Shown piece by piece: positions 1 through 40,801 of a DNA stretch of 40,801 nt; the stretch's first letter is position 1, and each line of letters begins with the position of its first letter. The notes under the pieces are model-generated. The model ran no database searches. It worked only from the letters and a program-made list of their open reading frames with translations, and was not told the DNA's origin. Source of the DNA: Deltaproteobacteria bacterium (lineage in GTDB: Bacteria; Myxococcota; Myxococcia; Myxococcales; JAHFDP01); contig JAHFDP010000037.1 of NCBI GenBank assembly GCA_023248955.1, forward strand, positions 1 to 40,801, given 5' to 3'. Position numbers and translations under genes: made by a program.

Positions 1-215
1 CGGCAAGCCCGCTATGTGATCGGGCGCTTCCAGCGCCACAAATCGGGCCGGTCGCGCTTCCAACATGCGCGGCAAGCCCGCTATGTGATCGGGCGCTTCC
101 AGCGCCACAAATCGGGCCGGTCGCGCTTCCAACATGCGCGGCAAGCCCGCTATGTGATCGGGCGCTTCCAGCGCCACAAATCGGGCCGGCCGCGCTTCCA
201 ACATGCGCGGCAAGC
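1..215. repeat. 69-bp tandem repeat array (three units, left end outside the window)
   Basis: Three head-to-tail 69-bp units start at 1, 70 and 139, followed by about 8 bp of a fourth. They are almost identical: the only difference I see is a T to C near 190. Each unit contains GCGCTTCCAGCGC, which is close to palindromic, and the motif GGGCCGG. Because 69 is a multiple of three, the plus strand stays open as an Arg-rich 23-residue repeat that stops near 225. No start signal or domain supports translation, so I treat it as non-coding. A diverged relative of the unit core lies at 16378-16428. There are no unique spacers, so it is not CRISPR. Confidence 0.9.
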
Positions 216-224
216 ACCGAAGTA

Positions 225-245
225 GACGGCCCGCGATCGGCCGTC
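225..245 (-). terminator. short GC-rich hairpin downstream of the lipoprotein cluster
   Basis: GACGGCC (225-231) pairs perfectly with GGCCGTC (239-245) across a 7-nt loop. It lies about 30 bp past the last minus-strand stop codon, where a transcript end would be expected. There is no run of T after the stem, so an intrinsic terminator is only a possibility. Confidence 0.3.
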
Positions 246-273
246 GCAGGTAACGGCAATTGTGGTTTTCCGG

Positions 274-984
274 CTAAAGACACCCCTTCGTCGCGCCGTC
301 GGAGAGCACCGTACATTTCGCCGCTCCGTCGCAGACGCCCGAGCTGGTGCAATCCACCACGCAGCTAAAGCTGCTGTTCCCATTTGCAAGCTGCTCGCCC
401 ACGCAAAGGTCGCCAACGTCGCAGAGTGTCTGAACGTCAAGACCACAGCGTTTTCCGGTGCCAGCAACCGCTAGGCAAACCCCCAACGTCGGGTCGCCGA
501 GCAGGCCCATGCAACGTTGCGGATCGGGACATTCAATCTTGAGCGCTTTCAGGTGGCAGAGCGTGAAGCAGATTCCCGTGGCGTCGCCTTGTTGCAAGAG
601 GAGGCAATCGCTGTGCGTCGCGGGATCACAAAAGCGCCGCAAGTCCGGAGCGCATGCCGCGCCGTTGGTGGCCAGGTCGAGACACACGCCACGCGAATCG
701 CCGGGCGGGAGGGCGCAACGCTTGCCGCCGCTACAACGAGTGACGGCGGTTTCGGCAGTGCAGATCGGCGAGCAGAACCCGACGTCGTGCGCGGCATCGA
801 TGGGAACGCAAGCGAGCGACGAGAGGCAACCGCCGCCGCCGGGCATGCACCAATCGTCCTCCGGCTGCGGGCCGGCGTCCAAGGCGAAGGCCCGCGTACC
901 CGCGTCGGATGCGGCGCCCGGCGGCGGCGAGACGGTACAGGCGAGGAGCGAAAAGAGAACCGCTGGGCGCGCTACGGCAAACAA
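274..984 (-). CDS. cysteine-rich lipoprotein, function unknown
   Basis: This is a predicted lipoprotein of about 236 residues and the last gene of the minus-strand envelope cluster. A short hydrophobic signal ends in the lipobox SLLAC (Cys about 16). The mature part is rich in spaced Cys pairs, in the style of the small disulfide-bonded modules common in myxobacterial surface lipoproteins. I chose the TTG at 984 because it gives a normal lipoprotein signal and overlaps the upstream stop by only 13 bp. The ATG at 1050 would add a hydrophilic stretch of about 22 residues ahead of the signal and overlap by 79 bp. No clear ribosome-binding site precedes either start, so translational coupling to the upstream gene is likely. 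It resembles the preceding gene in style and may be a distant paralogue. No enzyme motif is visible. Confidence 0.7.
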   Translation of the reverse strand: MFAVARPAVLFSLLACTVSPPPGAASDAGTRAFALDAGPQPEDDWCMPGGGGCLSSLACVPIDAAHDVGFCSPICTAETAVTRCSGGKRCALPPGDSRGVCLDLATNGAACAPDLRRFCDPATHSDCLLLQQGDATGICFTLCHLKALKIECPDPQRCMGLLGDPTLGVCLAVAGTGKRCGLDVQTLCDVGDLCVGEQLANGNSSFSCVVDCTSSGVCDGAAKCTVLSDGATKGCL

Positions 985-1844
985 TAGGTATCCGTGCCGC
1001 CCGCCGTCTTGCACACCGTTCCGTCGGGGCAGGTGCTGGTGCTGCTGCAAAGATAGGCGCAGAGATTCGGAGGCTTATTGGGCTGGCCGAGTGCGCACAA
1101 GCCCGTCGTGCCTCCGGGACTGCCACAATCGCCATCGCCACCATCGGGGCCGCTGCCATTGCAGCTCTTGGCGCAAAAACGTTTCGCGCTTTTCGGATCC
1201 GCATCGAGGGTGATGCAGGTCAGATCGGACGTGCAATTGTTCGCCGCGCTGCAGCCTTGGCCCTCAGAACGCGCGCCCGGGGGCGGATTGCACGCGCCGC
1301 TTGGGGTGTCGCAGGTCGATCCAGCACCGTGCAGGTTGGCGCAATACGCGGTCGGATCCGGCTGGATGCCGCAACCGGGATAGCACGCCGTCTCGCCCGT
1401 CCCGGATTGGAAACAGAAATAGCCCGACCGTGTGCAGTCGGCATTGGAAGCACATTTTTGGTAGCAGACACCCGCGTCGGCCGCACCGGCGTCGGCACTG
1501 AGCTTCGGCAAGAGGCACGTCCCACTAGCCGGACAACCCGCCTTCGCTCCGTCGCAAGACGAAACGCAATAGCCGCCTACAAAGGTCTGCTGCGGCGTAC
1601 CGCAGAAGCGTCCCGTGCCCTCGAAGCAATCTGCGGTCGAAGCGCAGGCTCCGCCAAGCGGAGAGGTTCCGCCATCCGTCCCACCGTCGGTGCCTCCGTC
1701 GTCACTGCCTGCGCCGCCATCGGTTACGCCGGAATCGGTTACGCCGGAACCGCACGTCGAGCCGTCGGGGCAACCCTTCTTCGGGAGCGGATTGCAGGCG
1801 ATGAGCCCGAAAACCAGAAAAAAGCAAGTGTAGCGAGACGTCAT
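972..1844 (-). CDS. cysteine-rich lipoprotein with Gly-Thr-Asp linker
   Basis: This 290-residue predicted lipoprotein has a signal ending in the lipobox LIAC (Cys 17). A low-complexity Asp/Gly/Thr linker follows, then several Cys-rich modules with CxxxxxC spacing of the disulfide-bonded surface type. The start at 1844 is preferred over an in-frame ATG at 1886 because GGGAG lies about 7 nt upstream and the signal then begins at once. It overlaps the next gene by 13 bp, so the two are probably co-translated. The Asp/Gly linker recurs in the cytochrome lipoprotein upstream and in the large Ig-like protein at 22244. That points to a shared way of spacing domains away from the membrane in this organism. 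Ligand and function are unknown. Confidence 0.8.
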   Translation of the reverse strand: MTSRYTCFFLVFGLIACNPLPKKGCPDGSTCGSGVTDSGVTDGGAGSDDGGTDGGTDGGTSPLGGACASTADCFEGTGRFCGTPQQTFVGGYCVSSCDGAKAGCPASGTCLLPKLSADAGAADAGVCYQKCASNADCTRSGYFCFQSGTGETACYPGCGIQPDPTAYCANLHGAGSTCDTPSGACNPPPGARSEGQGCSAANNCTSDLTCITLDADPKSAKRFCAKSCNGSGPDGGDGDCGSPGGTTGLCALGQPNKPPNLCAYLCSSTSTCPDGTVCKTAGGTDTYCLP

Positions 1845-1953
1845 TAGCTGCTCCCGAAAGAAGTGGAAACAACTCACGCTAATCACCGTCAGTGGACACG
1901 GTCAAGCAAGAGTTCGCGTCGAGGGCGAGGCGCAAATATCGACCGATCGGCCG

Positions 1954-2475
1954 CTACTGCGGCGCCCCGCATTTGAGCCACGCCAAAATCCGCTTCTTGT
2001 CGGCCGTCGAAAGCGTCGCACCGCGCGGCATGCTCCCGCTCTGAATTCTCGAGCCGATGCTGCCAGCCCCACTATGAACCGCGCTGTAGTCGCTCTCGAA
2101 CGCGTGACAGGGCGTGCAACTCTTCGCGAAAAACTCCTGCGCGTAACCGGCCCAGTTGTCACTGGTGCAAGTCCCGCCGTCGTTCGTTCCGGCATCGCTT
2201 GTTCCGCCGTCCTCGATCACGCCGCCGTCTTCAATGGCACCGCCATCTTCGACACCGCCGTCGCCGGTGACGCACTGCTTGGCGCGGCAGACGAAGCCAT
2301 CTCTGCAATTGCTGTCTTGGGTGCATTGCGCGACGGACGCAACACAAGCGCCGCTCACGCAGCCCTGGCCCGCGGCGCAGTCGGACGACACCGCGCACAG
2401 GGCCCCGCCACCGCTCCCATCGAGAGAACAGGCCATTGGAAGAAGCGCGAGCGCAAGAAGAAGGAATCGAGACAT
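1954..2475 (-). CDS. lipoprotein with cysteine-rich module fused to a monoheme c-type cytochrome motif
   Basis: This 173-residue protein has three parts. A lipobox signal LPMAC (Cys 16) is followed by a Cys-rich segment (about 27-69) and an acidic Asp/Gly linker (about 71-102). The C-terminal domain carries a CxxCH heme-binding motif, CTPCH at 120-124. A downstream SGSMPRG segment offers Met 149 as a possible distal heme ligand, and the end, KRILAWLKCG, looks like the last helix of small c-type cytochromes. The likely role is electron transfer or heme-based sensing at the outer membrane or cell surface. I use the ATG at 2475, which gives the signal peptide; the frame is open up to 2724, but that part is antisense to nothing recognisable and encodes no signal. 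A 62-bp gap separates it from the barrel gene upstream. Confidence 0.8.
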   Translation of the reverse strand: MSRFLLLALALLPMACSLDGSGGGALCAVSSDCAAGQGCVSGACVASVAQCTQDSNCRDGFVCRAKQCVTGDGGVEDGGAIEDGGVIEDGGTSDAGTNDGGTCTSDNWAGYAQEFFAKSCTPCHAFESDYSAVHSGAGSIGSRIQSGSMPRGATLSTADKKRILAWLKCGAPQ

Positions 2476-2537
2476 TGTTGATGGAACGAGTCGGTTCCTC
2501 TTCACGATACAAGTGCGCGAGCCATTTTTAAAAGGGC

Positions 2538-3206
2538 CTAAAATCGCATTGCTAAGGCAACGTGAGCGACCGGGCCAGAAATCGAAATTTTTCCAGGCGT
2601 GGTGTTGGTGGTCGGAATTGCCGCGCCTGAACCAGCGGAAGCAGTGGCCCGTTCGAACCCCGGCGTGAACGAGAGCGGCCGCGCGAGAAGATAGCCGACT
2701 GAGCCCTCCAGCGAAATCCGCCATTGTCCCGGCTCGGGATTATTGAGACGCATGTCCACACCGGCGAGCGCTGCCGCGGCAACGCCAAAGGCCCAGCCGC
2801 CGCGCGCGGTCGCGAGATCCTCATTCAACCCCAGATGCCCTGCGACCATTCCGAGCTCGAGCGCGGCCGTTGGTTCGAATCGTTTGCTGCGCCGAAAACG
2901 CATGGTGCCGGTCGCGAACATTTCGTGGGCCGAAATGCTCGCGTTGCTGCTGACGAAGAGCGCGCCGCTCGATCCCGCGTAGTCGTACGCGACACCAATC
3001 TCGACGGGCGACCAGTCAAATTCGTAAGTGCTCGCCAAATGAAACGCGGGGAAGGTGCTCTGGTCCGAGGCCAAATCGAATCCCGGCGATCGCACGATCT
3101 GTTGCCGAACACCGACCTCGAGCCTCAGCGGATCGGCGACCTCGTCCGCGTGGGCGATTGCCGAAGCAATCATCGCCAGCGCTGCAACGACAATTTGTCT
3201 AGCCAT
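2538..3206 (-). CDS. predicted outer-membrane beta-barrel protein
   Basis: This 222-residue protein has a Sec signal (cleavage likely after AIAHA, near residue 20). It then shows alternating hydrophobic and polar strands and ends in ALAMRF, a terminal aromatic typical of barrel proteins recognised by the Bam machinery. The start is well supported: GGGGGA lies about 7 nt upstream. The upstream beta-propeller gene ends only 2 bp before it, so the two are translationally linked. No named barrel family is recognised, and size alone would fit an 8-10 strand barrel. Its place between propeller lipoproteins and a cytochrome lipoprotein suggests it may anchor or connect them, which is inference. Confidence 0.75.
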   Translation of the reverse strand: MARQIVVAALAMIASAIAHADEVADPLRLEVGVRQQIVRSPGFDLASDQSTFPAFHLASTYEFDWSPVEIGVAYDYAGSSGALFVSSNASISAHEMFATGTMRFRRSKRFEPTAALELGMVAGHLGLNEDLATARGGWAFGVAAAALAGVDMRLNNPEPGQWRISLEGSVGYLLARPLSFTPGFERATASAGSGAAIPTTNTTPGKISISGPVAHVALAMRF

Positions 3207-3208
3207 GG

Positions 3209-4714
3209 TTAATCCCCCGAGGCGGCGTCGACGACGCCCATGAGCAAGAAACCAGCAATGCGCCGGGCGGAGCCGCGTTGAAAATCGCCGAGCGGAATCA
3301 CGGTGACATCACCAAACGGATCAGCGGCGTCGGCGTAGGCGAAGTTTCCCGCGAGACCGACCGACCTCGGCTGCGTGTCGAGCTGGACCGAATCCGGTAC
3401 GGCGCTTCCGAGTGGCAAGCGCCACAACGCGGGCTCATCGCGCAGGACAAAAAGTTGCGCGCCCCCATCGGCGTCCAACGCGCTCGTGACCAGCGGCTGA
3501 TCCAACTCAACGGTGTGCGGCTTAGCGTGGAGCTTGGCGCTAGCGCTGTCACGCACGATGGCGAGCGTGGTCAGCGCGGGCGCGGCACCGTCCGGGAACG
3601 GCAATGCGGCGTGGCTGAAGAGTGCCAGTCCGCTCGTGAGCAAGGCCTCGGTACGGTACGGCGCGCCGAGCGGAACGGTGCCGAGCGTCCGCGCGCCGAG
3701 GTCCCAAAGGTAGGCCGCATCGCCGGTTCCGGTGAGCAGCACGACGGGAAACGCAGGCGCGCCCGAGGGCGCCGACGAAGGAAGACCAAGCACGGTGATG
3801 CCGCTTCCTGCTTGCGCGAGTGAAACGCGCAGCTCATTTTCCGAGCGGCCGTCGGCATCGAGAAGCGCCGCATCACCCGAAGCGTAGACGACGAGAACCG
3901 AGTTTGATGCCGATGCGATCGTGGCTATGGCGCGCGGGCCTCGGCCTCCCGCGAGAAAGTTGATGTGCCCCGAGAGCGTGCCGTCCGCGGCTTGCGTCAG
4001 CGCGATGGCGAAAACATCGTCCGAACCTGACGCCGTAAGAAAGAGGTGCAGCGCGTCGGTGCCGAAAACCGCATGCGCCGGAACGAGCGTGGCGCCGCCG
4101 AGCGTGAGATCGAGCTTCACCTGACGATCGGGGTGCGCCAGATCGATTACCGCAACGCCGCCGGTGAGGAGCACCGCGGCGTAACGGGGCGCGGCCCCGC
4201 TCGGCGAAAAAACCACTGCCGACGGAGACAGGCTGGAGGTGTCGAGAACCAACTTGCGAACGGTGTTGCCGGCGAGATCGACGACGGCGACTTCGTTGAG
4301 GTTGCGCACGCCCGCATGGGGCGACGAGGCGCCATAAGTGCAGACGGCATAGAGCGAATCCGTTGCGAAAGCGCACCGCCCGAATGACGCACCGAGCGCG
4401 AGCGTCGTCACCGGTTTTCCCGTAGCGTCAAAACGATCGAGCGATTTGGCCGCGCTGGAGAGCACCACCACACCATCTGGCAGAGCGTCGATCTCCACCG
4501 GCACGCCGGAGAGCCGCTGCGAACTCGAGGACGGGACCGCGGGATCGACGCGCACCAGCCGCGCATCGCTTGTGGCGTAGTAAATCGCGCCGGCGGCGCC
4601 CAGCGGAGGAAGCGACGTCAGCGCCACGTCGAACCGTGCACGGCGGCCACCGCAGGCGCTCAGCGCGAGCATCGCTGCTGTTGCGATGAACGCTTGTTTC
4701 GACAAAATCGACAT
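3209..4714 (-). CDS. beta-propeller lipoprotein (WD40/YVTN-like)
   Basis: This 501-residue predicted lipoprotein has the lipobox ALSAC (Cys 21) and a body of repeated blade-like units such as AIYYATSDARLVRVDP, VVLSSAAKSLDRFD and VAVVDLAGNTVRKL. That pattern matches YVTN/WD40-like propellers with weakly conserved blades. No catalytic motif is visible; a binding or scaffold role at the envelope is the reasonable reading. The start has GGAGA about 8 nt upstream. It lies 17 bp after another propeller lipoprotein and 2 bp before the barrel gene, so it is firmly inside an operon. Confidence 0.75.
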   Translation of the reverse strand: MSILSKQAFIATAAMLALSACGGRRARFDVALTSLPPLGAAGAIYYATSDARLVRVDPAVPSSSSQRLSGVPVEIDALPDGVVVLSSAAKSLDRFDATGKPVTTLALGASFGRCAFATDSLYAVCTYGASSPHAGVRNLNEVAVVDLAGNTVRKLVLDTSSLSPSAVVFSPSGAAPRYAAVLLTGGVAVIDLAHPDRQVKLDLTLGGATLVPAHAVFGTDALHLFLTASGSDDVFAIALTQAADGTLSGHINFLAGGRGPRAIATIASASNSVLVVYASGDAALLDADGRSENELRVSLAQAGSGITVLGLPSSAPSGAPAFPVVLLTGTGDAAYLWDLGARTLGTVPLGAPYRTEALLTSGLALFSHAALPFPDGAAPALTTLAIVRDSASAKLHAKPHTVELDQPLVTSALDADGGAQLFVLRDEPALWRLPLGSAVPDSVQLDTQPRSVGLAGNFAYADAADPFGDVTVIPLGDFQRGSARRIAGFLLMGVVDAASGD

Positions 4715-4731
4715 CGTGAATTCTCCGTTTC

Positions 4732-6420
4732 CTACTGCCCGATTTGACCGTTGAGCTCGAAACCCGTGACCGTCTGAATGGCCAGCGAATCCAGTGCGAG
4801 AAATGAAATGCGTCCGGCCGCGTGTTCTTGCGAGACGAAAACGCCGCGGCCACTGGCCGGGTCACCCGGCACTGGCGGGATCGGCCCGAGAAAGAGCGCG
4901 GGCGACTCCAGCCCAATCGGACGCGCCACGAGACTCCTGAGATCGAGTGCGGCCACGCTGCTCTCGCCCGACGTCGGCACCAAAAGAAGCGCCGCGAATC
5001 CTTCCGCCGCCGCGAAGACCACTGAGCGCGGATGCACCTCGCCGGTGAGTTGCAACGCCGACAGGCCAGTGTTGACGTCGAGCAGCGAATAGCCCTGTTG
5101 GAGCGCGACCTGGCGCTCATAGGGATCGGTCGCGGAAGAATTCGACTCGGCCTGATGAATGACCACGACGGTTCGGCCATCGGGCGAAGCAGCCACGGCG
5201 GCGACGCTCTTGGGTAGCGCGTAATCGATTAGCGTGCCGCTGGCGAGATCGAGGCGCGTGAGCTGGTCAATTGCCTCGGCGCCAGTGAAGAGCAGCGCGT
5301 AAGGACCAAGGCCCGCGGCGGCGGATCCTCCCGAGAGCACAGCCTGGCCAATGCGCCGGCCGCCAGCATCGATAATCGTAAGACCCGCTGCATTCGTGAG
5401 ATCAGCGGGAAGATGCGCAATGATGACTTTTCCCTCTGAGCGCAGCACCGCAACCGCTTGCGTACCGTCCGCCGACACCGCCAGATCTGTCGGTGCACCC
5501 GGCAACGTAATCTTCACCGCAACAGGCGGCGCCGCGTCGAGATCAATCGCGGTCAGCGCCGTGGACCCATTGGCGCGCAAAATCAAGAAACGACCGTCAG
5601 GCGTCGGCAGTGCAGAGCGCGCGGTCACGTCCGCGGAGACGTCGGCGGGCAGTGCCACATGCTGCGGTAGCGCTTGCGCAGCCAGGTTCTGCAAATCGAA
5701 AATGTTGAGCCCATCCTTCGCCAGCAGCGCGGCACGAATCGCTTTTCCATTCTGCACGCGGAAGAACGCGTCGGTGGTACGGTAACCGCTGGCCCGCTCG
5801 TAGACGGCGTGCGTTCCAGCGCGCAGTGCAGCAACATCAACGAGCGCGGCCGTAGAGATCCCCGAAGGCGTGCCGCTCAAGGATCGCGACCAGGCCAAGG
5901 CCCAGCTTCCATCTGGCGAAAGCGTGAGCGTGTCGTAGTCGCGTCCGAGAGGCTGAACGCGCGGCGCACCGACATCCTCGATGGCAACGATCGCTTGGCT
6001 TCCCGGCGACAACGCCACGGCCGCGTCGACATCAGGCAACGCCGCGAGGCCTTTCACGCCTGCTGGAACGGTGGCGACATCGACCGCGCGCGACGCAATG
6101 TTGATGCGGGCGACGTCGCTGTCGTTGGCGATGGCCCATACATCGTGCGGCGAAGCGACGGGCGGCGTTCCCGCGGGGTCCGAGTGCTGCTCGGGCGGCA
6201 AGTCGACGCAATCGCCTGCGCGGCACGTTCTTCCCAGCCCGCATTCGGAAGCAGTTGCACACCTCGCCGCTCCGGCATCGCTGCTGCCGTCTCCGGGTGC
6301 TGTCGTTCCACCGCCATTCGTGTCTTTCGCCGCCTCGCCGGGAGCGTATCGCGTGGCGGAAGGTGGAGCCGACATGCAACCGGCAACAGACAAGACAACC
6401 GTTAGGAACCAAATCCGCAT
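4732..6420 (-). CDS. beta-propeller lipoprotein with N-terminal Cys-rich segment
   Basis: This 562-residue predicted lipoprotein is the first gene of the minus-strand cluster. The signal ends in SVAGC (Cys 15). A Gly/Thr/Asp-rich linker leads to a short Cys-rich piece (CATASECGLGRTC). A long propeller follows, with blades such as LALSPGSQAIVAIED, LTLSPDGSWALAWS and VAASPDGRTVVVIHQ of the YVTN/PD40 style. The start at 6420 is chosen over an ATG at 6477 because GGGGAG sits 8 nt upstream and the signal begins immediately. It is probably a sister of the next gene, possibly with a shared partner. Its ligand is unknown. Confidence 0.75.
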   Translation of the reverse strand: MRIWFLTVVLSVAGCMSAPPSATRYAPGEAAKDTNGGGTTAPGDGSSDAGAARCATASECGLGRTCRAGDCVDLPPEQHSDPAGTPPVASPHDVWAIANDSDVARINIASRAVDVATVPAGVKGLAALPDVDAAVALSPGSQAIVAIEDVGAPRVQPLGRDYDTLTLSPDGSWALAWSRSLSGTPSGISTAALVDVAALRAGTHAVYERASGYRTTDAFFRVQNGKAIRAALLAKDGLNIFDLQNLAAQALPQHVALPADVSADVTARSALPTPDGRFLILRANGSTALTAIDLDAAPPVAVKITLPGAPTDLAVSADGTQAVAVLRSEGKVIIAHLPADLTNAAGLTIIDAGGRRIGQAVLSGGSAAAGLGPYALLFTGAEAIDQLTRLDLASGTLIDYALPKSVAAVAASPDGRTVVVIHQAESNSSATDPYERQVALQQGYSLLDVNTGLSALQLTGEVHPRSVVFAAAEGFAALLLVPTSGESSVAALDLRSLVARPIGLESPALFLGPIPPVPGDPASGRGVFVSQEHAAGRISFLALDSLAIQTVTGFELNGQIGQ

Positions 6421-6653
6421 GCGTCGTCTCCCCACCAGAGTTTCGAGGTTCACAACTTCAAGACGCATGCCAATCACTGTCCACAGAGTGCGGAGATGCC
6501 TCGAGGTCGGAGCTGATTTGCGAGAGAATTCTCAAAAGTGAGACACGAGTGTCAGATCGAGCAACCGCTGTAGAACTGGGAAACGATTCCCCGCCTTACC
6601 CGCTTTCCGCAGGCTGGAACGTTTTTCTCCACTATGCTAAGAGCCGCCCGTAC
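6421..6653. promoter_or_regulatory. divergent intergenic region between the lipoprotein cluster and tRNA-Leu
   Basis: This 233-bp space must hold outward promoters in both directions. On the plus strand TATGCT (6633-6638) sits about 16 nt before the tRNA 5' end and could be its -10 box; no convincing -35 box is seen. On the minus strand I find no clear sigma-70 or sigma-54 promoter. No open frame with coding character is present. Confidence 0.4.
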
Positions 6654-6740
6654 GGCCCTCTGGCGAAACTGGCAGACGCGACAGACTCAAAATCTGTTTC
6701 CTTCACGGGAGTCTCGGTTCAATTCCGGGGAGGGCCACCA
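6654..6740 (+). tRNA. tRNA-Leu (anticodon CAA)
   Basis: A complete class II tRNA with an encoded CCA end. The acceptor stem GGCCCTC (6654-6660) pairs with GAGGGCC (6730-6736), followed by discriminator A and CCA. The anticodon stem ACAGA/TCTGT closes the loop CTCAAAA, which places CAA as the anticodon reading UUG. A long variable arm (TTCCTTCACGGGAG) and a T loop TTCAATT with a 5-bp stem complete the leucine-type cloverleaf. The next gene begins only 16 bp after the CCA, so the tRNA may be cut out of a longer transcript. Confidence 0.97.
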
Positions 6741-6756
6741 CTCGAACAGGTAACCC

Positions 6757-7503
6757 ATGATCAACCTCTTTCTGTCTCTTGCGGCTGGCGTCGCTACCTT
6801 CTCGCTCTTTCGCGGGCTCATCGTGCACGTGGCTTGGGAAGCTCTCTTGCCCGGCCTCGTCGCCGCGGTGGTCACCTACATTCTGCTTGCGCGCCGCTCG
6901 ATGAAACAGCTCGAGGCGCTCCTCCTGGCCGCGCAAAAAGAGTTGATGGGCGCACCACCAACGTCGAAAAAAGATCGCGATTCGCGAATCGATCGTGCCG
7001 TCCGCATTCTGGAAACCGGCTTTCCCTTGGGCCGCTGGCAATTCTTGGTGACGAGCAACGTGCACGCGCAACTCGGCGTTTTCCTCTACTGGCGCGAAGA
7101 CTACGACGCCGCGCTGCCGCATCTTTCGAAGTCGTTCATCAAGCACTGGATTGCGCGCTGCATGCTCGGCTGCTTGGCCTATCGAAAAAAAGATCTGGTG
7201 CAGACCGAAAAATCTTTCGAAGAAGCGGTGCGCGCCAACAGCAAAGAAGGAATGCTCTGGAGCACGTACGGCTGGTGTCTCGAGAAACTCGGCGCGCATG
7301 AAAAGGCGATCGCGGTGTTGGCACGCGGCGCCGAAAAAGTTCCTGCGGACGAGCGGCTCAAGCAGAACTTGGAGCGGCTGCGCAACGGCAAGAAGCCGAA
7401 GATGGATGCCTATGCCGAGCAGTGGTACCAACTTGCGTTGGAGGCACCGCCGCAACTGCGCGCGCCGACGACCGGCGGCCGTCGCGCGGGTTTCCGTAGG
7501 TAA
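6757..7503 (+). CDS. membrane-anchored tetratricopeptide-repeat protein
   Basis: This 248-residue protein starts with two hydrophobic segments (about 1-20 and 28-45) and continues as an alpha-helical cytoplasmic domain. Repeats of TPR type are visible around 106-215, for example AQLGVFLYWREDYDAALPHL, EKSFEEAVRANSKEGMLWS and LGAHEKAIAVLARGAEKVP. Such proteins usually act as protein-protein adaptors at the membrane; no partner can be named. AGGT lies close upstream of the ATG. It follows tRNA-Leu by 16 bp and precedes a c-di-GMP response regulator by 71 bp on the same strand. Confidence 0.8.
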   Translation: MINLFLSLAAGVATFSLFRGLIVHVAWEALLPGLVAAVVTYILLARRSMKQLEALLLAAQKELMGAPPTSKKDRDSRIDRAVRILETGFPLGRWQFLVTSNVHAQLGVFLYWREDYDAALPHLSKSFIKHWIARCMLGCLAYRKKDLVQTEKSFEEAVRANSKEGMLWSTYGWCLEKLGAHEKAIAVLARGAEKVPADERLKQNLERLRNGKKPKMDAYAEQWYQLALEAPPQLRAPTTGGRRAGFRR

Positions 7504-7574
7504 CACCACCCGCGCCTACGTCGCACCACATCGCCTTCCTTGCTCCCTCGGCAGGGAATCCCAACAACTAGGGT

Positions 7575-8801
7575 GTGACGCCTACGCTCCTCCTCGTTCG
7601 TCCGCCAGACAAGGCTTGGCCCGCTGGCCTGGCTGCGCGGCTCTTGGCGCACGGTTTCTTGGTCGAGGAGATCACGCCCGACGATCTGGCGCAGCGTTGG
7701 GCGCTGCGACCGCAGGCCATCGCAGTGGCCAGGCCAGCGCTCGCTCGCAGAATTCACGAGCAGGGAGGCCTGGTGTTGGCGGTCGGGCCGGGCGCGCTTT
7801 CGCTGGCGGAGTTCGGCGCGGAAGCAGCGACCACGGAGGATGCAGACGAAATTGCCGCGCGGGCCCGTGGATTGTGGATTCGCCGGCGGCGGTCGGTGCG
7901 CACCGTTGTTGCGGCTTCGGAAGTTCCGCGCGAGCGACCGCTGGTTTTGCACATCGAGGACGACGCGGACACACGCGATCTGATGGCTGATATACTCAGT
8001 ACCGATCACGAAATCCTCGCGGCGGCCACTGGGGAAGCGGGTTTGCGGCTTTGCCTCGAGCATCAACCCGATCTGGTTCTCCTCGATCTGACGCTGCCCG
8101 ACCGCGATGGCGTCTCGGTTCTTTTGCAACTTCACGACGACATGCGAACGCGCGGGATTCCGGTGGTGGTCATTTCCGGGCGCAGCGACACGTCGACCAA
8201 AGTCCGCACCTTGGCGCTTGGCGCCGCGGATTTTTTGGAGAAACCCTATTCGCCCGAGGAGCTTCTCGCGCGGCTCGAGCGCACGCTGGCGCTGGCCGCG
8301 CAGCACAAGCAACTTCGCTCGCTGGCGGACACCGATGCGTTGACAGGCCTGCCGAATCTGCGGGCCTTCCGCGCGCGACTCGACGAAGAGGTGCAGCGGG
8401 CACGTCGCTACGGCACACCGCTCGCGTGCGCGATGCTTGACGTGGATAATTTGAAGGCCCTCAACGATGCGCGCGGGCACGCCACCGGCAACCGCGCGCT
8501 GCAGGTGGTGAGCGATGTGCTCCGCGAGCAGCGACGCGCCACCGATTTCGCCGCGCGATTTGGCGGCGATGAATTTGTGTTGCTCTTGCCGCACACCCGC
8601 GGCGCGGAAGCCGGCGCGTTGGCGGAACGCGTACGCGCGGCGCTGAAGGAACGCTCCGCTGAACAAGGCGTTCCGCTCGATGCCTCGGTAGGAATCGCCG
8701 AGCGCCAAGGCGTGGTCGAAGCCGACGCATTGTGTGCAGCCGCCGACGAGGCGCTCTACGCTGCCAAGGCCGCCGGACGCGGCTGCACGAAAATCGCCTA
8801 G
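7575..8801 (+). CDS. response regulator with GGDEF diguanylate cyclase domain
   Basis: This 408-residue cytoplasmic regulator is predicted to make c-di-GMP from GTP when phosphorylated. Residues 1-110 look like a degenerate receiver fold without the phospho-acceptor Asp. Residues 122-240 are a proper receiver, with acidic pair D129/D130, phospho-acceptor D171 in LLDLTLP and the conserved Lys in LEKPYS (K223). The GGDEF domain (about 245-408) has an intact RFGGDEF active site (330-334). An RxxD product-inhibition site, RATD (321-324), lies exactly five residues before it. Enzyme activity and feedback inhibition are therefore both expected. Translation starts at GTG. No partner kinase is next to it. 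Confidence 0.93.
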   Translation: MTPTLLLVRPPDKAWPAGLAARLLAHGFLVEEITPDDLAQRWALRPQAIAVARPALARRIHEQGGLVLAVGPGALSLAEFGAEAATTEDADEIAARARGLWIRRRRSVRTVVAASEVPRERPLVLHIEDDADTRDLMADILSTDHEILAAATGEAGLRLCLEHQPDLVLLDLTLPDRDGVSVLLQLHDDMRTRGIPVVVISGRSDTSTKVRTLALGAADFLEKPYSPEELLARLERTLALAAQHKQLRSLADTDALTGLPNLRAFRARLDEEVQRARRYGTPLACAMLDVDNLKALNDARGHATGNRALQVVSDVLREQRRATDFAARFGGDEFVLLLPHTRGAEAGALAERVRAALKERSAEQGVPLDASVGIAERQGVVEADALCAAADEALYAAKAAGRGCTKIA

Positions 8802-8857
8802 CCGTTCACCGCCCAGAACTGGACTTGGCCCAGGCGCGCTCCTAGGCTCGAACGCCA

Positions 8858-10264
8858 ATGCGCAAAGCCAAAATCATCGCCACGCTCGGACCTGCTTCCT
8901 GCACACCCGCCGTCATCGAGCGGCTCATCGCCGCGGGCGTCGATGTCGCGCGGCTCAATTTTTCGCACGGCACACACGAAGATCACCGCGCCTCGGCGGA
9001 CATGGTGCGCGCCGCCAGTGAACGCGCGGGTCGACCGGTGGCGATTCTGCTCGATCTGCAAGGCCCGAAAATCCGCGTCGGAAAATTGCGCGGCGGCAAG
9101 ATGATTCTCAAAGACGGCGATGAAGTCTCGCTCACCGTTTCCACCGCACATGGCAACGGCGGACGCATTCCCTGCACCTACGAGGGCCTTCCCGGCGACG
9201 TCAAAAAGGGCGATCCGATTCTGCTCAACGACGGTCGCCTACGTCTCGAGGTTCTCCGGGTGAAAAAAACCGAAGTGCAGTGCCGCGTTTTGCATGGCGG
9301 CCTGCTCACCGATCACAAAGGCATCAATTTGCCCGGCACGGCGGTGTCGATTCCGGCGCTCACCGAAAAGGACGTGGACGATCTTCTTTTCGGACTTTCG
9401 CTCGGCATCGACTACGTGGCGATCAGCTTCGTGCGTAGCGCCGATGATGTCCGCATGGTGCGGCGCCACGCTTCGACGATCCCCGTGATCGCCAAACTCG
9501 AAAAACCGCAAGCGGTCGATCGCATCGAGGAGATCGCCATCGCGGCGGAGGGCGTGATGATCGCGCGCGGCGACTTGGGCGTGGAGATGCCACTGGAGCG
9601 CGTACCGCTCATTCAGAAAACCGCCATCGAGCGCACCAACTTTCACGGCAAGATCGCCATAGTCGCCACGCAGATGTTGGAGTCGATGATCGAAGCGCCC
9701 TCCCCCACGCGCGCGGAAGTTTCCGACGTGGCCAACGCTATTCTCGATGGCGCCGATGCGGTGATGCTCTCAGCGGAAACGGCGGCGGGCGCGTATCCCG
9801 TGGAGTCGGTAGAGCAGATGGCGCGCATTCTGACCGAGGTCGAGCGCAGTGCGCGCTACCAGGCGCTGCCCGATCCGATGCTCGATCGCGGCGAGTCGAC
9901 ATTTGCCACGGCCGTTGCGAAAGCCTGCGCGGCCGCCGCGGGGCAGCTCTCCATCGGGACGATTTGCGTCTACACGCGCACCGGAGAGACGGCGAGGCAG
10001 ATCGCGGAATACCGGCCGCATGCGCGCATTCTGGCATTCACGCCGCGACGGGAAGCGTATCTGCGCATGGCGCTCTACTGGGGCGTGACGGCGTTTCTGG
10101 TGCCGGAGCCGTATCAGTCGACCGACGTGATGATTCACGACATCTCGAGTCGGCTGGTGGCGGCTGGCCTCGCGACGCGCGGGGAAGCGGTGGTGATTGC
10201 GAGCGCGGTGCCGCCCGATCGCACCACGCTCGGCGCGAGCATGATGCAGATTCACCGGCTGTAA
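8858..10264 (+). CDS. pyk: pyruvate kinase
   Basis: This 468-residue enzyme transfers phosphate from phosphoenolpyruvate to ADP, the last step of glycolysis. The family signatures are all present: ARLNFSHG near the N-terminus, DLQGPKIR, the catalytic Lys in IAKLEKP, the metal and substrate loop MIARGDLGVEMPLE, VATQMLESM and SAETAAGAYP. The C-terminal allosteric-type domain is complete and the length is normal for bacterial PykF/PykA enzymes. It ends 6 bp before a convergent gene, with no obvious terminator between them. Confidence 0.98.
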   Translation: MRKAKIIATLGPASCTPAVIERLIAAGVDVARLNFSHGTHEDHRASADMVRAASERAGRPVAILLDLQGPKIRVGKLRGGKMILKDGDEVSLTVSTAHGNGGRIPCTYEGLPGDVKKGDPILLNDGRLRLEVLRVKKTEVQCRVLHGGLLTDHKGINLPGTAVSIPALTEKDVDDLLFGLSLGIDYVAISFVRSADDVRMVRRHASTIPVIAKLEKPQAVDRIEEIAIAAEGVMIARGDLGVEMPLERVPLIQKTAIERTNFHGKIAIVATQMLESMIEAPSPTRAEVSDVANAILDGADAVMLSAETAAGAYPVESVEQMARILTEVERSARYQALPDPMLDRGESTFATAVAKACAAAAGQLSIGTICVYTRTGETARQIAEYRPHARILAFTPRREAYLRMALYWGVTAFLVPEPYQSTDVMIHDISSRLVAAGLATRGEAVVIASAVPPDRTTLGASMMQIHRL

Positions 10265-10270
10265 CGGCGC

Positions 10271-10843
10271 CTAAAAAACAACCCCAGCCGACAGCCGGCC
10301 GATCGGCGAGAGCGCGCCGAGAAAGTCGGTGCGCGGCTTCAACACGTCGTCGCGCGCCACGGTCTTCGGATCGGTCGCCGCCGTCCCTGGCAAAAGCTCG
10401 TAGAGCCATCCAAACGAAACCTGCGCACCAACTCCAAAGTGCTGCGCGAAATAAAACGACCATCCCAGTGATGCGGTGGCCGTCACGCCGAGGCAGTTCA
10501 CGCTCGCATCGCCGCAACCGGGCGAGCGGAGGCTCTTGTGCTGCTCGAAACCCACCATCAGCGGCGCATCCACCGTCGCGCCAAAGCCGCGCTGATCGCG
10601 CATGTCGCTGATGGAAAAGAGCATGCCCGCGCGGGCCGCATATCCAGTGGCACCGTTGCGGTCGCGCGAATCGGTGGCTGGCAAGGTCCACGCTTCCGCT
10701 TCGATCACGATCGGCCGCCACCAAGCGGTCGCCGTGACGCTGAGCAGATCGGGATAGCCTGAAAAAAATGTCCCACGCAGCGCGGCGCCAAAGCGCTTCT
10801 CCTCGGCGCGCGCGGACACGGAGAGCAGCAGGATCACGACCAC
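10271..10843 (-). CDS. small predicted outer-membrane protein, start uncertain
   Basis: About 190 residues. A hydrophobic segment ending in SVSARA precedes alternating beta-strand sequence, and the chain ends in LSAGVVF, with a terminal Phe typical of outer-membrane barrels. The start is not secure. GTG at 10843 or 10837 gives a signal peptide with no basic residue and no ribosome-binding site. The frame stays open through the adjacent 180-bp repeat element, and GTG at 10936 inside that element would add a basic N-region. The element may have separated the gene from its original start or supplied a new one. It follows a PDZ lipoprotein on the same strand and converges on pyk. Confidence 0.6.
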   Translation of the reverse strand: MVVILLLSVSARAEEKRFGAALRGTFFSGYPDLLSVTATAWWRPIVIEAEAWTLPATDSRDRNGATGYAARAGMLFSISDMRDQRGFGATVDAPLMVGFEQHKSLRSPGCGDASVNCLGVTATASLGWSFYFAQHFGVGAQVSFGWLYELLPGTAATDPKTVARDDVLKPRTDFLGALSPIGRLSAGVVF

Positions 10844-10849
10844 CGTGCC

Positions 10850-11029
10850 AGGAGGCAGTCGGATAAATGCCCAGACTGCGGCGAGCGAGCGCGGCGCATC
10901 TCCTTCGTTGGACCTTCCGGTCCGTCCTCGACGCACCGAAAAGTGCGTCTGCGGGCGGTCCTCGGTCCGCCTCGGAGCTACACCACGCTCGCTCGCCTCG
11001 TTTCGTGGGCGTTTTTCCGACTGCCTCCT
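10850..11029. repeat. 180-bp inverted-repeat (MITE-like) element, copy A
   Basis: The element is bounded by 24-bp inverted ends that match at 22 of 24 positions; the outermost 14 bp begin AGGAGGCAGTCGGA. The 142-bp core (10869-11010) is about 93% identical to the core of the copy at 39701-39880 in the same orientation. Inside the core, GCGAGCGAGCG can pair with CGCTCGCTCGC, and GGACC-TTCC-GGTCC forms a small hairpin. It overlaps the stop codon of the PDZ gene by 2 bp and ends 6 bp from the presumed start of the outer-membrane protein. No clear target-site duplication is visible. It encodes no transposase, so any movement would need help in trans. Confidence 0.85.
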
Positions 11030-11423
11030 AGTGCGCCACATAACCCTCGCCCTCCTTGCGAATCGGCTGACGCACAAGCCGCACGCGCTGCCGATTTCCT
11101 TTGGCGTCGTCGTAGAGAACTTCCACCGCCGTCCCCGGCGCGCCGCGCAACTTGGCCACGGCGGAGGCCAAAGCCATGCCGCGTGTAGGAATGCCGTTAA
11201 TGGACACGATTCGTTCGCCACCCGCAAAACCTGCGTGCTGCGCGGCGCCACCGTCGATGGCCGCGCGCACCACTGGTCCCTCGGGATTCGCGCCGAGATC
11301 GAGACCGACGCCAGCGTACGCGTCGGGGTGCGCCTGCACCACGTGCTGTTGGCAGGAGGCCGACAGCAGCGCAAGTGGCGCCAAAACTAGGAGCGCAAAC
11401 GAGCGGTAACGATTCACCCACAA
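11028..11423 (-). CDS. PDZ-domain lipoprotein
   Basis: This 131-residue predicted lipoprotein has the lipobox LSASC (Cys 24) followed by one PDZ domain. The PDZ features are the GVGLDLG loop, the strand GPVVRAAIDGGAA, AGFAGGERIVSINGIP and the helix ALASAVAKLRG. PDZ domains of this type bind peptide C-termini or extended strands, often in periplasmic proteolysis or secretion. No protease domain is present, so it is a binding module only. It lies 92 bp after the aminotransferase on the same strand, and its stop codon touches the 180-bp element. Confidence 0.85.
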   Translation of the reverse strand: MWVNRYRSFALLVLAPLALLSASCQQHVVQAHPDAYAGVGLDLGANPEGPVVRAAIDGGAAQHAGFAGGERIVSINGIPTRGMALASAVAKLRGAPGTAVEVLYDDAKGNRQRVRLVRQPIRKEGEGYVAH

Positions 11424-11515
11424 AAGCTACCACCACCGAGGAGAGCGGCCAAAATTTCCGAAGGGACAGTAAGCGGTCATGGCCGACCCGAGCCCGGCGA
11501 TAACAACCGTTTCGG

Positions 11516-12715
11516 CTACCGCGCGAACGATTTCAGCGCCGTCTCGAATCGATCCATGCCCTTTTTCAACGTGGGCATCGACGCTGCGAAAGAGATGCGC
11601 ACGAAACCTTCCGCGTCGAACGGCGCGCCGGGAACGATGGCCAGACCGAAATCGGTGAGGAGAATTTCGCAGAGCCGCACGCTGGAGCCGATTCGATCAC
11701 CGCGATGTTGCATGTCCAGCGCGGCGCGCACATCGGGGAAAGCGTAGAAGGCGCCGCCCGGATCGGTACAGTGTACACCTGGCACTTGGCGCAGCCGCTC
11801 CACCACGAAGGCCCGTCGCCGATCGAATTCCACGCGCATGCGCTCGACTTCGTCCTGCGGTCCGTCGAGCGCGGCGACGGCCGCCCGTTGCGCGATACAG
11901 TTTGGATTGGAGGTGGCGTTGTCGGCGATGCGCCCCATGGCGGCGATGAGATCACGCGGGCCTGCGGCATAACCGATGCGCCATCCGGTCATGGCGTAGG
12001 CCTTCGAGACGCCGTTGACGATCACCGTGCGCGACTTCAAGTCGGGGGCGACCGAGAGAATGTTTTCGAAGCGCCGGCCGCCGTAAATCAGCTTTTCGTA
12101 AATGTCGTCGGTGATGATCCAGCAGTTCTGCTTGCGTAGTACCTCGGCCACGGCGGCGAGATTTTCGCGCGACAACACGCCGCCGTGTGGATTGGACGGC
12201 GAGCAGAGCACGATGGCGCGCGTCCGTGGGGAGAGCGCCGCGGCGAGTCGCGCGGGATCGATGGCGAAGTTGTCCTCGGCGTGGCACGGCACGAAAACCG
12301 CGCGGCCACCAGCGAGTCCGGCCATGTCGGCGTAGCTCATCCAGGCCGGCGTGGGGATCACCACCTCGTCCCCGTCGTCGAGCATGGCTTGACAAAATGT
12401 ATAGAGCGCAAATTTGGCGCCCACGGTGGCGATGATTTCGTCGGGACCGTACGTCATCGCCTGATCGCGCAACAGCTTCGCCGCGATGGCGGACTTCAGC
12501 TCGGGAATTCCGCTCGTGGCCGTGTACTTGGTGAAGCCTTCGTCGAGCGCGGCTTTGGCTGCATCCTTGATGTGTGCGGGCGTGTCGAAATCCGGCTCGC
12601 CGGCACCGAGCTGCACCAGATCAACGCCCGCGCGTTGCAAGGCCTTTGCGCGCGCGGTGATGGCCAGCGTGACCGACGGCTTCACGGCCTGCGCACGACG
12701 CGACAGGCTGCTCAC
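11516..12715 (-). CDS. aspC: PLP-dependent aminotransferase (aspartate aminotransferase type)
   Basis: This 399-residue fold-type I enzyme probably exchanges the amino group between aspartate and 2-oxoglutarate. Visible family features are [30 protein letters not shown], the Schiff-base Lys in [13 protein letters not shown] and the substrate carboxylate Arg in VRISFAAS. Length and order match the class I-beta aspartate aminotransferases; alanine or another amino acid as substrate cannot be excluded. Its ATG overlaps the coaD stop by 4 bp, so it is translationally coupled in the CDF-rsmD-coaD operon. Confidence 0.9.
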
Positions 12716-13224
12716 TTGTGCCTCAGCAAGAGTGGAAAACGGGCAGCGAGCGCGGCAAAAACGTTGGGCGGCACGAGACCCCGCACGTCGCCGCCGAGCG
12801 CGGCCACTTCGCGAACCAGCTGCGACGAGATGAAATAGTAGTCCTCGCCAGTCATCATGAAGATGGTGTCGAACTCGGCGTCGAGCTTGCGATTCATGTT
12901 GGCCATTTGAAATTCGTATTCGAAATCGCTCACCGCGCGCAGGCCGCGCAAGATCGTCGGGATGCCTTTTTTGGCGCGATAGTCGACGAGCAGTCCTTCG
13001 AAGTGATCGATCTCCACGCGCGACGCGAGCTCGGGTGCGCTGGCTTCGATGGCACCACGGATGAGCGCCTTGCGTTCGTCGACGGGAAAGAGCGGAGCCT
13101 TTTTCGGATTGCCGACCACGGCCACCACGAGCTCGTCGACGAGCCGCAGCGCGCGGTGGATGATCGAAAGATGTCCGTTGGTCAGCGGGTCGAAACTGCC
13201 AGGGTAAATTGCGCGGCGGGGCAT
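12712..13224 (-). CDS. coaD: phosphopantetheine adenylyltransferase
   Basis: This 170-residue enzyme adenylates 4'-phosphopantetheine to dephospho-CoA, the penultimate step of coenzyme A synthesis. The nucleotidyltransferase signature [12 protein letters not shown] is at the N-terminus. [13 protein letters not shown] and the C-terminal [11 protein letters not shown], the counterpart of the family ISSTxVR motif, complete it. Length is typical. It sits 9 bp after rsmD, a pairing found in many bacteria, and overlaps the aminotransferase by 4 bp. Confidence 0.97.
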
Positions 13225-13233
13225 CGCGTGATC

Positions 13234-13779
13234 TTATCGCAAGTCAGCCGCGAGTCCGTAAATCGCAACCGCGGTATCGCCATAACGGCGATCGTCCATG
13301 CGCACCAGCGCACCGACCAACGCGGGCGCATCCTCGCGGCGATCGTGTTCCACGGTCAGTCGTCCACGCTCGACAAGGCGTGGCGCGGCCGCCAGCGCGA
13401 TCGCCATCAACGCCCGCGAAGCATACGGTGGGTCGGCGAATACAAAGTCATACATTCGATTATCAGCGGCCAGCATCGCCAAAGCGTCACCACGGTGAAT
13501 TTCAACACGATCGCCACAGCCAAGCGCCGCCACGTTCGCTTCGATGCATCGCAACGCCACCGACGCATTTTCCACCAGCGTCGCTCGCGCCGCGCCGCGT
13601 GAAAGCGTCTCCAAGGCCAGCGCACCAGAGCCCGCGTAGAGATCCAGCACGCGCGCTCCCTCGAAACGCTGACCGAGTACATTCATGATCGCTTGTCGTA
13701 CACGGTCCGAAGTGGGCCGTGTTCCCACCTTGGGAACATCGAGCGTGCGACCACGGTATTCACCGCCCGTGATTCTCAC
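13234..13779 (-). CDS. rsmD: 16S rRNA (guanine-966-N2)-methyltransferase RsmD
   Basis: This 181-residue SAM-dependent methyltransferase is predicted to modify G966 of 16S rRNA. The start MRITGGEYRGR, the segment RPTSDRVRQAIMNVL, the SAM loop VLDLYAGSGALALE and the catalytic FADPPY are diagnostic. Its ATG overlaps the CDF transporter stop by 4 bp, and it is followed closely by coaD. Confidence 0.96.
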   Translation of the reverse strand: MRITGGEYRGRTLDVPKVGTRPTSDRVRQAIMNVLGQRFEGARVLDLYAGSGALALETLSRGAARATLVENASVALRCIEANVAALGCGDRVEIHRGDALAMLAADNRMYDFVFADPPYASRALMAIALAAAPRLVERGRLTVEHDRREDAPALVGALVRMDDRRYGDTAVAIYGLAADLR

Positions 13780-14684
13780 GGATGCACGTCGTCGCCCGAA
13801 GCGTGCGCGTAGGCCGCGGACTCAATCTGGATCGTGGTGTGATCGATCCCGTGTGTCTGGTGCAGCCGCTCCTTGAGCGCGAGGAGCACCGCGTCGCTTT
13901 TCTCGAGTGCGTTTTTCTCTACCACCACATGCGCGGAGAGCGCCACCATTCCGCTGGTGATGGTCCACACGTGCAGGTCATGCACCGCCACCACGCCCGC
14001 CACAGTCCGCATGTCCGCGGTGATCGACGCACATTGCAAATGTCCCGGTACTGCTTCCAGCAGTACATCCACCGCCTCGCGAACGATGTGCACGGCGCCC
14101 ACCACGATAAAGAGCGCGATGCCAATCGAGAGCAGCGGATCGAGCCAAAACCAATGCGTGGCACGCATCACCAGCGACGCCACGATCACGCCAAGCGACG
14201 CCAAGGTGTCGCCGAGAATGTGCACGTAGGCCGCGCGGGCATTGAGCGAGCCGCGCACGCGCGCCAGCAAGAGAAGACCGGCACCATTGCCGAGAAAAGC
14301 AACGCCAGCGAAAATGATCACCCTGCTCGCTTGCACTTCCGGCGGCGCGGCCAGGCGATGGTAGGCCGACCAGCCGATCAAAATGGAAAGCACCAGCAAC
14401 GCGGCGCCGTTGAAGAGCGCGGCCAAAATTTCCCAGCGGTGATAGCCGTAGGTGCGCTGCTCATCCGCGGGTCGACGCGCGAAGCGCAACGCCATCAGCG
14501 ACAACACCAGCGCGCTCACGTCGGTCAGCATGTGTGCAGCGTCGGAGAGCAGCGCTAGCGAGTTGGTGAGCCATCCACCGATCGCTTCGGCCGCCAAAAC
14601 CGCCACCACCAGCGCCAACGTCGCGGTGAGGTTTTGCGCCTCCGAAGCGCGGTGCGAATGCGTGTGCGCGTGACCGTGCGACAT
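13776..14684 (-). CDS. cation diffusion facilitator (Zn/Co/Cd-type efflux)
   Basis: This 302-residue inner-membrane transporter begins with a His-rich metal-loading segment (HGHAHTHSH). About six membrane helices follow. The two CDF metal-site helices are clear: LLSDAAHMLTDV in helix 2 and YVHILGDTLASLG in helix 5. The cytoplasmic C-terminal domain with VHDLHVWTITSG is complete. It most likely exports zinc or a similar divalent ion in exchange for protons, in the manner of CzcD/ZitB. It heads the rsmD-coaD-aminotransferase operon and is divergent from the sigma-54 activator, with 60 bp between them. Confidence 0.93.
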   Translation of the reverse strand: MSHGHAHTHSHRASEAQNLTATLALVVAVLAAEAIGGWLTNSLALLSDAAHMLTDVSALVLSLMALRFARRPADEQRTYGYHRWEILAALFNGAALLVLSILIGWSAYHRLAAPPEVQASRVIIFAGVAFLGNGAGLLLLARVRGSLNARAAYVHILGDTLASLGVIVASLVMRATHWFWLDPLLSIGIALFIVVGAVHIVREAVDVLLEAVPGHLQCASITADMRTVAGVVAVHDLHVWTITSGMVALSAHVVVEKNALEKSDAVLLALKERLHQTHGIDHTTIQIESAAYAHASGDDVHP

Positions 14685-14744
14685 TGAACACCGTTTATAG
14701 CCGCCGTTGGCGCCCGTTGCGCGCGAAAGCTAGAGTCAAAGGCA

Positions 14745-16295
14745 ATGCTGGGCTACGACCGTTACCGCAACCTGCACACGATCGTGATGCTCAAAGACGT
14801 CATCCGTCGCTGGTGGCGCGTGGAGCTCGCGTTCACCGACAAGAGCGGTTACGTCCTGGATCACGCCAAGGGCGAAATCACGCCGCCGCAAAATGACATC
14901 TGCCGTCTGAGCCTCTTTTCCAAAGAAGGGTTCAAGCGCTGCAACGCTTCCATCCGCGTCATTAACGATCGCTTCAAGCAAAACCCCAAGCTGCGCACCA
15001 TCACCACGCATGAGTGCCACATGGGCTTCAACATCGTGGGCGCGCCGGTGCACCTCGGCGGCGAGTACGAGGGATCGATTTTTTGCTGCGGCGTGGCGCG
15101 TGACAAACCAACGCCCGCGCAGGCGGCGCGCATCGCCGAACGCATCGTGCAGTTGAATCCGCAGGCCAGTGACGTGGAACGCGGCGTCGAGCGGATTCCG
15201 GTGATGACGGCGAGCGAAGTGGAACGATTGAGCGATCTGATGCAATTCGGCTCGAACGAAATTTCCGCCTTCGACACCGTTTCCGCGCGACAAGAAGCCG
15301 AGGTGCAGCGACTCGAGCGCGCGCTCGGTGAGCAGAATCGCTTCGCCAAAGTGGTCGGCAAGAGCGCGCCGATGGCGGAGATTTTTCGTCTGCTAGAAAA
15401 AGTAACGGACTCCGAATCCGCGGTGCTGATGCAAGGCGAAGCGGGAACCGGGAAAGAGCTTCTGGCGCGGGCCATTCACGACAATGGGCCGCGGCACGAC
15501 CGCCCCTTCTTCGTGCAGACGTGCAGCGCCACGTCGGATCAGTTGATCGAAAGCGCGCTCTTCGGACACGTCAAGGGCGCGTTTCTCGGCGCGCTGCGCG
15601 ATCGGCGCGGACTTTTTTCAGCCGCGGACGGCGGAACGCTCTTGCTTGACGAAATTGGCGACCTCTCGCCGGCGTTGCAGGTGAAAGTGCTGCGCGCAAT
15701 TCAAGAAGGAATTTTCACGCCGCTGGGAACGAGCCAACCACAAACCGCCGACGTGCGCGTCATCGCGGCAAGCCGTCATGACGTTGGCGATCTCGTCTCG
15801 CGCGGACTGTTTCGCGAAGATCTCTACTACCGAGTCAACGTGATTCGCGTGGTGGTGCCGCCCCTGTGTGAACGCCGGGACGACGTCCCGCTACTCATCG
15901 AACATTTCCTAGAGAAGCACGCGCGCAACGGCGTCCCGCGAACGCTCTCGCCCGCATCGCTGCAAATTCTTTGCGACTACACTTGGCCCGGAAACATCCG
16001 CGAGTTGGAAAATGAGATCGAGCGCATGCTCGTCCTCGCGCCCGGCGAAGGTGCGATTGAGCCCTCCGCGATCAGCGCGCGGCTGCGCGAGGCCAGCGGC
16101 GTCGCGGAAAAAGACGAAGGCCCGCTCAAGATGCACGGACGCCTGAAAAACGCGGTGGAATCGCTCGAGCGCGAAATGATTCACCAGGGACTCGTCCGCA
16201 CGCACTGGAACAAATCGAAGTTGGCGCGCGAGTTGGGCGTCAGCCGCTCGAATCTGATTCTCAAGATCGAAAAATATAAATTGGAAGAGCAATGA
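14745..16295 (+). CDS. sigma-54-dependent activator with PocR-type sensor domain
   Basis: This 516-residue regulator has an N-terminal PocR-like ligand domain (about 15-125) with conserved-looking Cys at 53, 66, 91, 114 and 115. A short coiled linker (180-200) leads to an AAA+ domain with Walker A GEAGTGKE (231-238), Walker [10 protein letters not shown] and [10 protein letters not shown] Fis-type helix-turn-helix ends the protein ([20 protein letters not shown]). The loop that normally reads GAFTGA is GAFLGA (278-283), so the Thr that contacts sigma-54 is a Leu. The protein may work less well with sigma-54 or act differently. It is the first gene of a plus-strand run and may control the hydrolase and hub genes after it. 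Confidence 0.92.
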
Positions 16296-16524
16296 AGAGC
16301 TGTCGATTAATCGCCAGCTCTTCAGTCCGACACGCAATCTTGAGCGCGGCGGCGGGTGGGGTGAGCCCGAGGTCCGACGGAGCGCTTCCAGCGCCTCCAT
16401 CCGGGCCGGCGGCGTTTCTAACCTGCGCAGCACATGCGCCGATTCACTCGGCGCAGAGGGGCGGGCGGCGGCCCGACCCTTCAACGGCAAGAGTTGTCGA
16501 TGGCAATTAATCGACAACTCTTGA
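16293..16524. repeat. inverted-repeat element with nested hairpins
   Basis: The left end is a perfect 10-bp hairpin, TGAAGAGCTG (16293-16302) with CAGCTCTTCA (16315-16324), that includes the activator stop codon. The right end is a 14-bp perfect hairpin, 16488-16501 with 16510-16523, that contains the hydrolase ATG. The two ends are also inverted copies of each other, about 21 of 23 matches across AAGAGYTGTCGATTAATYGCC. The middle (16378-16428) is about three-quarters identical to the 69-bp unit at the window start. It looks like a small non-autonomous element or a structured leader. Confidence 0.65.
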
Positions 16525-17444
16525 GCGAGGACGCGGTCGGGCTCATCGACTACCGCGAAGACTTCACGAACGGCGCGGACGGCACGCGACTTTTTTGGCG
16601 CGTGTGCGGACCCGAAGACGCGGACACGCCCGCGCTGATCTGTTGCGACGGCATCGGTTGCGACGGCTACGCTTGGAAATATCTGGTGCGCGATTTTGGC
16701 GACAAGCACCGCATCCTGCGCTGGCACTACCGCGGCCACGGGCAGTCGGACGCACCGAGCGATCTCGCACGCGTGACGTTCGACGATCTGTGTGACGATC
16801 TTGCCGCCGTCATGAACGCGGCCGGAATCACGCGTGGCATTCTGCTCGGCCACTCCATGGGTGTGCAGGTGGCGCTCGAATTTCATCGCCGGCAAAAGGA
16901 TCGCGTGCAAGGCCTGGTTCTGCTCTGTGGATCGCACGGATTGCCGCTCGATACGTTTCGCGATTCGGACATCGCCAAGAAAATATTCCCGCTGGTGGCC
17001 GCGACCTTCGAGGGGTTGCCCGTCGCTGGCCGCGCCGTCTGGTCCACGCTCATCGGCACCGAGTTGGCGTTTCGGTTGGCCATGCGCTTCGAGCTCAACG
17101 GCGAGTTCGTGCACCGCGACGATTTTTTCCCCTACCTACAGCACCTGTCGCAAATGGATCCGCGCGTCTTCGTCGGCATCCTTCGCCACGCCGCCGAGCA
17201 CAGCGCGTTTGATCACCTTCCCAACGTCGACGTGCCCACGCTGGTGATCGCCGGCGAGCGCGACAACTTCACGCCGGCGCGGCTCTCCCGCGAAATGCAG
17301 GCGCGGATTCCCGGCGGCGAGCTCTTGATGATTCCGGCGGGCACGCACACGGCGCCGATCGAGATGCCGGATCTCGTGACGTTGCGATTCGAGAAGTGGC
17401 TGCTGACGCATTTTTCACAGAACGCGAAATATCAGGCGGCATGA
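16500..17444 (+). CDS. alpha/beta hydrolase
   Basis: This 314-residue alpha/beta-hydrolase-fold protein has a complete catalytic triad in sight: the nucleophile elbow LLGHSMGVQ (Ser about 121), an Asp in AGERDNFTP and a His in AGTHTAPIE. The oxyanion region CCDGIGCDGYAW is Cys-rich, which is unusual. The substrate (ester, lactone, epoxide or other) cannot be told. The ATG at 16500 lies inside a 14-bp hairpin and lacks a ribosome-binding site; TTG at 16521 is the only close alternative. Its stop overlaps the next gene's ATG by 4 bp, so both are probably made together. Confidence 0.85.
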   Translation: MAINRQLLSEDAVGLIDYREDFTNGADGTRLFWRVCGPEDADTPALICCDGIGCDGYAWKYLVRDFGDKHRILRWHYRGHGQSDAPSDLARVTFDDLCDDLAAVMNAAGITRGILLGHSMGVQVALEFHRRQKDRVQGLVLLCGSHGLPLDTFRDSDIAKKIFPLVAATFEGLPVAGRAVWSTLIGTELAFRLAMRFELNGEFVHRDDFFPYLQHLSQMDPRVFVGILRHAAEHSAFDHLPNVDVPTLVIAGERDNFTPARLSREMQARIPGGELLMIPAGTHTAPIEMPDLVTLRFEKWLLTHFSQNAKYQAA

Positions 17445-18262
17445 CCGAAAAACTCGTCGCCGCCTTTCAAATTCTCCTCAACGGAAAACCGCTCGACCAG
17501 CCGCTCACCGCCGCGGTGCTCGGACTGCGCATCGTCGATCCGCTCGGTGCACCGAGCCGCTGCCAGCTGCAACTTTCCGATCTCGATCACCGGCTGGGCA
17601 ACGACGGCCCCTTCACCATCGGTGCTGCGCTATCGATCCGGCTCGGCCATTCGTCAAAACTCAACGAAACTTTTTCCGGCGAAATCGTCGAGCTGGAAAC
17701 CAATCTCGACGTGAACGAGCCGACGCGCGCCATCGTGCAAGCGCGGGATCGCCAGCACCGCCTGCGCCGCGGCACGCATACGCGCACGTTTCGCGACGTC
17801 AAAGATTCCGATGTGGCCGTACAGATCGCGCGTGAACAGGGACTCTCCGCGGACGTCGATGACTCCGGCGTGGTGCACACGTTTCTGCTGCAATCGAATC
17901 GGACCGATCATGCGTTTCTCTCGGCGCGCGCGGCCCAATGCGGTTTTCATCTCTGGGTCGACGGCACCACGCTTTTTTTCAAGCGGCCCAATCACGCTGC
18001 CGATCCAATCGTGCGCCTTATTTGGGGCGAGTCGCTCGCGCGGTTATGGCAAGAGGAAAATCTTTTCGGTGGGAAGACTTCGATCACCGCGCATGGACGC
18101 ATTCAGGGAAATCCTGCCGTCGCCGCCGGCACCGTCGTGGAGATCGCCCAAGCCAACCCGCGCGTTGATGGGACCTATACCGTCACAGAAGCAACGCACA
18201 TTTTCGACGCCGATTCCGGCTACGCGACGGAGTTTTCCGGGTTCCGCTCCACCATGCGCTAA
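17441..18262 (+). CDS. phage late control gpD / VgrG-like baseplate hub protein, solitary
   Basis: This 273-residue protein resembles the gpD/gp27/VgrG hub fold of contractile tails and injection systems. Typical pieces are the beta-rich N-terminus (LRIVDPLGAPSRCQLQLSD), GFHLWVDGTTLFFKRP, and a C-terminal GNPAVAAGTVVEIAQ with DGTYTVTEATHIF and YATEFSGF. It has no gp5-like needle or OB-fold extension. No sheath, tube, baseplate or ATPase gene lies in the window. Its ATG overlaps the hydrolase stop by 4 bp. The hydrolase may be delivered or processed with it, or the fold may have been reused for another purpose; neither is shown. Confidence 0.75.
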   Translation: MTEKLVAAFQILLNGKPLDQPLTAAVLGLRIVDPLGAPSRCQLQLSDLDHRLGNDGPFTIGAALSIRLGHSSKLNETFSGEIVELETNLDVNEPTRAIVQARDRQHRLRRGTHTRTFRDVKDSDVAVQIAREQGLSADVDDSGVVHTFLLQSNRTDHAFLSARAAQCGFHLWVDGTTLFFKRPNHAADPIVRLIWGESLARLWQEENLFGGKTSITAHGRIQGNPAVAAGTVVEIAQANPRVDGTYTVTEATHIFDADSGYATEFSGFRSTMR

Positions 18263-18273
18263 ACTTCCACTCT

Positions 18274-21189
18274 ATGCGATCCGCCGTCGTGCTCGCTTGC
18301 GCGCTCGTTGCACGCACTGCGCTGGCCTACGATCCCGCCTACCAGTGGCGCACGCTGGAAACGGCGCACTTCCAAATTCACTTTCACCAGGGCGAAGACG
18401 AGGCCGCGCAAGGCGCCGCCCGCGCCGCCGAGCGCGCCTTCCGCACACTCACGCCGCTCCTCGGACACGAACCGAGCACCACGCAAATTGTCATCTCCGA
18501 CGACACCGATGACGCCAACGGTTCGGCCACGCCGTTTCTCACCAACACGATTCGATTGAACGGCGTGCCGCCCGATTCGCGCGGCGAGCTGAACGATTTC
18601 GACGAATGGCTCTGGCTCCTCGTCTCGCACGAGTTCACGCACATCGTGCACCTGGACACCATCGGCGGCATTCCGAAAATCATCGACGCACTCTTCGGAA
18701 AGATTCTCGCCCCCAACGATCAGCAGCCGTTGTGGTTCATTGAGGGGCTCGCCGTTTACGAGGAGAGTCGCAACTCCGGCGGTGGGCGCGCGCGCAGTAC
18801 GCTCGAGGAGATGCAGCTGCGCGCCGCGGCCCTAGAAGGTCGGCTCTTTCCGATCGACAAGCTTTCCAATTCGCCGCTGGAGTGGCCACGCGGGCCCGCG
18901 GCTTACCTCTATGGCGGACGGTTTTTAGAATTCATCGCGCGACGACATGGCGAGGCTGCACTCGCCGGCATCAGCCACGATTACGGCCGGCGACTCATTC
19001 CGTTTGCGCTCAACGCCGTCGCCGAAAGTCAGACCGGCGAGAGCTACCTGGAGATGTATGACGAATTTATACAAAGTATTACAGCTGATTCGGAGCGCCA
19101 GGCCAGCGTCGTGCGAGCCCAAGGTGAAACGCCAACCGTTCAACTCACGCTCGAGGGAGAAATCGCGCAGACGCCCCGGTGGCGGGCGGATGGCGGCGCG
19201 CTCTATTACGCCTTTCACGGCGCCGATCGAAAACCCGAGTTGCGCGAAATTTCGTTGCCCGTCGCGAATGCGCCACCGCAAATTCGCCGCATCAGCGAGA
19301 CGGTGAGCACTCCTCAAGTTGCGGTGGCACCTGACAAAATGTTGATCGTGGCGCGCGCGGAAGTTTTTCACGAATACGAAAATTACCAAGACCTCTGGCG
19401 CGTCGATCCCCAGCACGGCAACGAACAACGTCTCTCGTGGGGCCTGCGTGCCAGCGATCCCGACGTGGGTCCCGACGGCACCATCGCCTTCGTGAAGCGC
19501 GAGCCCGGTGGACACACGGTGATCGCCGCGCGCGATACCGCGAGCACAATCCGAGTGCTTCATCAACCGCCAGGACTCGAGCCGGTGGCCGCGCCGCGGA
19601 TATCACCGAGCGGGCGCGAGGTCGCTTTCGTGGAGCATCAAAATGTTGGATGGCGCATTCGCCTGCTCGATCTGGCAAGCGGCGCCACACGCGATATTGC
19701 ACCCGATCCCACGCCCGGCCTTCAGCAACTTGATCCCGCATTTTCGCCCGACGGCCGCACGCTCTACTTCTCAAGCGATCGCACCGGTATCTCCAACATC
19801 TACGAAATCGACCTGGCCACCGGTGGTTTGCAACAGATCACGAATGTAATCGCCGGTGCCTTCCAACCCGCGCCCAGCCCCGACGGCAAACAGATCGCCT
19901 TCGTGACCTACTCCGCCATTGGCTACGACTTGGTGCTGGCGACGATCGAGCCGCGTGATCCATTGCAACCGATCCCGTCCGCGGAAAGCGAAGCGTCGCT
20001 CGAAACGCGCTCGCCGGAAGCAGCATCCGAAAAAAACGAAACCGCGCCGACACCGCGCCCCTACTCACCGCTGACCACGCTGCTCACCGGTTACCGCCTC
20101 CCGTTTCTTGGCGTCGATCCCTTCGGCACCACGCTCGGCCTCTCCTTCGGCAGCGCCGATGTGGTGGGGCTTCACTCCTACGCCGCCAGCGTGTTCGGCG
20201 GCCTCGCCTCGCGCCAGCCCGGCTTCTCGCTCGTCTACGGCTACCACGGGTGGCGCATCGATCTGTCGAGCGGCCTGTCGCGCGATCTCGAGCACGCAGC
20301 TGGCGCGCCGAGCGTCTTTGTCGACGATACGTGGCGCGGTTTCGTCGGCGGCGCTCTACCCTTCACCACACTCGATCACGCGCAAGAGCTTAGCCTTCGT
20401 TACGATTTGGCGTTTCGATCGCTGTTCGAAAATCCCGATCCGAAATGGCGTCCCTTCAGGCCGGTCCTCGGGCGCGCCGCCGCGCTCACCGCCTCGTGGC
20501 GATTCGCCTCCGCCAAACGCTTTCCCAATTCCATCAGCGCCGAAGAGGGTTTCACCGTCGGACTTTCCGCAAGCGCGTCGGATCCAAAACTCGGCAGCAA
20601 CCGCGGTTTTGCCTCTCGCTTGCTGCTGGCAAGTGTAGCGCACTACCTGCGATTGCCATTCGAAACGATGGACGACCGTCCGCTGCACCACGTCCTGGCG
20701 TTGCGAATCTCAGGCGGCGTCGGCTCGGGTGATGCAGGCCGCCGTCCACTCTTCGGGCTTGGCGGAATCGCTCCACTCGACCCCCTTTCGTTTCTCACGG
20801 GCGCCTCGAACACCAGCTCGCTCACTTTGCGCGGCTACCCGTTCGATCCCGCGCTGGGCGTGCCTTTCGTGGGATCCGCTGTTGTGCTTGGATCCGCGGA
20901 ATATCGCTTTCCACTCTGGAGCGACGGCGCCGGGCTCTGGACGCTTCCGGTCTATCTGCGACGCCTCCACGCCGCTTTTTTCGCCGACGCCGGCGACGCG
21001 TTCGATCCACATCATCGCCCGCGCTTGAAAGTCGGCGTGGGCGGCGAACTGCGCTGGGAGCTGTCTCTGGCCTACAACTTGGTCACCGCGCTGCGCGTGG
21101 GTTACGCGCGCGGGCTCTCGCCGGTCTGCGGCGCCAACCACGACGGCGCGTGCAACGATCTTTTCGCTGCGCTGGGCGGAAATTTTTAA
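18274..21189 (+). CDS. exported metalloprotease - TolB-like propeller - outer-membrane barrel fusion
   Basis: This 971-residue exported protein has a signal peptide (cleavage near ARTALA) and three regions. A peptidase-MA-like gluzincin domain (about 20-270) has zinc motif HEFTH (119-123) and the downstream Glu in FIEGLAVYEES (157). A TolB/PD40 beta-propeller (about 285-560) has blades such as SPDGRTLYFSSDRTGISNIY. The C-terminal part (about 590-971) is an Omp85-like barrel of repeated amphipathic strands ending in Phe. The protease would thus be tethered to the outer membrane. It starts 11 bp after the hub gene and is probably in the same transcript. The substrate is unknown. Confidence 0.88.
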   Translation: MRSAVVLACALVARTALAYDPAYQWRTLETAHFQIHFHQGEDEAAQGAARAAERAFRTLTPLLGHEPSTTQIVISDDTDDANGSATPFLTNTIRLNGVPPDSRGELNDFDEWLWLLVSHEFTHIVHLDTIGGIPKIIDALFGKILAPNDQQPLWFIEGLAVYEESRNSGGGRARSTLEEMQLRAAALEGRLFPIDKLSNSPLEWPRGPAAYLYGGRFLEFIARRHGEAALAGISHDYGRRLIPFALNAVAESQTGESYLEMYDEFIQSITADSERQASVVRAQGETPTVQLTLEGEIAQTPRWRADGGALYYAFHGADRKPELREISLPVANAPPQIRRISETVSTPQVAVAPDKMLIVARAEVFHEYENYQDLWRVDPQHGNEQRLSWGLRASDPDVGPDGTIAFVKREPGGHTVIAARDTASTIRVLHQPPGLEPVAAPRISPSGREVAFVEHQNVGWRIRLLDLASGATRDIAPDPTPGLQQLDPAFSPDGRTLYFSSDRTGISNIYEIDLATGGLQQITNVIAGAFQPAPSPDGKQIAFVTYSAIGYDLVLATIEPRDPLQPIPSAESEASLETRSPEAASEKNETAPTPRPYSPLTTLLTGYRLPFLGVDPFGTTLGLSFGSADVVGLHSYAASVFGGLASRQPGFSLVYGYHGWRIDLSSGLSRDLEHAAGAPSVFVDDTWRGFVGGALPFTTLDHAQELSLRYDLAFRSLFENPDPKWRPFRPVLGRAAALTASWRFASAKRFPNSISAEEGFTVGLSASASDPKLGSNRGFASRLLLASVAHYLRLPFETMDDRPLHHVLALRISGGVGSGDAGRRPLFGLGGIAPLDPLSFLTGASNTSSLTLRGYPFDPALGVPFVGSAVVLGSAEYRFPLWSDGAGLWTLPVYLRRLHAAFFADAGDAFDPHHRPRLKVGVGGELRWELSLAYNLVTALRVGYARGLSPVCGANHDGACNDLFAALGGNF

Positions 21190-21290
21190 TCTTCGGCACC
21201 AGCGAAGATGCGCGCGAAGACTTTTTGTATTCGTTCCGTCCGGCACACCAGTCGTCCTCGACACCAGTCGCCCGACACACTAGTCGTCGT

Positions 21291-21369
21291 GGCCGGCCGA
21301 AGAGCCGGCCATCCACGTGCATCGAAATCCTCGTGGATGGCCGGGTCAAGCCCTGGGTCAAGCCCGGCC
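21291..21369. repeat. cluster of palindromic repeats upstream of the toxin-antitoxin pair
   Basis: Three inverted repeats are packed together: GGCCGGC with GCCGGCC (21291-21310), an 11-bp stem GGCCATCCACG with CGTGGATGGCC (21308-21342), and a stem GGCCGGG/CCCGGCC around a doubled GTCAAGCCC (21339-21369). Read on the minus strand the region translates as FVMAGLDPGLDPAIH, a phrase I associate with palindromic repeats of Alphaproteobacteria. That may mean transfer, or simply convergence. The stretch from 21190 to 21290 also carries three near-copies of ACACCAGTCG and no gene. Confidence 0.65.
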
Positions 21370-21396
21370 ATGACGAACTGAACGGTTACAATTATC

Positions 21397-21412
21397 AACG
21401 TGTTTGCACGTT
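21397..21412 (+). promoter_or_regulatory. possible operator upstream of the toxin-antitoxin pair
   Basis: AACGTG-TTTG-CACGTT is a perfect 6-bp inverted repeat about 63 bp before the antitoxin ATG, followed by CGAAAAAA. Ribbon-helix-helix antitoxins commonly repress their own operon by binding such sites, so this is a candidate operator. No clear promoter boxes are seen. Confidence 0.3.
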
Positions 21413-21474
21413 CGAAAAAAACTTCGGGAATTGCACATGGCGTAGCGGCATCCAAAGATGTTATTTTAGGTACT

Positions 21475-21690
21475 ATGAAATCTCATATAAGTGCTACGAT
21501 CGACCACGAACTCGTTGCCGCCCTCCAGTCCCTCCGCAAGCGCGAACGTCGTTCGCTTTCCAATCTGATCGAAACCGCGCTCGCGGAGTATCTCGAGAAG
21601 CGACAGACCAGCGACGCCATCGTCTCCTCGCCAGGAAAATTCGACGGCCGCTTCTCGCGACGGGAGACGTATGCGCGAACCCGCCGGTAG
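21475..21690 (+). CDS. vapB: ribbon-helix-helix antitoxin (VapB-like)
   Basis: This 71-residue protein has a ribbon-helix-helix start (HISATIDHELVAALQSL, then SLSNLIETALAEYLEKR) that would bind DNA as a dimer. A basic, disordered tail (about 50-71) of the kind that wraps the toxin follows. The ATG at 21475 is chosen because the fold begins there; an upstream in-frame GTG at 21400 would add unrelated sequence. It overlaps the PIN toxin gene by 20 bp, the usual antitoxin-first arrangement. The family name VapB is used loosely: the fold is CopG/RHH. Confidence 0.85.
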   Translation: MKSHISATIDHELVAALQSLRKRERRSLSNLIETALAEYLEKRQTSDAIVSSPGKFDGRFSRRETYARTRR

Positions 21691-22120
21691 ATGTCTCATC
21701 GATACGAACGTCTTGATTTACGCAACGCTGAGCGATGACGCTCGGCACCTCACGGCGCTTCGCGTGCTGGAGTGGGCACGCCAAGGTTCCATCGAAGCGG
21801 TCGTCTCCGTGCAAAACCTTGCCGAAATGTTTCCGAACCTCACCGGCCCCAAACGCAAACCGCCCGATGCGCCCGAGTTGGCGCGGCGGAAGATCGAATC
21901 CATCGCGCGACTTCGCTACCTGAGCGTTTTGCCGATTACCCCCGCTACGGTGCTTCAAACGCTCGCACTTTGTGCCGCCCACGGCATTCGCCAGCAGGAC
22001 TACTTCGATGCCCAACTCGCGGCGACGATGCTGGAGCACGAAGTACCTACGGTCATAACCGAGGATCCGGGCGTGTTTTCGAAATTCGCCAAGGTGCACA
22101 CCTACAATCCATTTCGTTGA
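21671..22120 (+). CDS. vapC: PIN-domain toxin (VapC-like ribonuclease)
   Basis: This 149-residue PIN-domain protein is likely a Mg-dependent RNase that blocks translation when its antitoxin is lost. The acidic active-site residues are visible: D11 in LIDTNVLIYA, E52 in NLAEMF, D110/D113 in QQDYFDAQLAA and D132 in TEDPGVF. GGGAG lies 5 nt before the ATG. It appears intact. tRNA or rRNA cleavage is known for the family but cannot be predicted here. Confidence 0.92.
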   Translation: MREPAGRCLIDTNVLIYATLSDDARHLTALRVLEWARQGSIEAVVSVQNLAEMFPNLTGPKRKPPDAPELARRKIESIARLRYLSVLPITPATVLQTLALCAAHGIRQQDYFDAQLAATMLEHEVPTVITEDPGVFSKFAKVHTYNPFR

Positions 22121-22207
22121 CGCTTTTTGTTCGTTGGGAGGTCGAGCAAAACCGCGAAATATCAATCGCCGCGTCGGACCACGTACTACAACGTCATACA
22201 CCAAAAC

Positions 22208-22237
22208 TTGACCCGAGCCCCAGGCGACCCGGATAAT
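22208..22237 (+). promoter_or_regulatory. sigma-70-like promoter positioned for a leaderless mRNA
   Basis: TTGACC (22208-22213) and GATAAT (22232-22237) are separated by 18 bp. Initiation about 7 nt past the -10 box would fall on the ATG at 22244. No ribosome-binding site lies between, only AT-rich sequence. The transcript of the large surface-protein gene may therefore be leaderless. Confidence 0.5.
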
Positions 22238-22243
22238 TTTTCC

Positions 22244-25200
22244 ATGCGCAAACACCTCGGAATTGCCGCTCTTTTCCTGATCTGCGCCCACTGCTCCTCG
22301 CCCAAAACTTTCACCCTTCAAATCGACGCGCCAAAGTCGAATCTCGACCAGGGCGGCAAGGGCATCGTCAACGTCCACGCCTTCTCGCGCACCAGCGACA
22401 ACGGTTCGCCGTCTCCGGTCTCCGGAACCGTGGCGCTGACCGTCAACCAGAATGGATCGATCGATCCCGGAAGCGTGACGCTCGACAGCAACGGCTCGGG
22501 TGCGGCGGTCTTCACCATGTGCGCCAGCGGGAGCACCTGCATCCCCGGCGCGCTGGCGCTCGTGGAAGGAACGCTCTCCACCAACGGCCAGACCGTGCGC
22601 GGCGGAACGGTGTTTCTCTTGAATGGAACGCCACCGGTCATTGACGACGGTGGAACCGACGACGCCGGCAGCGATGGCGGCAGCGCGGACGGGGGCGTGG
22701 ACGGCGGCGCCGACGCGGGCACGCCAACGGCCAGCGTTAAGCTCGATCTCTTCCTCGCCACCGGCGAACCCTTCAACGCCGCCCGCGCGCCGATGAGCGG
22801 CGACCCACTTCTCGTCCGCGCCACCGTCACCGACGCCAACACCAAGGCGCCGCTCACCGGAGTGGCGGTGTTGTTCGAAGCGACCAACGGCATCGGCGTC
22901 TTCTCGGTGCACGCGAGCGCGGACGCTGGCACCAGCGACGCCGGCACGGCTTCGCTCTCCATCACCAGCGACAATTCGGGATTCGCCACCGCCCTCTTCG
23001 CGCCCGGAGACACGCAGACCGCCGGCGCCATGCGCGTCACTTCGCTCGGCGTAGTCGCCGCGCTTCCCTTCACCATCGTCGGCCCGGGCGTGCTCAGCTT
23101 TACGCCCGGCGCGACCGACAACTTCCAGCACGTGATGGGCGTCAAGTCGAGCGGCTGGCGCGAAGTGAACCTGATGCGCTTTCAGCTCCTCGACACCACC
23201 GGCCTGCCCTACCTCGGCAAGGCGACCGTCACCTTCAACATGCCGCAGACCAGCGGCGCCACGCTCTCTCCCACCACCGCCACCATCAACGCCAACGGCG
23301 AAGTCTTGACCGCCATCAACAGTGGCTATGGCGCCGGCACCGTGTCGGTCACCGCCACCACCACCGTCAACACCATCAAACTGACCACGCAGTCGGACAC
23401 CGTGGCCATCGTGGGTGCCAAGGCCAACGGACGAAACCTCGCCGTGAAATGCGATCGCTACGCGCTGCCCGCGCTGGTCGGCAACGACTGCAGCTTCATG
23501 CGCTCGGACTACACCGTGAACTGCACCGCGGTCCTCGGCGATCGCTTCAACAACACGCTGGGCCGCTCCACGCGCGTCTTCTGGCAGTCGGAAGCCGGCC
23601 TCTTTGGACCGCCGTCGCTCACACCCGACGCATCGCCTGACGTCGATCCGGTGAGCCAAGCGGGCCTCGGCCGCACCACCAACTCGCTGCGTACACTCAA
23701 TACACGTCTGCCCTCGGACGTCACGCCCTTCTCCGGCGAACCCAGCATCGTCGGCTCGCTCTCCGATCCCTGCCTCTCGGGAAACACCGCACGCACCTTC
23801 AATCCGCGCGACGGCCTGGTTACCTTCATCGCCTACACGCAGGGCGAAGAGGGCTTCATCGATCTCAACGCCAATGGCCAATACGATCTCGGCGAACCGT
23901 TCTTCGATCAAGGCGAGCCTTTCATCGACGCCAACGACAACGACGTGTGGGACCCGGGCGAGACCTTCATCGACATCAATGGTGACAGCGTCTACAACGG
24001 GCCCAACGGCAAGTGGGACGCCGACACCACCATCTGGACAACAGGTCACGTGGTGGTCACCGGCAATCCCACGGCGACCTGGGTTCCCGCACCGATCATT
24101 CTTCCGGCCTCCGCGGGTGCAACGCTTCCCTTTAACGTGCGCTGGTCCGACGCCAACTTGAACGAGCCGGCGCCCTTCTTCTCGAACTACAGCCTAGCCA
24201 TGGGCTCGGGAACCGGCGGCGTTTCGCTGCTCAGCTTCCCGACCTTCAGCGATCACTTCTCCTCGATGGGCGTCTTCCAGACCACGCTCTGCGATCAGAC
24301 CACCAACATCTGCCGCTTGCAGACGCGCTTCACCTTCGACCAGTCGCCGGAAGTTTTTGGCCTCTACACCGCTCCGGGCGCCGCGCCGTTTAGCGGCACC
24401 ATTCGATCACTCGTGCAGCAAGACGCGCTTACCTTGGCGTCCGACAGCTCCAGCGCCCAAGGCAACGGCGGCGGCGTGGTCGGCGGCAACGATGCCGGTG
24501 TCAGCGACGGTGGCGCCAGCGACGCGGGCAGCGCAGATGGCGGCGCAGGCGACGGCGGCTCCGACGGTGGCACCGTTTTGCAATCGGTCAACGTGCAGGT
24601 CGATCTCCTCCTCGCCACCGGTGAAGTCACGGCCGCACGCCGCGCCGTTCTCTCCGGCGATCCACTCACTGTACGCGCCACGGTCACCGACAAAGTCACC
24701 GGTGTTCCCGCGCCCAACGCCAGCGTGCTCTTCGAAACCACCAACGGCATCGGTAATTACAATGTAGGTACAAACGGCGGCGGCGGCGCGGCGAGCGCAA
24801 CCGTGGTCACCGGCGGCAACGGCGTCTCCACCACCGTCTTCACGCCGTCCGCGGCGCAGACCAGCGGCGTCATTCGTGTCACCGTCAACGGCAACGTCTC
24901 GTCACTCAACTTCGCCATCGTCGGCCCCGGCCAGCTCAGCTTCACGCCCGGCGGCACCGACAACTTCGTTCACGTGATGGGCGTGACCTCCAGCGGCTTC
25001 AACGAGCAGAACGTGGTGCGCTTCCGCCTGGTTGACACGTCGGGCCTCCCTTACAACGGCAACGCCACGGTAACCTTCACCATGCCCACCACCAGCGGCG
25101 CGTCCATTAGCCCCAGCTCGGTGATCGTCGACGCCAACGGTGAAGCGGTGACCACCGTGCACAGCGGCGTTGGCGTCGGATCGGCCGCCGTGACCGCCAA

Positions 25201-26293
25201 GACCACCATCGGCAGCCTCACGCTCACCACGCAGTCGGACACCATCGCCATCGTCGGCGCCAAAGCGAACGGCCGCAACTTCGCGGTGAGCTGCAGCCGC
25301 TACGCCTTGCCAGGCCTGGTCGGGAACGACTGCAGCTTCATGCGCGCGGACTACACCGTGAACTGCACCGCGGTCCTCGGCGATCGCTTCAACAATACAC
25401 TCGGTGTATCCACGCGCGTCTTGTGGGAATCGGAAGCCGGCCTCTTCGGACCGCCGTCGTTCACGCCGCTCGCTTCGCCCGACAGCGATCCGGTGAGCCA
25501 AGTTGGGCTAGGCCGCACGCAAAACTCGCTGCGCACGCTCAACTCGCGCTTGCCACTCGACGTCACCCCGATCAGCGGCGAGCCCAGCGTGGCCGGCTCG
25601 TTGTCCGACCCCTGCCTCACCGGCAGCACCGTGCGTACCTTCAATCCACGCGATGGCCTGGTGACCTTCATCGCCTACACGCAGGGAGAAGAGGGCTTCA
25701 TCGATCAAAACAACAACGGAAAATACGATTCCGGCGAGCCCTTCTTCGATCAGGGCGAGCCCTACATCGACGCCAACGACAATGACACGTACGACGCTGG
25801 CGAGACCTTCATCGACGTGAACGGAGACGGCGTCCACAACGGCCCCAACGGAACGTGGGACGCCAACACCACCATCTGGACCACCGGCCACATCGTGATG
25901 ACCGGCGGACCCTCCGCAACGTGGAGCCCGCAACCCATTGCACTGCCACAAGTCGCCAGCGCCACGCGTAATTTCACCATCCGCTGGGCCGACGAGAACC
26001 TCAACGAACCGTCGCCCTCCTTCACGACCTACAGCCTCTCGATGCTGTCGGGCACGGGCATCATTCAGCTGCTCTCGCCCTCCAGCTACGCCGATCACTT
26101 CTCCTCGATGGGCGTCTACCAAGTGACGAGCTGCAACAGCAGCAACGTCTGCAGCTTGCTGACGCACTTCACGTACGATCAGAGTGCGGAAGTGTCGGGG
26201 TTCTACACCGCACCATCGGCGGCGCCGTTCTCGGGATTGGTGGGCGCGGCTTGTTTGCAGGATTCGATTACGAGCAACTCGTCGAATCAGTAG
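22244..26293 (+). CDS. large Ig-like (Big-1-type) surface lipoprotein with duplicated halves
   Basis: This 1349-residue exported protein has a signal ending near Cys 14/Cys 17 (FLICAHCSS), so lipidation is likely but the lipobox is imperfect. An N-terminal Ig-like domain (about 25-135) is followed by an Asp/Gly/Ala linker. A first half spans about 164-732, then comes a second linker (about 745-780), then a second half (about 781-1349). Each half starts with a Big-1/invasin-like Ig domain (VRATVTD.., VLFE.TNGIG) and contains a run of Asp-Asn-Gly loops (about 538-592 and 1152-1209; e.g. DANDNDVWDPGETF) that look like calcium sites. Adhesion or a structural surface role is inferred from fold only. 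It converges on the HupE-like gene with 31 bp of AT-rich DNA between. Confidence 0.85.
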   Translation: MRKHLGIAALFLICAHCSSPKTFTLQIDAPKSNLDQGGKGIVNVHAFSRTSDNGSPSPVSGTVALTVNQNGSIDPGSVTLDSNGSGAAVFTMCASGSTCIPGALALVEGTLSTNGQTVRGGTVFLLNGTPPVIDDGGTDDAGSDGGSADGGVDGGADAGTPTASVKLDLFLATGEPFNAARAPMSGDPLLVRATVTDANTKAPLTGVAVLFEATNGIGVFSVHASADAGTSDAGTASLSITSDNSGFATALFAPGDTQTAGAMRVTSLGVVAALPFTIVGPGVLSFTPGATDNFQHVMGVKSSGWREVNLMRFQLLDTTGLPYLGKATVTFNMPQTSGATLSPTTATINANGEVLTAINSGYGAGTVSVTATTTVNTIKLTTQSDTVAIVGAKANGRNLAVKCDRYALPALVGNDCSFMRSDYTVNCTAVLGDRFNNTLGRSTRVFWQSEAGLFGPPSLTPDASPDVDPVSQAGLGRTTNSLRTLNTRLPSDVTPFSGEPSIVGSLSDPCLSGNTARTFNPRDGLVTFIAYTQGEEGFIDLNANGQYDLGEPFFDQGEPFIDANDNDVWDPGETFIDINGDSVYNGPNGKWDADTTIWTTGHVVVTGNPTATWVPAPIILPASAGATLPFNVRWSDANLNEPAPFFSNYSLAMGSGTGGVSLLSFPTFSDHFSSMGVFQTTLCDQTTNICRLQTRFTFDQSPEVFGLYTAPGAAPFSGTIRSLVQQDALTLASDSSSAQGNGGGVVGGNDAGVSDGGASDAGSADGGAGDGGSDGGTVLQSVNVQVDLLLATGEVTAARRAVLSGDPLTVRATVTDKVTGVPAPNASVLFETTNGIGNYNVGTNGGGGAASATVVTGGNGVSTTVFTPSAAQTSGVIRVTVNGNVSSLNFAIVGPGQLSFTPGGTDNFVHVMGVTSSGFNEQNVVRFRLVDTSGLPYNGNATVTFTMPTTSGASISPSSVIVDANGEAVTTVHSGVGVGSAAVTAKTTIGSLTLTTQSDTIAIVGAKANGRNFAVSCSRYALPGLVGNDCSFMRADYTVNCTAVLGDRFNNTLGVSTRVLWESEAGLFGPPSFTPLASPDSDPVSQVGLGRTQNSLRTLNSRLPLDVTPISGEPSVAGSLSDPCLTGSTVRTFNPRDGLVTFIAYTQGEEGFIDQNNNGKYDSGEPFFDQGEPYIDANDNDTYDAGETFIDVNGDGVHNGPNGTWDANTTIWTTGHIVMTGGPSATWSPQPIALPQVASATRNFTIRWADENLNEPSPSFTTYSLSMLSGTGIIQLLSPSSYADHFSSMGVYQVTSCNSSNVCSLLTHFTYDQSAEVSGFYTAPSAAPFSGLVGAACLQDSITSNSSNQ
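22736..26290 (+). repeat. intragenic duplication of about 1.8 kb
   Basis: The two halves of the surface-protein gene are direct repeats about 1.84 kb apart. Stretches such as CTACACCGTGAACTGCACCG are identical in both (at 23509 and 25351), while other parts have diverged at DNA and protein level. That suggests an old duplication kept partly uniform by selection or recombination. Confidence 0.85.
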
Positions 26294-26324
26294 AAGCTAC
26301 TTAAAATAGGATACCTAATAGATT

Positions 26325-27311
26325 CTAAGCAAATGCGCGCTCCGCGAACCAGTACGTGCCCGCCACCAGCGTCGCGACCAGGAGCAGCGGCACGCCGAGT
26401 CGCTCGAACCAGTCCATCCGCCGCAACCGCGCCAGGAGCGGTGCCGCCGCGAGCACGATGGTCGCCTGCCCAATCTCCACGCCCACGTTGAACCCCACCA
26501 GCGCGTGCACGAGCCCCGTTCGCGGAAGGTCCAACTCCGCCAGCGCGCTCGCGAATCCAAATCCGTGAACGAGGCCGAACGCAAAGGCGATCATCCAACG
26601 CCGCCGCGGCTGCGCCACGAGCAGATCTTCCACCGCGACATAAACGATCGACGCCGCGATCGCCGACTCCACGAAGCGCGACGGCAGATGCACCGTGCCC
26701 AGCGCCGCCAGTGCCAGCGTGATCGAGTGCGCGAGCGTGAAGCTCGTGGCCACGAGAAGCAGCTTGCGCAGCGATCCGCCGGCGAGCAGCAGGCCCAGCA
26801 AGAAGAAGAGATGATCGTACCCCGTAAAAATGTGCTCGATGCCAAGGTGCACGAAATCGATGAATCGAAACGACCGCGCGCCAGCCAGCGTCACCACGGC
26901 GTTGTCGCGATCGGCCACGCGCTCTAGCCGCTGTCCGTCAATCTCCGCCTTCACGATCACCCGCGCACCGTCGGGCAGCTGCGCCAAAAACGCAAAGTGC
27001 TGCCGAGCCTCGCCGGGTGCGCAAACGCCGTGCGCCTCGACGCGAATGGTGCCCTCTTCGTGACGCGCCTCGCCGGGCGTGAGCAGGCAAGGCTTGGCGT
27101 TGAGCGTCAGCGGTGCGTCGTGAAATACCGCCTGCGCCGGTGGACCGAGCAGTGCGAACGCGCCGTCGGTCAGCGTGATCGACTCCTCCACTGCGTCACC
27201 ATGGATGCGCAGATCCACGAGCACGATGTCGAGCGCGTGGGCCTGCACGACCGGCACGGCGAGGACCAGAGCGAGACAGAGCGTGCATCGATGGTGGAGA
27301 AGGGAGCGCAT
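26325..27311 (-). CDS. HupE/UreJ-2 family membrane protein
   Basis: This 328-residue protein has a signal peptide and an exported N-terminal domain (about 25-150). A multi-helix membrane domain with conserved His/Asp motifs follows: HLGIEHIFTGYDHLFFLL, SFTLAHSITLALAAL, FGLVHGFGFASAL and VGFNVGVEIGQ. These match the HupE/UreJ-2 family, whose better-studied relatives are linked to nickel or cobalt entry; for this subfamily the substrate is not established. There is no urease or hydrogenase gene nearby. It lies 29 bp after the first TIG/RCC1 gene on the same strand. Confidence 0.88.
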   Translation of the reverse strand: MRSLLHHRCTLCLALVLAVPVVQAHALDIVLVDLRIHGDAVEESITLTDGAFALLGPPAQAVFHDAPLTLNAKPCLLTPGEARHEEGTIRVEAHGVCAPGEARQHFAFLAQLPDGARVIVKAEIDGQRLERVADRDNAVVTLAGARSFRFIDFVHLGIEHIFTGYDHLFFLLGLLLAGGSLRKLLLVATSFTLAHSITLALAALGTVHLPSRFVESAIAASIVYVAVEDLLVAQPRRRWMIAFAFGLVHGFGFASALAELDLPRTGLVHALVGFNVGVEIGQATIVLAAAPLLARLRRMDWFERLGVPLLLVATLVAGTYWFAERAFA

Positions 27312-27340
27312 GGGACGACGATCGGCTGGCGGATTGCGTC

Positions 27341-30300
27341 TCAGAACCCGACAAGCACCGGCGAGAGCCGCTGCAGTTTCGTGTTATCCCCGAGTTGTCC
27401 GGAGCTGTTGTCACCCCAGCACATCACGCTCCCAGCACTGTTTAGCGCGCAGGTAAATTGGCTATTCGTTGGCTCCGATGCGTCAACAGCAGTGGCGCCA
27501 GAGAGAACGGAAACGGGAGCCTTTCGCGTTGTGGTGGTGCCATCGCCAACCTCCCCGAACCCATTGTCGCCCCAACAGATGAGGCCGGAGGTTTGCGACA
27601 ACGCGCAGCTGTGCGAATTGCCAGCGCTCACTGCGGTCACGCCCGCAGCGGAGCCGGCAACGTTGACCGGAACCAGGGATAACCCGGACACGCCACCATC
27701 ACCGAGGAGACTCCCATCACCGTTGCCTCCCCAGCATTTCACGCCGCCACTGCTAATCACGGCACACGTGTGCAGAACACTCGCGCTCACGGCTAGCGCA
27801 CCGGTCAATCCAACAACGTCTACAGGTGTGAACCGGCTCGTCGTGCTGTTGTCGCCGAGCGTCCCGTTGCTGTTGTCGCCCCAGCACTTCGCGCTACCCG
27901 TATTTGTGACTGCACAACTGTGAGCGTCTCCAGCACTTACCGCTACTGCTCCCGCCGACATGCCGACGACGTCAACAGCGGTTCGACGGAGCGTGTTTCC
28001 ACCATCACCAAGATCCCCGTTAAATGTTCCGCCCCAACATTTCACGCCACCCGCGCTGGTCAGTGCGCAGGCATGGGTACTCCCGGCGCTCACCGCAATT
28101 ACGCCAGAAGTAAGACCGATCGCATCTACCGGCGTCATCATCGACACGCTGCCGTTGTCTCCAAGTTGGCCCTGACCATCGTCGCCCCAGCATTTCACAC
28201 CCCCTGCGCTGGTGAGCGCGCAGGTGTAGCGACTGCCCGCGGTGATCGCATTAACATTACTCAGGCCCTCGACATACACAGGCACCAACCGCGGCGTTAG
28301 GGTGTTGTCGCCGAGCTGACCAGAACTATTGTCTCCCCAGCATTTGACACGGCTCGAGACCGTTAAGCCGCAGGCGTGATTTCCCCCCACCGCAATCGCC
28401 AACGCGGGCCCGTTTAGCGTGAACGTCTGCGTACCGCTGGTCCCGCCGCCAGGACCTCGGTTGGTGACTGAAACAGCGATGAACCCATCCGCTGACGTGT
28501 CAGCGGTGCTGATTTGCGCGGTCAGCTGGCCTGTACTGCTGAATGTTGTTGCTCTTGGCGAGCCGCCCCAGTTGATAACCGAACCGCTCACAAAATTGCT
28601 CCCGCTTACGGTAAGCAGAATTGCCGTGCTCGTACGACCCGAACCGGGGTTGAGACTGTTGATCGTCGGCACCGGGTTATTCACCGCAAACGCCTGCGCG
28701 TTGCTCGTCCCGCCGCCTGGCGTCGGATTCACCACCGTCACGCTCACGCTCGTTGCCGTCGTCAAATTCTGCGCCGGCACCACCGCCGTCATCTGCGTCG
28801 CGGTCCCGAACGTCGTGGTCAACGCCGCCCCGCCCCAATTCACGACGGCGCCGCTCACGAAATTCGTTCCGTTCACGGTCAACGTAAATTGCGCCGCACC
28901 CACGTTCGCAGACGACGGCGAAAGGCCGCTCGCTGCCGGGACTGGATTCCCAATCGTGAACGTCACAACATGCGCGGCCACGCCTCCGCCCGGAAACGGA
29001 TTCTTCACGTTCACCAACACGGCTCCCGCCGTCTCGATATCGCTGGCCAAGATCGTGGCGGTAAGCTTCGTGTCGCTGACGAAATTCGTTCCTTTGTCCG
29101 CGCCGTCCCACTCCACGAATGCGCCGTTGATGAAATCCGTGCCGTTCACCGTGAGCGTGAACTGCGCTCCACCGGCAGTCGCTGAGGTCGGATTGAGCGA
29201 CGACACCACCGGCGCCGGATTCACGACCTGAAACGTCTGGTTGCTAGAAATTCCGCCGCCGGGCGTCGGATTGGTCACTGAAACGGTGTTGGGCTGCACC
29301 AGGATCAGGTCGGATTTGTCGATCGCGGTCGTGATGACACCGCTGGTCTGAAACTGTGCCGCGCGGGGTGCTCCGTTCCAGTTGACAACCGAACCATTGA
29401 CAAAATTCGATCCCGTCAGCGTCAACGTGAATCCGTCCGCTCCCCGCACGACCGACGCAGGCCCAAGCCCCGTCAACGTTGGGACCGGGTTGTTCACGAT
29501 GAACGTTTGCGCACTCGATGAAGCGCTCCCGGGATTGGTAACCGTAACCGAAATTGTGGCGCCCGTGGCTACATCCGATGCTGGCACCACCGCGGTGAGT
29601 TGTGTTGCGCTACTGAATGTCGTTGTCAGCGCGGCTCCGCTCCAATTCACGGTCGCGCCGTTCACGAAGCTCGAGCCATTCACCGTCAACGTGAACTGCG
29701 CCGCGCCCGCGGTCGCCGCAGTCGGATTGATGCTCGTCAACGCCGGCGCGGGATTTTGCACCGCCAACGTCTGCGCGTTCGAATTACCGCCGCCCGGCGC
29801 CGGATTGGTCACCGTGAAGGTGAGGTTGGCCGCGGTCGCTAGACTCGCCGCCGGCACCGTCGCCGTGAGCACTTTGGCGCCCACAAAATTCGTATCCAGA
29901 GTGCCACCGTTGAGATTCACGGTGGCGCCGCTGATGAAGTTCGAACCGTTCACCGTCAGCAGAAGATCGCCACTTCCCACGAGCACCGCCGCCGGCGACA
30001 GGCTCGTCAACGCGGGCACCGGATTCACGATTTGGAAAAGCAGATCCGTCGACGCACCGCCGCCGGGCGCTGGATTTTTCACGCTGACGGTAGCGATTCC
30101 CGCGGCGCTGCTGTCGGTCGCCAAGATCGTCGCAAAGAGTTGGGTGTTGCGATGAAATACAGTCGTCCGATCTTGTCCGTTCCAACGCACCGTCGCCGTG
30201 GGCGCGAAGTTGGTTCCGTTGACGGTTAGCGAGAATCCAGCGCCGCCTGCGAATCCCGTACCGGGAACGACTTGCGTCACACTCGGAACGCCATTCTCGA

Positions 30301-31444
30301 CGGTAAAGGTCGCCGGAGCCGAGGTGCCGCCTCCTGGCGATGGGTTCACCACGGTGACGTTGACCGCGCCAGCACTTTCGAGATCAGTGGCGCTTACCGT
30401 CGCCGTGAGCTGCGTCTTGCTGCTAAACGTGGTGGCGATCGCGTGATCGCCCCACTGGACCGTTGAGGTTGCGAGAAGGTTGTCGCCTTTGAGCGTCAGG
30501 GTGAGCCCAGATCCTCCAGCCGGACCCTTGGAGGGATCGAGTATCGTCAACACTGGCACCGCGTTGTTGATCGCAAACGGTTGCGCCTCACTCGTTCCGC
30601 CGCCGGGCGCGACATTCACCACGGTCACGCTGGCGCTGCCCGACACCGCCAAGTCGGTCGATGGAACGGTGACGAAAAGTTGCGTCCCGCTCACGAACGT
30701 CGTCTGCCGCGGAACCCCATTCCAGTGCACCCCGGACGAGTTGACAAAATGCGCGCCCGTCAGCGTGAGCGCGATCGGACCGTCGCCTACAATCGCCGAC
30801 GATGGACTCATGCCGGCGAGTTGTGGCGTAGGATTCGTCACTGCGAACGTCAGCGGCGTCGTGGTTCCGCCGCCTGGCGTCGGCGTCATCACCGTCACGA
30901 GTTGGCTGCCCGCCACGAGATCCGTCGCCGCGATGTCGGCGGAGAGTTGGGTAGCGCTCGCAAACGTCGTTGGCCGCGCCGCGCCGTTCCACTGCACCAC
31001 ACTCGACTTGACAAAATGTTCACCGGTCACGGCGAGCACAAAGTTCCCGCTCCCCGCCACGCCCGCGTCTGGAACAATCGTGCTCAGCGCCGGCACGGGA
31101 TTCTTGATGGTGAAATCGATGCTGTTGCTGGTGCCGCCGCCGGGCGGCGACGTGAAAACCGTCACGGACACCGCTCCGCCATTGGCCAGATCCGCTTTAC
31201 TTATCTTCGCCGTAAGCTCGACGCCGCTGAGGAATCCGGTGGGAAGAACCGCGCCGTTCAAGAAAACGCTCGAGCCATTGATGAAGCCGACGCCGCGCAC
31301 GGTCAGCGTGAGAGCGCCGTCACCCGCGGTGGCCGAATCAGGACTGATGCTCTTGAGGCTCGGCGTCGCGTTGACAGTCTTGACCTCACGCTCCGGGCAG
31401 GCGGCTAGAAATGCGACCCCGACGACGAACGCGACCTTTCGCAT
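27341..31444 (-). CDS. lipoprotein with eleven IPT/TIG domains and a seven-bladed RCC1-like propeller
   Basis: This 1367-residue surface lipoprotein has the lipobox FLAAC (Cys 16). I count eleven IPT/TIG Ig-like domains of about 90 residues, each opening like LTSLSPAAVLVGSGDLLLTV and closing with PGGGTSN before NPVP. Seven RCC1-type blades follow, each with an HxCxL....VKCWGDN signature. Every blade carries two Cys, which points to a disulfide-braced extracellular propeller. GGGAGG lies 5 nt before the ATG. The long stalk plus terminal propeller suggests a binding head held away from the cell; the ligand is unknown. It is a close paralogue of the next gene upstream, 45 bp away. Confidence 0.9.
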   Translation of the reverse strand: MRKVAFVVGVAFLAACPEREVKTVNATPSLKSISPDSATAGDGALTLTVRGVGFINGSSVFLNGAVLPTGFLSGVELTAKISKADLANGGAVSVTVFTSPPGGGTSNSIDFTIKNPVPALSTIVPDAGVAGSGNFVLAVTGEHFVKSSVVQWNGAARPTTFASATQLSADIAATDLVAGSQLVTVMTPTPGGGTTTPLTFAVTNPTPQLAGMSPSSAIVGDGPIALTLTGAHFVNSSGVHWNGVPRQTTFVSGTQLFVTVPSTDLAVSGSASVTVVNVAPGGGTSEAQPFAINNAVPVLTILDPSKGPAGGSGLTLTLKGDNLLATSTVQWGDHAIATTFSSKTQLTATVSATDLESAGAVNVTVVNPSPGGGTSAPATFTVENGVPSVTQVVPGTGFAGGAGFSLTVNGTNFAPTATVRWNGQDRTTVFHRNTQLFATILATDSSAAGIATVSVKNPAPGGGASTDLLFQIVNPVPALTSLSPAAVLVGSGDLLLTVNGSNFISGATVNLNGGTLDTNFVGAKVLTATVPAASLATAANLTFTVTNPAPGGGNSNAQTLAVQNPAPALTSINPTAATAGAAQFTLTVNGSSFVNGATVNWSGAALTTTFSSATQLTAVVPASDVATGATISVTVTNPGSASSSAQTFIVNNPVPTLTGLGPASVVRGADGFTLTLTGSNFVNGSVVNWNGAPRAAQFQTSGVITTAIDKSDLILVQPNTVSVTNPTPGGGISSNQTFQVVNPAPVVSSLNPTSATAGGAQFTLTVNGTDFINGAFVEWDGADKGTNFVSDTKLTATILASDIETAGAVLVNVKNPFPGGGVAAHVVTFTIGNPVPAASGLSPSSANVGAAQFTLTVNGTNFVSGAVVNWGGAALTTTFGTATQMTAVVPAQNLTTATSVSVTVVNPTPGGGTSNAQAFAVNNPVPTINSLNPGSGRTSTAILLTVSGSNFVSGSVINWGGSPRATTFSSTGQLTAQISTADTSADGFIAVSVTNRGPGGGTSGTQTFTLNGPALAIAVGGNHACGLTVSSRVKCWGDNSSGQLGDNTLTPRLVPVYVEGLSNVNAITAGSRYTCALTSAGGVKCWGDDGQGQLGDNGSVSMMTPVDAIGLTSGVIAVSAGSTHACALTSAGGVKCWGGTFNGDLGDGGNTLRRTAVDVVGMSAGAVAVSAGDAHSCAVTNTGSAKCWGDNSNGTLGDNSTTSRFTPVDVVGLTGALAVSASVLHTCAVISSGGVKCWGGNGDGSLLGDGGVSGLSLVPVNVAGSAAGVTAVSAGNSHSCALSQTSGLICWGDNGFGEVGDGTTTTRKAPVSVLSGATAVDASEPTNSQFTCALNSAGSVMCWGDNSSGQLGDNTKLQRLSPVLVGF

Positions 31445-31489
31445 GACGCCTCCCGAGAGGGGAGCGATTGTCGCACGAGTATGCCGCCG

Positions 31490-34400
31490 TCAGAAACGCA
31501 CCGCAGCCGGCACCACGCTGTTGTCCGTCGCGCCGTTCCCGAGAATTCCGGAGGCGCCCTGCCCCCAACAAAGAACGCCCTTGTCACTCGTCAACGCGCA
31601 GGTGTGCGCATCGCCGGCCACCACCGCGCTCACGCCCGCCGCGAGCCCAAACACATCGACCGGCGACGCGCGGTTGGTGCTGCTGTTGTCGCCGAGTTGG
31701 CCATTGAAGTTGCCACCCATGCACTTGAGCCCGCCCCCGCTCGTCAGGACGCAAAAATGCGATGCGCCGCAAGCCACGCCCACCACGCCCGCGCCAAATC
31801 CGATCACGTCGATGGGGGTGAATTGCGGAACGTTGATCGCCCCGATGCCGAATTGGGAGACCTGCCCCCAACATTTGAGACCACCGTTGCTGGTGGCCGC
31901 GCAGACAAATGGCGAACCGCTGTTGTCGCCGCCCGCCAAGGACACCACGCCGGAGGTGAGTCCCGAAACATCGCCGGGCGTTTTCCGCGCGGAACCGTTG
32001 CTGCCGAGCGCGCCGTTGTTGTTGTCACCCCAGCACTTCACACCACCGGCCGCCGTCAAAGCGCAGGTGAAGTGCGACCCCGCCGCGACCGCGACGACGC
32101 CGCTCGTGAGCCCCACCACGGCGATCGGCGTGAGGTGATCAACGGTGTCGTTCGAGCCAAGTTGACCCGACTCATTGGTGCCCCAACATTGAATACTGCC
32201 CGTGGCAGTAACCGCGCAGGTGTGCGTAAAGCCCGCCGAGAGGCCTCTCACCTCAGCCGTTAGACCCGCCACCGCTATGGGCGAGAGGCGATCGACGGTG
32301 CTGTTGTCTCCCAGCTGCCCGCTGGCGTTGTTGCCCCAACACCGCACGCCGCCGGCAGCCAACGCGGCGCAATTGTGCATCCGGTAAGGGCTCCCGGTCG
32401 TGAGCGCCGAGACGCCCGCCGTCAGGCCCATCACGTCAACCGGCACGGTGCGTTTGGTCTGCGTGTTGTCGCCGAGCGCGCCAGTGGCATTGCTGCCCCA
32501 ACACTTCACGCCACCGCTCGCGGAGAGCGCGCATCCCTGTTGCGTTCCCGCCGACAACCCCGTCGCCGGATTGTTCACCACGAAGGATCGTGGCGCGCTC
32601 GTCCCGCTGGGCGCGCTGTTTTGCGCGGTGAGATCGAACGCGCCCGCAATGGCCACGTCTTGCGCGGTGACTGGAATCGTCAGCCGCACGCCGCTCACGA
32701 ACGTGGTTGTCCGCGGTGCACCCGCCCAATGCAGCACCGTCTGCTGCAAGAAATTGGCGCCATTCACCGTCAGCGCGAAGGCCGTAGCTCCCACGGTAAC
32801 GCGCAGCGGCTCAAAGCCGGAGAGCGTGGGCAACGGAACGAGCGTGAACGCTACCGACGCTCCTCCCGCGCTCGGCGACGGATTGGTCACCGTGAGCTGC
32901 GTGCTGCTCTGGGTTGACGCTGTCGCGGATCCGGGAAACAAGAACGTAAGATTCGAATCGCTCACCACATTGGTCGCTGGATGGGTCTGAACACCGTTCC
33001 CATCGTCGAGCGCCACCGTCGCGCCAGTCAGAAAATTCGATCCGGCGATCGTCACCATAAAATCCGGCGCGCCTGCCGTGGCCGAGGATGGACTAACGTT
33101 GGTGATGCTCGGCTGCGGATTGTTCACCGTGAAGGGCGACCCGTTCGAGTCTCCGCCACCCGGTGAAGGATTCGTCACCTTCACGGTCAAAGTCGCCGCG
33201 CTCGCCAACACCGATGCCGGCACATGGACCGCCATCTGGGTGGTGCCATACACCGTCGGAAGCAGCGAAATGCTACCGAGATTGACGATGGAATTCTTGA
33301 CAAAATTCGTACCGTTGATGACCAAGTCAAACGCCGGCTCACCCACCGTCGCCGACTGTTTGGAGAGCGTCGTGATGCTGGGAACCGGGTTATTGATCGT
33401 AAAGGGAAAACCCACTGAACCGCCGCCTCCCGGAGGAGGATTGATCACGGTCACCGTGAACGTCCCTGTCGCGGTGAGGTCCGCAGCAGGAATGAGCGCG
33501 GCAATCTGGGAGTTCGAGACGAACGCCGTCTGCAGCGCCGCACCGTTCCACTCGATCGTCGACGTCCGCACGAAGCTCTCGCCGAAAACGTTGAGCTCGA
33601 CATCGTCACTACCCGTGGTAGCCGAAGATGGCGAGAGACCCGACGGCGCTGGCGCCGGGTTGTAGATGGAAAAGGGAAGGCTGTTGGACGATGCGGTGCC
33701 AGGATTTTTGACGGTCACCTGCATCACACCAGCGCTCTCGGTATCTCCCGAAAAAATCGAGGTCACCAGGCGTGTATTACTTTGAAATACAGTTCCTTTC
33801 TCCGCGCCATTCCACTCGACCGTTGCACCCGAAATAAATTTAGTTCCGTGGACCGTGAGCGACAACGCGCTGCCCGAGCTTCCCGATGGCGGATCCAAGG
33901 AAGTGATCACCGGAATGCCGACACTGATCGTCAACGTCCGAGGCTCGCTGGTTCCGCCACCGGGCGTCGCGTTGAAGACAGTGATGCTGGCGGTGTCGGG
34001 CGTGGCCAGATCGCTCGGCGGAATGGTGAGGGACAATTGTGTCGGGTCGATGAACGCAGCCGGCCGTGGCGCGCCGTTCCACTGAACGACCGAGGCGTTC
34101 ACGAATCCGGCGCCACTCAACATCACCGTCACCGATCCCTCGCCCGCCGTCGCGCTGTTCGGCGTGAGCGCGGTGAGCACCGGCGCGGGGTTCACGACCG
34201 AGAGCGTGAGCGGCCCGCTCGTCCCCCCACCAGGCGTCGGCGTCATGACCGTCACTCTTTGGCTACCGGCGACAACATCCGTGGCAGCAAGGTCCGCGGT
34301 GAGTTGCGTCTCGGATCCAAATTGCGTCACACGCGCTGCGCTGTTCCACTGCACCACCGACGACTTGACAAAATGTTGACCGGTCACTGTGAGCTTCACC

Positions 34401-34801
34401 GCGGTGCCAGCCGTCCCGGCGCTCGGTGAAATCGCGCTGAGAACCGGCGCGGGATTTTTGATCGTGAAATTGAACGCGTTGGAGGCACCACCTCCCGGAG
34501 GCGCCGTGAAGACGGTCACCGCCACGATTCCGCCAGTCGCTAAATCAGCCGCCGCGATTTTCGCGGTGAGATCGACGCCGCTTAGAAAAGTCGTTGGGCG
34601 CACCGCGCCGTTCCAGACGATGCCCGATCCGTTCACGAATCCTCGACCGTGCACGAACAGCGTGAACGCGCTCCCGCCGACATCCGTCGAGGAGGGATTG
34701 ATGCTGGTGATGCGCGGCGCGCCGCTGGACTGCTTGATCGGCACGTCGCGACTGGGGCACGCCGCGAGAAGTACTGCGAGAAGCGCCGCGCGACGTTTCA
34801 T
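31490..34801 (-). CDS. lipoprotein with eight IPT/TIG domains and a seven-bladed RCC1-like propeller
   Basis: This 1103-residue paralogue of the downstream gene has the lipobox LLAAC (Cys 15). I count eight IPT/TIG domains, then seven RCC1-like blades with paired Cys (e.g. HTCALTSDKGVLCWG). One blade reads KCMGG in place of KCWG. GGAGG 5 nt upstream fixes the start at 34801; the frame is open for a further 300 bp into the small membrane-protein gene, but without a signal peptide. Compared with its sister it lacks about three TIG domains, so stalk length differs while the head is conserved. Confidence 0.9.
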   Translation of the reverse strand: MKRRAALLAVLLAACPSRDVPIKQSSGAPRITSINPSSTDVGGSAFTLFVHGRGFVNGSGIVWNGAVRPTTFLSGVDLTAKIAAADLATGGIVAVTVFTAPPGGGASNAFNFTIKNPAPVLSAISPSAGTAGTAVKLTVTGQHFVKSSVVQWNSAARVTQFGSETQLTADLAATDVVAGSQRVTVMTPTPGGGTSGPLTLSVVNPAPVLTALTPNSATAGEGSVTVMLSGAGFVNASVVQWNGAPRPAAFIDPTQLSLTIPPSDLATPDTASITVFNATPGGGTSEPRTLTISVGIPVITSLDPPSGSSGSALSLTVHGTKFISGATVEWNGAEKGTVFQSNTRLVTSIFSGDTESAGVMQVTVKNPGTASSNSLPFSIYNPAPAPSGLSPSSATTGSDDVELNVFGESFVRTSTIEWNGAALQTAFVSNSQIAALIPAADLTATGTFTVTVINPPPGGGGSVGFPFTINNPVPSITTLSKQSATVGEPAFDLVINGTNFVKNSIVNLGSISLLPTVYGTTQMAVHVPASVLASAATLTVKVTNPSPGGGDSNGSPFTVNNPQPSITNVSPSSATAGAPDFMVTIAGSNFLTGATVALDDGNGVQTHPATNVVSDSNLTFLFPGSATASTQSSTQLTVTNPSPSAGGASVAFTLVPLPTLSGFEPLRVTVGATAFALTVNGANFLQQTVLHWAGAPRTTTFVSGVRLTIPVTAQDVAIAGAFDLTAQNSAPSGTSAPRSFVVNNPATGLSAGTQQGCALSASGGVKCWGSNATGALGDNTQTKRTVPVDVMGLTAGVSALTTGSPYRMHNCAALAAGGVRCWGNNASGQLGDNSTVDRLSPIAVAGLTAEVRGLSAGFTHTCAVTATGSIQCWGTNESGQLGSNDTVDHLTPIAVVGLTSGVVAVAAGSHFTCALTAAGGVKCWGDNNNGALGSNGSARKTPGDVSGLTSGVVSLAGGDNSGSPFVCAATSNGGLKCWGQVSQFGIGAINVPQFTPIDVIGFGAGVVGVACGASHFCVLTSGGGLKCMGGNFNGQLGDNSSTNRASPVDVFGLAAGVSAVVAGDAHTCALTSDKGVLCWGQGASGILGNGATDNSVVPAAVRF

Positions 34802-34839
34802 TTCGCCTCCGGAAGAGAGACGAAAAGTATACTCGAAGT

Positions 34840-35151
34840 CTACTCCGGCTCGATCGGTGTCCCGTCGGCCAGCCGCTGATCGCTGCCCGGCACGTAGTGC
34901 GGATTTTTCCGCAAAATTCCTGGGCCACCGTCGAGTCCGAAAACCGCTAGCAGCGTGTGGTAGATCCCCACCGCCGCCATGTAGATCGCGCAGAGCGCCA
35001 TAGCACCGAAGCACCACTTGAGCCCGACCATGTAGCGAACGCGCGCCGCGCCATCGTGCGCGTCGAAGCTGTGGATGACGCCGAAGAGCGCCACCAGTGT
35101 GCACACCGCGAGTAGCGTCAGTGCGTAGGAAACGATTTTGCGAGCCAGCAT
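34840..35151 (-). CDS. small membrane protein, function unknown
   Basis: This 103-residue protein has two or three hydrophobic segments (about 6-26 and 42-70) and a polar C-terminus ending GTPIEPE. I recognise no family. The ATG at 35151 is 1 nt beyond the moaA stop, with AGGTGG about 6 nt upstream, so it is translated together with moaA; a GTG at 35160 is an alternative. No cofactor motif is present. Confidence 0.7.
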   Translation of the reverse strand: MLARKIVSYALTLLAVCTLVALFGVIHSFDAHDGAARVRYMVGLKWCFGAMALCAIYMAAVGIYHTLLAVFGLDGGPGILRKNPHYVPGSDQRLADGTPIEPE

Positions 35152-35152
35152 G

Positions 35153-36127
35153 TCAGCCACCTATTCCCATCATCGGCAAGAGCCGTCCGCGCGGCGCGTC
35201 CATGTCGTGGCGCTCGAGCTTGAGCATTAGCGCGGCGCGAATCGCAACGGCAATCGCACCGTCAGAAGCCCCATCGCGAAGCATCGTGCGCAACGGAACC
35301 TGCTCGCGGCCACCGAGACATGCACGCAGATCGCCGTTGGCCGCCACCCGCACGCGGTTGCAACCACCGCAGAAATTTTTGGTGATGGGGCTGATGAAGC
35401 CCACCGACCCGCGATTGTGTTGATAATATACTGAAGGTCCACGCGGGGGAGTTGATGTTTTGTCAACCTCGGGTTGGAGCTCAATTCCGGCCAACGCCAG
35501 CCTCGCCAGCACCAGGTCCGTCGGCACCAGCGTCCCACCGGAGAAGGGCATCAGCTCGATGAAGCGCGGCGTGGCGCCGAGTTGCCAAGCGGTTTCCACC
35601 AGCGCCGCCAACTGCGACGGCTTGTCGTTCACGCCCGCCAGCACCACCGCGTTCACTACCAGGTCCGAGAAACCCGCCACGCGCGCGGCGACGATACCCG
35701 CGATCACGTCGGCCGCTTCACCCCGCTCGCCCGAGAGCAGGCGAAACGCCGCCGCGTCGACGGTATCGAGCGACACGTTGAGGCGCCGTAAACCGGCGTC
35801 GTACAGCGGCCCCGCCAGCTCGGGGAGCCGCACGCCGTTGGTGGTCAGACACAGCTCAGAAATGCCCGGCACGCGCGCCAGCCGCTCGGTAATCTCCACC
35901 AGATCTTTGCGCGCCGTCGGCTCGCCGCCGGTCAGCCGCACGCGCACCACGCCAAGCGCCGCGAAGATCCGCGTCAACCGCTCCAGCTCGGCGGCATTCA
36001 AAAGATCGGCGCGCCCCGACCACTCGGACGGCGAGCAGTAGACACAGCGAAAGTTGCAACGATCGGTGACCGACAGGCGCAGGTAGCGAATGCCGCGGCC
36101 CTGCGCGTCCTGAAGCGGCGCCGTCAC
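35153..36127 (-). CDS. moaA: GTP 3',8-cyclase MoaA
   Basis: This 324-residue radical-SAM enzyme starts molybdenum cofactor synthesis by rearranging GTP. The radical-SAM cluster motif CNFRCVYC supplies C24, C28 and C31. The second, GTP-binding cluster uses C253, C256 and C270 (FCGGCNRVR and RACLGG). The C-terminal Gly-Gly, required in the family, is present. Other moa genes are not in the window. Its ATG overlaps the A-type carrier stop by 4 bp. Confidence 0.97.
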   Translation of the reverse strand: MTAPLQDAQGRGIRYLRLSVTDRCNFRCVYCSPSEWSGRADLLNAAELERLTRIFAALGVVRVRLTGGEPTARKDLVEITERLARVPGISELCLTTNGVRLPELAGPLYDAGLRRLNVSLDTVDAAAFRLLSGERGEAADVIAGIVAARVAGFSDLVVNAVVLAGVNDKPSQLAALVETAWQLGATPRFIELMPFSGGTLVPTDLVLARLALAGIELQPEVDKTSTPPRGPSVYYQHNRGSVGFISPITKNFCGGCNRVRVAANGDLRACLGGREQVPLRTMLRDGASDGAIAVAIRAALMLKLERHDMDAPRGRLLPMMGIGG

Positions 36128-36450
36128 GCGGCCGCTCCCACGAACGACACGCCACAGCCGCAGCGCCCACGAACCTTGGGCGCCTCGAGTGAAAAGCCGC
36201 CGCGCTGACTTGACAAATAATCAAGTGTGGCGCCTTCCAGGTGGCGCAGCGATCGGCGGTCGACCAACACCACCAAAGCGCCTTGAGCGAAGCGAACGTC
36301 GTCCGGCTGCTCGTCGTGCGTGTAGGCCAGCGCGTAGGACAGCCCGCTGCAACCGCCGCCCACTACGCTCACGCGCAAGCGGCACCCCACCTGCCCAGCC
36401 TCACGCTGGTGGCCAAGGACTGCTTCGATGGCCCGCGCCGTCAGCGTCAC
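36124..36450 (-). CDS. A-type iron-sulfur carrier (IscA/ErpA/HesB family)
   Basis: This 108-residue carrier is predicted to hand Fe-S clusters to target enzymes. The three ligand Cys are in place: C34 in GGGCSGLSY and C97/C99 in GRCGCGVSF, with 62 residues between C34 and C97. I chose GTG at 36450 because it gives the standard length and start (TLTARAIEAVL). The ATG at 36552 would add an Arg-rich stretch overlapping the upstream gene. Coupling to moaA suggests delivery to MoaA, which needs two [4Fe-4S] clusters. Confidence 0.9.
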   Translation of the reverse strand: MTLTARAIEAVLGHQREAGQVGCRLRVSVVGGGCSGLSYALAYTHDEQPDDVRFAQGALVVLVDRRSLRHLEGATLDYLSSQRGGFSLEAPKVRGRCGCGVSFVGAAA

Positions 36451-36458
36451 GGCGGCCG

Positions 36459-37487
36459 TTATAACGACTTTCCCACCAGCGCCGCCAGTTCGCGGTCCTC
36501 GAAGGTTTCGAAGGCATGCACGGCCTCGGGATCGAACTGCGTCCCGGAGCAACGCAGGATCTCCGCGCGCGCATGCGCGAAGGAGTCGCCCTTGCGGTAG
36601 GGACGGTCGCTAACGATCGCGTCCAGCGTATCGGCGATGGAAAAGAGGCGCGCGCCGAGCACGATGCCCTCGCCCTGAAGCCCGCGCGGATAGCCCGTCC
36701 CGTCCCAATGCTCCTGATGCGCGAGCACGATTTGAGCCACCGCTTCCAGCCCCGGAATGCCACGCAGAATCTGATGGCCAATGTCGGGATGCTTCTTCAT
36801 CTCCTGCCATTCGATCGGCGTGAGCGGACCAGGCTTGAGGAGAATCGCATCCGGCACGCCAATTTTCCCGATGTCGTGCAACAGCGCGCCGCGCGCCACG
36901 TCGGACAGCTCGTTGCCGTCCAGCCCCAGCCGTTCGCCCAACGCCAAGGTGAGCCGCGCCACCCGCTGCGAATGGTCACTCGTCTCGTGCTCGCGCGCGT
37001 CCAGCGCCGCCACCAGCGCATCCAGCGCCGCGGAGAGCGTTTGCGAAAGCTGCGCCGCCCGCTCGCGCACCCGCTCCTCGAGTTGGCGCTGGTAACGGCC
37101 CTGCGCGATTTTCAACCGGCGCCGCGCCAAAGCCCGCTCGATGGCCCGCACCAGCTCGGTGATCCGCGGCGGCTTGAGGAGGTAATCCATCGCGCCGCGA
37201 CGAAGACACTCCACCGCGCTTTCGGTGTCGCCAAATCCGGTCAGCATGATCACCGCAACATCCGGGTGGTGATGCTGCAACTCGCCTAAGAGCCAGAGTC
37301 CATCGCGAACCGGCATCTTCAAATCGCTAATGACGAGTTGCACGGCGCCGCCGGCAAACATCGCGAGCGCCGCTTCGGCACCATCCGCCGCGCGGACGGG
37401 ATAGCCCTCTTCGGTCAGAACCGACGTGAGGACGTTGCGCACGCTGGCGTCGTCATCGACGACGAGAATCCGCGGAGTCGCTTCCAC
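36459..37487 (-). CDS. response regulator with HD-GYP domain
   Basis: This 342-residue regulator is predicted to hydrolyse c-di-GMP. The receiver (about 5-120) has DDD at 11-13, phospho-acceptor D55 in VISDLKMP and Lys in YLLKPP. A coiled linker (120-150) leads to an HD-GYP domain with LLHDIGKIGVPDAIL (HD 204-205), KKHPDIGH, HQEHWDGTGYPRG (GYP 265-267) and DTLDAIVSDRPYR. All metal and GYP residues are intact, as in RpfG. It may oppose the diguanylate cyclase at 7575. It sits 19 bp after the collagen-like gene. Confidence 0.95.
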   Translation of the reverse strand: MEATPRILVVDDDASVRNVLTSVLTEEGYPVRAADGAEAALAMFAGGAVQLVISDLKMPVRDGLWLLGELQHHHPDVAVIMLTGFGDTESAVECLRRGAMDYLLKPPRITELVRAIERALARRRLKIAQGRYQRQLEERVRERAAQLSQTLSAALDALVAALDAREHETSDHSQRVARLTLALGERLGLDGNELSDVARGALLHDIGKIGVPDAILLKPGPLTPIEWQEMKKHPDIGHQILRGIPGLEAVAQIVLAHQEHWDGTGYPRGLQGEGIVLGARLFSIADTLDAIVSDRPYRKGDSFAHARAEILRCSGTQFDPEAVHAFETFEDRELAALVGKSL

Positions 37488-37506
37488 GTGCGAAGTCTAG
37501 CACCCT

Positions 37507-38277
37507 TCAAAACGCGATTTTGCAGCAGACCGCCTGCGCGGTGACATTGTCTCCGTTGTTGCTTGGAATACAATCAAAATAGATTCCGCTGCCATCCGAA
37601 GCGAAAAGACCGGCTGTTCCGGCCGAACCTGTGGCCACGACGCAGGTTCCACCGGTCATCACTTCCCCAGTAATGCAGCGGACTGTTGAACCGACCGCAT
37701 AGGACGACGTCCCGGTGGCGGAGGCGGCGTAGCGATATAGGCAGGAGAGCGTTGGCTGCGTCGGTGGCCCCGCAGGGCCTTGCGGGCCGGTGTCACCCTT
37801 CACGCCTTGCACCCCAGCCGGCCCTTGCACCAGCACTGTTCCCGTCGAATCAACGATCGTCTTTCCCCCAACGGTGATGCTCGTGGGATGAATGTCGCCA
37901 ACAGCGTCGTCCGTCACACCGGCCTTTAAAGCGTAGGGCACGCTCATGACGCCTTGCCGAGGCGCCATTTCCGACTCGCCGTCCAGCGTGAGGCCCAGAA
38001 AGAGCGAACGCCCGTCCCAAACGCCGCCGAAAGCGGTCACCGATCCGAGCGTCGCCGCGTAGAAGCCGCTGGCGTCGAGCTTAAGTGTGTGTTTCTCCGT
38101 CCAAAGCGCCGTGCCGCCAGTGGCCACATCATACAGCGCGAAGGTCGCACCGATGCTGCCGGTTTCGGGTGTGCCGTCCAATTTCAGGAGACGTCCCTGT
38201 TGGTCAATCGTCGGCGGAACGGCCGCAAGAGCTGGGATCGCGACCAGCAGCGCAAGCATCGTCCTGTTCAGGTTCAT
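37507..38277 (-). CDS. secreted protein with PYAL-type N-terminal domain and collagen-like segment
   Basis: This 256-residue exported protein has a signal peptide (cleavage near ALAAV). Its domain at about 20-125 is shared with the upstream gene (IDQQGRLLKLDGTPE, LYDVATGGTALWTEKH, SVPYALKAG). A short collagen-like Gly-X-Y run follows at about 150-171 (GPAGVQGVKGDTGPQGPAGP). The C-terminal domain has four or five Cys (CLYRYA, RCITGE, FDCIPS, VCCKIAF). Collagen-like runs often trimerise surface fibres. Its ATG overlaps the upstream gene's stop by 4 bp. Confidence 0.8.
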   Translation of the reverse strand: MNLNRTMLALLVAIPALAAVPPTIDQQGRLLKLDGTPETGSIGATFALYDVATGGTALWTEKHTLKLDASGFYAATLGSVTAFGGVWDGRSLFLGLTLDGESEMAPRQGVMSVPYALKAGVTDDAVGDIHPTSITVGGKTIVDSTGTVLVQGPAGVQGVKGDTGPQGPAGPPTQPTLSCLYRYAASATGTSSYAVGSTVRCITGEVMTGGTCVVATGSAGTAGLFASDGSGIYFDCIPSNNGDNVTAQAVCCKIAF

Positions 38278-39569
38278 CCGCTGACTCCAATCGTGATCCA
38301 GTAAGCAAACTGCCCGGTGCCGGAACCGCCGTTGTAGCCGACGTAGACGTTGGCGTAGTGGTAGCCCTCGGTGATTCCCGGCATCTGCTGAGCACCGCCC
38401 ATGGGAAGATCGTAGAGGGCGTTGACGAAGGTGCCGAGGTTGTAGCCAAGGGAGTAGCCGGAAACGCCGTTGACGAAATCAACAAAGAGTCCGGCGTAAG
38501 CGCTGGTCGCACCGAGTGTGGCGTAGTTGAATCCAGTAAATCCACCAAACGGCGCGTCGTCAGACCAGGTCAGGAATTCCACGCGGTGACCGGGATCCAC
38601 TTCTACCCACGGATTTCCCGCCGCACTGGTCACGCCGCCGGTGTCTTCGTTGCTGTTGTAACCGCCCAAATGACGCCGGTTGAACCAGGACAGCACGAGG
38701 ATCCGTTGGTGGCTGCTCTCCCACGTTCCGGCCTGGTTGGTGCGCGCCATCCCGACGAGCGTTCGGGTCGCGTCGCCGGATTCGACTTCGACTCCCGTGG
38801 CGTCATCCAAAACATGCGACGTTGCCGAAGCAGCCAGAACCATCTGCGTCCCGCTCATGGTCGCGTAAATGTAATACGTTGTATTCGCCGACAGCCCGGT
38901 CGAGGCCATCGTTAGCCCCTTGGGGATTTTCTGCGAAACGCCACCGATAAGCAGCTGGTTTCCGTTGAAGGGAATGAGTGTGAGCGGGCTGTTCCCGGTG
39001 CCGTTGAGGACCAGCCGGCACTGTCCGTGGCCTGTTGTCGGAGCGGCGGTTGGCGCGGCCGTGGTCTGCACGGTACCGTCCGGAAACTTCACGCTGGTCG
39101 GCGCGATGTCGCCAACGGTCTTCGCGCTGGAGAGAACGCTCCCGTCGGGAAATTTCACGGTGGCCGGATGGATTTCGCCAACGACGTCTTCGGCGACACC
39201 CGCACGCAGCGCGTAAGGCACGCTCTGCACCGATTCGCGCGGGGCGAGCTCGACGTCGCCATCGAGCGTGATGCCCAGATAAAGCGTGCGCCCATCCCAG
39301 AGCGTTGAGCCGCTGGGAAACGGCGTAATCGTGCCCAGCGAAACCGTGTAGAAACCGCTGGTATCGAGGCCGAGCGTCGGGTGGCGTTCACTCCACAGGG
39401 GCGAGCCACCGGTGGCCGAATCATAGACCGCGAAAGTGGCGCCCAGCGACGTGGTCTCGGGCGTCCCGTCGATTTTCAGAATGCGGCCCTGCTGATCGAT
39501 GGTGAGTGGAACGGCCAGCGCCAACGTTGGCGCGACGAGGAGAAGGCACGAAAGAAGGCGGGTCAGCAT
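38274..39569 (-). CDS. secreted protein with PYAL-type N-terminal domain and fibre-like repeats
   Basis: This 431-residue exported protein has a signal peptide (cleavage near LALAV) and the same N-terminal domain (about 20-140) as the next gene. Two copies of an IxPxxVKFPDGxV motif resembling phage tail-fibre repeats follow. The C-terminal domain of about 240 residues is Gly/Tyr/Asn-rich and resembles secreted binding domains, without a recognised family. The start has GGAGG about 6 nt upstream; the ATG at 39635 would put the signal 22 residues in. It is the first gene of the minus-strand run. Confidence 0.8.
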   Translation of the reverse strand: MLTRLLSCLLLVAPTLALAVPLTIDQQGRILKIDGTPETTSLGATFAVYDSATGGSPLWSERHPTLGLDTSGFYTVSLGTITPFPSGSTLWDGRTLYLGITLDGDVELAPRESVQSVPYALRAGVAEDVVGEIHPATVKFPDGSVLSSAKTVGDIAPTSVKFPDGTVQTTAAPTAAPTTGHGQCRLVLNGTGNSPLTLIPFNGNQLLIGGVSQKIPKGLTMASTGLSANTTYYIYATMSGTQMVLAASATSHVLDDATGVEVESGDATRTLVGMARTNQAGTWESSHQRILVLSWFNRRHLGGYNSNEDTGGVTSAAGNPWVEVDPGHRVEFLTWSDDAPFGGFTGFNYATLGATSAYAGLFVDFVNGVSGYSLGYNLGTFVNALYDLPMGGAQQMPGITEGYHYANVYVGYNGGSGTGQFAYWITIGVSG

Positions 39570-39587
39570 GGGGCCTCCGAGACCAAC

Positions 39588-39635
39588 TGTATTGCAAACG
39601 AATACACATTCTACAGCACATCCAGAGGTCTCCAA
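39588..39635 (-). promoter_or_regulatory. candidate promoter and palindromic operator for the secreted-protein operon
   Basis: On the minus strand TTGGAG (39635-39630) and TAGAAT (39613-39608) are 16 bp apart. Just downstream, overlapping the expected start site, is TGTATT-CGTTTGC-AATACA (39606-39588), a perfect inverted repeat. That position would suit a repressor. The boxes are imperfect, so this is a suggestion. Confidence 0.35.
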
Positions 39636-39700
39636 AGTATCCGCTTCAACTTGACGTCCCCCTTGCCCCCCGTTACGTTCCGGCGCGCTTTTTCACTCTA

Positions 39701-39880
39701 AGGAGCCTGTCTCGATTTTGCCCAGACTGCGGCGAACGATCGCGGCGCATCTCTTTCGTTGGACCTTCCGGTCCGTCCTCGCCGCACCGAAGAGTGCGCC
39801 TCCGGGCGGTCCTCGGTCCGCCTCGGAGCTGCGCTACGCTCGCTCGCCTCGTTTCGTGGGCAATATCGAGACAGGCTCCT
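39701..39880. repeat. 180-bp inverted-repeat (MITE-like) element, copy B
   Basis: The element has the same length and core as copy A at 10850-11029. The 24-bp inverted ends match at 23 of 24 positions, beginning AGGAGCCTGTCTCGAT. The core (39720-39861) differs from copy A at about 10 of 142 positions. The end arms differ from copy A at nine positions, yet each copy keeps its own arms paired. It occupies the space between the secreted-protein operon and lpdA and ends 8 bp before the lpdA ribosome-binding site. No transposase or clear target duplication is seen. Confidence 0.88.
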
Positions 39881-39898
39881 TGAAAATGGAGTTTTCGA

Positions 39899-40801
39899 AT
39901 GGCCGATCAATTTGACGTTGTCGTCATCGGAGCGGGCCCCGGCGGCTATGTAGCGGCCATTCGCGCGGCGCAATTGGGCCTCAAAGTCGCCTGCGTGGAA
40001 CGCGACGAACGGCTGGGAGGTACCTGCCTTTTGCGCGGCTGCATTCCCACCAAGTCGCTGCTCGAAACAGCGGAAGTCCTCGAGCTGGCACGGCACGGCG
40101 CTGAACGCGGCGTGGTGACCGGCGATGTCAAACTCGACATGAAAGGCGTCAACGCGGCCAAGGACAAGGTCATCACGTCGAACGTCAAGGGCATCGAATT
40201 TCTTTTCAAGAAAAATGCCATCGAGCGCGTGCTGGGTAACGGCGCGCTGGTCGGCGCCAACCGGGTGAACGTGACGGGCAAAGACGGAAAAATTCGCGAG
40301 CTGTCGGCCAAGGCCGTCATTCTCGCCACGGGCAGCGCAGTGAAAATGCTGCCCAACTTGAAGGTCAGCAAGAACATCGTCACCAGCGACGAGCTGCTCG
40401 TGCTGGAAAAAGTCCCCAAAAGCCTGATCGTGTTGGGCGGCGGCGCGGTGGGCGTGGAGTTCGCGTCGGTCTACAAGCGATTCGGCGCGGAGGTGACCAT
40501 CGTCGAGGCGCTGCCGCATCTGCTGCCCATCGAGGACGAAGCGATTTGTGCGGAATTCGAAAAGGGCATTCGCCGACGCGGGATCAAGTTCCACACCAGC
40601 GTGAAGATGGAAAAAGTCACAGAGACAGCCAGCGGCGTGGAGATGCTGGTGGCCGATCCCAAGGGCGGCGCCCAGACGCTCTCGGCGGAAATGCTGCTCG
40701 TGGCTGTCGGTCGCCGACCGGTCACCGAAGGACTTGGCCTCGAGAAATTCCCGAAGGTAAAAACGGATCGCGGATTCGTTTTCGTGAATGGAAAAATGCA
40801 G
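39899..40801 (+). CDS. lpdA: dihydrolipoyl dehydrogenase, 5' part (cut by window end)
   Basis: The first 301 codons of an FAD-dependent disulfide oxidoreductase that reoxidises lipoamide in 2-oxoacid dehydrogenase or glycine-cleavage complexes. The FAD-binding VVIGAGPGGYVAAIRA, the redox pair in GGTCLLRGCIPTK (C43, C48), the ATGS motif and the NAD-binding LIVLGGGAVGVEFA are all present. The C-terminal His-Glu dyad lies beyond the window. GGAG is 8 nt upstream of the ATG. The ordinary LpdA reading is much more likely than a mercuric or glutathione reductase. Confidence 0.95.
   Translation, partial: MADQFDVVVIGAGPGGYVAAIRAAQLGLKVACVERDERLGGTCLLRGCIPTKSLLETAEVLELARHGAERGVVTGDVKLDMKGVNAAKDKVITSNVKGIEFLFKKNAIERVLGNGALVGANRVNVTGKDGKIRELSAKAVILATGSAVKMLPNLKVSKNIVTSDELLVLEKVPKSLIVLGGGAVGVEFASVYKRFGAEVTIVEALPHLLPIEDEAICAEFEKGIRRRGIKFHTSVKMEKVTETASGVEMLVADPKGGAQTLSAEMLLVAVGRRPVTEGLGLEKFPKVKTDRGFVFVNGKMQ

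Follow-up and report, generated by a model that had tools for sequence, protein, structure and literature searches.

Among the described envelope proteins that come closest to the locus reported here, BamB has a propeller fold of eight blades and TolB one of six, and these proteins act together with BamA or Pal, while the archaeal S-layer propeller 1l0q is seven-bladed; we know of no fixed function for propellers as such. RcsF is small and is not a propeller, and outer-membrane conduits of the porin-cytochrome type comprise multi-haem cytochromes and a large barrel encoded in one conserved operon. Slam, within what PMC7857515 sets out on it, consists of a TPR domain and a 14-strand barrel, and the relevant part of PMC3325183 traces the definition of the TIGR04201 cysteine repeats to TraA, a surface receptor. 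Literature searches yielded no published description of the gene triplet G1-G2-G3 considered here, in agreement with an earlier note on this DNA, which did not recognise a described system.

The window, i.e. the whole stretch of DNA analysed, comprises 40,801 nt of Deltaproteobacteria bacterium GCA_023248955.1 (contig JAHFDP010000037.1, positions 1-40,801, forward strand), a genome of the GTDB lineage Bacteria; Myxococcota; Myxococcia; Myxococcales; JAHFDP01. The earlier note had placed six same-strand genes at 274-6420 and read them as encoding five lipoproteins and one outer-membrane barrel, with two beta-propellers, one CTPCH-bearing product and spacings of 2-17 bp among the first three genes. 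This layout holds throughout: all six genes lie on the minus strand, in the upstream to downstream order G1, G2, G3, G4, G5 and G6, five lipoprotein signals are present, the G3 model has eight strands, the AlphaFold2 model of G1 and the profile homology of G2 to G1 point to two propellers, and the CTPCH motif is found in G4. The intergenic gaps are 17 bp (G1-G2), 2 bp (G2-G3), 62 bp (G3-G4) and 109 bp (G4-G5), while the last 13 bp of G5 are shared with the start of G6. A promoter/terminator scan identified one promoter-like site upstream of G1, at 6555-6528, and seven terminator-like sites, a number not above that in shuffles; none of the latter falls between G3 and G4, so that G4 may be transcribed together with the triplet. 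A tRNA was the sole match in the Rfam search.

Strong matches (E below about 1e-40 for G1, 1e-20 for G2, 5e-7 for G3 and about 1e-8 for the G4 haem domain, with cut-offs set by eye) were found among 195 Myxococcota genomes for G1 in 31, G2 in 29 and G3 in 30. G3 is present in 30 of the 31 genomes with G1, no strong G2 or G3 occurs without G1 in any of the 195, and the triplet genes co-occur with a Fisher p of about 1e-32 to 1e-34, phylogeny ignored. At E<=1e-3 the numbers are 62, 71 and 40 genomes, respectively, the weaker ones being for the most part partial matches to a propeller, the Cys knob or a barrel; 7, 8 or 15 candidates per genome, retained by a first-look filter, went into the scoring with the three triplet profiles, and relatives may be missed. 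As strong G1 matches are absent from 164/195 genomes, the triplet is not essential. The same-strand order G1-G2-G3 is maintained in all 30 loci with downstream room for G3, as well as in the window and nine relatives. G1 without a strong G2 was observed in genome G123 (locus L058), where the contig stops 109 bp past G1, and in genome G193, where the 1,798 bp gap between G1 and G3 is unfilled by the G2 model. Start/stop overlaps of 4 bp link G1/G2 in 5/10 loci and G2/G3 in 6/10, and there is no constant fourth gene beside the triplet, with the most widespread flanking family present in 6/42 loci, at variable distances and in either orientation. G1, G2 and G3 are thus inherited as one block, in a single order, across the Myxococcota, and this three-gene operon represents the functional unit. 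The three products might still be separate envelope proteins kept together by co-regulation alone, with no physical complex, given that the complex is itself putative; the strict order, the near-perfect co-occurrence across the phylum and the frequent 4-bp overlaps, however, make this improbable, and the triplet probably builds an outer-membrane protein complex in many Myxococcota.

Gene calls at these loci were made frame by frame. The alignments (A4-A6) omit the repeat-contig loci L057, L063, L064, L067, L068, L070 and L072, the frameshifted or split genes of L083, L093 and L094, the G2 genes of L073, L074, L089 and L092, contig-cut G2 genes, and L095, where the match is a 31-residue tail only and where no G2 or G3 was seen. 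A phage origin of the triplet found no support in a viral contig scan with G1, which returned six pattern matches and no relative, or in PHROGs, which gave no matches, and no match for G1 was obtained in a plasmid search.

The genes downstream of the triplet behave differently. G4 (1954..2475, minus strand) encodes a Cys-rich lipoprotein of 173 aa (lipobox LLPMAC) with a predicted C-terminal mono-haem domain, in which the haem-attachment motif CTPCH (2104..2118, minus strand) is invariant as CxxCH, along with a distal Met, in 10/10 aligned homologues. These residues within a conserved domain suggest a class I mono-haem cytochrome c, and Cytochrome_CBB3 (Pfam) is matched weakly, by 8/10 homologues at E<=1, with the member in the window below the cut-off. 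G5 (972..1844, minus strand; 290 aa; lipobox GLIAC) and G6 (274..984, minus strand; 236 aa; TTG start; lipobox SLLAC) encode further Cys-rich lipoproteins. G5 was found in 4/99 and G6 in 2/99 relatives, the genome of the window counted, and neither occurs at other triplet loci; as there is no second genome of the window's family among the 99, the comparison of G4-G6 spans other families. On this evidence G5 and G6 appear to be lineage-specific neighbours.

The earlier note had joined all six genes into a conduit for electron transfer or redox sensing across the outer membrane. Such a conduit would be served by G4 as a good mono-haem cytochrome c candidate and by the cytochrome c assembly genes in the same genome (PF01578), and would be consistent with the terminator-free G3-G4 gap and with the overlap between strong haem-domain genomes and G1 genomes, which is above chance (10/21; p 2.7e-4, phylogeny ignored). 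However, the haem domain, present in 48/195 genomes at E<=1e-3, lies beside the triplet in the window only and belongs to a dispersed family with up to 14 matches per genome (genome G001), while no other triplet locus has a cytochrome-like CxxCH gene on the same strand, and known conduits of the porin-cytochrome type have much larger barrels than one of eight strands. Because the window is the sole place where G4 adjoins the triplet, and because G5 and G6 are confined to the lineage, a role in electron transfer or redox sensing is unsupported; the six-gene conduit is rejected on the synteny of G4, G5 and G6, and we regard it as highly improbable. When co-occurrence across genomes, the check proposed in the earlier note, is applied, G1-G2-G3 stay together and G4, G5 and G6 do not accompany them in relatives, and as such the six genes are not one system. 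G4 looks like a chance neighbour, and the reading of the haem gene is corrected to that of a member of a separate, dispersed cytochrome family. The other half of the earlier proposal, an outer-membrane surface complex, is plausible for G1-G3.

G1 (4732..6420, minus strand) encodes a lipoprotein of 562 aa with the lipobox LSVAGC, whose cysteine (Cys15; codon at 6376..6378, minus strand) is invariant in a 10-row alignment. This is followed by a Gly/Ser/Ala-rich linker, with a median of 29.5 residues after the lipid Cys (26 rows), and by a disulphide-type knob (C54-C60-C66-C71; 6208..6261, minus strand), whose four cysteines are invariant in 10/10 and all present in 29 of the 33 G1 rows that reach the knob; the TIGR04201 Cys repeat is matched by 11/39 G1 members at E<=0.1. 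At position +2 after the lipid Cys, M, A, G, S, N or E is found, which differs from the inner-membrane signals covered in the pertinent part of PMC3546991, namely the +2 Lys reported for M. xanthus lipoproteins and the Asp of E. coli.

The propeller domain (residues 88-552; 4765..6159, minus strand) was modelled with G1 predicted alone (mean pLDDT 88.5, pTM 0.86), and DSSP assigns 39 strands of at least 3 residues in 93-552, making ten a-b-c-d groups by count. The prediction for G1 is therefore a large lipid-anchored propeller that has some ten blades and carries a disulphide knob. The low-confidence C-terminal tail GFELNGQIGQ (4735..4764, minus strand) retains conserved G553, F554, L556, N557 and I560. 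By profile similarity to 1l0q, its best PDB sequence match (E 2.3e-22), and to curated propeller models, G1 belongs to the YVTN/YncE-like superfamily; TIGR03866 is matched by 22/39 and beta_rpt_yvtn by 17/39 members at E<=0.1, and the G1 of the window matches neither. The best whole-domain structural overlays are with eIF3b and eIF2A, the propeller of the latter being nine-bladed. A seven-bladed YncE or 6-phosphogluconolactonase type was rejected since the ten strand groups of the model exceed seven blades. An N2O reductase was likewise discarded, as the L-NosZ matches of 13/39 members (up to 1.7e-8, the window's G1 not included) are taken as general propeller similarity. Some members also weakly match lactonase, YncE and PQQ-associated propeller models, as would suit small-nutrient uptake or processing, with the propellers acting as lactonase-like enzymes or binding proteins that feed the barrel. 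This appears quite unlikely, with the Pfam lactonase model matched by 5/39 members at E<=0.01, no transporter or enzyme gene accompanying the triplet and no useful pore in an 8-strand barrel.

G2 (3209..4714, minus strand; 501 aa; lipobox LALSAC) encodes a second propeller lipoprotein, homologous to G1 by profile comparison (E 5e-37, probability 99.9). It has no linker after the lipid Cys, where CGxRG is found in most near relatives. Family searches gave no BamB match to G1 or G2, while TolB chains are weakly matched by the G2 profile (best E 2.9e-5). The G3 product (2538..3206, minus strand; 222 aa) carries a cleavable signal peptide and a C-terminal F, and its model, predicted alone (pLDDT 88.0), has eight strands, the last ending at residue 221 of 222, and overlays NspA (1p4t) with Z 17.1 and rmsd 2.6 over 153 aligned residues. 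OMP_b-brl (Pfam) is furthermore matched by 13/29 G3 members at E<=0.01, and G3 is predicted to be an OmpA/NspA-type 8-strand outer-membrane barrel; it stops at the last strand and lacks the C-terminal peptidoglycan-binding domain of full-length OmpA. Conservation is low, with relatives sharing 14-21 % identity with the protein of the window, which suits a scaffold role and points to no functional residue. As a closed 8-strand barrel is too narrow for a sizeable channel, a role of G3 as an anchor or as a partner in lipoprotein display is more likely than one as a pore.

We tentatively suggest, with confidence a little short of an even balance, that the triplet serves as a binding receptor or an adhesin, with the two propeller lipoproteins seated by G3 and probably located on the cell surface. 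In this single outer-membrane complex, the barrel would hold two different propellers on the model of OmpA for RcsF, G2 directly at the membrane and G1 on a flexible tether of 17-43 residues bearing the disulphide knob, and the conserved, poorly modelled tail of G1 would be a candidate for a strand that docks onto G2 or G3. The propellers may face outward and bind a polymer, the matrix or the surface of prey or kin; this orientation is suggested by the linker, the knob and analogy. They may alternatively sit on the inner leaflet in the manner of BamB or TolB, in a periplasm-facing assembly or envelope-maintenance complex that folds or positions G3 or links the barrel to the cell wall. The untethered G2, its weak TolB matches and the place of BamB, likewise a lipoprotein, in the outer-membrane BAM complex favour such a periplasmic role, but it seems somewhat unlikely for a triplet that is found, unlike a housekeeping factor, in about a sixth of the genomes (31/195) and whose long G1 tether and knob suit a surface protein. 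More ambitiously, the surface-displayed triplet may constitute a new phylum-level Myxococcota complex that recognises other cells, prey or matrix, in which two homologous propeller lipoproteins of roughly ten blades form a heterodimer and their display route, a dedicated 8-strand barrel, is built into the operon, a proposal we put forward as speculative and rather unlikely.

A phylum-wide gene block without annotation provides a good entry point into uncharted envelope biology. Should G1 and G2 prove to be displayed on the surface by G3, the triplet would offer a compact model for the export of large lipoproteins to the outside in Myxococcota. Nine- or ten-bladed propellers furthermore appear to be rare, and the combination of two homologous ones with a barrel of their own would be novel.

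Compared with the systems introduced above, the region was rejected as a porin-cytochrome conduit on its single mono-haem gene, which is not conserved with the triplet, and its barrel of eight strands. BamB and TolB are, like G1 and G2, envelope beta-propellers, and BamB is an outer-membrane lipoprotein; both are smaller than G1 and act with BamA or Pal, and no family is conserved beside the triplet. Among YVTN/YncE-type propellers, 1l0q is the closest in sequence to the G1 profile, but its seven blades stand against about ten strand groups in the G1 model. With 222 aa and eight strands, G3 was rejected as a Slam, by the architecture given in the section of PMC7857515 on that protein. The Glt/CglB gliding machinery of Myxococcus likewise combines outer-membrane proteins with a myxobacterial lipoprotein, CglB, as far as PMC3169522 details it; no neighbour gene is shared among the triplet loci, and the likeness is one of protein types. 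RcsF-OmpA, in the account of PMC7857515 that concerns it, also brings together a lipoprotein and an OmpA-type barrel, but G3 has no counterpart of the periplasmic domain of OmpA, and lipoprotein display by G3 is putative. TraA of Myxococcus xanthus differs from the lipidated propeller G1 in its PA14 domain and MYXO-CTERM, and TraB has an OmpA/MotB domain (PF00691), as portrayed in the portion of PMC3325183 on these proteins; neither PA14 nor PF00691 gave a Pfam match among 39 G1 (A4) or 29 G3 (A6) members at E<=0.01. TraA-TraB nevertheless resembles the triplet, in that same portion of PMC3325183, as a myxobacterial operon with a 4-bp gene overlap that encodes a TIGR04201-bearing surface protein together with an envelope partner.

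Six genes, G1 to G6, are read from the minus strand of the window (contig C82 of a genome of 3.83 Mb in 116 contigs) between positions 6420 and 274, bearing out the same-strand arrangement reported in an earlier note. G1 (6420-4732) and G2 (4714-3209) encode propeller lipoproteins, G3 (3206-2538) a barrel, G4 (2475-1954) a CTPCH-containing lipoprotein, and G5 (1844-972) and G6 (984-274) Cys-rich lipoproteins. The genes from G1 through G5 are separated by 17, 2, 62 and 109 bp, G5 and G6 overlap by 13 bp, and a tRNA-Leu gene (6654-6740) is located upstream of the six on the opposite strand. The extreme contig end (1-215) comprises three copies, 99% alike, of a 69-bp tandem repeat, which is probably the point where assembly stopped. 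Elsewhere in the window, open frames of 1388 codons (22127-26293, plus strand) and 851 codons (21494-24049, minus strand) overlap on opposite strands, neither showing a Pfam match at 1e-5.

G1-G2-G3 (the triplet) is a conserved operon whose products are a barrel and a pair of homologous, lipid-anchored proteins. Each of the three proteins alone falls below every Pfam and NCBIfam cut-off. Single-protein searches of 99 relatives, the window's genome counted, identify G1 in ten and G2 in eleven, with G2 directly downstream of G1 in 10/10 G1 genomes. A single-sequence G3 match beside G1-G2 is restricted to the window and two other genomes; when the nine other loci are read frame by frame, a signal-peptide barrel follows G2 immediately in 9/9, most of these being too diverged for single-sequence search to detect. 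Start/stop overlaps of 4 bp are present between G1 and G2 in 5/10 loci and between G2 and G3 in 6/10. Across 195 Myxococcota genomes, strong profile matches (cut-off chosen by eye for each profile) number 31 for G1, 29 for G2 and 30 for G3, and none of these genomes carries a strong G2 or G3 without G1. Genome G123 lacks G2 and G3 because its contig (L058) stops just past G1, in G193 G1 and G3 are 1.8 kb apart and the G2 model does not account for the space between them, and in G150 G3 is located on a different contig. A G1 alignment scan covering genomes of 84,980 species, with two short peptide patterns as first filter, yielded 39 loci, overlapping in part with the 195-genome set, and the profile confirms G1 in 38. 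None of the loci recovered through this filter is plainly outside the Myxococcota-type group by title, the titles being Myxococcota-type, 'Deltaproteobacteria' or 'Proteobacteria' MAGs. G3 is matched in 30/38 G1 loci (27 with the first model and three more with a larger one, L092 being the weakest of these at 7e-9), and in the remaining eight the contig ends before G3 is reached; at L082, the 580 bp of contig left are too short for a whole barrel gene.

Tandem duplications of G1 precede G2 and G3 at L075 (8053-11356) and in genome G112 (C6:31215-34420), and the protein in the G2 slot of L089 (11804-12931) and L082 (5175-6146) fits the G1 model better than that of G2. One contig, L088 (125-4655), holds a G1 tail, G2, G3 and then a second G1, which suggests neighbouring triplets. 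Among open frames within 9 kb of the triplet at 42 loci, no flanking family occurs in more than six; the commonest (6/42), which includes the response-regulator/GGDEF gene of the window (7572-8801), varies in its distance from the triplet and occurs on either strand.

The six genes had been regarded as a single envelope cluster, of which the triplet stays together in relatives, but G4, G5 and G6 occur at no other triplet locus among the genomes searched. At E ≤ 1e-6, the window's own counted, homologues of G5 are present in 4/99 genomes and of G6 in 2/99, none of them at another triplet locus in this set. A G5 paralogue, 42% identical, is found elsewhere in the window's genome (C114:10447-11187). 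The reading of G4 as a haem lipoprotein is supported by its sequence: its C-terminal domain has a W, CxxCH, distal MP and second Cys invariant in 10/10 sequences and weak cytochrome c matches, making a genuine mono-haem cytochrome very likely on sequence grounds, and the genome encodes cytochrome c assembly proteins. This domain is present in 48/195 genomes at E ≤ 1e-3, with as many as 14 matches in a single genome, and shares a contig with the triplet only in the window and on the single chromosome of G005, 2.5 Mb from the triplet. Counting against a G4 separate from the triplet, G1 is commoner than chance among genomes with a strong haem domain (10/21; p 2.7e-4), an excess that perhaps reflects shared ancestry. 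Dispersed short lipoproteins, Cys-rich or Gly/Ser-rich with a C-terminal mono-haem domain, are observed in the window (1954-2475), G001, G156, G008 and other genomes. Their cytochrome c domain spans 73 residues, with extra Cys nearly (C103) or fully (C169) conserved in G4 numbering, and G4 itself is below Pfam cut-offs.

The G3 model is an eight-strand barrel (pLDDT 88.0) with NspA (Z 17.1) and OmpA (Z 16.7) as nearest folds, and 13/29 G3 members match OMP_b-brl. G1 and G2 are homologous over ~440 columns (E 5e-37). The strands of the G1 model (pLDDT 88.5; pTM 0.86) between residues 93 and 552 form ten four-strand groups, counted from the strand list and not from ring geometry, with a two-residue strand near 88 taken as the first. 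Its best whole-domain overlays are on eIF3b and eIF2A (363-365 residues at rmsd 3.7-4.6, Z 16.3-16.9), the latter described as nine-bladed (PMC4125824). Between its lipid cysteine and the propeller, G1 has a 17-43-residue linker (26 rows: median length 29.5, median share of small or polar residues 83%) and then a knob of four Cys, all present in 29/33 rows. This knob resembles TIGR04201 (match in 11/39 members at E ≤ 0.1), a repeat described as defined on TraA (PMC3325183); the weak match between G4 and G1 arises because G4 carries the same kind of Cys repeat. T550, T552, G553, L556 and N557 are invariant across 39 rows in the C-terminal tail of G1, where model confidence drops to 57 and then 33. 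G2 has no linker, and its lipid site is followed by CGxRG or similar in most near relatives and by forms such as CWEDDRP in distant ones. Distant from the triplet, the window also encodes a 971-aa protein (18274-21189) whose propeller repeats are of the PD40 type.

We consider it likely that the three products would together form one outer-membrane complex. The tether and knob of G1, together with a +2 residue other than Lys or Asp (sorting comparison based on PMC3546991), point to the outer membrane and, with less certainty, to the surface. Surface display of the complex is an even call, the main rival being a periplasm-facing, BamB- or TolB-like role. The small closed barrel of G3 argues against a channel and favours a role as anchor or display partner, with RcsF and OmpA as a precedent for a lipoprotein displayed with a small barrel (PMC7857515). 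The wide propeller faces would favour partner binding, and a receptor or adhesin role is tentatively proposed. Judged by title and start of abstract, open-access literature on myxobacterial propeller lipoproteins, CglB/GltA, Vulgatibacter lipoproteins and Cys-repeat families yielded no description of the triplet. Its folds and parts are of known kinds, no such combination of them is known, and the nearest known class is that of lipoprotein-plus-barrel outer-membrane complexes.
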